In this document: positions 1 through 64,000 of the stretch, piece by piece | Position numbering within the stretch: the first letter of the stretch is position 1 | How the letters are laid out: the number at the start of each line of letters is the position of its first letter | DNA from: Amycolatopsis benzoatilytica AK 16/65 | GTDB lineage: Bacteria; Actinomycetota; Actinomycetes; Mycobacteriales; Pseudonocardiaceae | DNA length: 64,000 nucleotides | Assembly: GCF_000383915.1 (NCBI RefSeq) | Contig: NZ_KB912942.1 | Span: forward strand, 8,202,470-8,266,469 | Direction of reading: 5' to 3' | Position numbers and translations under genes: made by a program | Notes under the pieces: model-generated | What the model was told of the DNA's origin: nothing | Seen by the model: the letters and a program-made list of their open reading frames with translations, nothing else | Database searches by the model: none

Positions 1-1
1 C

Positions 2-253
2 TTCGCCGGCACCGTCACGTTCAAGAACGCGCACGGGCTGCGAGAGGCGGCGCGGATCGTGCCGAGCGGGCAGTACCTCGCCGAAACCGACGCGCCGTTC
101 CTGACCCCTCATCCGTTCCGTGGGCGGCCGAACGAGCCGTATTGCACCGCCTACACCGTGCGGCATCTCGCGGCCCTTCGCGGCGAAGCGGTGCACGAGG
201 TCGCCGAGGCGGTCCGGACTACTGCCGAACGCGTCTACCGGCTGCCCGCCTGA
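2..253 (+). CDS. tatD: TatD family metal-dependent DNase, C-terminal part (5' end outside window)
   Basis: Only the last 83 residues are present. The reading frame is open from base 2 to the TGA at 251-253. The segment carries the C-terminal signature of TatD hydrolases, a TIM-barrel family of metal-dependent 3'-5' DNases: LAETDAPFLTPHPFRGRPN, in which the ETD aspartate is a metal ligand and the PHPFRG loop follows. The next gene is rpfB and then rsmA, the same order as Rv1008-Rv1009-Rv1010 in M. tuberculosis, which supports the call. The family call is secure; the start and N-terminal metal ligands cannot be seen. Confidence 0.93.
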   Translation, partial: FAGTVTFKNAHGLREAARIVPSGQYLAETDAPFLTPHPFRGRPNEPYCTAYTVRHLAALRGEAVHEVAEAVRTTAERVYRLPA

Positions 254-320
254 TTTCGCACTGTCACATGGGGTTGAACGGATTGCGACGTTCGGGTGCG
301 GGCATTCGTCCACCTGATGA

Positions 321-2069
<1,749 letters not shown>

Positions 2070-2082
2070 GTTTTCCTCCGTC

Positions 2083-2122
2083 GGCGGCCGTGAGCTTCGT
2101 GCTCGCGGCCGCCGGCGTTTTT
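2083..2122 (+). terminator. Intrinsic terminator after rpfB
   Basis: A 13-bp stem, GGCGGCCGTGAGC (2083-2095) against GCTCGCGGCCGCC (2101-2113), has one mismatch, a 5-nt loop and is followed by a run of five T (2118-2122). It begins 13 nt after the rpfB stop codon. It separates rpfB from rsmA even though the pair is conserved. Confidence 0.8.
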
Positions 2123-2168
2123 CGTGCCGCCTGCTCGGGCCGCCGAGTGCGCTGGGTAGGCTCGTCCG

Positions 2169-3011
2169 GTGGTGGAACTGCTGGGACCTGCCGAAATCCG
2201 CGGGCTGGCCGACGAACTCGACGTCCGGCCGACGAAGAAGCTCGGGCAGAACTTCGTGCACGACCCGAACACGGTTCGCCGCATCGTCGAACTCGGCGGC
2301 GTGCAGCCCGGAGACATCGTGCTGGAGGTCGGCCCCGGCCTCGGCTCGCTGACCCTCGGCTTGCTCGCCGCGGGCGCCCAGGTGGTCGCGGTGGAGATCG
2401 ATCCGGTCCTCGCCGCCAGGTTGCCGCGTACGGCGGCCGAGCGCGCGCCTGAGGCCGCGGAACGGCTGTCTGTGGTCGGAGCGGACGCATTGCGCGTGCG
2501 CGCCGCCGACCTGCCCGCGGAACCGGTGTCCCTCGTCGCGAACCTGCCGTACAACGTCGCGGTGCCGGTGGTGCTGCACTTGCTCGCCGAGCTGCCATCG
2601 CTGCGCAGTGGCCTCGTGATGGTTCAGACCGAGGTCGCCGATCGGATGGCGGCCGGACCGGGCAGCCGCACCTACGGCGTGCCCAGCGTGAAACTCGCCT
2701 GGTACGGCCCGGCCCGCAAGGTGGCCGCGGTGCCGCGTGCGGTGTTCTGGCCAGTCCCGAACGTCGATTCGGCGCTCGTGTCGTTCAGTCGCACCGACCC
2801 GGTGTCCGGCGTCGATCGGGAACGGCTCTTCGCGGTGGTCGACGCGGCGTTTTCGCAACGCCGCAAGACCCTCCGGGCCGCGCTGGCGGGCTGGGCCGGT
2901 TCGGCCGATCGGGCGGGGGAGCTGCTCGCGGAGGCGGGGATCGACCCGCGGACGCGCGGGGAGCAGCTGGACGTGCACGCGTTCGCCCGGATCGCGGCAG
3001 CCAAGTCCTGA
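2169..3011 (+). CDS. rsmA: 16S rRNA (adenine(1518)-N6/adenine(1519)-N6)-dimethyltransferase
   Basis: A 280-residue protein of normal length for KsgA/RsmA, starting at GTG 2169. It dimethylates two adjacent adenines in the helix 45 loop of 16S rRNA late in 30S assembly, using SAM. Visible motifs are the N-terminal [10 protein letters not shown], the SAM-binding [12 protein letters not shown] (motif I), the acidic VEID (motif II) and the catalytic [10 protein letters not shown] (motif IV). The C-terminal helical domain is present. It sits between rpfB and, after two inserted genes, ispE, as in mycobacteria. Confidence 0.97.
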
Positions 3012-3730
3012 TCTCGGGCCGCCGAGGGCCGCACGCGCGCCGGCTTCGCCCAGTCCTCGAGTGAAGGTCCGGACGTCGTCCGCCAGGGCGACCGCGCGAT
3101 CTGTCCCGCTGCGGCCCGCCCGGCTCGGATGCGGCGATGCAGCGGAACCCGCGCGGGTCCCGCCCCGGACTGGTTGCTGGCCTGATGGAATGAGTCCTGG
3201 ATCTCGCCCATCGTCCAGACATTTATGCGGACATTTCCCGGCAAACACAAAATCGCCTCGCGTCGCGGCAGGCGCGACCGGGGTCACATTGGTTCAACCA
3301 GGCTGTCGGCGCGGCTATTCCCGGTCCGCTCGAAGCCCTCGTCCGGCGCACTCGAGAAGGTGCGGGCGGCCTCGGCATCCGGGGGAAGCTCCGGTGGTCG
3401 CGAACCGGACTGTTCGGGCCCGTCGAGAGCCGATGGTTCGCCTTGGCGGCCTACCTTCCTCAGCGGCTGGTGCACCCGGCGGCGGACCGAGGTACAGTGA
3501 AAAGTTCTGGCTCTTCGGCCGAAATTCCTTGATCCGCAACCGGGTCTGCGTTGTCCACAGTGGATCTCATGATCGCCGTTCGGCAGGGTCTGCCAGGTCG
3601 GAGCACTGTTCGGCGGCCGAGGTTCCCGCTCCCGCGAGGCAAGACGGCCGTTCCGGCATGCGGCCGCCACCAGACGTGTGATCTGCATCCGCGTGCTTGC
3701 GTTCAGTCCGTGGGATCGGCTTTACTCAGA
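3012..3730. other. Long intergenic region between rsmA and the SAM riboswitch
   Basis: About 720 bp with no ORF that looks coding on either strand. The only clear signals are a perfect DnaA box overlapping a TCCA-N3-TGGA palindrome at 3551-3564. The promoter for the riboswitch transcript must lie in its 3' part, but no convincing -35/-10 pair was recognised. Confidence 0.6.
3551..3564 (+). promoter_or_regulatory. DnaA box (TTGTCCACA) overlapping an iterated palindrome
   Basis: TTGTCCACA at 3551-3559 matches the actinobacterial DnaA-box consensus exactly. The overlapping TCCACAGTGGA (3554-3564) is one of at least seven TCCA-N3-TGGA sites in the window. The site lies about 170 bp upstream of the SAM riboswitch. 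Function is unknown. Confidence 0.45.
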
Positions 3731-3825
3731 AGCGTCCATCCCGAGCGACTGAGAGACCTGGCTCGCCGAAGTCGCAGCAACCACCCTCCGCAGGGCAGGT
3801 GCTACCGCCAGGACCGATGGAGGCT
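3731..3825 (+). ncRNA. SAM-I (S-box) riboswitch aptamer
   Basis: A compact 95-nt S-box. P1 is AGCGTCCATC (3731-3740) with GATGGAGGCT (3816-3825), 9 of 10 pairs. P2 is GCGACT (3745-3750) with AGTCGC (3770-3775), perfect. P3 is CCCT (3784-3787) with AGGG (3792-3795). Conserved S-box unpaired blocks are visible: GAGAGACCTGG in the P2 arm, GCAACC after P2 (3777-3782) and GGTGCTA (3798-3804) before P4. The 3' strand of P1 contains GGAGG (3819-3823), the ribosome site of the leader ORF at 3833, so SAM binding should occlude it. The downstream gene is MetN-like, consistent with methionine/SAM control. Confidence 0.85.
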
Positions 3826-3832
3826 GTTTCCG

Positions 3833-3934
3833 ATGAAGAGGGTCACCCGCCCGCTCCTGCTGACCCGCCGACGTGTCGTCGACGAAGGTCGCCGCTCGGT
3901 ATGTGCGTGTCAACGCTCCATGGTCATCGCCTGA
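3833..3934 (+). CDS. 33-residue Cys-containing leader peptide between riboswitch and metN-like gene
   Basis: ATG 3833 lies 9 nt after the GGAGG contained in the riboswitch P1 helix. The central LLLTRRRVVDEGRRSV resembles, from memory, the short 'putative leader peptide' family (LLTRRxHVDLxRV...C) found before sulfur-assimilation genes in Streptomyces and relatives. It ends in CACQRSMVIA. The two Cys codons (3902-3904 and 3908-3910) stand immediately upstream of a segment (3915-3923) that is perfectly complementary to the Shine-Dalgarno region of the downstream gene. The likely role is a cis-acting translational sensor rather than a functional product. Coding is inferred from the ribosome site, the position and the family likeness. 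Confidence 0.6.
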   Translation: MKRVTRPLLLTRRRVVDEGRRSVCACQRSMVIA

Positions 3935-4032
3935 TCTTTCTTCCGGTCTTTTCTTGCACCGTCCACATCGGACGGTAATTCGATGACGCTTGGCGCGCCC
4001 GGAATCGGCGCCGCGCCCGTATGCCATGGAGC
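3915..4032 (+). promoter_or_regulatory. Predicted leader/Shine-Dalgarno pairing controlling the metN-like gene
   Basis: GCTCCATGG (3915-3923, inside the leader ORF) is the exact reverse complement of CCATGGAGC (4024-4032), which contains the GGAG ribosome site for the GTG at 4039. Pairing would hide that site when the leader ORF is not being translated. A ribosome on the last codons of the leader would cover 3915-3923 and free it. A local hairpin, ACCGTCC with GGACGGT, lies between them at about 3958-3976. The pairing is seen in the sequence; the switching is inference. Confidence 0.5.
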
Positions 4033-4038
4033 CCTTTC

Positions 4039-5052
4039 GTGATCACCGTCGAAAACGTGTCCAAGTCCTTTCCCTTCCACGGAAACCGTGTCGCCGCGCT
4101 GCGTGACGTGAGCGTCGACGTGCAAGCCGGCTCGCTGTTCGGCGTCGTCGGCCCGGCCGGTTCCGGCAAGTCCACCCTCGCCCGGTGCATCGCGCTGCAG
4201 GAGCGCCCGGACCGCGGCGTGGTGCGGCTCGACGGCCTCAACACCGCGACGCTGGACGGCAAGCGGCTGCGGGAAATCCGCCGTCAGCTGGGCGTTGTCG
4301 GCACCAAGCCGGAGTTGATCGCCGAGCGCACCGTCGCGGGCAACATCGCCAGCCCGCTGGAGCAGCTGGGCGTCGACGGCCCGCAGCGGCGCAGCAAGGT
4401 CGGCTCGCTGCTCGACCTGGTCGGCCTCACCGCGCGCGCCGCGCAGAAGCCGGAGGAACTCACCGAAGGCCAGCTCCGCCGCGTCTCGGTCGCCAAGGCT
4501 CTCGCCGCCGGCCCGGCGGTGCTGCTGGCCGACGACCCGACCGCGGGCATCGCGCCGGAGGACGCCGGCGCCGTGCTGGCGGTGCTCGACCGGGCCCGCG
4601 CCGAGCTGGGCGTGACGATCGTCGTCACCACCCAGGACGCGGACGTGGTCCGCCGGGTCTGCGACGACGTCGCGGTGCTGGACAACGGCGCCCTGGTGGA
4701 GCGCGGTTCGGTCCTCGACCTCGTCTCGACGCCGGACAGCTGGACCGCACAGGCGGTGCTGCCGGCCATCGAGACCTCGCGCGCCCAGTCCGCGAAGTAC
4801 GACCGCGCGGTCGACGTGGTGCTGATCGGCTTCGCGTCGGTGGGCGCACTGCTCCCCGAGGCGGCCAGTCGCTTCGATGTGGAGCTGGCCACCATCGGCG
4901 GCGGCCTGACCCGCCTCGGCGACACCCCGATCGCCCGCTTCCGCCTGGGGGTCCGCGGCGAGCGCGCGGACGCCGCGCTGTCCTGGATCGCCGAGCGCGG
5001 CGCGCACGTGAGCCAGCCGGCGCGTGGCCCGCAGAGCGTGGTCGCCGCCTGA
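4039..5052 (+). CDS. MetN-like ABC ATPase with NIL domain, catalytically degenerate, no transporter partners
   Basis: A 337-residue protein. GTG 4039 is preferred (GGAG 7 nt upstream; N-terminus ITVENVSKSF as in MetN); ATG 4021 is in frame but has a poorer site. It has the layout of MetN, the ATPase of methionine importers: an ABC domain (1-235) and a C-terminal NIL ligand-binding domain (about 255-330). Walker A is intact (GPAGSGKS, 38-45). The Q-loop Gln is missing (VVGTK at 86-90), the signature is LTEGQ (141-145) instead of LSGGQ, Walker B ends in DD (165-166) instead of DE, the D-loop Asp is gone and the H-loop His is Gln199. No metI or metQ lies nearby. It may be a pseudo-ATPase or sensor. 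The family is secure; a transport function is doubtful. Confidence 0.8.
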   Translation: MITVENVSKSFPFHGNRVAALRDVSVDVQAGSLFGVVGPAGSGKSTLARCIALQERPDRGVVRLDGLNTATLDGKRLREIRRQLGVVGTKPELIAERTVAGNIASPLEQLGVDGPQRRSKVGSLLDLVGLTARAAQKPEELTEGQLRRVSVAKALAAGPAVLLADDPTAGIAPEDAGAVLAVLDRARAELGVTIVVTTQDADVVRRVCDDVAVLDNGALVERGSVLDLVSTPDSWTAQAVLPAIETSRAQSAKYDRAVDVVLIGFASVGALLPEAASRFDVELATIGGGLTRLGDTPIARFRLGVRGERADAALSWIAERGAHVSQPARGPQSVVAA

Positions 5053-5077
5053 TTTCCGGTTAGCCGCAAGGCATCTC

Positions 5078-5114
5078 CACCGCGGGCCGCTCCGGATCGG
5101 GGCGGTCCGCGGTG
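5078..5114. terminator. Hairpin between the metN-like gene and the convergent membrane-protein gene
   Basis: CACCGCGGGCCGC (5078-5090) pairs with GCGGTCCGCGGTG (5102-5114) with one mismatch. It lies between convergent genes and has no T-run, so it is probably a bidirectional, U-tract-less terminator. Confidence 0.5.
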
Positions 5115-5127
5115 CGCTTGTGGCGGG

Positions 5128-5688
5128 TCAGATTGAGCACGCCAGCCAGATCGAGGCCCCGGTCGGCGCGAGCCAGACGAGGATGCCGAGCAGCAGCTGG
5201 CCGGTCAGGGACAGAAATTCGGCGATCAGCACCGCTGTGTACTTGATTCCGGTCCAGATCTCGGCGGAGCGGGTCGCTGTCTCGGCCAGCTCGCGATCCA
5301 GCTTCGCCTCCAGCCGGTCCATCGCCGCCTCCGACTCGGCCTGCTCGGGCACGAACTTCAGGGCCGCCCACATCGCCACGACGAAGATCGTCCACGACGA
5401 CACCACGCCGATCGCGATGATCACGACCCGGGCGGTGCCTGGTCCGCCGATCCCCAGCAGGCCGCCGAGGGCGAGGAACTCGGCCACCGCGGCGAGGGCG
5501 AGCGACAACTGCAGCATCACGGCGGTCACGATCCGCCTGCCCTCTCGCGGCGCTCTCGTGAGCTTCGCGGACTTCTCCGCCACTGCGAACGCGATCAGCA
5601 GCGTCGGGATGATCTGCGCCGTCGCGGCCCAGAAGTCAGTGGTGATCGGCACGCGGAAAGGATGCCGCAGCCGTCCGGTTCGCGACAC
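5128..5688 (-). CDS. Hypothetical integral membrane protein
   Basis: A 186-residue protein from GTG 5688; a second in-frame GTG at 5652 (N-terminus VPITTDFWAATAQ) would give 174 residues and neither has a good ribosome site. Three to four hydrophobic segments are visible: IIPTLLIAFAV, a pair around LALAAVAEFLALGGL and VVIIAIGVVSSWTIFVVAMWAAL, and a C-terminal AVLIAEFLSLTGQLLLGILVWL. A charged 35-residue stretch rich in Glu, Ala and Arg precedes the last segment and may form a coiled coil. I do not recognise the family. It lies alone, convergent with the metN-like gene. Confidence 0.6.
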   Translation of the reverse strand: MSRTGRLRHPFRVPITTDFWAATAQIIPTLLIAFAVAEKSAKLTRAPREGRRIVTAVMLQLSLALAAVAEFLALGGLLGIGGPGTARVVIIAIGVVSSWTIFVVAMWAALKFVPEQAESEAAMDRLEAKLDRELAETATRSAEIWTGIKYTAVLIAEFLSLTGQLLLGILVWLAPTGASIWLACSI

Positions 5689-5834
5689 TGGTTTCGCCGT
5701 ATCGGTCTCGGCGGCCGGTATCTCAGGTCAGCTGTACTGGCTATCAGGACATCTGTCCTGCCCGGCGAGTGATCCCGCCCCGGGGTTTTTCTCCTGGTGA
5801 GCCCCGGCGGAGCGGCGCCACGTAGGCTGGACAG

Positions 5835-6803
5835 GTGCTCGCCGTCGTTCCTCCCCCTGTCACCGTCCGGGTCCCGGCCAAGGTCAACCTGCACCTGGCC
5901 GTCGGAGACCTGCGATCGGACGGGTTCCACGAGCTGGTGACCGTTTTCCAGGCGCTTTCGCTCACCGACGAGGTGACCGTCGCGGCTACTGACGATCCTG
6001 GGCTCGAGGTGTACGGAGAGGGGGAGCGCACGGTCCCCACCGACGGCACCAACCTCGCCTGGCGTGCGGCCCGCGAGCTCGCCGCGTACGCCGGGCGGCC
6101 GGATGCGGACGCGCCGAAGGTGCGGGTCGTGCTCCGCAAAGGCATTCCGGTCGCGGGCGGCATGGCCGGCGGCAGCGCCGACGCGGCCGCCGCACTGGTC
6201 GGGCTGTCCTCGCTGTGGAAGCTCGACATCACCCGGGACGAACTCGCCACCATCGCCGGCCGCCTCGGCAGCGACGTGCCCTTCGCGCTGTACGGCGGCA
6301 CCGCGCTCGGCACCGGTCGTGGTGAGCGGCTCGTGCCGGTGCTGGGGCGGCACACCTTCCACTGGGTGCTGGCCTTCGACGAAGAGGGTCTCTCGACGCC
6401 CAAGGTGTTCGGCGAGCTCGACCGGTTGCGCGCGGACGGCAAGCCGCCGCGGATCGGCTCGCACACACCGGTCGTCGAGGCGCTCGCGTCCGGCGACCCC
6501 CGGCAGCTCGCTCTGCTGCTGGGCAACGACTTGCAAGCCGCGGCCGTGTCGCTGCGGCCGGGCCTGCGCCGCACGCTGCGCGCCGGGGTGAACGCGGGGG
6601 CGCTCGCCGGGTGCGTGTCCGGCTCCGGGCCCACTTGCGCGTTCCTGTGCGCGGACGCGGAGACCGCGGTCGAAGTGGCCGCCGAACTGTCCGGTGCGGG
6701 GGTGTGCCGCACCGTCCGGGTCGCGCACGGCCCGGTGCCCGGCGCGCGGGTGGTCGGCGGCGACGACGCGCCGCGCAGCGCGCCCCCGCGCGTACACGCC
6801 TGA
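5835..6803 (+). CDS. ispE: 4-diphosphocytidyl-2-C-methyl-D-erythritol kinase
   Basis: A 322-residue GHMP kinase starting at GTG 5835. It phosphorylates the 2-hydroxyl of CDP-methylerythritol in the MEP pathway for isoprenoids. Visible motifs are the N-terminal [12 protein letters not shown] (substrate binding, with the catalytic Lys region), the ATP-binding [20 protein letters not shown] and the C-terminal [13 protein letters not shown]. Its position downstream of rsmA is conserved in actinobacteria. The C-terminus runs about 15 residues beyond the conserved fold. An ABC-F gene follows after 29 nt and may be co-transcribed. Confidence 0.96.
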
Positions 6804-6832
6804 ACTATTAGTCCACAGTGGAAAGGATCCGG

Positions 6833-8602
6833 ATGGCCAACCTGGTCAACCTGGAGTCGGTGAGCAAGTCCTACGGCGTGAAGCCGTTGCTGGACAACGT
6901 TTCCCTCGGCGTCGCCGCGGGGCAGCGAATCGGCGTCGTCGGGCTCAACGGAGGCGGGAAGACGACGCTGCTCGAAGTCCTTTCCGGACTGAGCGAACCG
7001 GATTCCGGCCGGGTCAGCCACGTGCGCGACGTGCGGATGGCGGTCGTCACCCAGCGTACCGAGCTGCCGGTGGGCAGCACCGTCGGCGATGTCGTGCTGC
7101 AGCGCTACGGCGCCGAGCACGAATGGGCTGCCGACGCGCGCGTCCGGTCCATTGTGGACGGGCTGGGCATTACCGCGATCGGACTGGATACCTCGACCGC
7201 GAACCTGTCCGGCGGAGAGCGCCGCCGGGTCGCGCTGGCCGCCGCGCTCACCGGCGAGCTGGACCTGGTGGTGTTGGACGAGCCGACCAACCACCTGGAC
7301 ATCGAGGGCGTCCGCTGGCTCGCCGACCACCTGCTGAGCCGGCGCATCGCGGTCGTGGTCGTGACCCACGACCGGTGGTTCCTGGACACCGTCGCGAGCC
7401 TCACCTGGGAGGTCGCGAACGGCCGGGTCGAGCAGTACGAAGGCGGTTACGCGGACTGGATTTTCGCCCGTGCCGAGCGGGCCCGGCTGGCCGCGACCGC
7501 GGAGGAGAAGCGGCAGAACCTGGCGCGCAAGGAACTGGCCTGGCTGCGTCGCGGCCCGCAGGCGCGCTCGTCCAAACCGCGTTACCGCGTCGAGGCGGCC
7601 GAGGCGCTGATCGCCGACGTGCCGCCGCCGCGCGATTCCGTCGAGCTGATGGCGTTCGCGAAACGCCGCCTCGGCAAAACGGTGCTGGAACTGGAAGACG
7701 TCTCGCTGGCGGTCGGCGAGCGGACTCTGCTCGATCACCTCACCTGGCGGATCGGCCCGGGCGACCGGATCGGTCTGGTCGGCGTGAACGGATCCGGCAA
7801 GACCACCCTGCTGAAGCTGCTGGGCGGCGACGTCGAATCGCCGACCGGCCGGCGCGTGCAGGGCAAGACGGTCGCGCTCGCGCATCTGCGCCAGGAGTTG
7901 GACGACCTGCCCGCCGATCTTCGCGTGCTGCAAGCGATCGAGCAGGTCGCCGGCCGCGTCGTGTTCGGCAAGCAGGAGATGAGCGCGTCGCAGCTGGGCG
8001 AGAAGCTCGGCTTCCCCGCCGCACGGCAGTGGACGCCGGTCGGCGACCTGTCCGGCGGCGAGCGGCGCCGCCTGCAGCTGTGCCGGCTGCTGATGGCCGA
8101 GCCGAACGTGCTGCTGCTGGACGAGCCGACGAACGACCTGGACATCGACACTCTGCAGCAGCTGGAAGACCTGCTGGACGGCTGGCCCGGCACGATGGTC
8201 GTGGTTTCGCACGACCGGTACCTCGTCGAGCGCGTCTGCGACGCCACGTACGCGCTCTTCGGCGATGGCAACGTCACGCATCTGCCGGGCGGCATCGACG
8301 AGTATCTCGACCGGCGCGCGCGGGCCAAGGAAGCCGCGCCGCGTCGTGAGGCACCCGCCCCGGAGAAGACCGAGGCTAAGCGCAGCGCGGCGGAAATCCG
8401 CGCGGCGCAGAAGGAATTGGGCCGGCTGGAGCGGCAGCTGGACAAGCTCTCGGCGCGCGAGGAGAAGCTGCACGCCGCGCTGGCCGAAGCCGCGACGGAC
8501 CCGGAGAAGCTGATCGAGCTGAACACCGAGCTGAAGGGCGTCCTGACGGAAAAGGACGACGTCGAGGCGAAGTGGCTGGAGACCTCCGAACTGGCCGAGT
8601 GA
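6833..8602 (+). CDS. ABC-F family ATPase (Uup/EttA-like, ribosome-associated)
   Basis: A 589-residue protein with two ABC domains in one chain and no membrane segments. ATG 6833 has AAAGGA upstream. Both halves carry Walker A (GLNGGGKTT and GVNGSGKTT), LSGGERRR signatures and Walker B DEPTN (DEPTNHLDIEG, DEPTNDLDID). The linker is Arg/Lys-rich, as in proteins that enter the ribosomal E site. A C-terminal Lys/Glu-rich coiled coil (about 500-585) resembles Uup. The family acts on stalled ribosomes or in antibiotic target protection; which applies here is unknown. A TCCACAGTGGA palindrome lies just upstream (6812-6822) and another copy of the motif inside the gene (7148-7158). The following 294 bp hold nothing recognisable. 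Confidence 0.9.
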   Translation: MANLVNLESVSKSYGVKPLLDNVSLGVAAGQRIGVVGLNGGGKTTLLEVLSGLSEPDSGRVSHVRDVRMAVVTQRTELPVGSTVGDVVLQRYGAEHEWAADARVRSIVDGLGITAIGLDTSTANLSGGERRRVALAAALTGELDLVVLDEPTNHLDIEGVRWLADHLLSRRIAVVVVTHDRWFLDTVASLTWEVANGRVEQYEGGYADWIFARAERARLAATAEEKRQNLARKELAWLRRGPQARSSKPRYRVEAAEALIADVPPPRDSVELMAFAKRRLGKTVLELEDVSLAVGERTLLDHLTWRIGPGDRIGLVGVNGSGKTTLLKLLGGDVESPTGRRVQGKTVALAHLRQELDDLPADLRVLQAIEQVAGRVVFGKQEMSASQLGEKLGFPAARQWTPVGDLSGGERRRLQLCRLLMAEPNVLLLDEPTNDLDIDTLQQLEDLLDGWPGTMVVVSHDRYLVERVCDATYALFGDGNVTHLPGGIDEYLDRRARAKEAAPRREAPAPEKTEAKRSAAEIRAAQKELGRLERQLDKLSAREEKLHAALAEAATDPEKLIELNTELKGVLTEKDDVEAKWLETSELAE

Positions 8603-8896
8603 CAGCGGCGGGACGGGCGAGGTCGCTCCGCAGGGTCGCTGCCGCGGAGGCTTCGCGCGCCTCGTGCTCGGCTTCCTCGGCGACCGTCGCCCGGGGGACA
8701 ACGCCGCCTCGGTGTGCCCGGGCTTCGCCCCGTGCCCGCGTCCGGTTTCGGCCGCGGCGGGGACCTGCATCGCCGCGGGGACAGATCCGCACGTCGGGTC
8801 CGTCCCCGTGTCGTTTCGGGGGCTGCCCGGGCCGGACACTCGCTGTTCACGCCGCCGCGGGCGTGGCCGCGAAAACCGGACAGTAATCTGACCCGC

Positions 8897-10585
8897 ATGA
8901 GTCGGTTTGTGGACACTCTCGTCGGAACTGCGGCGGACCGGGGCCAGCGGCGCGGCATGGTGACCGGGGAGCCCAAGGAGCCGGTCCGCCGGACCTGGGC
9001 GCAGGTGCACGAGGAAGCGCGCCGGATCGCAGGCGGACTGGTGGCCGGCGGTCTCGCGCCGGGCAGCGCGGTGGGTGTTCTCGCCGCCGCGCCGGCGCTG
9101 ATCGCGCCGACCGTACAGGCGGTGTGGCTGGCCGGCGGCAGCGTCACCATGCTGCACCAGCCGACGCCGCGGACCGACCTCGCCGAATGGGCCGAGGACA
9201 CGGTGAAGGTGCTCGGCATGATCGGGGCCGAGCTCGTAGTGCTGGGCGAGCCGTTCGACCAGCTCGCCCCGGTGCTCGCCGAGAAGGGCATCCGCTACCG
9301 GCTGATCGCGGAGCTGGCCGCGGCCGAGCCGCTGGCCGAGATCGTGCCGACGGAGGAAGGCGACACCGCGCTGCTGCAGCTGACCAGCGGGTCGACCGCG
9401 GACCCGAAGGCGGTGCGGATCACCTACGGCAACCTCTACACCAACGTCAAGGCGATGGTCGACCGCGCCGAGTTCGACTTCGACACCGACGTGATGGTGT
9501 CCTGGCTGCCGACCTTCCACGACATGGGCATGGTCGGCTTCCTGACCGTGCCGATGACGTTCGGGGTCGAACTGGTCAAGATCACCCCGGTCGAATTTCT
9601 GACCGGCCCCTTGATCTGGCCGGAGCTGATCAGCAAGTACCACGGCACGACGACGGCCGCGCCGAACTTCGCGTACGCGATCGTCGGCAAGCGGATGGCG
9701 CGAGTCGAGGACGACAACGCCTATGACCTGTCGAAGCTGCGCATCGCGCTGAACGGCGCGGAGCCGATCGACGAGACGGCCGTGCAGACGTTCGTGGACG
9801 CCGGCAAGCGGTTCAAGATGCCGCCGGAGTGCGTGTTCCCGGCGTACGGCATGGCCGAGGCGACGTTGGCGGTGTCGTTCGCGCCGCTGTTCACCGGGCT
9901 GACCCTGGACTTCGTCGAGGCATACGCGCTGGAAGCGGACAACCGGGCCGTTCCGGTGCCGGAAGGAGATCCGCGCCGCGGCACCGACGAGGTTCGCTCG
10001 TTCGCGCTGCTCGGGCGGCCGCTGGACGGGCTGGAAGCCGACATCGTGGACGATTCCGGGACGGTGCTGGGCGATCGGCAGGTCGGCGAGATCCGGCTGC
10101 GCGGCGAGGCGGTCACGCCGGGGTACCTGACCGTCGACGGTCCGCTGGCCACCCAGGGACCGGACGGCTGGATGAAGACCGGGGACCTCGGGTACCTGGT
10201 CGACGGCCAGATCGTGATCTGCGGACGGCGCAAGGACGTCATCATCATGGGCGGCCGGAACCTGTACCCGACCGACATCGAACGAGCAGCGGGTTCGGTG
10301 AACGGGGTTCGGGCGGGGAACGCCGTGGCGGTCCGCTTGGACGCGGGATCGCGCCGGGAACGCTTCGCGGTGGTGGTGGAGTCCAAGCTGGCTGGCGACG
10401 CGGCGGAGGAAGCACGGCTGAGCAAGGAGATCGCGGCGCGGGTCCGGGACGCGGTGGACATGCGCCCGTTCGCGGTCGTGGTGCTGCCGGCCGGGTCGCT
10501 GCCGAAGACGCCGTCGGGGAAGGTGAAGCGGGCGGCTACCGCGGTGCAGTACGCGGAGAAGATCGCTCGGAACGCCGAATCGTAA
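8897..10585 (+). CDS. Fatty-acyl-AMP ligase / acyl-CoA synthetase (Pks16/FadD-like)
   Basis: A 562-residue ANL-superfamily adenylating enzyme. The ATG at 8897 is chosen because the longer frame upstream has non-coding composition. It carries the P-loop LLQLTSGSTADPKAV (from about residue 158), the A4/A5-type SWLPTFHDMGMVGF and PAYGMAEATLAV, the hinge motif RRKDVIIMGGRNLYP (about 440) and the C-terminal catalytic Lys in LPKTPSGKVKR (about 533-543). The HDMGM and YGMAE motifs fit the FAAL-like branch that activates long-chain acids as acyl-adenylates. Its place between ispE and pth matches Rv1013 (pks16) of M. tuberculosis. No PKS or NRPS gene is nearby, so the acceptor is unknown. Confidence 0.87.
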   Translation: MSRFVDTLVGTAADRGQRRGMVTGEPKEPVRRTWAQVHEEARRIAGGLVAGGLAPGSAVGVLAAAPALIAPTVQAVWLAGGSVTMLHQPTPRTDLAEWAEDTVKVLGMIGAELVVLGEPFDQLAPVLAEKGIRYRLIAELAAAEPLAEIVPTEEGDTALLQLTSGSTADPKAVRITYGNLYTNVKAMVDRAEFDFDTDVMVSWLPTFHDMGMVGFLTVPMTFGVELVKITPVEFLTGPLIWPELISKYHGTTTAAPNFAYAIVGKRMARVEDDNAYDLSKLRIALNGAEPIDETAVQTFVDAGKRFKMPPECVFPAYGMAEATLAVSFAPLFTGLTLDFVEAYALEADNRAVPVPEGDPRRGTDEVRSFALLGRPLDGLEADIVDDSGTVLGDRQVGEIRLRGEAVTPGYLTVDGPLATQGPDGWMKTGDLGYLVDGQIVICGRRKDVIIMGGRNLYPTDIERAAGSVNGVRAGNAVAVRLDAGSRRERFAVVVESKLAGDAAEEARLSKEIAARVRDAVDMRPFAVVVLPAGSLPKTPSGKVKRAATAVQYAEKIARNAES

Positions 10586-10637
10586 GGCTGCGCTTCCGGC
10601 CCGACTGCCGCGGTGGTGTCCGGCCTCCAGCGGCTGA

Positions 10638-10691
10638 GTCCGTGAAGGGCCCCTTGAGGGAATCTAAGTCCCTCAAGGGGCCTTCACGGAC
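10638..10691. repeat. Dispersed palindromic repeat, copy 1 (likely bidirectional terminator)
   Basis: A 54-bp inverted repeat beginning GTCCGTGAAGGGCCCCTTGA, nearly perfect over 24-bp arms, with loop ATCTAAG. It lies tail-to-tail between the acyl-AMP ligase and DivIVA-domain genes. It is the best-paired of five copies (17217, 23089, 24039, 62199). Confidence 0.85.
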
Positions 10692-10731
10692 TGGCCAGGG
10701 GCCTACCGGCGAACTGTCGCCAGCGGTCGAA

Positions 10732-11106
10732 TCAGAGCTCGGACAACCGCTCCGCGGGCGCGTCCGCCGCCGCTGGCCGGGCGGCTCGCTCCAGCATCGC
10801 CTGGCCCGGTCCCCGGCTGCCGGGGATCATCGGCGCGCGCCGGCCGGACAGGTCCGCCAGCTGAGCCTCCACTTCGTCCAGGAACTGGTCGACCTCGCGT
10901 TCGTCGTAGCCGCGCTTGCCGATCAGCGGCTTGGAGAACAGCACGTGGTGGACCTCGGCGGCGGTGAGGTCGTCCTCGTCGGCGATCGTCTTCGCGATAC
11001 GCCGGACGAAGTCGTCGACCTCGTGCTTGGCGTAGCCGCGGCGGCCGATCGGGGCGTTACCGAAGGCGACCTCGGCGAGGTCCTCGGCGGTGAACGACAT
11101 GGACAT
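10732..11106 (-). CDS. Small DivIVA-domain protein
   Basis: A 124-residue protein from ATG 11106 (ATG 11100 is also possible). It contains two copies of the DivIVA N-terminal motif: [20 protein letters not shown] and [21 protein letters not shown]. In both, the GY...EVD.F core is the membrane-curvature and oligomerisation element of DivIVA/Wag31. It lacks the long coiled coil of true DivIVA, so it is more likely an accessory polar or septal protein. The C-terminal 35 residues are Pro/Ala-rich and probably disordered. It is monocistronic, in the same orientation as pth but 175 bp away. Confidence 0.8.
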
Positions 11107-11281
11107 TCTCCGATTCAGGGTCGGGGGGTGCTGCGAACTCCTGAATCCGTCCTAACCGGTGCCGAGTACTCCGGGAAGACCACGGCCGCGTGGACGACTC
11201 GATCAGGGAAGAGAATGCCGCCCATCGAGTGAGAAAAGCATCACGCAGAGCACTTGGCGCTCACTCACTAGAACAACAACG

Positions 11282-11875
11282 TCAGCCGGCGTGGAATTCG
11301 TTCTGCGCGGCGGCCAGGCCCTTCGACACCAGCGCCTCGACGGCGTCCGCGCACCGGTCGATCTCGAACGGGAGCTCCTTGCGCTCGACCGTCGAAAAGT
11401 CCTTCAACACGAAATCCGCCGGATCCTGCCTGCCGGGCGGGCGGCCGATGCCGAAACGCACGCGGTAGTAGTCGCGCGTGCCCAGTGACTTGGTGATGGA
11501 CCGGAGTCCGTTGTGTCCGTTGTCGCCGCCGCCGAGCTTCATCTTCACCGCGCCGAAATCGACGTCCAGCTCGTCGTGCACCACCACGACACCGGACGGC
11601 GGCACCTTGAAGAACCGGGCCGCGCCGACCACCGGGCCGCCCGAGGTGTTCATGAACGAGCGCGGCTTCACCAGCACCACCCGGGTACCGGACAGCCTGC
11701 CCTCAAGCACCTCGGCGCCGCTCTTGTGCGCCTTGAACTTGCCGCCGATCCGGGCGGCGAGTTCGTCGAGCACCATGAACCCGACGTTGTGCCGGTTGCC
11801 GGCGTACTGGGGCCCGGGATTGCCGAGGCCGGCGAGCAGAATCAGCTCGCCGGCCCCGGGCAGGTCTTCACTCAC
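11282..11875 (-). CDS. pth: Peptidyl-tRNA hydrolase
   Basis: A 197-residue protein, normal for the bacterial Pth family. It releases peptides from prematurely dissociated peptidyl-t[27 protein letters not shown] holds the invariant Asn and the catalytic His of [20 protein letters not shown] and the substrate-binding HDELDVDFG are also present, as is [13 protein letters not shown]. It lies 10 nt downstream of rplY on the same strand, the same rplY-pth pair as in mycobacteria, so the two are an operon. Confidence 0.97.
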
Positions 11876-11885
11876 GAAGGTAAGT

Positions 11886-12488
11886 TTATTCGGCCGCTTC
11901 GGCGGCGGCGGTCTCGCCTTCGCCTGCCTCGTCGGCGGCTTCGCCGCGCGGGGCCTCGTTGACGGCCACGACGAGCGCTTCGGCGTCGGTCACCAGGACC
12001 GCGCCCTCGGGCAGGGCGACCTGGCCCGCGGTGATCTGGGTGCCGGCCTCGATGCCCTCGACGGAGACCTCGACCTGCTCCGGGATGTGCAGCGCCTCGA
12101 CCTCGACCTGGATGGCGTCGAGGTCCTGGGCGACCAGGGTGCCCGGGGTGGCGGTGCCGGTGACGACGACCGGGACGTCGACGGTGACCTTCTCGCCGCG
12201 CTTGACGACCAGCAGGTCGACGTGCTCGATGTAGTTCTTCAGCGGGTGGACCACGATGGTCTTGGTCAGCGCCAGCTCGGTGGAGCCCTGCAGGTCGAGC
12301 GTCAGGACGGCGTTGGTGCCGTTCTCACGCACGACGCGGGCGAACTCCAGCGCCGGCAGCGCGAAGTGCCGCGGGTCCGAGCCGTGGCCGTAAAGCACCG
12401 CGGGGATTTTGCCTGCGCGACGGGTGCGACGGGCGGCACCCTTTCCGAACTCGGTGCGCGGTTCGACGGAAAGACGTACCTCGGACAC
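11886..12488 (-). CDS. rplY: 50S ribosomal protein L25 (general stress protein Ctc type)
   Basis: A 200-residue two-domain L25. The GTG start at 12488 is chosen over an upstream in-frame start at 12506 because GGAG lies 9 nt before it and the protein then begins [17 protein letters not shown]. The N-terminal L25 domain binds 5S rRNA ([24 protein letters not shown]); the second beta-rich TL5/Ctc domain follows. The last 25 residues are an acidic Glu/Ala-rich tail common in actinobacterial L25. It is the first gene of the rplY-pth operon. Confidence 0.96.
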
Positions 12489-12814
12489 GGTGTAGCACTC
12501 CTTCAATCACACGACGTGCGGCAGGGGCGGCGGGGATCGTCGATCTCTGCACGGGGGCGGTTGTGCACGGCGGCGAGATTGCGGGCGTGATCAGAACACG
12601 GGGCTTCTCGAGCCGCCGCGTCGATCACGCCGGAGCACCCAAAGGCGCACCCGCCTCGCCGAGACAACCCAGGAAGTGTAAACCAGCCGGTCCGCCCGGG
12701 TGCGCACGGGGCAGTGCGACCTCCCCCGGCCGGGTGGGTGACGACACAATTCCCGTGCCGCCCATCGATCTTTCGGGGGTGGCATGATTCCCGCGGACAA
12801 GAGGGGCGACCGAC
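12489..12814. other. Divergent intergenic region rplY / lipoprotein
   Basis: This 326-bp region must contain the promoters of the divergent rplY and lipoprotein genes. I recognised no gene and no clear -35/-10 pair. CCACCC...GGGTGG-like GC hairpins are present but unremarkable. Confidence 0.4.
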
Positions 12815-13933
12815 ATGCGGGCTCGATGGACAGCGGCAGCACTGGTACTGCTTGGCGGGCTTCTCACGGGCTGCCAGGTCGCGGTGACGGGCACGGCGGG
12901 CCTTTCCGACGCCGACCGGCAGCTGGCCGCCCAGCGCGCGCTGCAGCAGAAGGCGGTGGACGCGGCCCTCGCGGAGCTGGAGCAAGCGGCGGCGCTGCAG
13001 TACGACGCGACCGTGAAAGACGCGTCCGGGAACCCGGCGACGGCGACCTTCCGGATCACTCGCGACGGCGACGGTTTCGGCTCGTTGCCGCTGGACAGCC
13101 GCCAGGTGCGGATCACCGAGCCTGGCGGCCAGCTCTACCTCGCGGCCGACGCGGACTACTGGAAGTCGCACGGCCTGGAAGAGAACAGCGCCCAGTACGG
13201 CGGCGGTTTCGTGCACACCGTCGGCACTGAGCTGCCGGTCGACCCGGCCCAGCGGATGACCCCGGGCAAGGTCGCCGCCGAGCTGCGCAAGTCGCTCGCC
13301 GGACTGGGCGGCGCCGGATTGCCGCGGAAGCAGAAGCTGCCCGACGGCACCGAGGTCTACGACCTGGCCGGTTCGCTGCAGGTGACCACCGCCAAGCCGT
13401 ATCGGGTCGCCGGGTTCGCGCCGGCACTGCTCGACCCCCGGGGCGGGCCAAAACTGGGCGCCGCGTTGCGCGTGCGTCCGCTGACCCCCGCGGAGATCAA
13501 GCAGTTCCACACGGATTTCGACGCCGCGGTGGACGCGGTCGGCCAGCCTTTCGACGGGCTCGCCCAGGCGAGCGTCACGATCCAGGGCAACAAGCTCGAC
13601 TGCAAGGACTACGTCGGCTCCTGCACGACGACGGTGGACGTTTCGAACAGTGTCGTCGGCAACCAGCCGGGCACCAATCCCAAGGTCCACCTCAAGCTGA
13701 CCGTGGAGGCCAGTGCCGACGCGCTCGGCACGCAGACCTGCACCGCGGAGGCCGACGCGGCCGCGGACTCGACCACCACGATGTCCTGCGACGTGAAGTT
13801 CTCGCTGCCCAACCGCACCGCGAGCTACCAGGTGCTGGCCAAGCCGTCGGCGGTCGCCGAGGTGCGATCACCGGTCGACGCGGGCGCGGTGAAGGCCAAG
13901 CTGGCCACGGCGTTCGCCGCGCTCGGCGGCTGA
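12815..13933 (+). CDS. Secreted lipoprotein of unknown function
   Basis: A 372-residue protein starting at ATG 12815. The signal peptide ends in a lipobox (LLTGC, lipidated Cys at residue 19), so it is anchored on the outer face of the membrane. The mature part starts with an Ala/Gln/Glu-rich helix (residues 27-60) and continues with beta-rich sequence. A pair of Cys (CKDYVGSC) and a second pair (TCTAEAD...SCDVKF) could form disulfides. I do not recognise a family; the layout recalls actinobacterial lipoproteins with LolA/LppX-like folds, but that is a guess. It is monocistronic. Confidence 0.7.
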   Translation: MRARWTAAALVLLGGLLTGCQVAVTGTAGLSDADRQLAAQRALQQKAVDAALAELEQAAALQYDATVKDASGNPATATFRITRDGDGFGSLPLDSRQVRITEPGGQLYLAADADYWKSHGLEENSAQYGGGFVHTVGTELPVDPAQRMTPGKVAAELRKSLAGLGGAGLPRKQKLPDGTEVYDLAGSLQVTTAKPYRVAGFAPALLDPRGGPKLGAALRVRPLTPAEIKQFHTDFDAAVDAVGQPFDGLAQASVTIQGNKLDCKDYVGSCTTTVDVSNSVVGNQPGTNPKVHLKLTVEASADALGTQTCTAEADAAADSTTTMSCDVKFSLPNRTASYQVLAKPSAVAEVRSPVDAGAVKAKLATAFAALGG

Positions 13934-14035
13934 CCTGCACGCTCACCTCCAGGTGCGTTGCTTCCGTTGAAGTAGCCGAAGATCCGTCCCTACCATCGGC
14001 GGCATCGAAACGGTTTCTTCTTCCAAGGAGCGGCA

Positions 14036-14680
14036 ATGAGCAAGCTGGTGGTGTTCGGCGCAACGGGGTTCGCCGGCGGTCGGATCACCGACGAGGCGCT
14101 GCGGCGCAGGCACTCCGTCGCCGGGGTCGCGCGCAAGGCCGAGGGCCTGCCCGAGGGTGTCGAGGCGCGGTCCGGGTCGATGCACGACGCGGAGTTCGTC
14201 GCGTCGGCGACCAAGGACGCGGACGTCATCGTGATCGCCACCCCGGGTCGCGCGGACGACGAGGGCCGGCGTCTGGTCGACGCTCTGCCGACGCTGGTCG
14301 AGGCGGCCCGCGCGGCCGGTGCGCGGCTGGCGTTCGTCGGGGGCGCGGGCTCGCTGCGGGTGAGCGAGGACGGGCCGCGGCTGATCGACACGCCGGAGTT
14401 CCCGGACGAGTACAAGGGCGAGGCCGGCAGCCACGTCCTGGTGCTGGAAGCACTGCGCGAACTGCCCGCCGACGTCGACTGGTTCTACGTCAGCCCGGCC
14501 GCCGAGTTCGGCTCCTGGATCCCGGGGGAGCGCACCGGCACGTTCCGCCTCGGCGGAGACGTGCTGGTCAGCGACGCCGACGGTCGCTCGCACATCAGCG
14601 GTGCGGACCTGGCGATCGCGTTCCTGGACGAGATCGAGGAGCCGAAGCACTCCCGCGCCCGGTTCACGCTGGCGTACTGA
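14036..14680 (+). CDS. NAD(P)-binding Rossmann protein (YwnB/NmrA-like)
   Basis: A 214-residue protein with a good ribosome site (AAGGAG 6 nt before ATG 14036). The N-terminal VVFGATGFAGGRITDEAL is the dinucleotide-binding GxTGxxG motif of atypical short-chain dehydrogenases. There is no YxxxK, and the C-terminal region (DWFYVSPAAEFG, ISGADLAIAFLDEIE) matches the YwnB / 'NAD(P)H-binding' family of reductases and sensors. Substrate unknown. It is convergent with the lipase gene, with 6 bp between the stop codons. Confidence 0.82.
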   Translation: MSKLVVFGATGFAGGRITDEALRRRHSVAGVARKAEGLPEGVEARSGSMHDAEFVASATKDADVIVIATPGRADDEGRRLVDALPTLVEAARAAGARLAFVGGAGSLRVSEDGPRLIDTPEFPDEYKGEAGSHVLVLEALRELPADVDWFYVSPAAEFGSWIPGERTGTFRLGGDVLVSDADGRSHISGADLAIAFLDEIEEPKHSRARFTLAY

Positions 14681-14686
14681 ACCGGC

Positions 14687-15538
14687 TCAGCCGGGGGAGC
14701 CGGCGCCGCAGGGGAACTTCGCGGCGTGGGCCGGGTCGAGCGCGTTGGTGACGAGGTGCCAGACGTTGAGGTCGTACGCCTCGCCAATGTGGCCGACGGG
14801 ATCGAACGGACAGGTGTCCTGGACGTACTCGTTGGTGACGCCCGGTTCCCGCACGAAGGCCGTTTCGGTGGGCGTCACCAGCTCATCGAACTGCGAAGTG
14901 ATCACCGTGTAGTGCACACCGGGTTGTGCGACGGGGCCGTTCGTGAGCGTCTGGACCGCGCTGCCGTCGGTGATCAGGTTGTCGCAAGCTGGGCAGCCGA
15001 ACGCGGTGAGCGCTTTGCCGACCGCATCGCGTTCGGCCCCGCCCAGCAGGTACGCGAGCTTCGTCAACCCGGCGAAGGTAGTGCCGTGGGTGGGCGGCGC
15101 GATGGCCACCACGGAACCGATCCGGTCAGCGATGCCTTGCGTCTTCGTGACGTACAGGGATTGGAAGCCGCCTTCGGAGTGGCCGACCAGATCGACTTGC
15201 GCGGCACCGGTTTCGTCCAGCACTTCGGTCACGAACTGCTTGATTTCTGTTGCGGAGTCGGCAATCGGACGCAGTCCGCCGACGACCGGGAATTGCGGGT
15301 ACGCGCCGTAGGTGCGGCTGAACGTGCAGTATCCCTGTGCTGCCACGTGATCTTGCAGGAAGTTCAAGTCCTCGTAGGAGGTCGCGCCCAGCCCGTGCAG
15401 GAACACCACTGGCCGCGGATGTGCCGTGCTCGGCCGGCACGACGAGTCGTTGACGCCGCCGCTGGGCGCGGCTGAAGCGGGGGCGGCGAGCGCGGCGGTG
15501 AGCAATGCCGCGGCGGCCAGAGCGATGCGCAACCTCAT
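14687..15538 (-). CDS. Secreted lipase/esterase, alpha/beta hydrolase
   Basis: A 283-residue protein with an N-terminal signal peptide (cleavage likely after ASAAPS, about residue 26). The oxyanion motif VVFLHGLGA is followed by the nucleophile in GHSEGG (Ser121). Asp in EFDELVTP and His in DPVGHIGEAYD complete a plausible triad. Two Cys pairs are present. This matches the extracellular lipase class 2 / EstA family of actinobacteria, which hydrolyse acylglycerols and esters outside the cell. It is divergent from a TetR gene, with tandem operators between them, so repression by that TetR is likely. Confidence 0.85.
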   Translation of the reverse strand: MRLRIALAAAALLTAALAAPASAAPSGGVNDSSCRPSTAHPRPVVFLHGLGATSYEDLNFLQDHVAAQGYCTFSRTYGAYPQFPVVGGLRPIADSATEIKQFVTEVLDETGAAQVDLVGHSEGGFQSLYVTKTQGIADRIGSVVAIAPPTHGTTFAGLTKLAYLLGGAERDAVGKALTAFGCPACDNLITDGSAVQTLTNGPVAQPGVHYTVITSQFDELVTPTETAFVREPGVTNEYVQDTCPFDPVGHIGEAYDLNVWHLVTNALDPAHAAKFPCGAGSPG

Positions 15539-15560
15539 CGGCGGTCCTTCCCTCGGATCC

Positions 15561-15601
15561 TTGACACTCGATACCTACGGGTATTGGATACCTGAAAGTA
15601 T
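15561..15601. promoter_or_regulatory. Divergent lipase/tetR promoter with tandem palindromic operators
   Basis: Two 14-bp palindromes, ATACC-TACG-GGTAT (15571-15584) and ATAC-CTGAAA-GTAT (15588-15601), lie 17 bp apart centre to centre. A consensus -35 TTGACA at 15561-15566 on the + strand precedes them, and the first palindrome fills the spacer toward a -10 around 15584-15590. A TetR bound here would block both directions. Confidence 0.7.
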
Positions 15602-15631
15602 GGAGACCGTGTCAAGCCCGGAACGGGGGAG

Positions 15632-16312
15632 ATGCCGATGAACGGCCGGACGCGGCCGACCCGGGCGGAGACCCGGCAGCGGATTCTCGACGCGGCCTTC
15701 GAGGTGTTCGGCGAGCAGGGCATCGCCGCGAGCAAACTGACCGAGGTGGCGGCCGCGGCCGGGCTCACGAAAGGCGCGGTCTACTCGAGTTTCGCGTCGA
15801 AGGACGAGCTCGTGCTGGCGTTGATGGAGGAGCACGCCGCGCACCGGCTCGAAGCGAGCCTCGCCGGTTTCGCCGAGGCGGACGACGGCGGCGCGGGCTT
15901 GGCGAACGTCGCCGCCGTGCTGATGCACGAAATGCGCACCGACGCGGTGTGGCACCGGTTGCTGGCCGAGTTCTTCGCGATGGCGCACCGCGACGACCGG
16001 CGGCGCGACGCGTTGCGTCGGCGCCGCCGGGAAGTCCGCGGCACGATCGCGCGTGCGCTGAACCGGCTAGCCGAAGGCTTGGACCTAGAACTTCCGTTGC
16101 CTGCCGAGGAATTCGCCGTCGTGCTGCTCGCGCTGAGCAACGGGCTGGCGGTGGAGGCGGACATCGACGACGAGGCGGTGCCGGACGGTCTGCTGGGCCG
16201 GGTGCTGACCCTGATCGCCGGCGACGCCGTCGCCAAGGTGAAAGAGGTCAGCGGCCTCGCAGCTGCGCCACCACCGGAGCGAACGTCTCCATCAGCGGCT
16301 CGAAAACCGTGA
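15632..16312 (+). CDS. TetR family transcriptional regulator (lipase-linked)
   Basis: A 226-residue protein from ATG 15632 (GGGGGAG upstream; ATG 15638 is possible). The N-terminal helix-turn-helix is typical: RQRILDAAFEVFGEQGIAASKLTEVAAAAGLTKGAVYSSFASKDEL in separate blocks at about residues 12-58. The C-terminal ligand domain is unassigned. It is divergent from the secreted lipase and shares the tandem palindromes at 15571-15601, so it probably represses itself and the lipase, releasing when a lipid or ester ligand binds. Its last 65 nt overlap the end of the convergent LLM oxidoreductase gene. Confidence 0.88.
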   Translation: MPMNGRTRPTRAETRQRILDAAFEVFGEQGIAASKLTEVAAAAGLTKGAVYSSFASKDELVLALMEEHAAHRLEASLAGFAEADDGGAGLANVAAVLMHEMRTDAVWHRLLAEFFAMAHRDDRRRDALRRRRREVRGTIARALNRLAEGLDLELPLPAEEFAVVLLALSNGLAVEADIDDEAVPDGLLGRVLTLIAGDAVAKVKEVSGLAAAPPPERTSPSAARKP

Positions 16313-17120
16313 AGTAGGAGAAGCCGTACCGCTCGCGGCGGGCGACGAGCTGTTCGGCCATTTCGTCCAGGGTGCCGAAGAGAAGCTGGGGCGCTTCGAG
16401 CAGTTCTTCGATGCTCTCGGCGCTGCGTTCCTCGGTCTCGGCGTGCCATTCCGCGGCCGCCGCGCGCCGGTCCTCCGTGTCCACGACGCGCTGGATCAGC
16501 ATGTTGTACTGAATGTCGCGATCCCCAGCGAGAGAACGGAAATACCCGACTCGCTCCGCCAGCTTGTCCGCGTTGTCGAGGACGAACGTGCCTGGCGGAC
16601 GGCCGCGTTCCTGGCGCAGCCCGGAGAAACCGGCGATGTCCGCTTGCTCGGCGGCGAGCTTCAGCACGCCGTCGCTGTTTCCCGCGATCAGCAGCGTCGG
16701 CATCCCGCCTTCGTCTTCGAGCCGGGTGCGCAGTTCGGCGAGTCCTTCGGCGAGATAGGTGATCCGGTCGGCCGCCTTGCGCCATGGCAGGCCGGCGTCG
16801 TCGAACTCGTGCTTCATGTGGCCCGAACCGAGGCCGAGTTCCAACCGGCCGTCGGTGAGATTGTTGGTGGTGGCGACGTCCCGCGCGAAGAGCGCGAGGT
16901 TGTAGAACGGCACGTTCGACACCAGCGTGCCGACCTTCACTCGCTCGGTGACCGCGGCCGCGGCGGTGAGCGCGGGAAACGGCGACAGCCGGTTCTTCCC
17001 CAGATGGTCGGGCACGGTCAGGTGGTCATAGCCGAGTTCCTCGGCGCGGCGGCACTTGCGCACCCAGTCGGCGCCATCGGACGAGTGCCGCAGACTGACG
17101 CCGAATTCGAATTTCCCCAT
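16248..17120 (-). CDS. LLM class F420-dependent oxidoreductase
   Basis: A 290-residue luciferase-like monooxygenase-family protein from ATG 17120. The N-terminus KFEFGVSLRHSSDGADWVRK and the block ELGYDHLTVPDHLGK, then TLVSNVPFYNLALFARDVATTNNLTDGRLELGLGSG in pieces, are typical of the coenzyme F420-binding branch. Such enzymes carry out two-electron hydride transfers; the substrate is unknown. Its 3' end overlaps the TetR gene by 65 nt on the opposite strand, so convergent transcripts would be antisense to each other there. Confidence 0.88.
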   Translation of the reverse strand: MGKFEFGVSLRHSSDGADWVRKCRRAEELGYDHLTVPDHLGKNRLSPFPALTAAAAVTERVKVGTLVSNVPFYNLALFARDVATTNNLTDGRLELGLGSGHMKHEFDDAGLPWRKAADRITYLAEGLAELRTRLEDEGGMPTLLIAGNSDGVLKLAAEQADIAGFSGLRQERGRPPGTFVLDNADKLAERVGYFRSLAGDRDIQYNMLIQRVVDTEDRRAAAAEWHAETEERSAESIEELLEAPQLLFGTLDEMAEQLVARRERYGFSYFTVFEPLMETFAPVVAQLRGR

Positions 17121-17216
17121 GGCAGCAACGCTATCCGGCCAGATCCGGGCCGCACACCCGTTTTCGCCGCGGGCGGAACGCCGTTTTTGTCAGACCCTCG
17201 GGCTAGCGCGTTTCTA

Positions 17217-17271
17217 GTCCGTGAAGGGCCCCTTGAGGGACTTGGTTTCCCTCAGAGGGCCCTTCACAGAC
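17217..17271. repeat. Dispersed palindromic repeat, copy 2
   Basis: 55 bp starting GTCCGTGAAGGGCCCCTTGA; the 3' arm ends GGGCCCTTCACAGAC. Arms of 24 bp with three mismatches, loop CTTGGTT. It lies downstream of prs and upstream of the LLM gene. Confidence 0.85.
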
Positions 17272-17401
17272 CTCTGCCGGCGGGCGTGGCTGGCTCGGCT
17301 TGGCGAGTCCGAACGTGTCGCTGAGTGCGGGCGAGTTTCGCAGATCGCGGGCGAAGGGCGCGCGGTGTGCGGCGACGAGAGCCGTGCGGCCGACGGCCCG
17401 A

Positions 17402-17447
17402 AACGAAACCAGGCCCCGGCGATTTCCGCCATGGGCCTGGTTTCGTT
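17402..17447 (-). terminator. Intrinsic terminator downstream of prs
   Basis: A perfect 15-bp stem, AACGAAACCAGGCCC (17402-17416) with GGGCCTGGTTTCGTT (17433-17447), with a 16-nt loop. It lies about 100 bp after the prs stop and read on the minus strand the stem ends in a T-rich tract. It is the likely end of the glmU-prs transcript. Confidence 0.75.
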
Positions 17448-17549
17448 GACGGTGTCAGACTGATGCAGCGTGCATCACGCGCGGCCCAAGCCGAGTCCGC
17501 GTGCACTGCCGCGTCCGTCCAGCCGTGGCTCGTGCTGAGCCGGCCAGGA

Positions 17550-18530
17550 TCACGCGTTGCCGTCGAACAGCGAGGTGACCGAGCCGTCCTCGAACACCTG
17601 CTGGATCGCTTCGGCGAGCATCGGCGCGATGGACAGCACCGTCAGGCCCGGGAAGCGCTTCTCGTCCGGGATCGGCAGCGAGTTCGTCACGATGACCTCG
17701 CGCGCCTTGCACTGCGAGAGCCGCTCGGTGGCCGGGTCGGAGAGGATGCCGTGCGTGGTGGCGATGACCACGTCCGCCGCGCCCTCCTCGAGCAGGGCTT
17801 CGGTCGCCTTCACGATCGTGCCGCCGGTGTCGATCATGTCGTCGATCAGCACGCAGAGCTTGCCCTCGACCTTGCCGACCACGCGGTTGGCGACGGCTTG
17901 GTTCGGCTTGTCCGGGTCGCGCGTCTTGTGGATGAACGCGATCGGCCGGTCGCCCAGCTGCTGCGCCCACTTCTCGGCCAGCCGCACGCGGCCGGAGTCC
18001 GGCGAAACGACCGTGATGTCCGCGTTGCCGTAGGTCGCCTTGATGTGGTCGGCGAGCACCGACTGGGCCATCAGGTGGTCGACCGGGCCGTCGAAGAAGC
18101 CCTGGATCTGGGCGGTGTGCAGGTCGACCGTCATGATCCGGTCCGCGCCCGCGGTCTTGAACAGGTCCGCGATGAGCCGCGCCGAGATCGGCTCGCGGCC
18201 CTTGTGCTTCTTGTCCTGGCGGGCGTACGGGTAGAACGGCATGACCACGGTGATCCGCTTGGCGCTCGCGCGCTTCAGCGCGTCCACCATGATCAGCTGC
18301 TCCATCACGTACTCGTTGATCGGCGTGGTGTGCGCCTGGATCACGAACGCGTCGGTACCGCGCACCGACTCCTCGAACCGCACGAACAGCTCGCCGTTGG
18401 CGAACGTGTGCGCGGTCTGCGGGGTGATCGTCACGTTGAGGTGCTTGGCCACCTCTTCCGCGAGCTCGTAGTGCGCGCGGCCGGAGAAGAGCATCAAATT
18501 CTTCTTCGGCGTACCTTGCTTCGGACTCAT
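17550..18530 (-). CDS. prs: Ribose-phosphate pyrophosphokinase (PRPP synthetase)
   Basis: A 326-residue protein making PRPP from ribose 5-phosphate and ATP for purine, pyrimidine, His, Trp and, in actinobacteria, arabinan precursor synthesis. Visible motifs: [18 protein letters not shown], the ATP-binding [37 protein letters not shown], and the ribose-5-phosphate/PRPP loop [12 protein letters not shown]. Length is normal. Its ATG overlaps the glmU stop, so the genes are translationally coupled in the conserved glmU-prs operon. Confidence 0.97.
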
Positions 18531-20023
18531 GCTGGCGACTCCCCGTCGGTTCCTGCTGCTGACTCGGACACAACGGTGTCCTGCTGCTGGGCGGCGAGCG
18601 CGGCTTCCGCCGCCTCCGCCGCGGGCGTGCCCGGCCTGCGCCGGACCGCCCAGCCTTCGATGGTGCGCTGAGGCCCGGCCGACAGCGCCAAGGAACCCGG
18701 CGGGACGTCGTCGCGGATCACCGCACCCGCACCACTGTAAGCGCCGTCCCCGATCCGCACCGGCGCGACCAGCGTGTTGTCCGCCCCAAGCCGGACGTGC
18801 GAGCCGACGACGGTGGTGTGCTTGTTCACTCCGTCGTAGTTCACGAACACGCTGGAGCAGCCGATGTTGCTGTGGTCGCCGACGATCGCGTCACCGACGT
18901 AGGTGAGATGCGGCACCTTCGTGCCGGTGCCGATGTCCGCGTTCTTCGTCTCGACGAACGCGCCCAGTTTGCTCTTCGCGCCGAGCTTGGTGCCCGGGCG
19001 CAGGAACGTGTACGGGCCGACGTTGACGCCGTCGCCCAGCTCCGAGCCCGAACCGTGCACCCGGACCACCGAAGCGCCGGCTCCGATCCGCACGTCGGTC
19101 AGCGTCGTGTCCGGGCCCACCACGGAACCCTCGCCGACCGAGGTGTTTCCCTTGAGCTGGGTGTTCGGCTCGATCAGCACGTCGCGCGAGAGCGTGACGC
19201 CCGCTTCGATCCAGGTGGTGTTCGGGTCGACCACCGTGACGCCTTCGCGCTGCCAGCGGCGCACGATGCGGCGGTTGTACTCGGCGCCGAGCACCGAGAG
19301 CTGCACCCGGTCGTTCACGCCCTCGGTGACCCACGGGTCGTCGACGACCAGCGCGCCGACGCCCTTGCCGTCCTCGCGGGCGATGCCGAGGACGTCGGTG
19401 AGGTAAAGCTCACCCTGGGCGTTGTCAGTGGACAGCCGCGACAGGCCGTCGGTGAGGACGGCCGCGTCGAAGGCGTAGACGCCGGAGTTGATCTCGGTGA
19501 TCGCACGCTGGTCCGGCGAGGCGTCCTTGTGCTCCACGATCGCGGTGACCAGGCCGTCTTCGCCGCGGACGATGCGGCCGTAGCCGTTCGGGTCGGCGAC
19601 GTCGGCGGTGAGCACGGTCACCGCGTTCCCGGTCTTGGCGTGCTCGGCGAGCAGCGCGCTCATCGTTTCGGTGTCCAGCAGCGGCACGTCGCCGTAGCTG
19701 ACCAGGACCGTGCCGGCGAGCCCGTCCGGCAGCTCGGCCAGCGCGCAGGAAACCGCGTGGCCAGTGCCTTTCTGCTCCTCCTGCACGGCGGTGCGGACCT
19801 CGCGGCCGAGCGCTTCGCCGACGCGGCCGAGTTCGGCGCGGACGGCGTCGCGGGCGTGCCCGACGACGACCACCAGGTGCTGCGGTCCGAGGCCGGCGGC
19901 GGCGCGCACGGCGTGTTCCACCAGCGACCTTCCGGCGATCGGGTGCAATACCTTCGGAGTGGACGAACGCATGCGGGTGCCTTCACCCGCAGCGAGGATC
20001 AGCGTGCTCAGCGGGCCGCTCAC
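18527..20023 (-). CDS. glmU: Bifunctional UDP-GlcNAc pyrophosphorylase / glucosamine-1-phosphate acetyltransferase
   Basis: A 498-residue two-domain enzyme giving UDP-N-acetylglucosamine for peptidoglycan. The N-terminal uridylyltransferase domain has [28 protein letters not shown] and EINSGVYAF. The C-terminal left-handed beta-helix (from about residue 250) carries the hexapeptide repeats and the acetyltransferase active-site region [22 protein letters not shown]. The Ala/Glu-rich tail of about 35 residues is common in actinobacterial GlmU. It is coupled to prs. The diguanylate cyclase gene ends 44 bp upstream on the same strand. Confidence 0.97.
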
Positions 20024-20067
20024 GAGTCTCCCAACGATTCACCGGTGCGTGACGAGCACCAACGATC

Positions 20068-21747
20068 CTACGTGGGGTCCTCAGCGCTCCACGCGGGGTC
20101 GGTCGGCGCGGTTTCCCCAGTCCAGCCGCCTGCCCCGTCGCCCGCCATCGAGTTCGCGGACGCGACCTGGTTGCCGCCGCCGCGTTTCGCCTCGTACATC
20201 GCCGCATCTGCGCGCGCGAGCACCTGTTCGGCGCGTTCTTGCGGACGCAGCGACACCAAACCGATGGACAGCGTGACGCCGTGCGAAAGGTGGTGCGGCA
20301 GTGTCGCGACGGATTTCGCGGCGCGGCCGAGCGCCATCTTCGCCGCCGACGCGGGCGCTCCGGGCAACAGCACGATGAACTCGTCGCCGCCGTAGCGTGC
20401 CACGACGTCGTCGCCGCGCAGAGCGTCGCGCAGAGTGCTTGCGACAACACGCAAAACGTTGTCGCCCTCGGCGTGCGACTGCTTGTCGTTGACGCCCTTG
20501 AACCCGTCGAGGTCGACCAGCGCGACAGCGAGCGGCTGCGCGTCCGCCGACGAGGCGAGCGCGCGCAAGCGCTCGTCCAGCGCGCGGCGGTTCGGCAGAC
20601 CGGTGAGCGGGTCCTGCAACGCCTGCTGGGTGATCGCGCCGTGCTCGGCGGAAAGCCGTTCGTGCTCGCGGCGCGCGTTCAGCGTGGCGATCTGTGATTC
20701 GCGCAACGCCCACATCTCGGTTTCCAGCGCGGTCGCGTAGTCGATCAGCGACTGGCTGGCGGCTTCCGGGTCGAGCCGGGCGAGCTCGCGGGAAAGGGTG
20801 AGCCGCATGGACGGCTGAGAGACGTCTTTGGCCAGCACGTCGCGGACCTCGCGCAGCACGCGCAGCGCGTCGGTGCGCTGGCCGGCTTCGTCCAGGCAGC
20901 GGGCCAGCGCGATCGCGACCAGCTCCTGCTCGTGCGGGTAGTGGTGGCCGAGATGCATGCCCTGCAGGCGTTCCACGTGCTCCGCGGCGGGGTTGTGCAA
21001 CGCGAGCGCGGCGGCGAGCACGCCGACCTGGTCGACCGCGGACACCCCGATCTTGCGCGGGAAAAGCGATTCCGCGAACGGGCCTTCCGCGGCCACCGCC
21101 ATCGACGCGGCGGTGCGGAACTTCTCCGCCGATTCGTCGTACTGCTCGATCCGCTCCAGCCGCAGCCCCCAGCCGAGCAGCATCTTGACCCGGTTCATCA
21201 GCTGCAGGGTGATCTCGTGCGGGCTCGCGCTTTCCCGGATCGCCTGGTGCGCTCGGCCGATCACCTCTTCGGCGGCCTCGTAGACGCCGAGCTGGTTGAG
21301 CACGATCCAGCAGTCGATGAGCGCCATCGACTGCATCCGGTTCCAGTTCCGCACGCCGACCTGGCGGTCCGGGATGGTGGAGTCGTCGAGGATCGCGAGC
21401 GCGCGGGCGATTTCGGTGAGCGCGGCGTCTTCCTGCGCGGCGAGCACGAGCCGACGGCCGCGCAGGGCGTGCGCGTCCGCGCGCAACAGCGAGAGTCCGT
21501 GCCGGCGGGTGTGCGCGAGCATCTCGTCCAGCCGGGGTTCCGCTTCGGCGGCGAGCCCGCGGGTGACGAGCCGGGCGAACGCGGAGGCGCGCAACAGCTG
21601 CGCGACGAGCGTCGGTTCCCCGCGGCGGAGAGTCTCCTCCAGCAGCTCGTCCATGATCTTGACGATCTCGAGCTGGTTGTCGTATTCCTGCCGCTGAACA
21701 GCCGCGATGAGTTCCCGCGCGCGCCCGACCAGCCACGCGTCCGACAT
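20068..21747 (-). CDS. GGDEF diguanylate cyclase with N-terminal helical-repeat domain
   Basis: A 559-residue cytoplasmic protein. ATG 21747 is the first in-frame start codon downstream of tRNA-Gln, whose 3' end is at 21838. Residues 1-350 are helical and TPR-like, probably a ligand- or partner-sensing region, followed by a charged linker (TLNARREHERLSAEHGAITQQ). The GGDEF domain (about 385-540) begins DPLTGLPNRRALDERL and has an intact active site YGGDEFIVLLPG. An RxxD inhibitory site (RGDD) lies exactly five residues upstream of GGDEF, so it should be an active c-di-GMP synthase with product feedback. The gene lies between the tRNA gene and glmU, possibly co-transcribed with glmU-prs. Confidence 0.88.
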   Translation of the reverse strand: MSDAWLVGRARELIAAVQRQEYDNQLEIVKIMDELLEETLRRGEPTLVAQLLRASAFARLVTRGLAAEAEPRLDEMLAHTRRHGLSLLRADAHALRGRRLVLAAQEDAALTEIARALAILDDSTIPDRQVGVRNWNRMQSMALIDCWIVLNQLGVYEAAEEVIGRAHQAIRESASPHEITLQLMNRVKMLLGWGLRLERIEQYDESAEKFRTAASMAVAAEGPFAESLFPRKIGVSAVDQVGVLAAALALHNPAAEHVERLQGMHLGHHYPHEQELVAIALARCLDEAGQRTDALRVLREVRDVLAKDVSQPSMRLTLSRELARLDPEAASQSLIDYATALETEMWALRESQIATLNARREHERLSAEHGAITQQALQDPLTGLPNRRALDERLRALASSADAQPLAVALVDLDGFKGVNDKQSHAEGDNVLRVVASTLRDALRGDDVVARYGGDEFIVLLPGAPASAAKMALGRAAKSVATLPHHLSHGVTLSIGLVSLRPQERAEQVLARADAAMYEAKRGGGNQVASANSMAGDGAGGWTGETAPTDPAWSAEDPT

Positions 21748-21837
21748 CTCGACCAGGGTCGGGCGGCGGGCGCCCGCGGGGTCGCTCGGTTCCTCGCTCA
21801 GCCGCCCCCACTCCCATCGCCCTCGCCGGATGTGCAG

Positions 21838-21909
21838 CTCCGCCGCCAGGATTCGAACCTGAACTGTCAGAACCAAAATCTGAAGTGCTGCCGATTACAC
21901 TACGGCGGA
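21838..21909 (-). tRNA. tRNA-Gln (anticodon TTG)
   Basis: On the minus strand a 72-nt cloverleaf can be folded: acceptor TCCGCCG / CGGCGGA with discriminator G; D-arm GTGT...GCAC; anticodon stem TCAGA / TCTGA with loop TTTTGGT, giving anticodon TTG (reads CAA, Gln); T-arm TCAGG-TTCGAAT-CCTGG. CCA is not encoded. It is immediately upstream of the diguanylate cyclase gene and divergent from the desaturase. Confidence 0.95.
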
Positions 21910-22041
21910 TTGGTCCTGGTCAGGATAGCGATGACCAAGGGACGGGACGCCAGCAGGGGGAGGCGTGCGCCACAGCGGCGCCCCGGGCACCGGGCAATCG
22001 GACTTTTCGGGCCTCCACAGGGCCGGAAACCTCCTGTACCG

Positions 22042-22074
22042 TAACTTACGACACCGTAGGTTAGGGCACCCTTC
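22042..22074. promoter_or_regulatory. Desaturase promoter palindrome with overlapping DtxR/IdeR-like half
   Basis: TAACTTACG-N4-CGTAGGTTA (22042-22063) is a 22-bp inverted repeat with one mismatch, in the style of a TetR-family operator. Its right arm runs into TAGGTTAGG, which with the following bases (22056-22074) matches about 13 of 19 positions of the iron-repressor box TTAGGTTAGGCTAACCTAA. It lies 33-65 bp upstream of the desaturase ATG, in the promoter region. Confidence 0.5.
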
Positions 22075-22106
22075 GCACGGGGTGGTGAGAGGAAAGAAGT
22101 GAGCGT

Positions 22107-23066
22107 ATGACGGCCACCCTCGACCGTTCACAGTCGGCCGGAGACCCGCCGAAGGGCCCGAAGCCGATCATTCAGGGACAACGTTCGGTCGGGGTCCAGA
22201 CATCGGTTTATCTGGGCGTGCTGCTGCCGATCGTCGCGTTGCTGGTCGCGGTCCCGTTCGCCTGGGGCTGGGGGCTGACCTGGCTGGACGTCGCGCTGTT
22301 CGTCGTCTTCTACGGCATCAGCGGGCTCGGCATCACGGTGTCCTACCACCGGTATTTCACGCACGGCTCGTTCAAGGCGAAGCCGTGGCTGCGCGTCGTG
22401 ATGGCGATCGCGGGCAGCATCGCGCTGCAGGGCCCGGTGATCACCTGGGTGGCCGACCACCGGCGGCACCACGCGTTCTCCGACCGCGACGGCGACCCGC
22501 ACTCCCCGTGGGCCTACGGCACGTCTCCGACGGCGATCGCGAAGGGCTTCTGGCACGCGCACATGGGCTGGCTGTTCGAGCGCGACCAGAGCAACCAGGC
22601 CCGCTTCGCGCCGGACTTGGTTAAGGACAAGGCGATCCGCAAGGTCGACGACCTGTTCTGGCTGTGGTCCCTGGTGAGCCTGTTCCTGCCGGCGCTGCTG
22701 GGCGGTCTGCTCTCGTGGTCGCTGTGGGGCGCGGTGACCGCGTTCTTCTGGGCGGGCCTGGTGCGCGTGTGCGTGCTGCACCACGTCACGTGGTCGGTGA
22801 ACTCGATCTGCCACATGATCGGCGAGCGCCCGTTCACCGCCCGCGACCGTTCGGCGAACTTCTGGCCGCTGGCGATCTTCTCCTTCGGCGAGTCCTGGCA
22901 CAACCTCCACCACGCCGACCCGACGTCCGCGCGGCACGGCGTAAAGCGCGGCCAGATCGACATGTCGGCGCGGCTGATCTGGATCTTCGAGAAGTTCGGC
23001 TGGGTGCACGACGTCCGCTGGCCGACTCCGCAGCGGCTGGCCCGGATCGCCGCCGGCGGCGAGTGA
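22107..23066 (+). CDS. Membrane acyl-CoA delta-9 desaturase
   Basis: A 319-residue integral membrane di-iron desaturase. The three His boxes are present: HRYFTH (from about residue 81), HRRHH (about 118) and HNLHH (about 265). Four hydrophobic segments flank them (VLLPIVALLVAVPFAWGW, VALFVVFYGISGLGI, a mid pair, and LVSLFLPALLGGLLSW). The family introduces the delta-9 double bond into stearoyl/palmitoyl chains and needs iron and electrons from a ferredoxin or NADPH reductase; no reductase gene is adjacent. The gene is divergent from tRNA-Gln and has a palindromic promoter. Repeat copy 3 follows. Confidence 0.93.
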   Translation: MTATLDRSQSAGDPPKGPKPIIQGQRSVGVQTSVYLGVLLPIVALLVAVPFAWGWGLTWLDVALFVVFYGISGLGITVSYHRYFTHGSFKAKPWLRVVMAIAGSIALQGPVITWVADHRRHHAFSDRDGDPHSPWAYGTSPTAIAKGFWHAHMGWLFERDQSNQARFAPDLVKDKAIRKVDDLFWLWSLVSLFLPALLGGLLSWSLWGAVTAFFWAGLVRVCVLHHVTWSVNSICHMIGERPFTARDRSANFWPLAIFSFGESWHNLHHADPTSARHGVKRGQIDMSARLIWIFEKFGWVHDVRWPTPQRLARIAAGGE

Positions 23067-23088
23067 GGGTTTCCCGCTGTTTGGTCTT

Positions 23089-23143
23089 GTCCGTGAAGGT
23101 CCCCTTGAGGGAATCCAAGTCCCGGTAGGGACCCTTCACGGAC
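23089..23143. repeat. Dispersed palindromic repeat, copy 3
   Basis: 55 bp starting GTCCGTGAAGGTCCCCTTGA. Here the 5' arm has TCCC where others have GCCC, and the 3' arm has the matching GGGA, so pairing is kept with one bulged C. Flanks extend the stem (CTT...AAG, 23086-23146). It lies at the 3' end of the desaturase gene. Confidence 0.85.
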
Positions 23144-23302
23144 AAGACGGGCAGGGCGCCCCGGACCCTCGTGGCTGCGAATCGCACGTCGCCGCTCCCG
23201 CCTCGGCCTGCGGTCCGTTGTGGACGGTGCTGGCCTTCGTCGCCGCGTCATCTTCGCAGGCCAACCTCCACGCGGGCGCCCCTGCCGACTACCCTGCTGG
23301 GA

Positions 23303-23971
23303 ATGGCGGGGAGACGACGGGCCAAACGAGAAGCGGCAGTCACCGGCGCGCGGCCGGCGGCTCCGGTCGCCCGGGTGCGGATGACTGGCAGCGAGCGCAG
23401 GCAACAGTTGCTCAACGTGGCGCGCGCCCTGTTTGCCGAGAAGGGCTTCGACGGCACTTCGGTCGAGGAGATCGCTGCTCGCGCGAACGTGTCCAAGCCG
23501 GTCGTTTACGAGCACTTCGGCGGCAAGGAAGGCATCTACGCGGTCGTCGTCGACCGGGAAACGCAGCTGCTGCTCGACCGGATGGTGTCCACTCTGCACG
23601 GCGGGCACCCGCGCGTCATGCTCGAACAGGCCGCGATCGCGTTGCTCAGCTACGTCGAGGATTCCCACGACGGGTTCCGCATCCTCGTCCGCGATTCGCC
23701 GGTCGCCAGTTCCACCGGCACTTTCTCGACCGTTCTCAACGACATCGCCAGCCAGGTCGAGCACATCCTCGCCCAGCAGTTCGCCGCGCGCGGGTACGAA
23801 GAGAAACTGTCCGCGCTCTACGCGCAGGCGCTCGTCGGCATGGTCGCTCTCACCGGCCAATGGTGGCTTGACGCGCGCAAGCCCAAGCGCGACGAAGTCG
23901 CGGCGCACCTGGTGAATCTTGCCTGGAACGGACTGTCCCACCTGGAAAACAAGCCGCGCCTGCTCGGTTGA
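23303..23971 (+). CDS. TetR family transcriptional regulator (Rv1019-like)
   Basis: A 222-residue protein from ATG 23303, with GGGA just upstream; a later ATG at MTGSERRQQ is possible. A basic N-terminal extension precedes the helix-turn-helix (RRQQLLNVARALFAEKGFDG, TSVEEIAARANVSKPVVYEHF, GGKEGIYAVVVDRE). The C-terminal domain ends LAWNGLSHLENKPRL, close to FasR/Rv1019-type lipid-linked TetRs. It occupies the position of Rv1019 between glmU and mfd, though 8 kb of accessory genes separate it from mfd here. The adjacent desaturase with its promoter palindrome is the most obvious candidate target. Confidence 0.85.
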   Translation: MAGRRRAKREAAVTGARPAAPVARVRMTGSERRQQLLNVARALFAEKGFDGTSVEEIAARANVSKPVVYEHFGGKEGIYAVVVDRETQLLLDRMVSTLHGGHPRVMLEQAAIALLSYVEDSHDGFRILVRDSPVASSTGTFSTVLNDIASQVEHILAQQFAARGYEEKLSALYAQALVGMVALTGQWWLDARKPKRDEVAAHLVNLAWNGLSHLENKPRLLG

Positions 23972-24038
23972 GACGGGCTGCCTGCTGGCGAGACGAGCCT
24001 CGCCGAGACAAGTGACCGCCGCGCTCCTGCCGGACAAC

Positions 24039-24093
24039 GTCCGTGAAGGGCCCCTTGAGGGAATCTGCTTCCGGCAGGGGGCCCCTCACGGAC
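24039..24093. repeat. Dispersed palindromic repeat, copy 4
   Basis: 55 bp starting GTCCGTGAAGGGCCCCTTGA; 3' arm GGGGGCCCCTCACGGAC. Outer stem well paired, inner part degraded (loop ATCTGCT). It lies tail-to-tail between the TetR and NUDIX genes. Confidence 0.85.
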
Positions 24094-24114
24094 ATCGATC
24101 AATGACACGGAGGG

Positions 24115-24513
24115 CTAGTTCAGCTCGCCGCGGGCGTGCAGGTCGTCGAGGATCAGCTGGACAGTCGCCGAAACGCGGTCCCGGTCTTCGTGGGTGAGCC
24201 AGCCGAACGACTCGATTTCGCTGCTCGGCTTCAGCTCTCCGGCGTAATCCGCGGTGTAGCAGGTCATCCGCACCACGACGCCGTCCGCGCGGCCGTGTGC
24301 CTGCGCTTCCCACACGCCGGCTGGCCGCGCGGAGGCAGCGTCCAGCCGGACGCTCAGTTCCTCGGCGATTTCCCGGACCAATGTCTCGACGTCGGTCTCG
24401 CCCTCTTCGCGCTTCCCTCCGGGCAGGTACCAGGTGTCCTTGCCCGCTGAGCGCGCTGCGAGCAGCTTGCCGTCGACCACGCGCAGCCAGGCGACTTTGT
24501 CGATGGTGGACAT
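24115..24513 (-). CDS. NUDIX hydrolase
   Basis: A 132-residue protein from ATG 24513 (an in-frame ATG at 24522 would add three residues). The Nudix box GGKREEGETDVETLVREIAEEL in pieces matches GX5EX7REUXEE, the metal-binding pyrophosphohydrolase motif. It begins IDKVAWLRVVDGKLLAARS. Substrate unknown; small NUDIX proteins of this type hydrolyse nucleotide or sugar diphosphates. It is 10 bp downstream of the MarR gene on the same strand, so both are probably one transcript. Confidence 0.88.
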   Translation of the reverse strand: MSTIDKVAWLRVVDGKLLAARSAGKDTWYLPGGKREEGETDVETLVREIAEELSVRLDAASARPAGVWEAQAHGRADGVVVRMTCYTADYAGELKPSSEIESFGWLTHEDRDRVSATVQLILDDLHARGELN

Positions 24514-24523
24514 GTCCGCCACC

Positions 24524-25036
24524 CTACCTCCGCGCCCGCCGGTCCAGGTCCGCGAGCAGTACGCGCAGCAGACCGGCCAGCTGCTCGCGCTGTGCCGGGG
24601 ACAGCGCGGACACCAAGGTTTCCTCGTGCTCCAGCAGATCGCCGACGGTCCGCTCGATCAGATCGTGCCCGGTTTCGGTCAGCTCCACGTACACGCCTCG
24701 CCGGTCCGATGTGGACTTCACCCGCCGGACGTGGCCGTCGCGTTCGGCGCGGGCGCTCTGCTGGGAGATCGCGCCCGCGCTGACTCGGCAGCGTTTCGCC
24801 AGCTCGCCGGCGCTGAGCCGGTACGGCGGCCCGGACCGGCGCAGCGTGCTGAGCAGCGTGCGGGTGGACGCGTCCATTCCGAGCCGCAGCATGGTCGTCC
24901 GTCGGTCGTCGTCCAGCAGTTTCGCGATGTGCCAGATCCGGGTGAGCACGCCGATCGACGACACCGGCGTGCCCGGCCGCTCTCGCGCCCAGGCCCGCTG
25001 GATCTCGTCCACTTCGTCGCTTGACGTCATTTCCAT
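24524..25036 (-). CDS. MarR family transcriptional regulator
   Basis: A 170-residue protein from ATG 25036 (or 25030). A winged helix-turn-helix is visible: RLSAGELAKRCRVSAGAISQ and QSARAERDGHVRRVKSTSDRR with the wing, then YVELTETGHDLIERTV, followed by the dimerisation helices. It is divergent from the SDR gene at 25089 with only 52 bp between the start codons. A perfect palindrome CTTTA-GCAA-TAAAG lies there, so autorepression and repression of the SDR are likely. The NUDIX gene follows on the same strand. Confidence 0.9.
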   Translation of the reverse strand: MEMTSSDEVDEIQRAWARERPGTPVSSIGVLTRIWHIAKLLDDDRRTTMLRLGMDASTRTLLSTLRRSGPPYRLSAGELAKRCRVSAGAISQQSARAERDGHVRRVKSTSDRRGVYVELTETGHDLIERTVGDLLEHEETLVSALSPAQREQLAGLLRVLLADLDRRARR

Positions 25037-25065
25037 CGCGCCGGTACCGTCGTCCACGGGAGATA

Positions 25066-25079
25066 CTTTAGCAATAAAG
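25066..25079. promoter_or_regulatory. MarR-type operator between marR and SDR genes
   Basis: CTTTA-GCAA-TAAAG is a perfect AT-rich palindrome in a GC-rich context, 9 bp before the SDR ATG and 29 bp before the marR ATG. TACTTT (25064-25069) could serve as a -10 for the SDR, giving a very short or absent leader. Confidence 0.65.
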
Positions 25080-25088
25080 GACATTCGG

Positions 25089-25805
25089 ATGAGTCGGGAA
25101 GTAGTAGTTACCGGAGGAAGCACCGGAATCGGGTACGCGATCGCGGCGGCGTTCGCGAAGGCGGGGGAGCGCGTCACGATCACCGGGCGGCGGGAGGGCC
25201 CGCTGATCGAGGCGGCGACCCTGCTGGGTGCGCGTGCGCTGAGCTTCGACGCGAGCGATCCGGCGGCGGTCGAGGCGGCCCGCGCGGAGCTGCCCGCGCG
25301 GGTCGACGTGCTGGTCAACAACGCCGGCGGCAATACCGATTTCCTGCGGGAAGACCGGTCCGACCTGGCGGCCCTCGACGCGGCTTGGACCGCCAACTTC
25401 CGGGCCAACCTGTTCACCGCCGCGCTGGTCACCTCGGCGCTGGCGGACCGGCTGGCCGACCACGGGCGAATCGTCACGATCGGCTCGATCGCGGCGCACG
25501 GCAGCGGCGGCTCCTACGGCTGGGCGAAGGCCGCGGTCCAGGTGTGGAACATCGATACCGCCCGGCGATTCGGGCCGCGCGGGATCACGTCGAACATCGT
25601 GGCGCCGGGGCTGATCGTGGACACCGAATTCTTTCACGGAAAGCTGACCGCGCAGCGCCGGGAACGGCTGATCGAGAACACTATGACGAAACGCGCCGGG
25701 CGGCCGGACGACGTCGCCGAGGCGGTGCGGTTCCTGGCCTCGCCGGAGGCCGGGCACATCACCGGCCAGGTGGTGCCGGTGAACGGCGGCGCGCAGATCG
25801 GCTGA
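25089..25805 (+). CDS. Short-chain dehydrogenase/reductase (3-oxoacyl-ACP reductase-like)
   Basis: A 238-residue classical SDR from ATG 25089 with AAAGGA upstream. It has the cofactor motif TGGSTGIGYA (TGxxxGxG), NNAGG, the Ser of IGSIAAHGS and the active-site YGWAK (YxxxK). GPRGITSNIVAPGLIVDTEF and GQVVPVNGGAQIG are standard C-terminal elements. The Arg at TGRREG suggests NADP preference. The substrate is unknown. It is divergent from a MarR gene across the operator at 25066-25079. Its stop codon abuts the convergent dehydrogenase lipoprotein gene. Confidence 0.92.
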   Translation: MSREVVVTGGSTGIGYAIAAAFAKAGERVTITGRREGPLIEAATLLGARALSFDASDPAAVEAARAELPARVDVLVNNAGGNTDFLREDRSDLAALDAAWTANFRANLFTAALVTSALADRLADHGRIVTIGSIAAHGSGGSYGWAKAAVQVWNIDTARRFGPRGITSNIVAPGLIVDTEFFHGKLTAQRRERLIENTMTKRAGRPDDVAEAVRFLASPEAGHITGQVVPVNGGAQIG

Positions 25806-26972
25806 TCAGCCGGGCGTGACCTGGAGCAGTTTGTCGTTCGTGCCGTTGGAAGTTGTCACGTAGAGCGAGCCGTCCGGTCCGCTGCGGACGGCGCGCAGCC
25901 GGCCGAACTTGTCGTTGAATTCCGGCGGCAAGGTGACGCCGGTGACCTTCGCCGAGGCGTCGAGATGCAGCAGCAAAAGCTTCTGCCCCTTCAATGCCAC
26001 CACGGCCAGCGCGCCCTCGTTGGCACCCCATTGCCTGCCGGTGAGGAACGCGTCGCCGCTGATCGCCTCGGTGATCTTGCCGGTCGTCCATAGTGGACGG
26101 ACAGCGTCCGGGAACCGGTCGGTGTCGGTCATCGGCACGCTCTCGTCATAGCTGGTCTCGGTGCCGCCCTTGGACGGGTCCCAGCCGTAATTGCCGCCTG
26201 CGCGCAGGAGGTTCACCTCGTCGTCGAACGACGGTCCGTGCTCGGCGATGACCACCTGCCCGGTGCCTGGCCGAATCGCCACGCCCTGCACGTTGCGGTG
26301 CCCGTAGGTGTAGATCCGCCGCTCGTTCGGGTCCGTGGACGTCAAGAACGGGTTGCCAGGAAACGGTTCCCCGGTCTTCGCGTTGATCCGCAGCACCTTG
26401 CCGCCGAGGCTGTGCCGGTCCTGCGCCACCGGGGCGCGCGCGGTGTCGCCGGTGCCGACCAGCAGCGCGCCATCAGGAGCGAGCGTCGGGCGGCAGCCGG
26501 AATGCCGCCCGCTCGGATTCACCGGCAGGCCAGTGAGCAGGTTCCGCACCTTGGTCGCGCTCTTGTCATCGTCGGCGAGCCGCCAGGTGACGAGCCGGAT
26601 GTCGATCGCCTGGCCGTTTTCCTGATGCGTCTGGCAGGTGGTGAACTCGCGGGAGATCGCGAAGTCGGCGGCCAGCACGAGGCCCATCAGCCCGCCTTCT
26701 CCCTGCACGAGCACGTCGGAGAAATCGGCGCGCACCTCGGTGGCCTGGCCGCCGCGGATCAGCGCGAGCTTGCCAGGGCGCTGCGGCACCAGCAGTGCTC
26801 CGTCCGGCAGGAACGCGACGTCCCAGCCGTGTTCGAGGCCGTGCGCGACTTCCCGCACGACGAACCGGCCCGGTGGCGACCCGGTCGGTGCCGGAGCCGG
26901 CGCGGGGGTCGCTGCGGTGCAGCCCGCCAGCCCGAAAGCCAGGGCCGAGGCGAGCACGACGGCCAGACGCAT
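25806..26972 (-). CDS. PQQ-type glucose/sorbosone dehydrogenase-family lipoprotein
   Basis: A 388-residue protein with a lipobox (LAGC, Cys at 18) and a Pro/Ala linker, then a six-bladed beta-propeller of the soluble aldose sugar dehydrogenase family. Visible are LEHGWDVAFLPDGALLVPQRPGKL in pieces, GEGGLMGLVLAADF, GGKVLRINAKTGEPFPGNPF, TYGHRNVQGVAIRPGTG (the catalytic HRN) and EHGPSFDDEVNLLRAGGNYGW. It would oxidise a sugar outside the cell if PQQ is available. It begins 18 bp after the response-regulator stop, so it is probably the third gene of a kinase-regulator-dehydrogenase operon. Confidence 0.9.
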   Translation of the reverse strand: MRLAVVLASALAFGLAGCTAATPAPAPAPTGSPPGRFVVREVAHGLEHGWDVAFLPDGALLVPQRPGKLALIRGGQATEVRADFSDVLVQGEGGLMGLVLAADFAISREFTTCQTHQENGQAIDIRLVTWRLADDDKSATKVRNLLTGLPVNPSGRHSGCRPTLAPDGALLVGTGDTARAPVAQDRHSLGGKVLRINAKTGEPFPGNPFLTSTDPNERRIYTYGHRNVQGVAIRPGTGQVVIAEHGPSFDDEVNLLRAGGNYGWDPSKGGTETSYDESVPMTDTDRFPDAVRPLWTTGKITEAISGDAFLTGRQWGANEGALAVVALKGQKLLLLHLDASAKVTGVTLPPEFNDKFGRLRAVRSGPDGSLYVTTSNGTNDKLLQVTPG

Positions 26973-26990
26973 GCGTCCAGGATGCCTGAT

Positions 26991-27644
26991 TCAGCCGCCG
27001 GGGCGAACCAGCCCGGACTCGTAGGCGAACACCACCGCGTGCACCCGGTCCCGCAGGCCGAGCTTGCTCAGCAGCCGGCCGACGTGCGTTTTCACCGTCG
27101 TCTCGCCGATGAACAGCGCCGCCGCGATCTCGGCGTTCGACAGGCCGCGCGCGATCAGGCCGAGCACGTCCTTCTCTCGCTCGGTCAGCGTCTCCAGCTT
27201 CTGTTCGTCCAGCGGCGTCCGATCGGCGCCGAGATAGCGGTCGATCAAGCGCTTCGTGACCGACGGGGACACCATCGCATCGCCGCGCAGCACGCCGCGG
27301 ATCCCGACCAGCATCTCGTCCGCGGGGGCGTCTTTGACCAGGAATCCGCTGGCCCCGGCGCGCAGCGCGGAGTAGGCGTATTCGTCCAGGTCGAACGTCG
27401 TGATCACGAGGACCGAGGTTTCCGGCAGTTCGGCACAGATCCGCGCGGTGGCCGCGACGCCGTCGAGGACCGGCATCCGGACGTCCATCAGGACGAGGTC
27501 CGGCCGCTGCGCGCGGGCGAGTTCGACGGCTTCGGCGCCGTCGCCCGCTTCGGCGACCACGTCCAGGTCGGGCTGGCTGTCGACGATCATCCGCAGCCCG
27601 ACCCGCACCAGCTCCTGGTCGTCGCAGATCAGCACGGAGGTCAT
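26991..27644 (-). CDS. NarL/FixJ-type response regulator
   Basis: A 217-residue protein. The receiver domain has acidic VLICDDQELVRVGL, the phospho-acceptor Asp in LVLMDVRMPVLDG, and the Lys in VKDAPADE. The C-terminal LuxR-type helix-turn-helix is LTEREKDVLGLIARGLSNAE with IAAALFIGETTVKTHVGRLL. Its start overlaps the histidine kinase stop by 4 nt (ATGA), so the two are translationally coupled. The downstream lipoprotein dehydrogenase is a likely output gene or sensor accessory. Confidence 0.95.
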   Translation of the reverse strand: MTSVLICDDQELVRVGLRMIVDSQPDLDVVAEAGDGAEAVELARAQRPDLVLMDVRMPVLDGVAATARICAELPETSVLVITTFDLDEYAYSALRAGASGFLVKDAPADEMLVGIRGVLRGDAMVSPSVTKRLIDRYLGADRTPLDEQKLETLTEREKDVLGLIARGLSNAEIAAALFIGETTVKTHVGRLLSKLGLRDRVHAVVFAYESGLVRPGG

Positions 27645-28783
27645 GCGGCGTCCGTCCGGAGCGTCGCCGCGACCCGGTAGCCGCCGTCCGGGAGCGCCCC
27701 GGTTTCGAGGAGGCCGTGGTAGAGCTCGACCCGCTGGGCCATCCCGGTGAGCCCGCGACCGGACCCGGGCAGGCCGGCCGCCACCGGTTGCCGTCCGCCG
27801 GAATTGACGATTTCGACGCGGACTTCCGGGTCGGCGAGCTCGACCCGGACCTGACCGGTCGCGTCGGGAGGTGCGTGTTTCAGCATGTTGGTCAGCGCTT
27901 CCTGGACGATGCGGTAAGCCTGCAACGCGACACCGGCGGGCAGGCTGGCGATGTCGCCGGTCACGTCGAGCGTGACTTCGCGGCCGGCTTGGGCGACGAG
28001 CGTGCGCAACTGCTCGAGCGTCGGCTGCGGAGCGCGTGCGGCTTCGCCCGCATGCATTACTTCCAGCATTCGGCGCAGCTCGCCGAGCGCGGCGCGTCCA
28101 GTTGTCGCGATGGTGCCGAGCGCTCTGTCAACTGCTGCCGGATCATGCTGCTTCGCGAGTTTCGCGCCTTCGGCGTTCAGCACGATCACGCTCATGCTGT
28201 GCGCGAGTACGTCGTGAAGCTCGCGCGCGATGTGCGTGCGTTCTTCTGCGACAGCAGCGCGACCGCGGGCTCGTTCTTCGGACGCAGTTAGCTCGGTTCT
28301 CAGCCGTTCTTCCTCGGCAAGCTGTTCCCTAGCACGGAAGAACGCGCCTAGCGCCCACGCGGCGAGGTACAGCGGCAACGCGCCGAAGATGGTGAGCGTC
28401 GGGTTCAGCGTGTTGACGCCCCAGGTGAACCCCCACAGTGCGTCCAGACCGGCGATAGCTATCGATACGGCGATGAACGATCGATCGCCTGCCTTGACGA
28501 GCGTGTACAGGACGACGGCCATCGCGAGATCGCCACGGCCGCGGTCGTGTGCCCACAGCTCGTTGGTGTAGCTGATTGTCACGCCGATGAGAATCAGCAA
28601 TGCGACGGTGCGCGGGTAGCGGCGACGCACCAGGAGCGGCAGCAGGAACGCCATCGGGATCATTGCGATCGGCCAGGTCCGCTGGTCGGCGATGTTGGGG
28701 CCGAGGCTGAGGAAGACGGCGTACAGCGGCAGGTCCAGCAACCATCGCTGCCCGCGTACCCAGGTGACAAACTGCCGCATCAA
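27641..28783 (-). CDS. Sensor histidine kinase (HisKA_3/NarX type)
   Basis: A 380-residue membrane kinase. Four to five hydrophobic segments occupy residues 15-145 without a large extracytoplasmic loop, so the signal is probably sensed in the membrane. The DHp helix has the phospho-acceptor His in THIARELHDVLAHSMSVIV, and the ATPase domain has N-box QEALTNMLKHA and the G-box GSGRGLTGM. The first two ATG codons give the same frame (MMRQF). It is the first gene of the kinase-regulator-dehydrogenase operon, divergent from a methyltransferase gene. Confidence 0.94.
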   Translation of the reverse strand: MMRQFVTWVRGQRWLLDLPLYAVFLSLGPNIADQRTWPIAMIPMAFLLPLLVRRRYPRTVALLILIGVTISYTNELWAHDRGRGDLAMAVVLYTLVKAGDRSFIAVSIAIAGLDALWGFTWGVNTLNPTLTIFGALPLYLAAWALGAFFRAREQLAEEERLRTELTASEERARGRAAVAEERTHIARELHDVLAHSMSVIVLNAEGAKLAKQHDPAAVDRALGTIATTGRAALGELRRMLEVMHAGEAARAPQPTLEQLRTLVAQAGREVTLDVTGDIASLPAGVALQAYRIVQEALTNMLKHAPPDATGQVRVELADPEVRVEIVNSGGRQPVAAGLPGSGRGLTGMAQRVELYHGLLETGALPDGGYRVAATLRTDAA

Positions 28784-28911
28784 ACGAACGTAACGCGGTC
28801 CTGCCGTCGCGCGCGTCGTTCCCGAGGATGGCTGTGGTCCTCCGTGCGGACGACCTTTTCCGCCGCACGAGCCGATCCGGGACGACCCGGGTGCTCCCTA
28901 GCGTCGGAACC

Positions 28912-29517
28912 ATGTCGATCACCAGGGAATTCTTCCGGCACCCGATGCGGACCGGTGCGATCGCCGCCAGTTCGGCGCGGCTGGGCGGTGTGATGACGGC
29001 GGGGCTGGGTATCGAGAACGCGCACAGTGTCGCGGAGCTGGGTCCAGGCACCGGCGTATTCACCGAAGCGCTGCTTAGGATGCTTCCGCGCGACGCGCAC
29101 TTCACTGCGGTCGAAATCAACCCTCACCTCGCACAGGAACTGCGCGGCCGCTTTCCGTCGATAGACATCGCGGAGGGCTCCGCGGAGCACGTCGCGACGT
29201 ACGTGACGATGCCGGTCGACGTCGTTGTCTCTGGTCTGCCGTGGACAGCCATGCCCGCCGCGCGTCAGACCGCCGCACTGAACGCCTTATGCGCGGTCCT
29301 TTCGCCGCAGGGCCGCTTCACCACCTTCGCGTACGCGCATACCGCCTGGGCTCCTCCGGCGCGCCGCTTCGCGCGGTTGCTGCGAAGCCGCTTCTCCGTC
29401 GTTGAGCGCACCAGCGTCGTCTGGCGAAACCTGCCTCCGGCGTACGTGTACCGCGCGGCATTGCCTGTGCGGTCGGGACTGGACCGTTATGGACAGCCTG
29501 CTTCAGCCGCTTCTTAA
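28912..29517 (+). CDS. Phospholipid N-methyltransferase-like SAM methyltransferase (PmtA/KsgA-like)
   Basis: A 201-residue protein from ATG 28912; the frame upstream to 28828 has no ribosome site and runs into the divergent promoter. The SAM site is VAELGPGTGVFTEALL (motif I) with AVEIN (motif II) and VVSGLPWTAMP in place of the NLPY motif. The N-terminal FFRHPMRTGAIAASSARL matches PmtA-type phosphatidylethanolamine methyltransferases that resemble rRNA dimethylases. The lipid role is inferred. It overlaps the downstream DedA gene by 29 nt, so they form an operon. Confidence 0.83.
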   Translation: MSITREFFRHPMRTGAIAASSARLGGVMTAGLGIENAHSVAELGPGTGVFTEALLRMLPRDAHFTAVEINPHLAQELRGRFPSIDIAEGSAEHVATYVTMPVDVVVSGLPWTAMPAARQTAALNALCAVLSPQGRFTTFAYAHTAWAPPARRFARLLRSRFSVVERTSVVWRNLPPAYVYRAALPVRSGLDRYGQPASAAS

Positions 29518-29995
29518 CGCGCCCGCTCCGCTCGTCTACTGCGTCTGCGCGCTGGTGGTGCTGGCCGAAACGGCGCTGCTGCCCGGCATTGTGCTGCCGA
29601 CGCTATCCACCTTGCTGCTCATGGGGTTCCTTGTGCAGCGAGGGACTCTGCAGCTGTGCTGGGCGCTTGCCGTGTGCGTAGCGGCAGCGGTGGCCGGCGA
29701 TCAGCTTGCGTACTGGGAAGGTCGACTGTGGGGACCGCGGCTGCGACGGTCTCGGCTCGGCCAACGCATCGGCGACGAGAAGTGGAACAAGGCCGAAGCG
29801 ACCGTCGCGCGCTATGGCGTGCCCGCAGTCGTTCTCGGCCGCTGCCTTGCCGGTGTACGCACTCTCGTGCCGCGCGTCGCCGGTTCCGCTGGGCTGTCGT
29901 ATCGACGCTTCTTCGTGGGCAGTGTTTGTGCGGCGATGCTGTGGGCCGGCGTGGAGCTGACCGTTGGCCAGCTCACCGGTTGGGTCGCGCCTTAA
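29489..29995 (+). CDS. DedA family membrane protein
   Basis: A 168-residue protein from ATG 29489, starting inside the methyltransferase gene. Features: a hydrophobic N-terminal helix pair (VYCVCALVVLAETALLPGIV, LPTLSTLLLMGFLVQRG), the re-entrant region AAVAGDQLAYWEGRLWGPRL, the conserved FxxRxxPxxR-like VLGRCLAGVRTLVPRVAGSAG, and a C-terminal helix. DedA proteins are proposed lipid scramblases or undecaprenyl-phosphate/PE flippases, which fits the preceding lipid methyltransferase. Codon use is looser (CTT, CTA, CGA, TCT) than in neighbouring core genes. The last 23 nt overlap the convergent regulator gene. Confidence 0.87.
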   Translation: MDSLLQPLLNAPAPLVYCVCALVVLAETALLPGIVLPTLSTLLLMGFLVQRGTLQLCWALAVCVAAAVAGDQLAYWEGRLWGPRLRRSRLGQRIGDEKWNKAEATVARYGVPAVVLGRCLAGVRTLVPRVAGSAGLSYRRFFVGSVCAAMLWAGVELTVGQLTGWVAP

Positions 29996-30746
29996 GCAGC
30001 TCTGCCGTCGCAGCGTCGGCGGGCAGGAACGTTTCGAGACTCAGCTCCGCGACCGTCACGTCGACCGCGGTGGCGAACTGCGTGATCGCGGTGAGCAGCC
30101 GCAGCTCGCCCGCCGAGCTGGCCAACTCCAGCGGCACCGCGAACCCGAGATGGTCGCCGGCGGGTTCGCCCAGCGTCGGCAGATAGCTGGTGAGCTCGTC
30201 GAGCATCGCCTGATGCCGCGGGTCCGGCCCATTCGCCAGCCCACGCCGGGGCCGTTCGAGAACGTGCTGAGCCCAATCCGCGAAGTTGCGGATCCGCGGT
30301 GCCATCCCGCGCGGGTGCAGCGCCAGCCGCAGCACGTTGACCGGCGGTTCCAGCAGTTCCTCCGCGACGCCCTCGGTGATCAGCGCGAAGGCGTCGTTCG
30401 CCGCGACCAGCTCGCTGTAGCGGTTCACGACCAGCGCCGGATACGGCTCGTGCCCGTCGAGCAGCGCACGCAGCGAATCCAGCACCGGCGTCAGCGCCGG
30501 GTCGTCCAGCCGCGTCTCGGGGTAGACGGGTGCGTAGCCGGCGGTCAGCAGCAAGGCATTGCGCTCGCGCAGCGGCAGGCCGAGCGCCTCGGACACGCGC
30601 ACCACCATGCCGCGGCCGGGCAACGAACGGCCGCGCTCCATGAAACTCACATGGCGCTGCGTCGTCCCCGCGCGCAGTGCGAGGTCGAGCTGACTGAGCC
30701 GGCGGCGCGAACGGGCGTCGCGCAAAGCTTCGGAGAACGGGGACAC
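29973..30746 (-). CDS. XRE-type regulator with MmyB-like ligand-binding domain
   Basis: A 257-residue protein from GTG 30746. The N-terminal helix-turn-helix is LRDARSRRRLSQLDLALRAG with TTQRHVSFMERGRSLPGRGM. The rest (from about 85) is the MmyB-like ligand-binding domain: PALVVNRYSELVAANDAF, EPPVNVLRLALHPRGMAPRI, RNFADWAQHVLERPRR. In actinomycetes such regulators are typically divergent from an oxidoreductase gene and are thought to sense fatty-acid-like ligands. Here the divergent gene is an LLM oxidoreductase, with a palindrome between them. Confidence 0.9.
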   Translation of the reverse strand: MSPFSEALRDARSRRRLSQLDLALRAGTTQRHVSFMERGRSLPGRGMVVRVSEALGLPLRERNALLLTAGYAPVYPETRLDDPALTPVLDSLRALLDGHEPYPALVVNRYSELVAANDAFALITEGVAEELLEPPVNVLRLALHPRGMAPRIRNFADWAQHVLERPRRGLANGPDPRHQAMLDELTSYLPTLGEPAGDHLGFAVPLELASSAGELRLLTAITQFATAVDVTVAELSLETFLPADAATAELLKARPNR

Positions 30747-30782
30747 CCGCCTGATTCTGGCCGGTGCCCGAGGCAGCGGGCC

Positions 30783-30798
30783 ATTCCCTCCAGGGAAT
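30783..30798. promoter_or_regulatory. Palindromic operator between MmyB-type regulator and LLM oxidoreductase
   Basis: ATTCCCT-CC-AGGGAAT, a perfect 7+7 inverted repeat, lies in the 75-bp divergent intergenic region. It is 24 bp upstream of the LLM ATG and 36 bp upstream of the regulator GTG. A dimer of the regulator is the obvious ligand. Confidence 0.65.
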
Positions 30799-30821
30799 TG
30801 CCGGAAGACCGGCGCTCGCGG

Positions 30822-31757
30822 ATGGTCGGAGCCGTGAAATTCGGACTTCTCCTCCCGGCCGGACAGGCCCAACTCGAAGCCGGCGGCACCCCGCGTGCCC
30901 TCGTCGAACTTGCCCGCGAGGCCGAACGGCTCGGGTTCGCGTCGATCTGGGCCGGCGACTCGCTTGCCCGAGCCCGCGTCGAACCGCTCACCTTGCTCAC
31001 CGCGATCGCCCAAGCCACCGAACGCATCACGGTCGGCACCGCGGTGCTGATGCCCGCGCACCGCAACCCGGTGCAGACCGCGATGACCCTCGCGTCGCTC
31101 GACCTGCTCTCGGAAGGACGGCTGGTGGTCGGGGTCGGCGCGGGCTTCCCCGGGTTCAGCGAGCAGGAATTCGCCCTGTCCGGTGTCGCGTTCCGCACCC
31201 GGTTCTCGCACCTGGACGACGTGGTCGCGCTGTGGCGCGAACTGTGGGCGGCCACGCCGAAGGCGTTCCACGGCAAGGTGCTGCACTACGACTGGCTCCC
31301 CGAGGGCGTCCGCCCAGCCCGCCCCGGCGGCCCGCCGATCTGGCTGGGCGGTGCCACGCCAGCCGCACTGCGCCGCACCGCGGACCGGTATGACGGCTGG
31401 CTTCCGTACCCACCGGATCCGGCTGACTACGCTTCCGGCCTCGCGACCATCCGTGCCGCCACGAATCGCGCGGTGACGCCTGCGTTGTTCCTGACCGTCT
31501 ACGTCGACTCCGACCCTCGGCGCGGCGAGCGGGTGCTGGAGGACTACGCGCAGGGGAACTACGGGCGGCCGCTGACCGAGATGAGCGGAATCCAGGCGAC
31601 GGTGACGGGTTCGGTGCCGGAGGTCGTCGCCGCGGTGCGCCGGTACGCCGAAGCTGGGGCGGAGCACGTGATGTTGCGGGTGGGATCGCTGGAGCCCGGC
31701 GGGGTGGAGCGGCAGTTGCCGTTGCTGGCTGAGGTGATCGCGGGAGCCGTAGCCTGA
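30822..31757 (+). CDS. LLM class oxidoreductase (TIGR03619-like)
   Basis: A 311-residue protein from ATG 30822; GTG 30834, with GGAG nearby, is an alternative that removes four residues. Typical LLM blocks are present: VKFGLLLPAGQAQLEAGGTP, EAERLGFASIWAGDSL, TERITVGTAVLMPAHRNPVQ, LASLDLLSEGRLVVGVGAGF and PPIWLGGATPAALRR. The cofactor is FMN or F420; the substrate is unknown. It is divergent from the MmyB-type regulator and is its probable target. Confidence 0.88.
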   Translation: MVGAVKFGLLLPAGQAQLEAGGTPRALVELAREAERLGFASIWAGDSLARARVEPLTLLTAIAQATERITVGTAVLMPAHRNPVQTAMTLASLDLLSEGRLVVGVGAGFPGFSEQEFALSGVAFRTRFSHLDDVVALWRELWAATPKAFHGKVLHYDWLPEGVRPARPGGPPIWLGGATPAALRRTADRYDGWLPYPPDPADYASGLATIRAATNRAVTPALFLTVYVDSDPRRGERVLEDYAQGNYGRPLTEMSGIQATVTGSVPEVVAAVRRYAEAGAEHVMLRVGSLEPGGVERQLPLLAEVIAGAVA

Positions 31758-31758
31758 C

Positions 31759-31916
31759 GTCGCGACCAGCGCTGCGCCGGTCAGCGGCATCGCGATGACG
31801 GCATTCCTGCTGGCGGTCGCGACCCTGGTCGTGCGGTCGCCGGTGCCACCGTGGCCCCGACGATCGGCCTGCTGACCGCGATCGGGTGCGTCCTCGGCAG
31901 CGGTGATCGAAAGTAA
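31759..31916 (+). pseudogene. Possible remnant of a small membrane-protein gene
   Basis: Between the LLM oxidoreductase and mfd, one frame reads AAPVSGIAMTAFLLAVATLVV and, after a shift near 31832, another reads AVAGATVAPTIGLLTAIGCV before a TAA at 31914-31916. Joined, they give one continuous hydrophobic, transmembrane-like sequence. No start codon or ribosome site is evident and the whole is about 50 residues. It could be the decayed 3' end of a multi-span membrane protein, or chance. Confidence 0.35.
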
Positions 31917-31944
31917 TGTCGGGGGTGGGACGTAGGCTGGGACG

Positions 31945-35541
<3,597 letters not shown>

Positions 35542-35546
35542 CCACG

Positions 35547-35583
35547 GCGGGCGGCTTCCGGTTCAGTCCCGGTGGCCGCCCGC
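35547..35583. terminator. Hairpin between mfd and the convergent NUDIX gene
   Basis: GCGGGCGGC (35547-35555) and GCCGCCCGC (35575-35583) form a perfect 9-bp stem, lengthened by CCGG/CCGG inside. It overlaps the end of the NUDIX ORF and probably ends transcription in both directions. Confidence 0.6.
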
Positions 35584-36006
35584 TTCAGTACGCAGCGTTT
35601 CCCGGTTGGCCAACAGGAACGACTTCAGGGCGGCTGGCTTCACGTCGATGGCCGCCAGATCGTTGCTGTGCAGGTCAATCCAGTCCAGGTCGTAAGCACC
35701 GCGCGACGGGTCGCCGTGTTCCGGCCCGCTGCGAGCCGACTCGTCCAGCCGGACCAGCCGCGCCACGAAGAAATGCTGCCCGTCGTCCGAATCGAGCACG
35801 TGCGAGGCTCCCGCTACGGTGGCGCCCAGTTCCTCCGCCAGCTCACGGTGCAGCGCCGCTTCCACCGAGACGTCCGAGTCCTCGACGCCGCCACCGGGCG
35901 CGGTCCAGTACGGACGCTGCCCCGGCTTGGTCCGCTTGAGCAGCGCCAGCTGGCCCCGGCCGTCAATCAAGATCGCGCGGGCTGACTGCCTCCCCGTGCT
36001 CGGCAC
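35563..36006 (-). CDS. NUDIX hydrolase
   Basis: A 147-residue protein from GTG 36006 (GGAGG directly upstream, close spacing). The longer frame to 36108 is Arg-rich shadow sequence. It has SARAILIDGRGQLALLKRTK, then the Nudix box GGGVEDSDVSVEAALHRELA continuing EELGA, and a C-terminal IDLHSNDLAAIDVKPAAL. The substrate is unknown. It begins 13 bp after the end of the upstream hypothetical gene, so both form a two-gene operon convergent with mfd. Confidence 0.87.
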   Translation of the reverse strand: MPSTGRQSARAILIDGRGQLALLKRTKPGQRPYWTAPGGGVEDSDVSVEAALHRELAEELGATVAGASHVLDSDDGQHFFVARLVRLDESARSGPEHGDPSRGAYDLDWIDLHSNDLAAIDVKPAALKSFLLANRETLRTEAGGHRD

Positions 36007-36019
36007 GGCCTCCGCTGCC

Positions 36020-36430
36020 TCACCCCGTCCGCACCTCGAGCCCCGGCGGTTGCGCAGTCGCCAGCCGCAGCGCGGCCTCCTCGGCCGGCGTCGGCAAGGC
36101 GCCGGCATCGGACCTCGGCAACGGCCGGGGATTCCGCGGCACCCGGGAACCCGATCCCCCGCCGCGCCCGGGGTACACGAGCAGTCCGTGCTCCGGATCC
36201 GGGACCGCGTCCAGCGCGGCGGTCACCGCGGGAAGGTGCCGGAAGCGATCGCGCCTTTCCTCCGACTGGAACTCGATCTCCAGCGTCACGCCCCAGCGGT
36301 GCACGTGCCAGGTCCATTGCCCGGCACCGTTGGTCAGCGCGGCCTCGGTCAAGCGGTCGCCGTGAGCGCGTTGCCACGCGCTCGCCGCGAAGGCCCCGTC
36401 GAGGACTTCGATCGACAACCAAGAGTCCAT
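36020..36430 (-). CDS. Hypothetical protein
   Basis: A 136-residue protein from ATG 36430; upstream in-frame starts are in Arg-rich non-coding-like sequence. The body (DSWLSIEVLDGAFAASAWQR, AALTNGAGQWTWHVHRWGVT, LEIEFQSEERRDRFRHLPAV) is a coherent alpha/beta protein, and the C-terminal 45 residues are Gly/Pro/Arg-rich. The Trp/His-rich core (QWTWHVHRWGV) is distinctive. I do not recognise the family. It precedes a NUDIX gene. Confidence 0.6.
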   Translation of the reverse strand: MDSWLSIEVLDGAFAASAWQRAHGDRLTEAALTNGAGQWTWHVHRWGVTLEIEFQSEERRDRFRHLPAVTAALDAVPDPEHGLLVYPGRGGGSGSRVPRNPRPLPRSDAGALPTPAEEAALRLATAQPPGLEVRTG

Positions 36431-36606
36431 ATGTCGACAATAGCGCCGCTGGGCAGGTCGAGAAGGCCACCGAGCAGGGAATCCTGCCCGGCCACCGCCG
36501 CTGAGCACGGCGGGCGGGCCGGTCCCGGTTCCTCCGTCGACAACGGAGCGAAAAGCGCGATGACGGTGTTGCGTTTCAGGGGCCCCGGTATGAGAGGGTA
36601 TGGCCT

Positions 36607-37617
36607 GTGATGCGGATCATGGGGCGCCGTCGTGCGCTGGGCGCCGTTCTGGCCGGAGCTTTCCTTCTCGCCGGATGCGGCGCCGGTCCCAGTCAAGTGG
36701 GGGCGGCGGCGATCATCGACGGCCAGGTCACCTCCATCGACCAGGTCCAGGCGCTGCTCGACCGCGCGGTCCAGGAACAGCCGTATGCGCGACAGCTCGC
36801 GTCGCGGCACCAGCTAGACCTCGTCGGGCGCGAGATCGTCCGGCAGGTGCTGCTGCACGATGTGGTCACGAAGGCCGCGCAGAAGGAAGGCATCGCCGTA
36901 GACGAGGCGACGGTCGGCGAGGCGCTGCAGCAAGATCCGCTGGCGACGCCGGTGCCCGAGTCGGTCACCCAGGACCAGTCGGCGGCCGTCACCCAGCTCG
37001 TCTGGCGGCTGCGCGATCACCGTGAGGCCATCACCGACCAGTACTTGCAGCAGCGGATCGCGCTGAAGTACCTGCCGACGCTCACCGTGAACTTCGACTA
37101 CACCAGCATTGGCGCGCCGACTTCGGAAAGCCAGGCACCGTCGATCGACCCGAAGGTCGCGCGCAGCCAGGCCATCGCGAAGGCCGAACAGTACGCGAAG
37201 GACCCGGGCGCGCTCCAGCGCGACGTGCAGAGCGGTGCGCAGGGCAACGTCGGCCAGCAGGCACCGGCCCTCTCCTCGCCGCAGGACGCCGCGACCGTTC
37301 TGTTCGGCGTTCCGGCTGGCAACGTGATCGCGTTCCAGCCGAACCCGGCGAGCGCGCCGACCTGGTGGGTCACCGCGGTCGTGAAGCAGCGGTCGACGGC
37401 TTCGCGGGTCGCGACCGACCAGGTCCAGCAGCCCACCGCCGCGCAGTTGGGCGCGATCGGGGTGCGGATGCTCCAGTCGTACATGGGCGACGTCAGTTTC
37501 AAGATCAACCCGCGTTACGGCGTGTGGGACCCGGTCGGCATGGATCTCGCGCCGACCGCGAACGAGGTTCAGGGTGTGGTTGTGCCGGTGCACAGCGGTG
37601 CCCCGGCACGGCAGTGA
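36607..37617 (+). CDS. SurA-like lipoprotein (peptidyl-prolyl isomerase/chaperone family)
   Basis: A 336-residue protein from GTG 36607. A lipobox (LLAGC, Cys at about 23) predicts a lipoprotein. The mature N-terminus AAIIDGQVTSIDQVQALLDR and the following helices resemble the SurA N-terminal chaperone domain. A parvulin PPIase domain is not obvious; the C-terminal part (PQDAATVLFGVPAGNVIAF) may be a reduced version. It probably assists folding of exported proteins. The stop overlaps the mazG start (GTGA), so mazG is translationally coupled to it. Confidence 0.82.
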   Translation: MMRIMGRRRALGAVLAGAFLLAGCGAGPSQVGAAAIIDGQVTSIDQVQALLDRAVQEQPYARQLASRHQLDLVGREIVRQVLLHDVVTKAAQKEGIAVDEATVGEALQQDPLATPVPESVTQDQSAAVTQLVWRLRDHREAITDQYLQQRIALKYLPTLTVNFDYTSIGAPTSESQAPSIDPKVARSQAIAKAEQYAKDPGALQRDVQSGAQGNVGQQAPALSSPQDAATVLFGVPAGNVIAFQPNPASAPTWWVTAVVKQRSTASRVATDQVQQPTAAQLGAIGVRMLQSYMGDVSFKINPRYGVWDPVGMDLAPTANEVQGVVVPVHSGAPARQ

Positions 37618-38537
37618 CCGGCTCGGCTGTCGTCCTTCTCCGCGGAGCGACTCTGCCCGCGGCGGCGCTTCCGCTGCTGCGCAGCGCACCGGTGTATGCC
37701 GCAACCGATGTCGACGGCGCGGAGTTCGGCGTGCCGCCGGTGGCGCAGGCTCCGTCGGTGCAAGGCATTGTGCTGCTCGCCGGTTCTCGTGCGGAGCCGA
37801 CGGCTGCTGCTCTGCTCGCCGCAGGTGCGCGGGTGCTCGAGGCACCGGTGCCGCCGCTGGTCGCGGCGGTTGAGGTGATGGACCGGCTGCGGTCGCCGGG
37901 CGGCTGTCCGTGGGACGCCCGGCAAACGCACGAATCGCTGCGGCAGTACCTCGTCGAGGAAACGTACGAGCTGCTGGAAGCCATTGAAGACAACGATCGC
38001 GAGGCGCTGCGCGAAGAGCTCGGCGACGTCCTGCTGCAGGTGCTCTTTCACGCCCGGGTGGCCGCCGAGGACCCGCGCGATCCGTTCACCGTCGACGACG
38101 TCGCGGTCGCTCTGGTGGACAAGCTGGTCGGCCGGCATCCGTACGTGTTCGCGGACGCGGCCAGGGCCGCCACCGCCGAGCACCAGGAGCTCAAATGGGA
38201 AGAGCTGAAGCAGGCGGAGAAACAGCGCAAGTCCATTGTGGATGGGGTGGCGCTCGGGCAGCCCGCGGTCGCGCTCGCCGGAAAGCTCGGCCAGCGCAGC
38301 GGGCGCGCCGGGATCCCGCTCGACCTGTTCCCGCAGGATTCTTCCGCTCCGGCACAGCTTTTCCGTACCGCGGCGGCCGCGCGGCGCGCCGGGATGGACC
38401 CGGAGGGCGAGCTGCGGGCGGTGGCCAAGCGATTCGCCCAGGACATCCGTGCCGCCGAGCAAGCGGCCCGGGCGGCCGGGGTCGAACCCGCGACGCTGGA
38501 GGCGGACGGCTGGCGGAAGTTCTGGCCGTCTGCCTGA
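37614..38537 (+). CDS. mazG: Nucleoside triphosphate pyrophosphohydrolase MazG
   Basis: A 307-residue protein from GTG 37614, overlapping the upstream stop. A single MazG domain starts at MDRLRSPGGCPWDARQTHES and continues YLVEETYELLEAIEDND (the ExxE) and REELGDVLLQVLFHARVAAE (the second metal motif ExxD). MazG enzymes remove aberrant or excess NTPs, and (p)ppGpp in E. coli. The 90-residue N-terminal extension resembles that of mycobacterial MazG (Rv1021), which also follows mfd. A strong terminator follows. Confidence 0.94.
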   Translation: MTGSAVVLLRGATLPAAALPLLRSAPVYAATDVDGAEFGVPPVAQAPSVQGIVLLAGSRAEPTAAALLAAGARVLEAPVPPLVAAVEVMDRLRSPGGCPWDARQTHESLRQYLVEETYELLEAIEDNDREALREELGDVLLQVLFHARVAAEDPRDPFTVDDVAVALVDKLVGRHPYVFADAARAATAEHQELKWEELKQAEKQRKSIVDGVALGQPAVALAGKLGQRSGRAGIPLDLFPQDSSAPAQLFRTAAAARRAGMDPEGELRAVAKRFAQDIRAAEQAARAAGVEPATLEADGWRKFWPSA

Positions 38538-38574
38538 GCTGATCCGCTCTCCCCGAAGTCACTCGAAGGACGGA

Positions 38575-38610
38575 GACCGTCGCCCGCGGGCGGCGGTCTT
38601 TGTCGTTTTC
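38575..38610 (+). terminator. Intrinsic terminator after mazG
   Basis: AGACCG-T-CGCCC-GC-GGGCG-G-CGGTCT forms an 11-12 bp stem (38575-38600) followed by TTTGTCGTTTT. It isolates mazG from the sigma-factor operon. Confidence 0.85.
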
Positions 38611-38660
38611 CGGGCACGATTGCGCTGGTCGGCGAGCTGAGCACGCCGTCTGCCGGAAAT

Positions 38661-38674
38661 GTGATCCAGATCAC
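38661..38674. promoter_or_regulatory. Crp-type operator upstream of the ECF sigma operon
   Basis: GTGA-TCCAGA-TCAC, with T before and T after, fits TGTGA-N6-TCACA in 9 of 10 fixed positions. It lies about 40 bp before the sigma-factor start, shares 12 of 14 bases with the rpfB site at 321, and is close enough to act on the promoter. No clear -35/-10 was identified. Confidence 0.6.
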
Positions 38675-38709
38675 TTCAAAAGGAGAACCGGGAGCGCGGA
38701 GATGGCGTC

Positions 38710-39273
38710 TTGCCGGGTGTGAAGCACAAGCCAGCCAGAGAGCCGGACGAGGAGCGCCTCCTCCGGCGAGCCGCGCGCGGCGACCGCGCGGCGTTCGAAG
38801 AGCTGTACCGCCGCACGTCGCCGTGGCTCGCGGTTCGCCTGCGCCGCCGTTGCTCGGACGACCAGGTCGTCGCCGAGGTGATGCAGGAGACGTACCTCGC
38901 GGTATGGCGGGCCGCGGGTTCGTTCGCCGGCGGCGCCGCGGGCGGCTCTGCCGTGGGCTGGGTGTGGACGATCGCGGCGCGACGGCTGGTCGACGCGTTC
39001 CGCAGGCGGGCGCACCACGCGCAGCCGCCGGCGGCAATGCACGCGCCGGTGTCCGCGCCTGCTGCCGAGGAGGAGGCACTGGCCGCCACCTTCGGGGATT
39101 CGGTGGGTGACGCGTTGCGCACGCTCGCGCCCGAGCTGCGCCAGGTGCTGCAGGCGATGGTCCTCGACGGACTGTCAGTGCGGGAGACGGCGATCCTGCT
39201 GGGCCTGCCGGAGGGCACGGTGAAAACCCGGGCGCGGCGGGCCCGGATCGCGATGCGGGAGGCGCTGTCGTGA
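38710..39273 (+). CDS. ECF RNA polymerase sigma factor
   Basis: A 187-residue protein. TTG 38710 has GGAG 8 nt upstream; GTG 38719 is the alternative. Region 2 is RLLRRAARGDRAAFEELYRR with DDQVVAEVMQETYLAVWRAA and GWVWTIAARRLVDAFRRR. Region 4 is LRTLAPELRQVLQAMVLDGL with SVRETAILLGLPEGTVKTRA. No region 3 and no extra C-terminal domain. It heads a five-gene operon and is followed by a zinc-finger membrane protein whose N-terminus is a probable anti-sigma domain. Expected targets include its own promoter. Confidence 0.92.
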   Translation: MPGVKHKPAREPDEERLLRRAARGDRAAFEELYRRTSPWLAVRLRRRCSDDQVVAEVMQETYLAVWRAAGSFAGGAAGGSAVGWVWTIAARRLVDAFRRRAHHAQPPAAMHAPVSAPAAEEEALAATFGDSVGDALRTLAPELRQVLQAMVLDGLSVRETAILLGLPEGTVKTRARRARIAMREALS

Positions 39274-39311
39274 ACCGGAACGAACGAGGAACGGCCGAGG
39301 GAGGTAACCCC

Positions 39312-40103
39312 ATGCACCACGTATCCGAGCAGCTGCTCGCCGGTTACGTCGCGGGCGGGGCGCTGCCGGGCGACGAGGAATGGGCGGTGGAAGGGCATCT
39401 GGAGAAGTGCGGGCAGTGCCGGGCCCGGCTCTCCGGCGCGGCCGGTACCGGGGTGGCCGGTCTCGTCGCCGACGTGTGGTCGGGGCTGGAACCGCACCTC
39501 GCCGCACCTCCACAGCCGATGCCGAATCGGTCGGCGGCCTGGCTGCGCGGCTGGGCGACCCCGGTGATGGTGCCGTGGCTGCTGATGGTGATCGCGGTCG
39601 GAGTGCTGTCGGTCTTCCTCGACCACACGTACTACGAGAGCCGGCTGTCGTTCGTGCAGTTGTTCTCGCCGGTGCTGCCGGTGTTCGGGGTGGCCGCGTC
39701 CTGGGCCCGCGGGCTGGACCCGGCGTACGAGCTCACCGCGGCCACGCCGCGGGCCGGGCTGGAGCTGGTGCTGCGGCGGACCACCGCGGTGCTGGTGCCG
39801 GTGCTGGCGGTGTTGTTGCTGGCCGGCTGGCTGACCGGCGCGCGAATCGGGTTCGGACTGTTGCCGAGCCTCGCCTTCACCACCGGCACGCTCGCGCTCG
39901 GCACGTTCGTCGGCATCGCCTGGGCGGCGTCGATTCTGGTCGGGCTGTGGCTCGGGGCGCTGGTGGTGCCCACCGTGTCGTTCGGGAGCTCGGTACTGCT
40001 GGTGCCGGCGACCTGGCCGGGCTGGCTCGCCGCGATCGTCGTCTCGGCGGTGTTCGTCGTGCTCCGCCGGAACACCTTCACGCGGCTCGCCGCGCATCAC
40101 TGA
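39312..40103 (+). CDS. Polytopic membrane protein with N-terminal zinc-finger anti-sigma domain
   Basis: A 263-residue protein from ATG 39312, chosen for GGGAGG 7-8 nt upstream; an in-frame GTG at 39270 overlapping the sigma stop would add 14 residues. The N-terminus has the HxxxCxxC zinc anti-sigma motif (HLEKCGQC, about residues 33-40) with an upstream His pair (MHHVSEQLLAGY). Instead of the usual single membrane helix there are about six (VPWLLMVIAVGVLSVFLDHT, FSPVLPVFGVAASWARG, LVPVLAVLLLAGWLTG, TLALGTFVGIAWAASILVG, SVLLVPATWPGWLAAIVVSA). The membrane part may itself be a transporter-like sensor. It is followed by the ABC genes. Confidence 0.85.
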   Translation: MHHVSEQLLAGYVAGGALPGDEEWAVEGHLEKCGQCRARLSGAAGTGVAGLVADVWSGLEPHLAAPPQPMPNRSAAWLRGWATPVMVPWLLMVIAVGVLSVFLDHTYYESRLSFVQLFSPVLPVFGVAASWARGLDPAYELTAATPRAGLELVLRRTTAVLVPVLAVLLLAGWLTGARIGFGLLPSLAFTTGTLALGTFVGIAWAASILVGLWLGALVVPTVSFGSSVLLVPATWPGWLAAIVVSAVFVVLRRNTFTRLAAHH

Positions 40104-40124
40104 CGGAAACGAGAGGGGACACCG

Positions 40125-40928
40125 ATGCGGGCTGTGGAAGCCGCCGAGGTCGCTCCGGCGACCTACGCCTGGGAAATCCAGGCACAGGGACTGAAAGTGC
40201 GGGTCGGCCGCAAACGGATGGCGGTCGACGGGCTCGACCTCGCGCTCGGCACCGGGGTGCACGGGTTGCTGGGGCCGAACGGAGCGGGCAAGACCACGCT
40301 GATCCGCGCGCTGGCGACGGTACTGCGGCCGGCGGAGGGCACGCTGGCGCTGCTCGGCGAGCCGGTCGGAGGACGCCTGGACCAGCGCGGCCTGCGCCGC
40401 CGGATCGGCTACCTGCCGCAGACGTTCGGCTACTACAAGCGGTTCACGGTCCGCGAGTTCGTCGAGTACCTGGCGTGGCTCAAGGAGATGCCGAAGCGGG
40501 AGGTGCCGGGCGCGGTCCAGCGCGCGATCGAGCGGGTCGGCCTCGCCGATCGTGCCGACGACAAACTGAAGACGTTGTCGGGCGGCATGATCCGGCGGGC
40601 CGGGATCGCGCAGGCGATCGTCAACGACCCGGAGATCCTGCTGCTGGACGAGCCGACCGTCGGGCTCGACCCGGCGCAACGGCTGCGCTTTCGCGAACTG
40701 CTGCAGGAAATCGGCCGGGACGCGTGCGTCGTCGTGTCCACCCACCTGGTCGAGGACGTCGCCGCGGCCTGCACGGATGTCGTCGTGTTCTGCGCCGGGA
40801 AGCGGATCTTCCAAGGCACACCGGGCGAGCTGGTCGCCGCCGGCAGCGAGTCGGACATCGGCGACAGTCCCATCGAGCGCGGCTACTCGGCACTGCTCGG
40901 TCACGAGCAGGGAATGGGGGCGTGGTGA
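40125..40928 (+). CDS. ABC-2 type transporter, ATP-binding protein
   Basis: A 267-residue ATPase from ATG 40125. Walker A GPNGAGKTT, Q-loop LPQTFGYYKRFTVREFVEYL, signature LSGGMIRRAGIAQA, Walker B ILLLDEPTVGLDP and H-loop STHLVEDV are all intact. The sequence resembles the CcmA/NatA-type and bacteriocin-export ATPases. Its stop overlaps the permease start by 4 nt (GTGA). It is the motor of the exporter coded by the two following genes. Confidence 0.95.
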   Translation: MRAVEAAEVAPATYAWEIQAQGLKVRVGRKRMAVDGLDLALGTGVHGLLGPNGAGKTTLIRALATVLRPAEGTLALLGEPVGGRLDQRGLRRRIGYLPQTFGYYKRFTVREFVEYLAWLKEMPKREVPGAVQRAIERVGLADRADDKLKTLSGGMIRRAGIAQAIVNDPEILLLDEPTVGLDPAQRLRFRELLQEIGRDACVVVSTHLVEDVAAACTDVVVFCAGKRIFQGTPGELVAAGSESDIGDSPIERGYSALLGHEQGMGAW

Positions 40929-42271
40929 AGAACGTGTTCCGGACGGAGCTCCGGCGCACCATCGCCCTCTGGGTACCGGTTGTCATGCTGGCGGCGGGCT
41001 TGGGTCTGTTCTCGTCGTCGCAGGCACCGTGGAACCACGGTTCGGTGGCCTGGACGGCGACCTGGCTGAACAGCGTGCAGTGGTCGCGCTACCTGCTGGT
41101 GCTGCTGTGGCCGATCGTGGTCGGTGCCGCCGCGATCCAAGGCATGCGGGACGTGCGTGCTGGCGTCGGCGAACTCTTCGACTCCACGCCGCGCCCAGCG
41201 AGCCACCGAGCCCTGGCGCTGTCGGCCGCGGTCGGACTCGCGGCGGCGCTCGGCTACGTCGCGATCGTCGCCGTCGGCGCGGGGCAGGCAGTGGCCGCCG
41301 GTGGACTGTTCACCACCGCCTGGCTCACCCCGCTGCTGCTCGGCGTCCTCTCGGTGTTCGCCGGGGTGACCTTAGGCCTCGGACTCGGCCGTTTGCTCCC
41401 GTACCCGGTCACCGCGCCCGCGTTGTCGGCGCTGGCCTTGGTCGGCGGCGTTTTCCTGCAAGCAACCGGCGAACGGCCGACCGACCCGAACCAGTTGTCG
41501 TTGCTGGGAGTCGCCCAGCTCGAGGTGCGCAGTCCGTTCGCGATACCGGCTCCCGCCGTGCAACTGGGACAGCTGGTCTGGTTCCTCGGCCTCGCCGCAG
41601 CTGGCTTTCTGCTGCTTGCCGCCTCCGCGCGGGCGAAGGCCCTCGCGGTGGTCCCCGCGGCAGCCGGTCTGGCCATCGCTCTGCCGATCATTCCCGCGTC
41701 CGCGGCAGACAACTTCACCGCGGACGAAACGGCCAGCGCTCTGGTCTGCGACGGCCCAGTCTGTGTCACCCGGCTGCACGAGAACTGGCTGTCCACTGTG
41801 GCCGGTCCAGGCAAAGAGGCACTGCAAATACTGCAGAAACTCCCGCAGCACCCCAGCCGCGTCGAAGAATCGACCGCCACCTACCGCTACTCCAGCGTCA
41901 GCCCGCGGGATCCGGCCCGGCTGCTGATCCAGCAAGACGACGAACTCATCCAAGGCGTGACTGGCTCGGACCTCACCGCGGAACTGCTTCGCGGAGCTGG
42001 AACACCACGCTGTACCGGCATCTCGCTCAGCGGCGCGCCAAGCAACCGGGAAGACGCTGCCCGCTGGGTGATGGGGCGCTGGCTGCTGGGCTCGTACGCG
42101 CCGTTCGTCGCGTCACGACAGCCTGAGCTGGGCGTCCAGGCAGAGCAGGCATGGGCCAGTCTGGCCGCCGCGCCGGAAGCCGAGCAAACCGCCCGAGTCG
42201 GCGAAGCCCGCCGCTTGGAACTCGCCTGCACCGGCGACCCTCTGAAGGTCCTCACCGAGGGGACCAGCTGA
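40925..42271 (+). CDS. ABC transporter permease with large C-terminal Cys-containing domain
   Basis: A 448-residue protein from GTG 40925, coupled to the ATPase gene. Residues 1-260 contain six hydrophobic segments (IALWVPVVMLAAGLGLF, YLLVLLWPIVVGAAAIQ, ALSAAVGLAAALGYVAIVAV, LTPLLLGVLSVFAGVTLGLG, ALSALALVGGVFLQ, LVWFLGLAAAGFLLLAA and more). After the last (ALAVVPAAAGLAIALPIIPA) comes a soluble region of about 185 residues with four Cys (VCDGPVC, RCTG, ACTG), probably outside the cell. Such a tail is unusual for ABC-2 permeases and may sense or bind the cargo. It overlaps the next gene by 1 nt (TGATG). Confidence 0.82.
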   Translation: MKNVFRTELRRTIALWVPVVMLAAGLGLFSSSQAPWNHGSVAWTATWLNSVQWSRYLLVLLWPIVVGAAAIQGMRDVRAGVGELFDSTPRPASHRALALSAAVGLAAALGYVAIVAVGAGQAVAAGGLFTTAWLTPLLLGVLSVFAGVTLGLGLGRLLPYPVTAPALSALALVGGVFLQATGERPTDPNQLSLLGVAQLEVRSPFAIPAPAVQLGQLVWFLGLAAAGFLLLAASARAKALAVVPAAAGLAIALPIIPASAADNFTADETASALVCDGPVCVTRLHENWLSTVAGPGKEALQILQKLPQHPSRVEESTATYRYSSVSPRDPARLLIQQDDELIQGVTGSDLTAELLRGAGTPRCTGISLSGAPSNREDAARWVMGRWLLGSYAPFVASRQPELGVQAEQAWASLAAAPEAEQTARVGEARRLELACTGDPLKVLTEGTS

Positions 42272-42843
42272 TGCGCTGGCTGATCCTGTATGCGCGTTCC
42301 CGGCACGTCGCCGTTTCGCTGCCCGCCGCAGTCCTCTGCGCCGCCGTCCTGCCCGCCTTGCTGCGCGACAACTGGTCCACTCACTATGCGACGCTCGCCC
42401 TCGCTGCCGCCATCGCCGTCGCCGCGGTAGGTCTCAGCGGCCAAGACATCGACCTGGACCGCACCGCGGGAGTGCCCTGGCCACCACGGCGGCTGGCGCA
42501 TCTGCTCCTGATCGGCGTCGCCGCCGCCGGGATACTGCTTGCCGCACAAGGCGTCATCGACGTCGCGGCTCAGGCGACACCCGCCTGGACCCTCCGCAAC
42601 ACCGCCGGGCTGCTGGGCCTGACCGGTCTGGCCGCCACCCTCTTCGGCGGTCAGCTCGGCTGGACGCTGCCTCTGGCCTGGCCCATGGTGTCCCTGTTTG
42701 CCCCGGCTACCGAGCCACCAGCACTCGGGGCCGTCATCGCCTGGCTGACGACCCCCGCGGGCACCCCGACCGCTTGGTGGACCGCCGGAATCCTCTTCGC
42801 CGCCGGAACGGCGACGTATGCCGCGAGGGGAGCCCGCCGATGA
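42271..42843 (+). CDS. ABC transporter membrane subunit / hypothetical membrane protein
   Basis: A 190-residue protein from ATG 42271, translationally coupled to the preceding permease. About five hydrophobic segments (VAVSLPAAVLCAAVLPALL, YATLALAAAIAVAAVGL, LLIGVAAAGILLAAQGV, LLGLTGLAATLFGGQLG, WWTAGILFAAGTATYAA). A soluble loop (SGQDIDLDRTAGVPWPPRRL) separates the second and third. It is the last gene of the sigma/anti-sigma/ABC operon and probably the partner permease. The family is not recognised. Confidence 0.75.
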   Translation: MRWLILYARSRHVAVSLPAAVLCAAVLPALLRDNWSTHYATLALAAAIAVAAVGLSGQDIDLDRTAGVPWPPRRLAHLLLIGVAAAGILLAAQGVIDVAAQATPAWTLRNTAGLLGLTGLAATLFGGQLGWTLPLAWPMVSLFAPATEPPALGAVIAWLTTPAGTPTAWWTAGILFAAGTATYAARGARR

Positions 42844-42856
42844 CGTGAAGCCGGGT

Positions 42857-42891
42857 CCGGCACAGCCCGGGCGACTGGCCTGGGCTGCCGG
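42857..42891. terminator. Hairpin after the sigma/ABC operon
   Basis: CCGG-CA-CAGCCCGG (42857-42870) pairs with CCTGGGCTG-CCGG (42879-42891) with minor defects. A short direct repeat GGCGAGCCGCTCAACC follows twice (near 42924 and 42951). No T-run; a GC-rich actinobacterial terminator is likely. Confidence 0.4.
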
Positions 42892-43033
42892 AGCCAGCGC
42901 ACCGCTCTCGCACGTAGCGGGGCGAGCCGCTCAACCAGCTCGCGTGCTGCGGGCGAGCCGCTCAACCTGACCAGCCGGCACGCCGAACGTGCGAGGAGGT
43001 CCGCCCTTCCCCCAGGAAAAGGCGGAACGACCC

Positions 43034-43444
43034 TCACACATCCCGGTTGTTCGCCTTCAACTCCAACGGGTCATGGTCGGGATCGTCGACCCCGAAACTG
43101 ATGATCCGCTGCGGAAAGATCCGGATCACCGCCCCGTCCAGGTGGCCGTCCGGCTCGAAAGCGTCTGGCACCGCCTCCGCCCGGCCACGGATCTCCAGGC
43201 AGCGCACCCGGATCGGGTCCACCGACGGTACGTCGTCGATCACGATCGACGCCCTTCCGTTGGCTGCCACGTTCCGGTACTTCCGGCTGCGTGCCAGTCC
43301 GGCCCCGCTCACGTCGATCGCCTGCTTCTCCGCGTTCCAGGCGAATGCGGCCGGGCTGACCTGCAGCGTTCCGTTCGGGTGCTGCGTGGCCACACGGCCC
43401 AGCATCTGGGCTTCCAGGTAATTCAGCTCTGCTTCGGTGAACAT
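43034..43444 (-). CDS. PPOX class F420-dependent oxidoreductase
   Basis: A 136-residue split-barrel flavin/deazaflavin protein from ATG 43444; the upstream in-frame start falls inside the operator. It has FTEAELNYLEAQMLGRVATQ, PAAFAWNAEKQAIDVSGAGL, SRKYRNVAANGRASIVIDDV and RCLEIRGRAEAV, the standard PPOX/F420 family layout. These small enzymes reduce substrates with F420H2 or bind flavins. A SoxR-like palindrome lies directly upstream, so redox control is likely. A GTCCGCC/GGCGGAAC hairpin (42999-43028) just after the stop is its probable terminator. Confidence 0.87.
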   Translation of the reverse strand: MFTEAELNYLEAQMLGRVATQHPNGTLQVSPAAFAWNAEKQAIDVSGAGLARSRKYRNVAANGRASIVIDDVPSVDPIRVRCLEIRGRAEAVPDAFEPDGHLDGAVIRIFPQRIISFGVDDPDHDPLELKANNRDV

Positions 43445-43456
43445 GCCCCTACGGTG

Positions 43457-43476
43457 CAAGTTCAAGTGAACTTGAA
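43457..43476 (-). promoter_or_regulatory. SoxR/MerR-type operator upstream of the PPOX gene
   Basis: Read on the minus strand, TTCAAGTTCACTTGAA (43461-43476) is a perfect palindrome with the CAAG-N4-CTTG core of SoxR boxes, and TTGACT overlaps its upstream edge as a -35. The extended palindrome CAAGTTCAAGTGAACTTG covers 43457-43474 on the plus strand. This is the geometry of promoters activated by MerR-family regulators. Confidence 0.65.
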
Positions 43477-43569
43477 GTCAACCCTGCGCGCGGGAGCACT
43501 TCCGCGCGAACCGGCCGGATCTTGGCAACCGGTCGCACCGGCCGGTGCCGCGAGCGACGTTTGCGCCGG

Positions 43570-44844
43570 TCAGGAGAAGAGGCCGTCGCCCCAGTTCGAG
43601 GTCGGCGTGAGGCCCGGCGGGATCGCGAAGTGTGCGGATCCGGTGTGCTGCAGGTACTCCATCATCGCGTCCTTCGCGGACAGGACCTGCTGCATCGGGA
43701 TGTACTGCTTGCGCGTGTCCCGGTTGAAGGCCAGGAAGAACAGCCCGGCCTCGAGGTGGCCGACGCCGTCCGAACCGTCGACGAAGTTGTACCCGCGGCG
43801 CAGGATCTGCACCCCGTTGCGCGTCTGGTGCGAGGCCAGCCGGACGTGCGCGTCGGCCGGGATCAGCGGCTCGCCCCCGGCACCGCCCACCTGCAGGTCG
43901 ACCTGGTCGAACTCGCCGGTCTGTCCGAGCGGCGCGCCGGTTCCCTTGGTGCGCCCGACAATCTTCTCCTGGCCGGCGAGTGTCTCTCGATCCCAGGTTT
44001 CGACGTGCATCCGGATCCGGCGGGCGACCAGGTACGTGCCGCCGGCCATCCACGCCTGGCCGTCGCCGGCCTGCGCCCATACCTGGTCGCGGAGCACGTC
44101 GGTGTCCTCGGCCTTGATGTTGTTCGTGCCGTCCTTGAACCCGAACAGGTTGCGCGGCGTCTGCTGCGTCCGCGAGGTGGATGAGCTGCGCCCGAACCCG
44201 AGCTGCGACCAGCGCACCTCGGTGACGCCGAAGCCGAGCCGGACCAGGTTGCGCACCGCGTGCACGGCTACCTGCGGATCGTTCGCGCAGGCTTGGATGC
44301 ACAGGTCGCCGCCGCTGCGGGCCGGGTCGAGCTTGTCTTTGGGGAACAACGGCAGGTCCACCAGTTGCGGCGGGCGTTTCGCGGCCAGTCCGAACCGGTC
44401 GTCGAACAGCGACGGGCCGAAGCCGATGGTCAATGTCAGATCGGAGGCGGGCAGGTCGAGCGCCTCGCCGGTGTCGTCCGGCGGGGCCTGCGCCGAGCCG
44501 CCGAGCGCGCCGTTCGGTCCGACGTCCTGGCCCGCGGTCATCCGACGGGCCGCGTCGGTCCAGGTGCGCAGGAGCTTCCGCAGCTTCTCGACGTCCTTGG
44601 TGGTCACATCAAGCGCAGCGAAGTGCAGATTCGGCTGCGCCGGGGTGACGATGCCTGCCTGGTGCTCGCCGTGAAAGTCGACCTGGGACTCCGCGGCCGC
44701 GGCGGGAGCGTCGCCGCCGAGCCGGTCGATGCCAATTCCGGCCGCCGCGCCCGCACCGGCCAGCGCGACGCCCGCACCGGCCAGTCCGAACAGCTTCCGG
44801 CGAGAGACCTTGGCACCCTCTTCGGTGCCCGCCTGAGAGGTCAC
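43570..44844 (-). CDS. efeB: Dye-decolorizing-type heme peroxidase EfeB (Tat-exported)
   Basis: A 424-residue protein from GTG 44844, which overlaps the efeO stop. A twin-arginine signal is present (SRRKLFGLAGAGVALAGAGA, residues about 13-33), so it is exported folded with heme. The DyP signature GFKDGTNN holds the distal GxxDG; the proximal heme His is in DAHVRLAS, and ILRRGYNFVDG follows. EfeB oxidises ferrous iron or handles heme for the EfeUO importer. It is the last gene of the efeUOB operon. Confidence 0.95.
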   Translation of the reverse strand: MTSQAGTEEGAKVSRRKLFGLAGAGVALAGAGAAAGIGIDRLGGDAPAAAAESQVDFHGEHQAGIVTPAQPNLHFAALDVTTKDVEKLRKLLRTWTDAARRMTAGQDVGPNGALGGSAQAPPDDTGEALDLPASDLTLTIGFGPSLFDDRFGLAAKRPPQLVDLPLFPKDKLDPARSGGDLCIQACANDPQVAVHAVRNLVRLGFGVTEVRWSQLGFGRSSSTSRTQQTPRNLFGFKDGTNNIKAEDTDVLRDQVWAQAGDGQAWMAGGTYLVARRIRMHVETWDRETLAGQEKIVGRTKGTGAPLGQTGEFDQVDLQVGGAGGEPLIPADAHVRLASHQTRNGVQILRRGYNFVDGSDGVGHLEAGLFFLAFNRDTRKQYIPMQQVLSAKDAMMEYLQHTGSAHFAIPPGLTPTSNWGDGLFS

Positions 44845-45992
44845 TTGGCGACGACTTCCGCGACCTTGCTCAGCGGCTCGCTGAGCGCGTCGACCGCCGA
44901 AGCGAACGCCTTGATCTCGTCCTGCGACAGCTGGTTGTAGTACTTGAAGCCGTCGCCGACGCGGGTCTTGTCCAGCAGCGCCTGCACCGTCGCGAACTCC
45001 TTGTCCAAAGTGGACACCAGGGTTGCGTCGCGCTCCTGCAGAATCGGCCGCAGGGCGGCGATCGCGCCCTTCGAGCCGTCCAGGTTGGACTGGAAGTCCC
45101 ACAGATCGGTGTGCGAGAAGGTCTCCTCCTCCCCTGTGATCTTGCCGGTGGCGACCTCGTCGAGCAGGCCCTTCGCGCCGTTGGCGAGGTCGAGCACGCT
45201 CAGCTGCATCGTCTTGGCCTTGGCGACCAGCGCCTTCACGTCGGCGAGCAGCTTGTCCGCGATCTGCGGGCTGTCCGGCTTCAGGCCGGTGCTCCACAGA
45301 TCCTTCTCCAGCCGATGGAACCCGGTGAACTGCTGACCCGGCACAAGGTCGGCCTCGCGCGCGTCGATCAGCGGGTCGAGGTCGCCGAACTTCTCCGCGA
45401 CCGGCTCGATCCGCTCGTAGAACACGCGGGTGCGGGCGTACTCGGCCTTGGCCTCGTCGACCTTGCCTGCCTTGACCGCGGCGACGAACTTCGCTGTTTC
45501 CGCCTCCAGTGCGGAGCTGTTGTTCGCGACGTAGGTGGCATAGCTCTTGGCCGCCGCCGCCTTCTGCGCGCTGACGTCGTTCTGCGCCGCAGCGCCGCCG
45601 GTCACCGTGAAGTCGCCTCGGATCCCGTTGCCGGCCATGCCCGGCTTGCACGCGGTCTGGTACTTGCCCGCCGTGGGCACTTCGACGATGAGCCGCCGGT
45701 TCAGGCCGGGCGCGATGTTCTCGACCTCGCCCATGATCCGGTCGCCCTCGGCGTAGAGGTAGAACTCGGTGACCTTGCTGCCCTTGTTGACGATCTCGAA
45801 GGTCAGGTTGCCCGCGGCCGCGGTCGTCGCCGAGACGGTGCAGGCGGTGTCGGAGGCTTCGACCTTGATCGGCCCGCCCGAGGTCGCGCCGTCGGTGCCG
45901 GATGCGGAGTTCGTGCCGTCGCACGCGGTCAGCGCGACGAGGGCGCCGACCCCGGCGAGCACAGCCAGCGGGGTTTTGCGGAACTGGGGCAC
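44841..45992 (-). CDS. efeO: Iron-uptake lipoprotein EfeO (cupredoxin + M75 domains)
   Basis: A 383-residue protein. GTG 45992 is chosen because AAGGAG lies 5 nt upstream; an earlier GTG at 45998 overlaps that site. The signal peptide ends in a lipobox (LTAC, Cys at about 24). A cupredoxin-like domain (about 40-135) is followed by a C-terminal M75 (imelysin-type) domain with the metal-binding HxxE in GFHRLEKDLW. It binds ferric/ferrous iron outside the membrane and delivers it to EfeU. Middle gene of efeUOB. Confidence 0.95.
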   Translation of the reverse strand: MPQFRKTPLAVLAGVGALVALTACDGTNSASGTDGATSGGPIKVEASDTACTVSATTAAAGNLTFEIVNKGSKVTEFYLYAEGDRIMGEVENIAPGLNRRLIVEVPTAGKYQTACKPGMAGNGIRGDFTVTGGAAAQNDVSAQKAAAAKSYATYVANNSSALEAETAKFVAAVKAGKVDEAKAEYARTRVFYERIEPVAEKFGDLDPLIDAREADLVPGQQFTGFHRLEKDLWSTGLKPDSPQIADKLLADVKALVAKAKTMQLSVLDLANGAKGLLDEVATGKITGEEETFSHTDLWDFQSNLDGSKGAIAALRPILQERDATLVSTLDKEFATVQALLDKTRVGDGFKYYNQLSQDEIKAFASAVDALSEPLSKVAEVVAK

Positions 45993-45994
45993 GG

Positions 45995-46846
45995 TCACTC
46001 CTTGACGGCGGCCGGCACGGCCGGGGCCGCCTCGGTCTTGTTCTTGCGGGCAGGCTTGAGAAACAGCGGCAGCACGATCGCCACGTAGCCGACCCACGCG
46101 ATCGCCTGCAGCACGGTGGTCTGCTGCGAGTAGTTGAAGATTCCCTTGAGCAGCGCGCCGTACCAGGAGGTTTCCGGCAGCGTGCTCGACGCGTCGAAGG
46201 CGAGTGTCGCGATGCCCGGCAGGAATCCGGCTTCCTGCAAGTCGTGCAGGCCGTAGCCGAGCACACCGGCGGCGACGAACACCAGGAGCACCCCGGTGAT
46301 CGTGAAGAACTTCGCGAGGTTGAACCGCACCGCGCCGCGGTAGAGCAGATAGGCGAGCGCGACCGCGGCGGCGATCCCGATGACGAACCCGATCAACGGC
46401 TGCAGGGTGTCCGACTGCGCGGTCTGCACGGCCGAGTAGAAGAAGACGGCCGTTTCGAGCCCTTCCCGCCCGACGGCGAGGAACGACAGCAGCAGCACCG
46501 CGGCCGGACCGACCTTGAGCGCGTCCTCCATCTTGCCGCGCAGTTCGGCGGCGATGTGCCGGGAAGCCTTGCGCATCCAGAAGATCATCGCGGTGACGAA
46601 CCCGACCGCGACGATGGAAAGCGTCCCACCGAGCAGTTCCTGATGCTCGAAACTCAGCTGAGCGGTGCTGTAGGTGAGGATCGCGCCGACCCCGATCGAC
46701 AGCAGCACGGCCGCGCCGACACCCGGCCACACGAACTTGAGCGCGCTCCGCCGGTCGGTCTTGATGAGGAAGGCGACCAAGATGCTCACCACGAGAGCGG
46801 CTTCGAGGCCCTCGCGCAGCCCGATGAGCGCGCTCGAAAACACCAC
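45995..46846 (-). CDS. efeU: Iron permease EfeU (FTR1 family)
   Basis: A 283-residue, seven-span membrane permease from the first of two GTG codons at 46846 (AAGGAGGG 8 nt upstream). Both REGLE iron-binding motifs of the Ftr1 family are present: LREGLEA (residues 10-16) in the first helix and GREGLET in the fourth. The C-terminal tail is Lys/Ala-rich. It transports iron across the cytoplasmic membrane, energised with EfeO/EfeB. A DtxR/IdeR-like box lies 40 bp upstream, consistent with repression by iron. Confidence 0.96.
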   Translation of the reverse strand: MVFSSALIGLREGLEAALVVSILVAFLIKTDRRSALKFVWPGVGAAVLLSIGVGAILTYSTAQLSFEHQELLGGTLSIVAVGFVTAMIFWMRKASRHIAAELRGKMEDALKVGPAAVLLLSFLAVGREGLETAVFFYSAVQTAQSDTLQPLIGFVIGIAAAVALAYLLYRGAVRFNLAKFFTITGVLLVFVAAGVLGYGLHDLQEAGFLPGIATLAFDASSTLPETSWYGALLKGIFNYSQQTTVLQAIAWVGYVAIVLPLFLKPARKNKTEAAPAVPAAVKE

Positions 46847-46885
46847 TGTTTCAGCCCTCCTTCGACTAACCTGACTCCGATGTTT

Positions 46886-46904
46886 TTAGGTAAGGCTTGC
46901 CTGT
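46886..46904. promoter_or_regulatory. DtxR/IdeR-like iron box upstream of efeU
   Basis: TTAGGTAAGGCTTGCCTGT matches the iron-box consensus TTAGGTTAGGCTAACCTAA at 14 of 19 positions, including the inverted AGG-TAAGGCTTGCCT core. It lies 40 bp before the efeU start, where it would overlap the promoter. Confidence 0.75.
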
Positions 46905-46968
46905 AAGTCCAGAGGGGAAGCCTTCGGACGTGCGACCTAAAGCGGGCAAAACGGGTATCGAGGCTGAG

Positions 46969-46987
46969 TTAGGTTAGGGTAACCGCA
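46969..46987. promoter_or_regulatory. Second DtxR/IdeR-like iron box
   Basis: TTAGGTTAGGGTAACCGCA matches the iron-box consensus at 15-16 of 19 positions, with a perfect left half. It is 82 bp from the first box, between efeU and the divergent LpqU-like gene, about 130 bp before the latter's start. Confidence 0.7.
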
Positions 46988-47117
46988 GGTCAGCGCGCTG
47001 CCGGCGGCTTGGATAACGAATTGTGTGAGCTGGGTTGCTTAGTGGTCCAGTTAACCTTCCGCTTACCGTTCGCCCAACCTGGCGTCCCCCGGCCGGGTTC
47101 ATCAGTAACCTGTCCGG

Positions 47118-47921
47118 GTGGCCGATACCACTCAGCCGACCAGCGACCCGTACCGCGAGGACCCGCCGCGCCGTTTCGTGGGCCGGATCGCGATGTCGCT
47201 GGGCTTGGTGCTCACCGGCGTCGTGCTGGTGGTGACGATCGGCATCCGCAACCCGAACCCGCCTGCCGAGCCCGCCGTGACGGCCGCCGCGGCACCGGTG
47301 CCGGTCAAACCGGAGCAGCGCCCGCAGCCCGGTGCGGAAGCGCCGCGGGTGGGACTGGCCGCACCGCCGGACCGTCCGCTCGTGTCGGACCAGGCGGAGC
47401 TGGACGCGTGGGCGACCCGGGTCGCCGGCAAAACCCACTTGGACGCGCGGGTTCTCGCCGCATACGGCCGGGCGGAGATGTGGATGCAGCGGCAGAAACC
47501 GTCGTGCCATCTGTCGTGGGCGACGCTCGCCGCGATCGGCAACCAGGCGTTCGGAACGGCGACCCCTGGCGCGGACGGGACGTTGCCGGTGAAGCCGGGC
47601 CGGGCGGAGGTCCCGGACACCGACAAGGGCAAGTACGACGGCGACCGCACGGCCGACCATCGGATCGGGCCGCTGCAGATGCTGCCGTCGGCCTGGCACA
47701 AGCACGCGCAGCGGGCGAACGGCGACGGGAAACCAGCCGATCAGTCGAACCTGGACGACGCGGCGTTCACCGCGGCGCGGTACCTGTGCGCGAACGGCGA
47801 CGACCTGGGCACGCCGGCCGGTTGGTGGGCGGCGATGACGTCGTACAACCCGGCCGTGAATTACGTCCAGGACATTTTCACCGCAGCGGATTCCTATGCG
47901 GCGGCGAGCGTCGCACCGTGA
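47118..47921 (+). CDS. Lytic murein transglycosylase-like membrane protein (LpqU-like)
   Basis: A 267-residue protein from GTG 47118. One N-terminal membrane helix (MSLGLVLTGVVLVVTIGI) and a Pro/Ala-rich linker precede a catalytic domain of the MltB-like transglycosylase type: DARVLAAYGRAEMWMQRQKP, CHLSWATLAAIGNQAFGTAT, HRIGPLQMLPSAWHKHA and DLGTPAGWWAAMTSYNPAVN. In MltB the catalytic Glu lies in a GxxxxES-type motif; here the corresponding place reads AAIGNQAFG, so activity is uncertain. It has the position of lpqU (Rv1022) between mazG and eno, but with a membrane helix and no lipobox Cys. Confidence 0.8.
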   Translation: MADTTQPTSDPYREDPPRRFVGRIAMSLGLVLTGVVLVVTIGIRNPNPPAEPAVTAAAAPVPVKPEQRPQPGAEAPRVGLAAPPDRPLVSDQAELDAWATRVAGKTHLDARVLAAYGRAEMWMQRQKPSCHLSWATLAAIGNQAFGTATPGADGTLPVKPGRAEVPDTDKGKYDGDRTADHRIGPLQMLPSAWHKHAQRANGDGKPADQSNLDDAAFTAARYLCANGDDLGTPAGWWAAMTSYNPAVNYVQDIFTAADSYAAASVAP

Positions 47922-48071
47922 AATGCGCTGGCTGAGCAGGATTTGAGTGCGGTGCTGCGGCGGGAGGCTGGTTGCCGTGGATCCGGCAGGAGTCAGCAGC
48001 GGATAGCGCCGGAGCGCCGGTCAGGGCCGGGCCCGGCTCCGCCTGGGCTGGCTTGGTGACCGGATTGGAGC

Positions 48072-48198
48072 GGCCGGGCGGCGTTGTTCGGGCCCGGCTT
48101 GGTGGCCGATCGGAGTGGCCGAGCGGTGTTGTTCTGGCTGGGCTCAGTGGCCCGGCTTAGTGGCCGAGCGGTGGTGTTCGGGCTCGTCTGGTGGCCGG
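48072..48198. repeat. 45-bp imperfect tandem repeat, 2.8 copies
   Basis: Units at 48072-48116, 48117-48161 and 48162-48198 share GGCCGAGCGG-TGTTGTTC-GGGC...GTGGCC. The region 47922-48202 holds no gene. Slippage-type duplication is the simplest explanation. Confidence 0.6.
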
Positions 48199-48202
48199 AA
48201 AG

Positions 48203-48391
48203 TCAGTGGGTCGGCAGCGCGGTCCCGACGCGGACCGACGGCTTCGGCAGTGCCTCCGCGGCCGCGCGCACTGGCTGCTTGCGCGCCTGGGCGGGGTAGC
48301 GCTCGTTGAGTTCCACCAGGGTCGGCGCCAGGGCCATCAGCACCAGGACGACCAGCCCGGCGATGGCTCCGATCACGGTCAGTGCGGTCAT
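48203..48391 (-). CDS. Small membrane protein, 62 residues
   Basis: ATG 48391 has an ideal ribosome site (GAGGAGG 5 nt upstream). The N-terminal half is one hydrophobic helix (MTALTVIGAIAGLVVLVLMA, then LAPTLVELNERYPAQ), and the C-terminal half is Arg/Lys/Pro-rich and presumably cytoplasmic. I do not recognise it. The strong ribosome site and the coherent membrane-plus-tail layout support a real gene. It is monocistronic and convergent with the LpqU-like gene. Confidence 0.65.
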   Translation of the reverse strand: MTALTVIGAIAGLVVLVLMALAPTLVELNERYPAQARKQPVRAAAEALPKPSVRVGTALPTH

Positions 48392-48597
48392 GTCGGCCTC
48401 CTCGAATCGCTCTCTGTGATGACACCAAGGATCGCGCTTCGGCCGGTCTGCCCGGATCGGCCGACCGGCCGAGCGGGGCCGCCGGATGGCCAAGCTTCCT
48501 CGCTGCCCTGTACTTCTCAGAAGACGCGCCGGGGCCGCCTTGGATCCGCCGGTTGCCCGTCCGGTCGCCCGGCGGTGCCCGTTCGGGAGGCGCGGAT

Positions 48598-49002
48598 TCA
48601 GCGGTCGCTCAACGCGATCCGGGCGCGGACCTCGCTGATCGCTTCGAGGTATTCCGGGACCGGGTTCATCGCCGAGGCCATTCGCAGCTGGGCGAGGGCC
48701 TCGGCCAAACGGCCGAGGCGCTGGAGAGTGCGGCCCAGCACGAACCGTGCGTAATGATCGGTGGGGTCGAGCTCCAGCACTCGGGTGAACGCCCGCTCGG
48801 CCCGCCGCAACTGTGCGGAGTGGAAGTACGCGCGTCCCGCCAGCAGTTGCACGCTCGGCTTGTCCGGCTCGTCGGCGAGCAGCGGTTCGAGCTCCTTGAG
48901 CGCGTCCAGCGGACGCCGTCGCGCTACCAGCTTTTCTGCGTTGCGGAACCTGCGGAAGCGCGATTCGCCGTCGGATTCTGGGGCTTCTGCGGCATCCGTC
49001 AT
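48598..49002 (-). CDS. Tetratricopeptide repeat protein
   Basis: A 134-residue protein from ATG 49002. Two to three TPR units are visible: RRRPLDALKELEPLLADEPD, KPSVQLLAGRAYFHSAQLRR with AERAFTRVLELDPTDHY, and ARFVLGRTLQRLGRLAEALA with QLRMASAMNP. These form a protein-interaction scaffold. It is widespread in actinobacteria as a small cytoplasmic protein of unknown role. It is divergent from the VOC-family gene at 49073. Confidence 0.85.
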   Translation of the reverse strand: MTDAAEAPESDGESRFRRFRNAEKLVARRRPLDALKELEPLLADEPDKPSVQLLAGRAYFHSAQLRRAERAFTRVLELDPTDHYARFVLGRTLQRLGRLAEALAQLRMASAMNPVPEYLEAISEVRARIALSDR

Positions 49003-49072
49003 GGTCGCTCCACGATACCGGCGCGGAGGGCGTTGCACGAGCGGCAGAAGCGTCGTGGTGGACTGTTCTGCC

Positions 49073-50943
<1,871 letters not shown>

Positions 50944-50950
50944 CAGGCGC

Positions 50951-51508
50951 ATGGCCGACCGGGGGAGAGCACGGAGCCGTCGCGGCGGCCGGGCTGACGG
51001 GAGCGGGTCCAGCAGGGCCCGCCGTCCCGCGTCGGCCCGCCGCCGCACCGGCACGGCTTCGTCGGAGACCACCAGAGCCCGGCTGCGCCGGGGCCTGGCG
51101 GCGAAGCGTGCCTCCGGCGCGGCCAAGGTGCTCGGCATGTCGACCACCCGGCGGGCCGCCGTGGTGGCGATCGTCGTGTGTGCGCTGGCGTTCACGGTCG
51201 CCGTCCCGTTGCGCACCTATCTCTCCCAGCGGTCCGAGGTCCGGGACCAGGAAGCGCAGCAGTCCCAGCTGCAGCGCGAGGTCGCTCAGCTGCGCGACCG
51301 CAAAGCCCAGCTGAGCGACCCGGCCCAGATCGAGGCCGAGGCCCGCCGCCGGCTCCGCTACGTGAAGCCCGGAGAAGTGCCGTGGATGGTCCAGCTGCCG
51401 GACGACCAGTCCGGAACACCTGCGGCCGCGCAGCCCGGCACGGCTGGACAGCCCGCTCCGCAGGCGCCTTGGTACCAGAGCTTGTGGGCCCAGGTTTCCG
51501 GCGGTTGA
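50951..51508 (+). CDS. ftsB: FtsB/DivIC-type cell-division protein
   Basis: A 185-residue bitopic membrane protein from ATG 50951. A long basic Arg/Ser/Ala-rich cytoplasmic N-terminus (about 70 residues) is followed by one membrane helix (AAVVAIVVCALAFTVAVPL) and an extracytoplasmic coiled coil (LSQRSEVRDQEAQQSQLQRE, VAQLRDRKAQLSDPAQIEAE). RRRLRYVKPGEVPW is the conserved end of the septum-formation-initiator domain. The C-terminus is Pro/Gln-rich. It joins FtsL/FtsQ in the divisome. Position matches Rv1024. Confidence 0.92.
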   Translation: MADRGRARSRRGGRADGSGSSRARRPASARRRTGTASSETTRARLRRGLAAKRASGAAKVLGMSTTRRAAVVAIVVCALAFTVAVPLRTYLSQRSEVRDQEAQQSQLQREVAQLRDRKAQLSDPAQIEAEARRRLRYVKPGEVPWMVQLPDDQSGTPAAAQPGTAGQPAPQAPWYQSLWAQVSGG

Positions 51509-51771
51509 TGCCGAGACGGACCTCTCTGATCGCGCTTTCCGGACGTTTTCCGGGGTTCTTGCGCGGTGCCGAACGAGGGCGAGATGTGCCTTCGCGTCGC
51601 TGATGCGTCGTGGCGTGGTGAAGGCTCCCGGTCTGCATGGTTGCTCCTCGGCGGGTTTGTTCGTGGTGGTGTGAACCAGCGCGGAGTCGACCGGCTCGTG
51701 GAGCCGGGTTCGGGTCTTGCGGTCGCGATCGACGTTAAGCGCGGCGGACGGACCCAGGCGCGGGCAGCGGC

Positions 51772-51807
51772 GAGTTGTCCACAGGGGGCGCGAGTTGTGG
51801 ACAACTC
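51772..51807. promoter_or_regulatory. Inverted pair of perfect DnaA boxes
   Basis: TTGTCCACA (51775-51783) and its reverse complement TGTGGACAA (51796-51804) are embedded in a perfect 11-bp inverted repeat GAGTTGTCCAC...GTGGACAACTC with a 14-nt spacer. They lie 60-90 bp upstream of the DUF501 gene, in the 357-bp gap after ftsB, which otherwise holds nothing recognised. Confidence 0.7.
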
Positions 51808-51865
51808 CGCGGTCTCAGCGGAGGTCACGAGGGGGCGGGCGGACCGCGGCATTAGCCTGGACCGC

Positions 51866-52378
51866 GTGAACAGCAGTACGGAGACACCCCGATTCGAGCC
51901 CGTCACCGATGCCGACCGCGAGGTCATCAGGCAGCAGCTGGGACGGCCGCCGCGGGCGTTGCGGGCAGTGGCCGCACGGTGCCCGAGCGGGCATCCCTCA
52001 GTGGTCCAGACCAGTCCACGACTGGAGAACGGCACCCCGTTCCCCACCTTGTACTACTTGACCTGCCCGCGGCTGACGTCGATGGTGGGCACGCTCGAGG
52101 CGTCCGGCGTGATGAAGGAGATGACCGAACGCCTCACCACCGACCCCGAACTCGCGGCGAGGTACCAGCGCACGCACGAGACTTACCTCGCCGAGCGCGA
52201 CGCCATCGAGTCGCTCGGCACCCAGGTCACGGCAGGCGGCATGCCGGGGCGGGTGAAGTGCCTGCACGTCCACCTCGCGCACACGCTCGCGGCCGGTCCA
52301 GGCGTGAACCCGTTCGGGGACGAGACGCTGGCCTGGGTTCGGGAGCAGGGCTGGCCGACTGGGGAGTGCGCGAAGTAG
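51866..52378 (+). CDS. DUF501 family protein
   Basis: A 170-residue protein from GTG 51866. It contains the conserved DUF501 core: DREVIRQQLGRPPRALRAVA, ARCPSGHPSVVQTSPRLENG, TPFPTLYYLTCPRLTSMVGT, and GMPGRVKCLHVHLAHTLAAG with VNPFGDETL. Conserved Cys and His (RCPSGHP, LTCPRL, KCLHVHLAH) suggest a metal site. No biochemical function is known. In mycobacteria it lies between the FtsB-like gene and ppx (Rv1025); here ppx is 3 kb further on. Confidence 0.9.
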   Translation: MNSSTETPRFEPVTDADREVIRQQLGRPPRALRAVAARCPSGHPSVVQTSPRLENGTPFPTLYYLTCPRLTSMVGTLEASGVMKEMTERLTTDPELAARYQRTHETYLAERDAIESLGTQVTAGGMPGRVKCLHVHLAHTLAAGPGVNPFGDETLAWVREQGWPTGECAK

Positions 52379-52681
52379 CTCACCGCTTCGAGGTCGGTCG
52401 CGTCGGCCGAGTCGGCCACGTCTGTCACCTCGACCAGGCTGGCCACGTCGGCCGAGCCGACTTGGCCGACCAGGTCGGGCGGACCTCGCGTGACGGGCCG
52501 GGCGCGGGGCGGGTCGCGGGTTCGGCGGGAGATCGCTCTGCTGGACGTCGCGAATGCTGCCGGTCCGGCGGGGGCCCGAGCACGAGGACCATCTTGCCAG
52601 GACGCCGGGCTGGAGTCTCGGCAGCGGTGCACGCTCTTCCGGTAGCTTTGCTTACATAATTACAAACCTCCGGGAGAGCCG
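52379..52681. other. Intergenic region with short GTCGGCC-type repeats
   Basis: Positions about 52390-52495 contain repeated GTCGGCC/GGCCGAC/GGCCACGTC words without an open coding pattern. An AT-rich stretch, CTTACATAATTACAAAC (52651-52667), just before the LysR start is the likely -10 region of that gene. Confidence 0.4.
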
Positions 52682-53575
52682 ATGAGTCTTCGTCAGTTCG
52701 AGTACGTCCTGGCCGTAGCTGAGGCTGGGTCGGTGACCGCGGCGGCGGAGGCGTTGCACGTCGCGCAGCCGTCGGTTTCGCAGCAGATCCGCGGGCTGGA
52801 GCGCGAACTCGGCGTGCAGCTTTTCTCCCGCACGCCGAGCGGACTGGTGCCGACCGTGGTCGGTCGGGCGTTCCTCCGGGACGCCGAGGTCGCCGTGCGG
52901 GCGGCGCGGCGCGCTCGCGCGACCGCACGCGCGGGGGCGGACGAGCTGGTCGGCGAATTGCTGATCGCTGCGCAGATGGGGCTCGGCACGCGGCAGCTGC
53001 CGGGCGCGCTGGGGGCGTTGCGGAAGAAGTTTCCCCGGTTGGAAGTGACGGTCTTCGAGGAGCCGAACCCGGCCGAGCTGGAGCAGTTGGCGCGTCGTGG
53101 GGTACTGGACTTCGCGTTGATCGCGTCGCCCTGCGAGGAGGGGCTTTACGAGGGGCACCACCTCGGCGACGAGGAGTTCGTCGTGGTGCTCGGGGCCGGG
53201 CACCGGCTGCTCGCGGCGGATCGGGTCGAGTTGCGCGAGCTGGAACGGGAACAGTGGATCCGGTTCGACCACGACAGCGCACTCGACGCGATGCTGACCG
53301 ACCTGCTCCGCGAGAACGGGCTCTCCCCGACGACGGTCGCACGCGTCTCGCAGGCAGCGACGGCGGTGCGGTGGGCGGCGGCCGGGCTGGGCGTGACGCT
53401 CGTTCCCGCTTCGGCGGTGTCGGAGGGCTGCGAACATCTGGTGCGGCCGGTGTTTCCGCTGGTGTCCCAGCCGGTCGTCGCGGCGGTCCGGCCCGGGGCT
53501 GGACCGGCGGAGATGGCGTTGCTGGAGCTGCTCCGGCAGGAGACCTGGTATCGGTCGGTGCTGCCGGCGGCGTGA
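52682..53575 (+). CDS. LysR family transcriptional regulator
   Basis: A 297-residue protein from ATG 52682 with GGGAGAG upstream. The N-terminal winged helix is LRQFEYVLAVAEAGSVTAAA with EALHVAQPSVSQQIRGLERE and LGVQLFSRTPSGLVPT. The effector-binding domain follows from about residue 90 and resembles the CynR/CysB-like periplasmic-binding fold. The gene is convergent, not divergent, with the two SDR genes beyond it, so its target is not evident; those SDRs are the nearest candidates. The LysR-SDR-SDR group interrupts the conserved DUF501-ppx neighbourhood. Confidence 0.93.
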   Translation: MSLRQFEYVLAVAEAGSVTAAAEALHVAQPSVSQQIRGLERELGVQLFSRTPSGLVPTVVGRAFLRDAEVAVRAARRARATARAGADELVGELLIAAQMGLGTRQLPGALGALRKKFPRLEVTVFEEPNPAELEQLARRGVLDFALIASPCEEGLYEGHHLGDEEFVVVLGAGHRLLAADRVELRELEREQWIRFDHDSALDAMLTDLLRENGLSPTTVARVSQAATAVRWAAAGLGVTLVPASAVSEGCEHLVRPVFPLVSQPVVAAVRPGAGPAEMALLELLRQETWYRSVLPAA

Positions 53576-53759
53576 GGCGGGGCCAGGGGAGCGGCGAATC
53601 GCGTGGCCGCGCGCCGCAACGGAGCCGGGGTGGGGTGGTCCGGTGGCACATCCGGGAACACGGCGACTCTGCCGTCCACCCCAGCCAACCCGTCGCTCCG
53701 GCTCGGCCACCGTCCACCCCGGCCCGCCGCTCCGGCTGGACCGCCAGCCACCCCAACCC

Positions 53760-54491
53760 TCACAGCTGCGTGACGCCTCCGTCCACGACCAGCTCGATCC
53801 CGGTCGCGTAAGTCCCCTCGAACGCCAGGAACGCCACCGCCCGTGCGATTTCCTCCGGCGTTCCCAGCCTGCCCATCGGGTTCTCCGCAGCGCGGTCTGC
53901 CTTGAACTGGGCCGCGGCGTCCGCCGGCATCCCGGCTGCCAGGATCTCCGTGTCGATCGGGCCGGGGCTGATCGCGTTGACGCGAACCCCGCGCGGCAGG
54001 AGTTCCGCGGAGAGCGTCCGGGCCATCGAACGCAACGCGGCCTTGCCCGCGGCATAAGCGCTGATCGCGGGCATGCCCATGACGTTCGCCGTCGAGGTGG
54101 TCAGCACGACCCCGGCTCCCGGACGCAGCCGCGGGGCCAGCTTCTGCACCGTGAAGTACGCGCCCTTTACGTTGACGGCGAACAGGTCGTCGTACAGCTC
54201 TTCGGTCATCGACTCGAGCGGTGCCGTGTGCACGATCCCGGCGTTGACGAACAATGCGTCGATCGGGTCCGTTACCGCGGCGGCCAGTGCGTCCAGATCC
54301 GCCAATGACGCCACGTCTCCCCGGATCGCGGCGGCCCGCGGCCCCAACCGGGCCAGTGCGGAATCCAATCGGGCTTGCGAACGGCCGGTGATCACCACTC
54401 GCGCGCCGCGTTCGACAAATAATTGCGCGGTGGCGAAACCCATTCCGGTGCTGCCGCCGGTAATGACCGCGTTCTTTCCCGTCAGGTTCAT
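53760..54491 (-). CDS. Short-chain dehydrogenase/reductase
   Basis: A 243-residue classical SDR from ATG 54491, overlapping the upstream SDR stop by 4 nt (ATGA). Motifs: cofactor TGGSTGMGFA, VNAGI, catalytic Ser in LTTSTANVMG, and YAAGK (YxxxK). PRGVRVNAISPGPIDTEILA and ATGIELVVDGGVTQL close the family pattern. TGRSQ after beta-2 suggests NADP. The substrate is unknown. It is the second gene of a two-SDR operon that appears inserted between DUF501 and ppx. Confidence 0.92.
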   Translation of the reverse strand: MNLTGKNAVITGGSTGMGFATAQLFVERGARVVITGRSQARLDSALARLGPRAAAIRGDVASLADLDALAAAVTDPIDALFVNAGIVHTAPLESMTEELYDDLFAVNVKGAYFTVQKLAPRLRPGAGVVLTTSTANVMGMPAISAYAAGKAALRSMARTLSAELLPRGVRVNAISPGPIDTEILAAGMPADAAAQFKADRAAENPMGRLGTPEEIARAVAFLAFEGTYATGIELVVDGGVTQL

Positions 54492-55252
54492 CGGGTGAAT
54501 TCGCCGCCGTCTACGACCAGCGTGCTTCCGGTCAGCCAGCTTGCTTGATCGGACAGCAGAAACAGCACTGCGTTGGCGATGTCGTCCGGCTCGCCGTCGC
54601 GGCCCAGCGGGACGTTGGGGACGTCGCCGCCGACCGCGGGGGCCAGCGCGGTCCACTGGTCGCGGGTCGCGACGCCGCCGGGGGTGGTCGTGCGGCCCGG
54701 GGACACGGCGTTGACGCGGATGCCCGCTGGAGCCAGTTCGGCGGCCAGGCCCTTGCTGTATGCCTCCAGGGCGGTCTTCGCCGCGACGTAGTGCAGGAAC
54801 GGCGGGACTGGCGGGCGGAGCGCCGCCGAGGAAATGTGCACGATCGCGCCCGAGCCGCGGTCGCGCATGGCGGGCGCGAGCAGGGCGTCCAGCCGGACCG
54901 CGGCCAGCAAGTTCAGGTCCAGGGCGTCGCGCCATTCGTCGTCCGGAATGGCCAGCGCGCCGGAGTGCGGGCGGGCCCCGCCAGCGTTGTGGACCAGAAG
55001 GTCTACCCCGCCGAGAATGCGCTGTGCGTCGGCGGCCAGCGCCTCGGTGCCGGTGCGGACGTCGGCCTGGACGAAAGCCGCGCCATCGGGTGCCTTGGCG
55101 TCGGCGGAGCGGGCGGTGGTGAGCACCGAAGCTCCGGCGTCCAGCAATTGACGGACGATTGCCGCCCCGATTCCTCGGGAGCCGCCGGTGACCAACGCCC
55201 TTTTTCCGGCGAATTCGGCGAGGTTGGAAGTCGTGGGATTGATTGTGGCCAT
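54488..55252 (-). CDS. Short-chain dehydrogenase/reductase
   Basis: A 254-residue classical SDR from ATG 55252 (AAAGGAA upstream). Motifs: TGGSRGIGAA, HNAGG, Ser in VHISSAALRP, and YVAAK (YxxxK). The C-terminus ASWLTGSTLVVDGGEFTR is standard. It is not closely similar to the downstream SDR, so the pair is unlikely to be a recent duplication. It is the first gene of the operon, divergent from ppx across 147 bp. Confidence 0.92.
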   Translation of the reverse strand: MATINPTTSNLAEFAGKRALVTGGSRGIGAAIVRQLLDAGASVLTTARSADAKAPDGAAFVQADVRTGTEALAADAQRILGGVDLLVHNAGGARPHSGALAIPDDEWRDALDLNLLAAVRLDALLAPAMRDRGSGAIVHISSAALRPPVPPFLHYVAAKTALEAYSKGLAAELAPAGIRVNAVSPGRTTTPGGVATRDQWTALAPAVGGDVPNVPLGRDGEPDDIANAVLFLLSDQASWLTGSTLVVDGGEFTR

Positions 55253-55399
55253 GCCACTGATTCCTTTCCGGGGAAACGGGAACTCCGCCACGGTAGGTTC
55301 GCGGCGAAACGAAAAGCAAAGACGAAATTCCCGGGCAGGGGTATAGGGGCTCCCTATGGCGCGGCGCGCGGCGGCCGCGGACCCAGTAAAGTCGGGGCC

Positions 55400-56353
55400 A
55401 TGCCTCGGGTAGCTGCGATCGACTGTGGGACCAACTCCATCCGCCTGCTCGTCGCCGAGCTGACGCCGCGCCACGACGGCACGGTCGATCTGCGCGACCT
55501 GCACCGCGAGATGCGCATCGTGCGGCTCGGCCAGGGCGTCGACGCCACCGGCCGGCTCGCGCCGGAAGCGATCGAACGCACCCGGGTCGCGCTCGCCGAC
55601 TACACGATCGCGGCGCGGCGCAAGGGCGTCGAGAAGGTGCGCATGGTCGCCACGTCGGCGACCCGCGACGCCAGCAACCGCGACGAGTTCTTCGCGATGA
55701 CCCGCGAGACGCTCGGCGTCGAGGCCGAAGTGATCAGCGGGGACGAGGAAGCCCGGCTGTCCTTCACCGGCGCAGTTGGCGACCAGGACCCCGAGGACGG
55801 GCCGTTCGTGGTGGTCGACGTCGGCGGCGGCTCCACCGAACTCGTGCTCGGCACCTGGAACGGACGTGAGGCCGAGGTCATCGCCGCCAAGTCGGTCGAC
55901 ATCGGCTGCGTCCGGATCACCGAACGCGCGCTCAAGGGCGACCCGCCGACCGCCGGCGAGATCGCCGAGGCCCGCGAACTGGCCAAGCGAATCCTCGACC
56001 AAGCGTTCGACGTCGTGGACGTCGCGAAGGCACGCACGTGGATCGGCGTCGCGGGCACGGTGACCACGTTGTCAGCCGTCGCGCTCGGCCTGCCCGAGTA
56101 CGACTCGGAGCGGGTGCACCTGTCGAAGCTCACCCACGGCGACATCGACCGGCTGGCCGGCGAGCTGCTCGCGGCCGACCGCGCGACCCGGGCCGCGAAC
56201 CCGGTCATCCACCCCGGACGGGTGGACGTGATCGGCGGCGGCGCGGTCGTCGTCCAGGCGCTCGCCGAGGAGCTCGCCGCCCGTGGTGGTCCGGACCAGT
56301 TGGTCGTCAGCGAGCACGACATCCTGGACGGGATCGCTTTGTCGTTGGCCTGA
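55400..56353 (+). CDS. ppx: Exopolyphosphatase / pppGpp phosphohydrolase family protein
   Basis: A 317-residue Ppx/GppA-family protein from ATG 55400. ASKHA-fold phosphate loops are visible: AAIDCGTNSIRLLVAEL (P1), VVVDVGGGSTELVLG (P2), and the conserved VRMVATSATRDASN and VISGDEEARLSF. It lacks the C-terminal HD domain of E. coli Ppx, as do other short actinobacterial members. It hydrolyses polyphosphate ends and possibly pppGpp. Position corresponds to Rv1026 and closes the conserved block. Confidence 0.95.
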   Translation: MPRVAAIDCGTNSIRLLVAELTPRHDGTVDLRDLHREMRIVRLGQGVDATGRLAPEAIERTRVALADYTIAARRKGVEKVRMVATSATRDASNRDEFFAMTRETLGVEAEVISGDEEARLSFTGAVGDQDPEDGPFVVVDVGGGSTELVLGTWNGREAEVIAAKSVDIGCVRITERALKGDPPTAGEIAEARELAKRILDQAFDVVDVAKARTWIGVAGTVTTLSAVALGLPEYDSERVHLSKLTHGDIDRLAGELLAADRATRAANPVIHPGRVDVIGGGAVVVQALAEELAARGGPDQLVVSEHDILDGIALSLA

Positions 56354-56409
56354 ACCGTCGCGAACGCTCCGCGATCGTCCCGGCACCGGTCTGCCCACAC
56401 CGTTACCAA

Positions 56410-56426
56410 GATCACGTTCAGTGATC
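56410..56426. promoter_or_regulatory. Inverted repeat upstream of the oligopeptide transporter operon
   Basis: GATCAC-GTTCA-GTGATC, perfect 6-bp arms, lies about 130 bp before the binding-protein gene. The half-site order is the reverse of a Crp site, so a different regulator is implied. Nothing else was recognised in 56354-56558. Confidence 0.45.
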
Positions 56427-56558
56427 AACCGCTGTTCGTTGTGGGCTGACCGGGTGACGGACTGTGTTGTCATTCTTTTGCAACCCGAGGAGTCCGTTAC
56501 CAAGCGCCGATCACGCTAGCCTCCATCTCGCTATTCGGACGCGAGAAACGGAGGGGAC

Positions 56559-58187
56559 ATGCGGGGTTCATCCAGGCTCTGGGGCGTGGCCGCGGTCGTG
56601 ACAACCTTGTCACTCGTCCTGACTGCCTGTGGGGGCGGCGGATCCAGCAGCGGCGCGTCGGGCGAAGTCGACCCGAACGGGACCTTCACCGTGTACGGCA
56701 CCGAGCCGCAGAACACGCTGATCCCCACGAACACCAACGAGCTGGGCGGCACCAAGGCCGTCGACCCGATGTTCTCGGAGCTCGTCGCCTACAAGGGCGC
56801 GACCGGCGAGCCGTACAACATGATGGCGGACTCGATCACCACGACCGATTCCAAGGTCTACGACATCAAGATCAAGCACGGCTGGAAGTTCCACGACGGC
56901 ACCGAGGTCAAGGCGAAGAACTTCGTCGACGCCTGGAACTACGGCGCCTACTCCCCGAACGGGCAGATCAACAGCACGTTCTTCGAGAACATCCAGGGTT
57001 ACTCCGACGTGCACCCGGACGACAAGACGGCGAAGCCGACCACGGACAAGATGTCCGGCCTGGTCGTCAAGGGCGACTACGAGTTCCAGGTCACCCTGAA
57101 CGCGCCGTTCTCCGTGTTCGCCACCAAGATCGGCTACACGGCGTTCGCGCCGCTGCCGGACTCCTTCTTCAAGGACCCCGCGGCCTTCGCGAAGCATCCG
57201 ATCGGCAACGGCCCGATGAAGTTCGTCAGCCGCACGCCGAACGTCGACATCAAGCTGACCCGCTTCGACGACTACCAGGGCTCGGACAAGGTCAAGTTCA
57301 AGGATCTGGACGTCAAGATCTACGCCAGCCAGGAAACCGCCTACCAGGACCTGCTGAGCAACAAGCTCGACTTCATCGAGACGCTCCCGCCGTCCGCGCT
57401 CACCGCGGACAAGTACAAGACCGACCTCAAGGACAACGTGGTCACCGGGCATCTGCTGGGCATCAGCACGATCGCGGTCCCGTACTACGTGCAGGGCTAC
57501 AACAACCTGGACCTGCGCCGGGCGATCTCGATGGCGATCGACCGCGACCAGATCACCAAGACGGTCATGCACGACACCTACGTCCCGGCCGACGGCTACG
57601 TCTCGCAGGGCATCCAGGGCTACCGCCCGGGCGTCTGCGGCGAGTACTGCAAGTTCGACCCGGCGAAGGCGAAGGAACTTTTCGCCAAGTCCGGTTTCCA
57701 CGGCAAGCTGACCATCGCCTCGAACGCCGACGGCGGACGCAAGGAACCGCTGGTCGCCGCCTGCAACAGCATCAAGAACACGCTGGGTGTGGAGTGCGAC
57801 TTCGTCCCGGCGACCGACTTCGGCCAGTGGCGCAGCATCGTGACCGGCCACAAGCTGACCGGGATGGGCCGTTCGGACTGGTCGGCGGACTACCCGTCGA
57901 TCGAGGACTTCCTCAACCCGATCTACCGCACCGGGGCCTCGTCGAACGACTCGACGTACTCCAACCCGCAGGTGGACGCGCTGCTGAAGCAGGCCGACTC
58001 GACCGCGGACAAGGACGCCGCGCTGAAGCTGTACCAGCAGGCGGAGGACCTGATCGCGAAGGACCTGCCCTCGATCCCGGTGTGGGACGAGAAGGGGGTC
58101 GCGGCGAAGTCCAAGCACGCCAAGACGGTGGTCCTCGACTTCCGCCGGCGCGCGGACTACTCGTCGGTCGAGGTCACCAAGAAGTGA
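56559..58187 (+). CDS. ABC transporter substrate-binding lipoprotein, family 5 (dipeptide/oligopeptide)
   Basis: A 542-residue protein from ATG 56559 with GGAGGGG upstream. The signal peptide ends in a lipobox (LTAC, Cys about 27), followed by a Gly/Ser linker. The SBP_bac_5 fold shows FTVYGTEPQNTLIPTNTNEL, YDIKIKHGWKFHDGTEVKAK and NFVDAWNYGAYSP, and the family hinge region NLDLRRAISMAIDRDQITKT. It captures peptides, or another family-5 ligand, outside the cell for the importer coded by the next four genes. A long hairpin separates it from the permease genes. Confidence 0.95.
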   Translation: MRGSSRLWGVAAVVTTLSLVLTACGGGGSSSGASGEVDPNGTFTVYGTEPQNTLIPTNTNELGGTKAVDPMFSELVAYKGATGEPYNMMADSITTTDSKVYDIKIKHGWKFHDGTEVKAKNFVDAWNYGAYSPNGQINSTFFENIQGYSDVHPDDKTAKPTTDKMSGLVVKGDYEFQVTLNAPFSVFATKIGYTAFAPLPDSFFKDPAAFAKHPIGNGPMKFVSRTPNVDIKLTRFDDYQGSDKVKFKDLDVKIYASQETAYQDLLSNKLDFIETLPPSALTADKYKTDLKDNVVTGHLLGISTIAVPYYVQGYNNLDLRRAISMAIDRDQITKTVMHDTYVPADGYVSQGIQGYRPGVCGEYCKFDPAKAKELFAKSGFHGKLTIASNADGGRKEPLVAACNSIKNTLGVECDFVPATDFGQWRSIVTGHKLTGMGRSDWSADYPSIEDFLNPIYRTGASSNDSTYSNPQVDALLKQADSTADKDAALKLYQQAEDLIAKDLPSIPVWDEKGVAAKSKHAKTVVLDFRRRADYSSVEVTKK

Positions 58188-58215
58188 CGCGCTGAACCGT
58201 CCGTTCCCACTACGC

Positions 58216-58265
58216 GGCTCGTGAGTGTTCGCGCTGGTTCCGACCGGCGCGAACACTCACGAGCC
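58216..58265 (+). terminator. 18-bp perfect hairpin between binding protein and permease genes
   Basis: GGCTCGTGAGTGTTCGCG (58216-58233) and CGCGAACACTCACGAGCC (58248-58265) are exact complements with a 14-nt loop and no T-run. Inside an operon this suits partial termination or protection of the upstream mRNA 3' end, giving more binding protein than permease. Confidence 0.75.
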
Positions 58266-58290
58266 CGGCGCGCACTGCTAGGAACCACGC

Positions 58291-59217
58291 ATGATTCGCT
58301 ACGTCCTGCGCCGCCTGCTCCAGTTGATCCCGGTGTTCTTCGGCACCACCTTCCTGATCTACGCACTGGTGTGGGCCGTGCCCGGGGACCCGTTCTCCGG
58401 CAAATGCGGTCAGCAAGCCTGCCCGCAGGCCTATATCGACTTGATGACCGAGAAGTTCCACCTCAACGACAACCTGTTCGTCCAGTACTTCAAATACCTC
58501 GGGAGCCTGTTCAGCGGCGACTGGGGCGAGACGTTCAACGGCTCCTCGGTCGGCGAGCTGATCTCCACCTCCTACCCGATCACGCTGCGCCTCGCGATCG
58601 TCGCGGTGCTCATCGAGGCGGTCATCGGCCTGAGTGCCGGCGTACTGACCGGCTTGCGCGGCAAGGGTTTCCTCGACAACCTGGTGCTGGTCTCGACCAC
58701 GTTCCTGATCTCGCTTCCGGTGTTCGTCACCGCGATCGTGCTGCAGATCGTGCTCGGCGTGAACCTGGGCATCATCGACGCCAGCGTTTCGGACGATCCG
58801 AGCTTCGGCGAGCTGATCGTGCCGGGCATCGCGCTCGGCAGCCTCTCGATGGCTTACGTCGCGAGGCTGACGAGAACGTCGATCGCGGAGAACCGGCACG
58901 CCGACTACATTCGCACCGCCATCGCCAAGGGGCAGCCCAACAGCCGCGTCATCGGCATCCATCTGCTGCGCAACTCGGTGATCCCGGTGCTGACCTTCCT
59001 CGGCACCGACCTCGGTTCGCTGATGGGCGGGGCGATCGTGACCGAGGGCGTGTTCAACATCAACGGTCTGGGCGGGCTGATCTTCCGGGGCATCCAGAAC
59101 CGGGAAAGCGCGACCGTCGTCGGCGTCGTCGTGCTGCTCGTGATGGTGTACCTGCTGATGAGCCTGCTGGTGGACTTGCTCTATGCCGTTCTCGACCCGA
59201 GGATCCGTTATGACTGA
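58291..59217 (+). CDS. Peptide ABC transporter permease (DppB/OppB type)
   Basis: A 308-residue permease from ATG 58291. It begins MIRYVLRRLLQLIPVFFGTT, the typical DppB N-terminal helix, and has six membrane helices and the EAA coupling loop (ADYIRTAIAKGQPNSRVIGI followed by LLRNSVIPVLTFLG). GGAIVTEGVFNINGLGGLIF is conserved in the family. It forms the membrane channel with the following OppC-type permease. Its stop overlaps that gene's start. Confidence 0.96.
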   Translation: MIRYVLRRLLQLIPVFFGTTFLIYALVWAVPGDPFSGKCGQQACPQAYIDLMTEKFHLNDNLFVQYFKYLGSLFSGDWGETFNGSSVGELISTSYPITLRLAIVAVLIEAVIGLSAGVLTGLRGKGFLDNLVLVSTTFLISLPVFVTAIVLQIVLGVNLGIIDASVSDDPSFGELIVPGIALGSLSMAYVARLTRTSIAENRHADYIRTAIAKGQPNSRVIGIHLLRNSVIPVLTFLGTDLGSLMGGAIVTEGVFNINGLGGLIFRGIQNRESATVVGVVVLLVMVYLLMSLLVDLLYAVLDPRIRYD

Positions 59218-60166
59218 CCCGAATCTCGTCGGCGGCGGGGGAGTCGACGCGGCCCAGTTGTCGCATGTGGACAGCTCCGCCGACGCCGGTCCGAAGAAAC
59301 CGCGCAGTCTCTGGGGCGACGCGTGGCGCCAGCTGCGCCGCAAGCCGGCGTTCGTGATTTCCGCGGTGATCATCCTGCTGGTGGTGCTGATCGCCATCGC
59401 GCCGGGACTGTTCTCGCACCGCGACGCCGGTTACAGCGACCTTGCGCACGCGAACGAAGGGCCGTCCGCGGACGCCTGGTTCGGCTACGACAACCAGGGT
59501 TACGACGTCTACGCGCGGACCATCTACGGGGCGCGCGCCTCGTTGCTGGTCGGCGTTTTCGCCACCGTGCTGACCGTCCTTTTCGGATCGCTCGTCGGCA
59601 TCATCGCCGGCTACTACGGCCGGATCATTGACAGCCTGCTGTCCCGGCTCGGCGACATCTTCGCCGGTCTGCCGTTCGTGCTCGGCGCGATCGTCATCCT
59701 CACCACGTTCAACGCGCCCGGGTCGAACCCCGGGCAGGTCACCATCATCGTCCAGGTGGTGTGCTCGATCGCGGTGCTGACCTGGCCGGTGGCGATGCGC
59801 ATCATGCGGTCCGCGACGCTGGTGGCCAAGCAGCTGGACTACGTCAAGGCAGCCCGCGCGCTCGGCGCGAGCACGCCGCGGATCGTGTTCCGGCACCTGC
59901 TGCCGAACACGATCGCGCCGGTGCTGGTGTACGCCACGATCGCGCTCGGCGCGGCCATCGGCGCCGAGGCCACGCTGGCCTATCTCGGCATCGGGGTGCG
60001 GCCGCCGGTGGTGTCGTGGGGCGTCATGATCAGCGACTCGCGCGACTACTTCCGCGCGGTCCCGCACATGCTCCTGTTCCCCGGTGCGTTCGTCACCGTC
60101 ACCGTGCTCGCGTTCGTGATGCTCGGCGACGGGATCCGCGACGCGCTCGACCCGAAGTCGAGGTAG
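59210..60166 (+). CDS. Peptide ABC transporter permease (DppC/OppC type)
   Basis: A 318-residue permease from ATG 59210, overlapping the upstream stop by 8 nt. The N-terminal OppC_N region (SLWGDAWRQLRRKPAFVISA and the first helix) is followed by five further helices and the EAA loop LDYVKAARALGASTPRIVFR with HLLPNTIAPVLVYAT. LAYLGIGVRPPVVSWGVMIS is characteristic of DppC. Second channel subunit of the importer. Confidence 0.96.
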   Translation: MTDPNLVGGGGVDAAQLSHVDSSADAGPKKPRSLWGDAWRQLRRKPAFVISAVIILLVVLIAIAPGLFSHRDAGYSDLAHANEGPSADAWFGYDNQGYDVYARTIYGARASLLVGVFATVLTVLFGSLVGIIAGYYGRIIDSLLSRLGDIFAGLPFVLGAIVILTTFNAPGSNPGQVTIIVQVVCSIAVLTWPVAMRIMRSATLVAKQLDYVKAARALGASTPRIVFRHLLPNTIAPVLVYATIALGAAIGAEATLAYLGIGVRPPVVSWGVMISDSRDYFRAVPHMLLFPGAFVTVTVLAFVMLGDGIRDALDPKSR

Positions 60167-60171
60167 CCGCA

Positions 60172-61197
60172 ATGTCCACAGCGTCCACTGGGTCCGGTCC
60201 GGCGGCGGCGAACGAGCTGCTGCTGGAGGTCGAAGACCTGCACGTGGAGTTCCGGACCTCCGACGGCGTGGCCAACGTGCTCAACGGCGTCGGCTATTCG
60301 GTGCATGCCGGGGAAACCCTCGCCGTGCTGGGCGAATCCGGATCCGGCAAGAGTGTCACCGCGCAGACCATCATGGGCATCCTCGACATGCCGCCGGGGG
60401 TGATCACGAACGGGGCGATCCGCTACCGGGGCGAGGACCTGCTGACCGCGTCGCCGGAACGGCGCCGGGAGGTGCGAGGTGCGGAGATCGCGATGATCTT
60501 CCAGGATGCGCTTTCCGCGCTGAACCCGGTTTTCACGGTCGGGTTCCAGATCGAGGAGCAGCTGCGCGTCCGGCAGGGGATGTCCAAAAAGGATGCTCGG
60601 AATCGAGCGGTCGAACTGCTCGACCTGGTCCGGATCCCGGCCGCGCAGCGGCGGGTGAAGGACTATCCGCACCAGTTCTCCGGCGGAATGCGGCAGCGCG
60701 CGATGATCGCGATGTCGCTCGCGCTCGACCCGGATCTGCTGATCGCGGACGAGCCGACCACCGCGCTGGACGTGACCGTGCAGGCGCAGATCATGGACCT
60801 GCTGGGGGAAATTCAGCGGGAACGGCAGATGGGGCTCATCCTGATCACCCACGACCTCGGCGTGGTCGCCGAGGTCGCGGACCGGATCGCGGTGATGTAC
60901 GCCGGGCGGATCGTGGAGCAGGCCGACGTGCACGAGCTGTTCCGGTCGCCAGGGCATCCCTACACCGCCGCGCTGATGGATTCGCTGCCCCGGCTGGACC
61001 TCAAGGGGCAGACGCTGGAAACCATCAAGGGCCTGCCGCCGAGCCTGCTGGACATCCCGTCCGGCTGCCCGTTCCACCCGCGCTGCAAGCGGGCAGAGCA
61101 GCGCTGCCGGGACGAGCGGCCGTCCTCGCACGCCCTGGGCTTCGGCCGGGTCAGTGCGTGTCACTTCGCCGAAGAGGTGGTGGAGACCCGTGGGTGA
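60172..61197 (+). CDS. Peptide ABC transporter ATP-binding protein (DppD/OppD type)
   Basis: A 341-residue ATPase from ATG 60172. Walker [10 protein letters not shown]-loop [20 protein letters not shown], signature [20 protein letters not shown], Walker [15 protein letters not shown] and H-loop [10 protein letters not shown] are intact. The C-terminal oligo_HPY region has the four-Cys-type motif [14 protein letters not shown] with a later CHF, which binds an iron-sulfur cluster in some OppD proteins. Its stop overlaps the OppF start. Confidence 0.97.
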
Positions 61198-62188
61198 GCC
61201 GATTCTCAGCGTGCGCGACCTGGTGAAGCATTTCCCGGTGCGCCAGGGCGTGCTGTTCAAGCGGACCATTGGACAGGTAAAGGCAGTCGACGGCGTGTCC
61301 TTCGATCTGCAGCCGGGCGAAACGCTCGGTGTGGTCGGTGAATCCGGTTGCGGCAAGTCGACGCTCGCCCAGGTGCTCATGCGCCTGGAGGAGCCGACGA
61401 GCGGCAGCGCGACCTTCGAAGGCCGCGACCTGTTCAAGCTGCGCGGTGCGGAGCTGCGGCGGATGCGCCGGGAGATCCAGATCGTCCTGCAGGACCCGTA
61501 CACGTCGCTGAACCCTCGGATGACCGTCGGCGACATCGTCGGCGAGCCGTTCGAAATCCACCCCGACACCGCGCCGAAGGGTTCGCGGCCGAAGAAGGTG
61601 CAGGAGCTGCTGGAGGTGGTCGGGCTCAACCCCGAGCACCTCAACCGGTACCCGCACCAGTTCTCCGGCGGGCAGCGCCAGCGGATCGGCATCGCGCGGG
61701 CGCTGGCGTTGCGGCCCAAGGTGATCATCTGCGACGAGCCGGTGTCCGCGTTGGATGTCTCGATCCAGGCGCAGGTGATGAATCTGCTCGGCGAGCTGCA
61801 GGGCGAGTTCGGACTGTCCTATGTCTTCATCGCGCACGACCTTTCGGTGGTGCGGCACCTGTCCGGCCGGGTCGCGGTGATGTACCTCGGCAAGATCGTC
61901 GAGATCGGCACCGAGGACGAGATTTACGAGCGGCCTTCTCATCCCTACACCCAGGCGCTGCTTTCCGCGGTGCCGGTGGCGGATCCGCGGGTGCGCGGGC
62001 AGCGGCAGGTGATCCGGCTGGAAGGCGACGTGCCCAGTCCGATCGACCCGCCGTCGGGCTGCCGGTTCCGGACCCGGTGCTGGAAGGCCGCCGACATCTG
62101 CGCGACCGAGGCGCCGAAGCTGGAGGCGCGCACGGACGGGCATCTGTCGGCTTGTCACTTCGCGGAAGCCACCTCGGTAGTGCCGTAA
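61190..62188 (+). CDS. Peptide ABC transporter ATP-binding protein (DppF/OppF type)
   Basis: A 332-residue ATPase. GTG 61190 is chosen because it gives the usual N-terminus [20 protein letters not shown] and overlaps the upstream stop by 8 nt. Walker [10 protein letters not shown]-loop [20 protein letters not shown], signature [20 protein letters not shown], Walker [15 protein letters not shown] and H-loop IAHDLSVV are intact. The C-terminal [14 protein letters not shown] motif parallels that in OppD. Last gene of the complete five-gene importer operon; repeat copy 5 follows. Confidence 0.97.
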
Positions 62189-62198
62189 CCGCCAAGTA

Positions 62199-62253
62199 GT
62201 CCGTGAAGGGCCCCTTGAGAGACTTAGCTTCCGGTAAGGGGCCCTTCACGGAC
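62199..62253. repeat. Dispersed palindromic repeat, copy 5
   Basis: 55 bp starting GTCCGTGAAGGGCCCCTTGA; the outer 18 bp pair perfectly with AAGGGGCCCTTCACGGAC, while the inner part is degraded (loop CTTAGCT). It lies tail-to-tail between the OppF and aldo/keto reductase genes. Confidence 0.85.
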
Positions 62254-62263
62254 GGAGCAGGGG

Positions 62264-63247
62264 CTACCGCGCAGCGTTCAGCCGGGCCCGGTGGGCGGGG
62301 GAAAGCTCGAGCGCGACGCCGGCCAGGCTGTCTTCCAGCTGTGCCACCGAGGAAGCGCCGACGAGCGGGAACATCGGCAGTTCGTGGCCGATCATCCAGC
62401 TGAGCACGACCTGGTTCGCGCTCGCGCCAGTTTCCGTCGCGACCGTGCGCAAGGCAGTGAGCCGGGCGTCGGTGCCCGGATGCGCGAAATCGGGGTCGAG
62501 GTGGCGGTCTTCCCGCACGTACGCGCCGCCGAGCAGTGCCGAGTACGCCACGAGCGCGGTGCCCGGCTGGTCGCGCAGGTAGCTGAGCACCTCGCCGCTC
62601 GCGACGCCCTGGTTCCCGTCTTTGGCGCGGCGGCTCGGCAGATCGGTGCGCGGCCGCAGGTAACTGTGGTGGTACTGCAGGACTTCGTAGCCAGGAATCC
62701 CGGCCGCGGCGGCCAGGTTGCGCGCCCGCTCGACTCGCCACGTCCAGTGGTTGCTCGCGCCGAGCAGCCCGACCGTGCCCTCGGAAACCAGTTCGCCGAA
62801 CGCTGCCACGGTTTCCTCCAGCGGCGTCGCGGTGTCCTCGATGTGCGCGTACAGCAGATCGAGCCGGTCCACCCCGAGGTTCTCGCGACTGCGGTCCGCC
62901 GATTCCCGGATCGTCTTGGCGGACAGCCCGTCCGGGTCGGAGAAGCCGCCGCCGGGGACGCGCGGCCGGGCGCCGATCTTGGTCGCGATGACGACTTCGT
63001 CGCCGATTCCCCGGCTTTTGCGCCACCGGCCGAGCAGTTGCTCGCTTTCGCCGCCCTGTGTTCCTTCCGCCCACCACGCGTAGTTGTCGGCGGTGTCGAT
63101 GAAGGTGCCGCCGGATTCGACGAACCGGTCCAGGACGGCGAACGAGGTCGCCTCGTCCACCATGGTGCCGAAGGTCATCGCGCCGAGGCAAAGGGCGCTG
63201 ACCTCGCGGCGGGTCTCCGGAGAGGCGCCGATCGTGCGGTACTTCAT
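62264..63247 (-). CDS. Aldo/keto reductase
   Basis: A 327-residue TIM-barrel oxidoreductase from ATG 63247; the frame upstream to 63280 lacks a good site. It starts MKYRTIGASPETRREVSALC with LGAMTFGTMVDE. The catalytic tetrad is recognisable: Asp and Tyr in FIDTADNYAWWAEGTQGGES, Lys in VIATKIGARPR, and His in LYAHIEDTATPLEETVAAF. The C-terminal NADPH-binding FPLVGASSVAQLEDSL is present. This is the YajO/Gfo-like AKR branch acting on sugars or aldehydes; the substrate is unknown. Confidence 0.92.
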   Translation of the reverse strand: MKYRTIGASPETRREVSALCLGAMTFGTMVDEATSFAVLDRFVESGGTFIDTADNYAWWAEGTQGGESEQLLGRWRKSRGIGDEVVIATKIGARPRVPGGGFSDPDGLSAKTIRESADRSRENLGVDRLDLLYAHIEDTATPLEETVAAFGELVSEGTVGLLGASNHWTWRVERARNLAAAAGIPGYEVLQYHHSYLRPRTDLPSRRAKDGNQGVASGEVLSYLRDQPGTALVAYSALLGGAYVREDRHLDPDFAHPGTDARLTALRTVATETGASANQVVLSWMIGHELPMFPLVGASSVAQLEDSLAGVALELSPAHRARLNAAR

Positions 63248-63331
63248 GGACGGTTCCCTTTCTCCTGCGGACAAGGGCATCCGATCCTTCTTACCGGGTG
63301 CGCGGCCGGCGGCACCACCGCCGGAGGGACG

Positions 63332-64000
63332 TCAGCGGCGCGGCTCCCAGCGGAACAGCCGGGCGGCCATCGCGATGCTCAGCACCAGCCAGGCCGCGAT
63401 CGGCCCGAACAGGACCAGCGAGTCGGTGAGCGAACCTCGGCCGTTCCACGCGTTCATTACGAGTTCAGTAGAAGCGCCACCCGGAAGCAGTCGTTTCAGC
63501 ACTGGAAGCTGGTCGGTACCGGTGATTCCGACCCAGCTCGCCACCGCCAGTACCGCGACCGTGATCGGCAGCGTGGTCACCTGGGCGTGCTCCGGCGAGT
63601 TGGTCAGGCCGGCCGTGGCGAGACCGAGCGCCAGCATCATCACCACCGTCGCGACGACCGCGACCACCAGCAGTACCGGGTTCTTCGGCGGGCCGGTGAC
63701 CGCGCCGAGCACGATCAGGATGATCGCCACCTGCGCCGCGGCGATCGCGGTGACTGGCAGCAGCAGACCGGCCAGGATGCCGCGGTCTCCGGCCGCGGTG
63801 GAGCGGAGCCGTTTGAGGAAGAGATTCTGCCGCCGCGCCGCGAGTGTGGTGACGGTGGTCGTGTACAGCCCGATCGCGGTGATGAAGAACAGGGTCAGCG
63901 CGGCGAGGTAGCCGAGACTGCCGATCTTGGCGAAGAGTTCGTGCTTGGCGACGAAGAACGCGCTGAAAGCGGCGGGCAGGAGCACCGAGGTGACCAGTAC
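63332..64000 (-). CDS. ABC-2 type transporter permease, C-terminal part (5' end outside window)
   Basis: The visible 222 residues continue beyond base 64000. They contain six hydrophobic segments (VLVTSVLLPAAFSAFFVAK, LGYLAALTLFFITAIGLYTT, GILAGLLLPVTAIAAAQVAI with ILIVLGAVTG, PVLLVVAVVATVVMMLALGL, LPITVAVLAVASWVGI, and LVLFGPIAAWLVLSIAMAAR). The loop TTTVTTLAARRQNLFLKRLR is typical of multidrug/lantibiotic ABC-2 permeases. An ATPase gene would be expected next to it outside the window. Confidence 0.85.
   Translation of the reverse strand, partial: VLVTSVLLPAAFSAFFVAKHELFAKIGSLGYLAALTLFFITAIGLYTTTVTTLAARRQNLFLKRLRSTAAGDRGILAGLLLPVTAIAAAQVAIILIVLGAVTGPPKNPVLLVVAVVATVVMMLALGLATAGLTNSPEHAQVTTLPITVAVLAVASWVGITGTDQLPVLKRLLPGGASTELVMNAWNGRGSLTDSLVLFGPIAAWLVLSIAMAARLFRWEPRR

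Follow-up and report, generated by a model that had tools for sequence, protein, structure and literature searches.

A SAM-I riboswitch ahead of a Cys-leader-like open reading frame: a candidate two-stage leader for a metN-like gene in Amycolatopsis and related genera

Cys-rich leaders without terminators were described in 2005 for mycobacterial cys operons, in a survey whose passages on the subject call their mode of regulation unknown and record that conserved RNA structures were not seen upstream of methionine operons in actinobacteria (PMC1262725). The Cys leaders of Mycobacterium smegmatis have been cited as Cys-responsive translation attenuators (Canestrari 2020, as cited in PMC13236596 and PMC9094748). 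Upstream ORFs (uORFs) controlled by riboswitches are reported from M. tuberculosis, for the B12-ppe2 pair in PMC11260477 and for the Mg2+-responsive Mbox and rv1805A in PMC12810186, and in Streptomyces lividans an S-box is recorded before threonine biosynthesis genes (PMC8079986). The locus presented here places an aptamer, a leader ORF and a metN-like gene in series. It lies within a window, the whole stretch of DNA analysed, of 64,000 nucleotides from Amycolatopsis benzoatilytica AK 16/65, and its main elements are as follows.

2169-3011, ksgA/rsmA gene, upstream neighbour of the aptamer-leader-metN-like unit
3733..3823, + strand, SAM-I (S-box) riboswitch aptamer, matched by RF00162 at 58.5 bits against a gathering score of 44.4
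3733..3740, + strand, 5' strand of P1 in the Rfam alignment
3816..3823, + strand, 3' strand of P1, GATGGAGG, which includes the leader Shine-Dalgarno (SD) sequence GGAGG (3819-3823)
3833..3934, + strand, leader ORF, 33 codons plus stop, MKRVTRPLLLTRRRVVDEGRRSVCACQRSMVIA; such a leader in 40 of 40 orthologous loci
4039..5052, + strand, metN-like gene, ABC ATPase with a C-terminal NIL domain (PF00005 and PF09383 above cut-off)

The aptamer occurs as a single copy between the ksgA/rsmA gene and the metN-like gene, whose start codon is the GTG at 4039 and whose nearest relatives are proteins of Amycolatopsis species at 92-96% identity. The metN-like protein scored 201.4 bits against the MetN equivalog model TIGR02314, under the cut-off of 499.7, and a search for a MetQ-type lipoprotein (PF03180, E <= 0.001) found no match in its own genome and matches in 7 of 14 control genomes. 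Methionine is a plausible substrate, judging from the NIL domain and the S-box. A second S-box of the same genome stands 5' of a threonine-synthase-like gene, named by eye. Just 5' of the aptamer, a promoter-like pair of TTGCGT (3697) and TTTACT (3721) was picked out by eye, with similar words at the same place in the orthologues printed; a consensus promoter scan did not report the pair.

The S-box aptamer had been proposed in a preliminary description of this DNA, and the Rfam search that it called for bears the proposal out. P1 is found where it had been placed, slightly shorter than the claimed pairing of 3731-3740 with 3816-3825: the Rfam alignment pairs 3733-3740 with 3816-3823, that is, CGUCCAUC with GAUGGAGG, with standard pairs at seven of eight positions. 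The leader SD had been assigned correctly, in its coordinates and in its overlap with P1, as GGAGG makes up the terminal part of the P1 3' strand. That strand is near-invariant: among 77 distinct leaders it reads GATGGAGG 75 times and GATGGAGC twice. The outer bases of the 5' strand vary, and in many species pairing is possible for the inner part of the SD only. The natural reading of this position is that P1, when stabilised by SAM, would occlude the leader ribosome site. RF00162 is present in 295 of 297 genomes of the host's family, mostly in two copies each, and it was passed by 38 of 39 further loci carrying this leader type or a weak profile match (18 of 18 relatives, 1 of 1 for L173, and 19 of 20 low-scoring loci).

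A profile of the leader matches 251 of 294 genomes of the host's family, in 44 of 46 genera (E <= 0.001), and 100 of 298 genomes of its order (E <= 0.01); about 180 of the 251 are counted by profile match alone. The 50 highest-scoring leader loci were fetched, and every one of the 49 parsed (L141 was not) has an aptamer 5' of the leader, recognised by SAM core words in 47 and by Rfam in 2, as well as a metN-like gene downstream on the same strand. The 19 low-scoring loci that pass Rfam likewise have a metN-like gene, at 55-73% identity. The one exception among the 20, L203, is a stand-alone leader with neither SAM aptamer nor metN-like gene; the 251 matched genomes therefore include some stand-alone leaders. 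When the metN-like gene was sought in 20 of the 43 leader-negative genomes of the family, 17 had none (E <= 1e-40), and the remaining three have a homologue at 37-39% identity directly behind another coding region, with no SAM riboswitch or leader. Because the three elements are linked in 49 of 49 and 19 of 20 loci and the gene is mostly missing from the 20 leader-negative genomes searched, leader, aptamer and metN-like gene travel together.

The 33-codon ORF that the preliminary description had placed at 3833 has a counterpart in all 40 orthologous loci, a set made up of the window and 39 orthologues chosen from 56 fetched; the other 17 fetched loci (25-38% identity) have neither leader motif nor SAM riboswitch. 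In the 40 loci the ORF is 24-33 codons long and starts 5-10 nt 3' of GATGGAG. Residues L10, T11, R13, V15, D17, R20, R21 and C26 are invariant in 16 representative peptides, and the same eight positions are unchanged across all 40 leaders. Pairwise comparison of 30 unique 17-codon cores gave 2820 synonymous against 1403 nonsynonymous codon differences, with 10, 5 and 15 variable columns at codon positions 1, 2 and 3. Invariant residues together with mostly synonymous codon differences are good evidence that the ORF is translated and kept as a peptide. N-terminal length and sequence are variable, the whole ORF ranging from 24 codons to the long versions of L139 and L140, in which a longer ORF, read by eye, starts 3' of P1; these two and L157 are left out of the set of 86 parsed leaders used below. 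Near the end of the window's ORF stand its Cys codons.

3902..3904, + strand, first Cys codon TGT, not conserved, Cys in 9 of 40 loci
3908..3910, + strand, invariant Cys codon TGT, TGT in all SAM-linked leaders counted

Both Cys codons had been noted beforehand as a sensing pair, and both are TGT, but conservation singles out the one at 3908, which is Cys in 40 of 40 loci; at 3902 the loci without Cys have Thr or Ser. In some leaders one or two more Cys occur, at positions that vary. A run of Cys codons near the stop is absent, each leader having one invariant Cys, whose codon begins 9-27 nt ahead of the end of the stop codon in the 40 loci. UGU is the codon used there in each of the 86 parsed leaders and in 19 of 19 further low-scoring SAM-linked leaders; the first 1000 nt of the metN-like genes of the 40 loci contain 83 UGC and 1 UGU, and four genes of the window contain 8 UGC and 0 UGU. 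We read the UGU at the sensing position as a rare codon read by wobble. Other attenuators choose their sensing codons likewise.

The window peptide has no match to the curated model of the Ms5788A Cys-rich leader, NCBIfam NF042933, which matches 7 of 16 aligned leaders at E <= 10; the best score, 14.1 bits, is far under the cut-off of 45, and therefore no membership of the Ms5788A family is claimed. A profile built from the SAM-linked leaders and run against 296 genomes of the host's class (E <= 1e-4) retrieved 14 matches, 12 of them outside the family. These include leaders before cysteine-synthase-like (cysK-like) genes (L174, L182, L184) and before sulfurtransferase-like genes (L175, L177, L178, L180, L181), the genes being named by eye, and Rfam found a riboswitch at 0 of the 12. 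Second matches in genomes of the family number four (L163-L166); all of them are stand-alone leaders, for example LTRRRHIDFGRRTNTGCRG, and none has a SAM riboswitch; the gene behind L166 encodes a sodium:dicarboxylate-symporter-family protein (PF00375, 333 bits) that falls under all NCBIfam cut-offs. The host's own genome has two stand-alone relatives: LLTQRRAVDFCRVRSSLCQ, which precedes DUF4395-like and sulfurtransferase-like genes, and LLVARRHVDLLRVASALCRAVR, 5' of a sulfite-reductase-like gene (all named by eye). NF042933 gives them 30.1 bits (E 5.6e-6) and 19.7 bits (E 0.009), scores under the cut-off of 45, at a loose limit that also matches 8 of 14 control genomes, none of them above cut-off. 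In the wide sense of a Cys-leader family, a peptide motif is common to SAM-linked leaders and sulfur-gene leaders, and the relation to Cys leaders suggested at the outset is upheld by the leaders retrieved before sulfur genes elsewhere. On this sequence comparison the SAM-linked leader appears to belong to the actinobacterial Cys-leader family, as a branch that stands 3' of a riboswitch.

The segments through which leader RNA may reach the metN-like start are listed next.

3870..3892, + strand, middle of the leader ORF, three blocks of which pair, in the minimum-energy fold, with the start codon and opening codons of the metN-like gene
3915..3923, + strand, GCTCCATGG, part of the leader ORF, anti-SD in the clade of the window and the exact reverse complement of 4024-4032
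4024..4032, + strand, CCATGGAGC, holding the metN-like SD GGAG (4028-4031)

The three blocks of the fold join 3887-3892 with 4039-4044, 3879-3884 with 4047-4052, and 3870-3876 with 4055-4061. The exact complementarity of GCTCCATGG and CCATGGAGC had been pointed out in the preliminary description and is correct, with GCTCCATGG lying inside the ORF and not behind it. Although picked after the fact, the match is unusual, because a perfect complement of 9 nt to the metN start region turns up in only 56 of 18,216 segments of 102 nt, taken on both strands of the 64 kb. In near relatives of the window the site is, by eye, still present, though interrupted by a bulge or containing a G-U pair. The 86 parsed leaders include 77 distinct ones, and shared-word clustering of these gave 39 fold representatives. 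In 29 of the 39 the metN SD is predicted to pair mainly with a partner inside the leader ORF, and in 10 with one outside it. The position of the 9-nt site is that main partner in five, the window (WIN), L122, L150, L151 and L115; L122, L150 and L151 carry GCTCC at about this site and L115 another sequence. In the other 24 of the 29 the partner is another part of the ORF. Partner sites fall at about codons M-L-T (-48 from the Cys codon) in 7 leaders and at +8 to +14 behind the Cys in 5, the window among them, with the rest of the ORF partners at other places.

Across the 39 leaders, pairing of the SD with the ORF is 0.55 against 0.30 in synonymous shuffles that keep the peptide (p 6e-4), pairing of the start codon with the ORF is 0.59 against 0.31 (p 1.5e-5), and opening the metN start costs 9.25 kcal/mol, where two codon-usage nulls give 7.65 and 7.90, the real cost being above the shuffled one in 30 and 29 of the 39 (p 1.6e-4 and 5.3e-4), p-values that are optimistic because the leaders are related. 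Total openness of the SD did not differ from shuffles (p 0.34), and for the window alone SD-ORF pairing is not beyond shuffles (5/60, fraction 0.08). Consensus folds of four groupings have strong pairing between the ORF and the start region. A conserved, covarying trap helix was rejected, with 0-1 double changes per trap helix in these groupings; the covariation that the preliminary description had looked to in its trap pairing is thus almost absent. Masking of the metN-like start by codon choice in the leader ORF is supported across the 39 leaders by these models, and the earlier claim that leader RNA masks this start stands in that general form, its 9-nt pairing being one clade's version of the mask. 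Among the features on which that claim had been made to depend, the Rfam match and an ORF kept in orthologues were found, but the 9-nt pairing is not kept across clades.

Release of the mask was modelled on the same leaders. With the whole ORF occupied, the opening cost falls to 6.85 (30 lower, 5 higher of 39), a drop that is partly built in because the pairing partner is removed; with the first 15 nt covered it is 7.98 (20 lower, 5 higher), and with one ribosome on the Cys codon plus one queued behind it, 8.17 (19 lower, 6 higher). With a single ribosome on the Cys codon the cost is 9.01, lower in 10 and higher in 9 of 39 (p 0.42) and so without a consistent shift, against the earlier proposal that one stalled ribosome uncovers the site; in the window itself the cost goes from 12.5 to 9.2 kcal/mol. 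A ribosome stalled on the stop codon was rejected as a means of release (9.29; 8 lower, 11 higher of 39). Because covering the whole ORF lowers the cost and a ribosome on the Cys codon alone does not do so consistently, the folds favour ORF occupancy, gated by SAM, as what would free the metN-like gene; Cys pausing would act by queueing or by Rho.

Two segments behind the leader stop bear on the latter possibility.

3935..3979, + strand, pyrimidine-rich, G-poor stretch behind the leader stop, a rut-like candidate that overlaps the hairpin
3958..3976, + strand, hairpin ACCGTCC-ACATC-GGACGGT; by eye, many relatives show comparable hairpins

Over 39 leaders, the 45 nt that follow the stop average 0.65 in pyrimidine content (Y) and 0.22 in G, against Y 0.54 in the ORF; about 0.3% of the window's 45-mers attain both averages, and 0.09% attain the values of the window itself. 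Leaders L025 (0.52) and L120 (0.46) are not pyrimidine-rich here. An intrinsic terminator, or classical transcription attenuator, was sought by a simple scan, which returned 0 terminator-like sites in 3600-4100. A second hairpin before the metN SD was rejected as a terminator: by eye, TTTT follows it in one Amycolatopsis subgroup and is absent in the window. From leader stop to metN-like start the distance is 74-130 nt in 80 of 86 leaders and 175-227 nt in 6, and reinitiation across it, at 74-130 nt mostly, seems unlikely.

We regard as probable, with modest confidence, a two-stage leader in which SAM gates a Cys-leader-like ORF whose reading unmasks the metN-like gene. Binding of SAM to the S-box aptamer would stabilise P1, whose 3' strand is, from its position, the leader ribosome site, and at high SAM the leader would go untranslated; its RNA would then fold onto the metN-like ribosome site and start codon, and the gene would presumably be off. 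At low SAM, ribosomes would load onto the leader ORF and melt the mask, and the transporter gene would be made. Were Cys-tRNA scarce as well, ribosomes would pause at the invariant UGU near the stop and keep the ORF occupied, possibly by queueing, a pause that may either lengthen the unmasking or shield the pyrimidine-rich stretch from Rho. Low SAM would thus increase output of the transporter, and a shortage of cysteine on top of it would increase that output further. Set against the two-stage reading are the apparently partial cover of the SD by P1 in many species and the single conserved Cys. A variant that we hold possible but doubtful keeps the gating by SAM and takes the peptide LT.R.V.D..RR....C, with a slow-read UGU retained for the purpose, as a Cys-dependent arrest peptide whose nascent chain, beyond the starved codon itself, stops the ribosome.

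Which output the leader has may be judged differently. In the tna operon a Rho site lies directly behind the leader stop, an arrangement that the pyrimidine-rich stretch and the Cys codon near the stop resemble here, and leader translation might likewise control transcription termination and not the metN start. The stretch behind the stop would load Rho when the leader goes unread or is read with no pause, and a ribosome paused at the Cys codon would shield it. The preliminary description had left such a Rho-type output out of account. We entertain it tentatively, somewhat on the doubtful side: the composition behind the stop, the distance of the Cys codon from it and the absence of an intrinsic terminator all speak for it, but it leaves unexplained why synonymous codons of the ORF mask the metN start, rut sites have no reliable sequence signature, and L025 and L120 depart from the pattern. 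In the literature, PMC1262725 suggests Rho for Cys leaders, in a passage that calls its own prediction weak, and PMC12810186 reports Rho with a riboswitch-controlled uORF, but the M. smegmatis Cys leaders are cited as a case of translation attenuation (PMC13236596). Start-masking and Rho outputs are not mutually exclusive, a remark that PMC12810186 also makes for the Mbox leader. The narrower mechanism first proposed, in which 3915-3923 traps the metN SD until a ribosome at the two Cys codons uncovers it, draws on the exact complement and on the lowered opening cost in the window, but it is quite unlikely, given a site that is the main SD partner in 5 of 39 leaders, a first Cys that is not conserved, release that is inconsistent over the 39, and SD-ORF pairing within shuffles in the window. 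SAM might also act alone, the leader peptide being a relay whose Cys codon senses nothing and whose peptide or RNA is conserved for another reason. The one invariant Cys is matched in conservation by L, T, R, V, D, R and R, and the Mbox offers a uORF for which the relevant passages of PMC12810186 give the peptide's role as unknown; against these points, cysK-like and sulfurtransferase-like genes also lie behind leaders retrieved by the same profile, and the Cys codon does not vary from UGU, so that we think SAM alone unlikely. Very improbable is a functional small protein working with the transporter: a peptide that is strongly conserved and linked to the metN-like gene would suit it, but the N-termini are variable, from 24 codons to the long versions of L139 and L140, and related peptides precede unrelated genes.

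SAM and Cys-tRNA are readouts of two points in one sulfur pathway, and a single RNA reading both in series, recurring together with its gene in many genera of a single family, would demonstrate that a riboswitch and a leader-peptide attenuator can be stacked as modules. If the arrest-peptide reading were true, this would be, as far as known, the first SAM riboswitch that works by way of a translated leader sensing an amino acid. The mode of action of Cys leaders would also become directly testable, because the riboswitch is an independent handle on leader translation.

Among described systems, the aptamer resembles other SAM-I riboswitches of RF00162 in its score above gathering and its place 5' of a methionine-transporter-like gene; it differs in that its expression platform is apparently the SD of a short leader ORF, in place of a terminator or of the regulated gene's own SD. 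With the Cys leaders (Ms5788A and relatives, as presented in PMC1262725) the leader shares a short ORF, an [LF][TV].R.V.D-like motif, a Cys near the stop, a position upstream of sulfur genes and the absence of an intrinsic terminator. Unlike them, the window type has one invariant Cys (UGU) and not a run, and its initiation site falls within the stem of a riboswitch. It also has an SD; in contrast, a cited title terms the M. smegmatis Cys leaders leaderless. The S. lividans metL leader before metNIQ is likewise a leader peptide 5' of a methionine transporter gene, but it is leaderless, has no visible sequence likeness, and is presented in the passages of PMC8079986 on metL with no mention of a riboswitch. 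In Salmonella mgtA/mgtL (PMC6460261) a single transporter gene is acted on by a Mg2+-sensing leader and by proline codons in a leader ORF, much as two inputs may act here; the sequences are unrelated, and attenuation there is described as running through stem-loop B in the leader. The M. tuberculosis relays come close to the proposed scheme in that a riboswitch governs translation of a short upstream ORF, on which the downstream gene depends in the case of ppe2, as far as those reports describe them. Here the ligand is SAM, the ORF is kin to Cys leaders and might supply another input, and the ppe2 overlap is replaced by the spacing of 74-130 nt found in most leaders. The preliminary description had known of no tandem of this kind, and none of a SAM riboswitch with a Cys leader is described among the matches listed in the open-licence literature, but riboswitch-controlled uORFs as such were already known; what is new here, among those matches, is the tandem of SAM riboswitch and Cys-leader-like ORF.

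The regulatory Cys codon (window 3908-3910) is UGU in every one of the 105 SAM-linked leaders by codon count, whereas UGC is the preferred Cys codon of the metN-like genes at orthologous loci. In two genera (L139 and L140), the leader ORF carries a long, variable N-terminal extension, with its start still behind P1 and its C-terminal motif retained. Two hairpins separate the leader stop from the metN Shine-Dalgarno sequence, the second with a stem preserved through a few double changes within Amycolatopsis.

3958-3976: first G+C-rich hairpin
3992-4017: second G+C-rich hairpin
4039-5052: orphan NIL-domain ABC ATPase (metN-like gene)
L001:1501-1634: the other SAM-I riboswitch of the A. benzoatilytica genome, upstream of a threonine-synthase-like gene

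By the curated cut-off the product of 4039-5052 does not count as MetN, and no MetQ was found in the A. benzoatilytica genome.

Related Cys-leader ORFs also stand alone, without a SAM riboswitch, and both Cys codons occur among them: L169 has TGC then TGT, and L170 has TGC.

G000:C1:7470000-7473000, minus strand: L169, stand-alone relative in A. benzoatilytica LLTQRRAVDFCRVRSSLCQSGTSWR, upstream of DUF4395-like and sulfurtransferase-like genes
G000:C1:4104600-4107600, plus strand: L170, a further leader in the same genome LLVARRHVDLLRVASALCRAVR, upstream of a sulfite/nitrite-reductase-like gene
L163-L166, Pseudonocardiaceae genomes: stand-alone leaders, close kin of the SAM-linked leader (example MNEYLTRRRHIDHGRRTSTGCRS)

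Downstream of L166 sits a PF00375 symporter-family gene that might encode a cystine carrier. Leaders L174, L182 and L184, which come from small genomes in a different actinobacterial family, precede a cysteine-synthase-like gene and have TCAC close to their ends; the SAM riboswitch is absent at all three.

The metL leader before metNIQ in S. lividans is termed Met-dependent in PMC8079986. Close to its end it contains CMCRRMC, in which three residues are Cys and two are Met; metL might respond to Cys as well as to Met.
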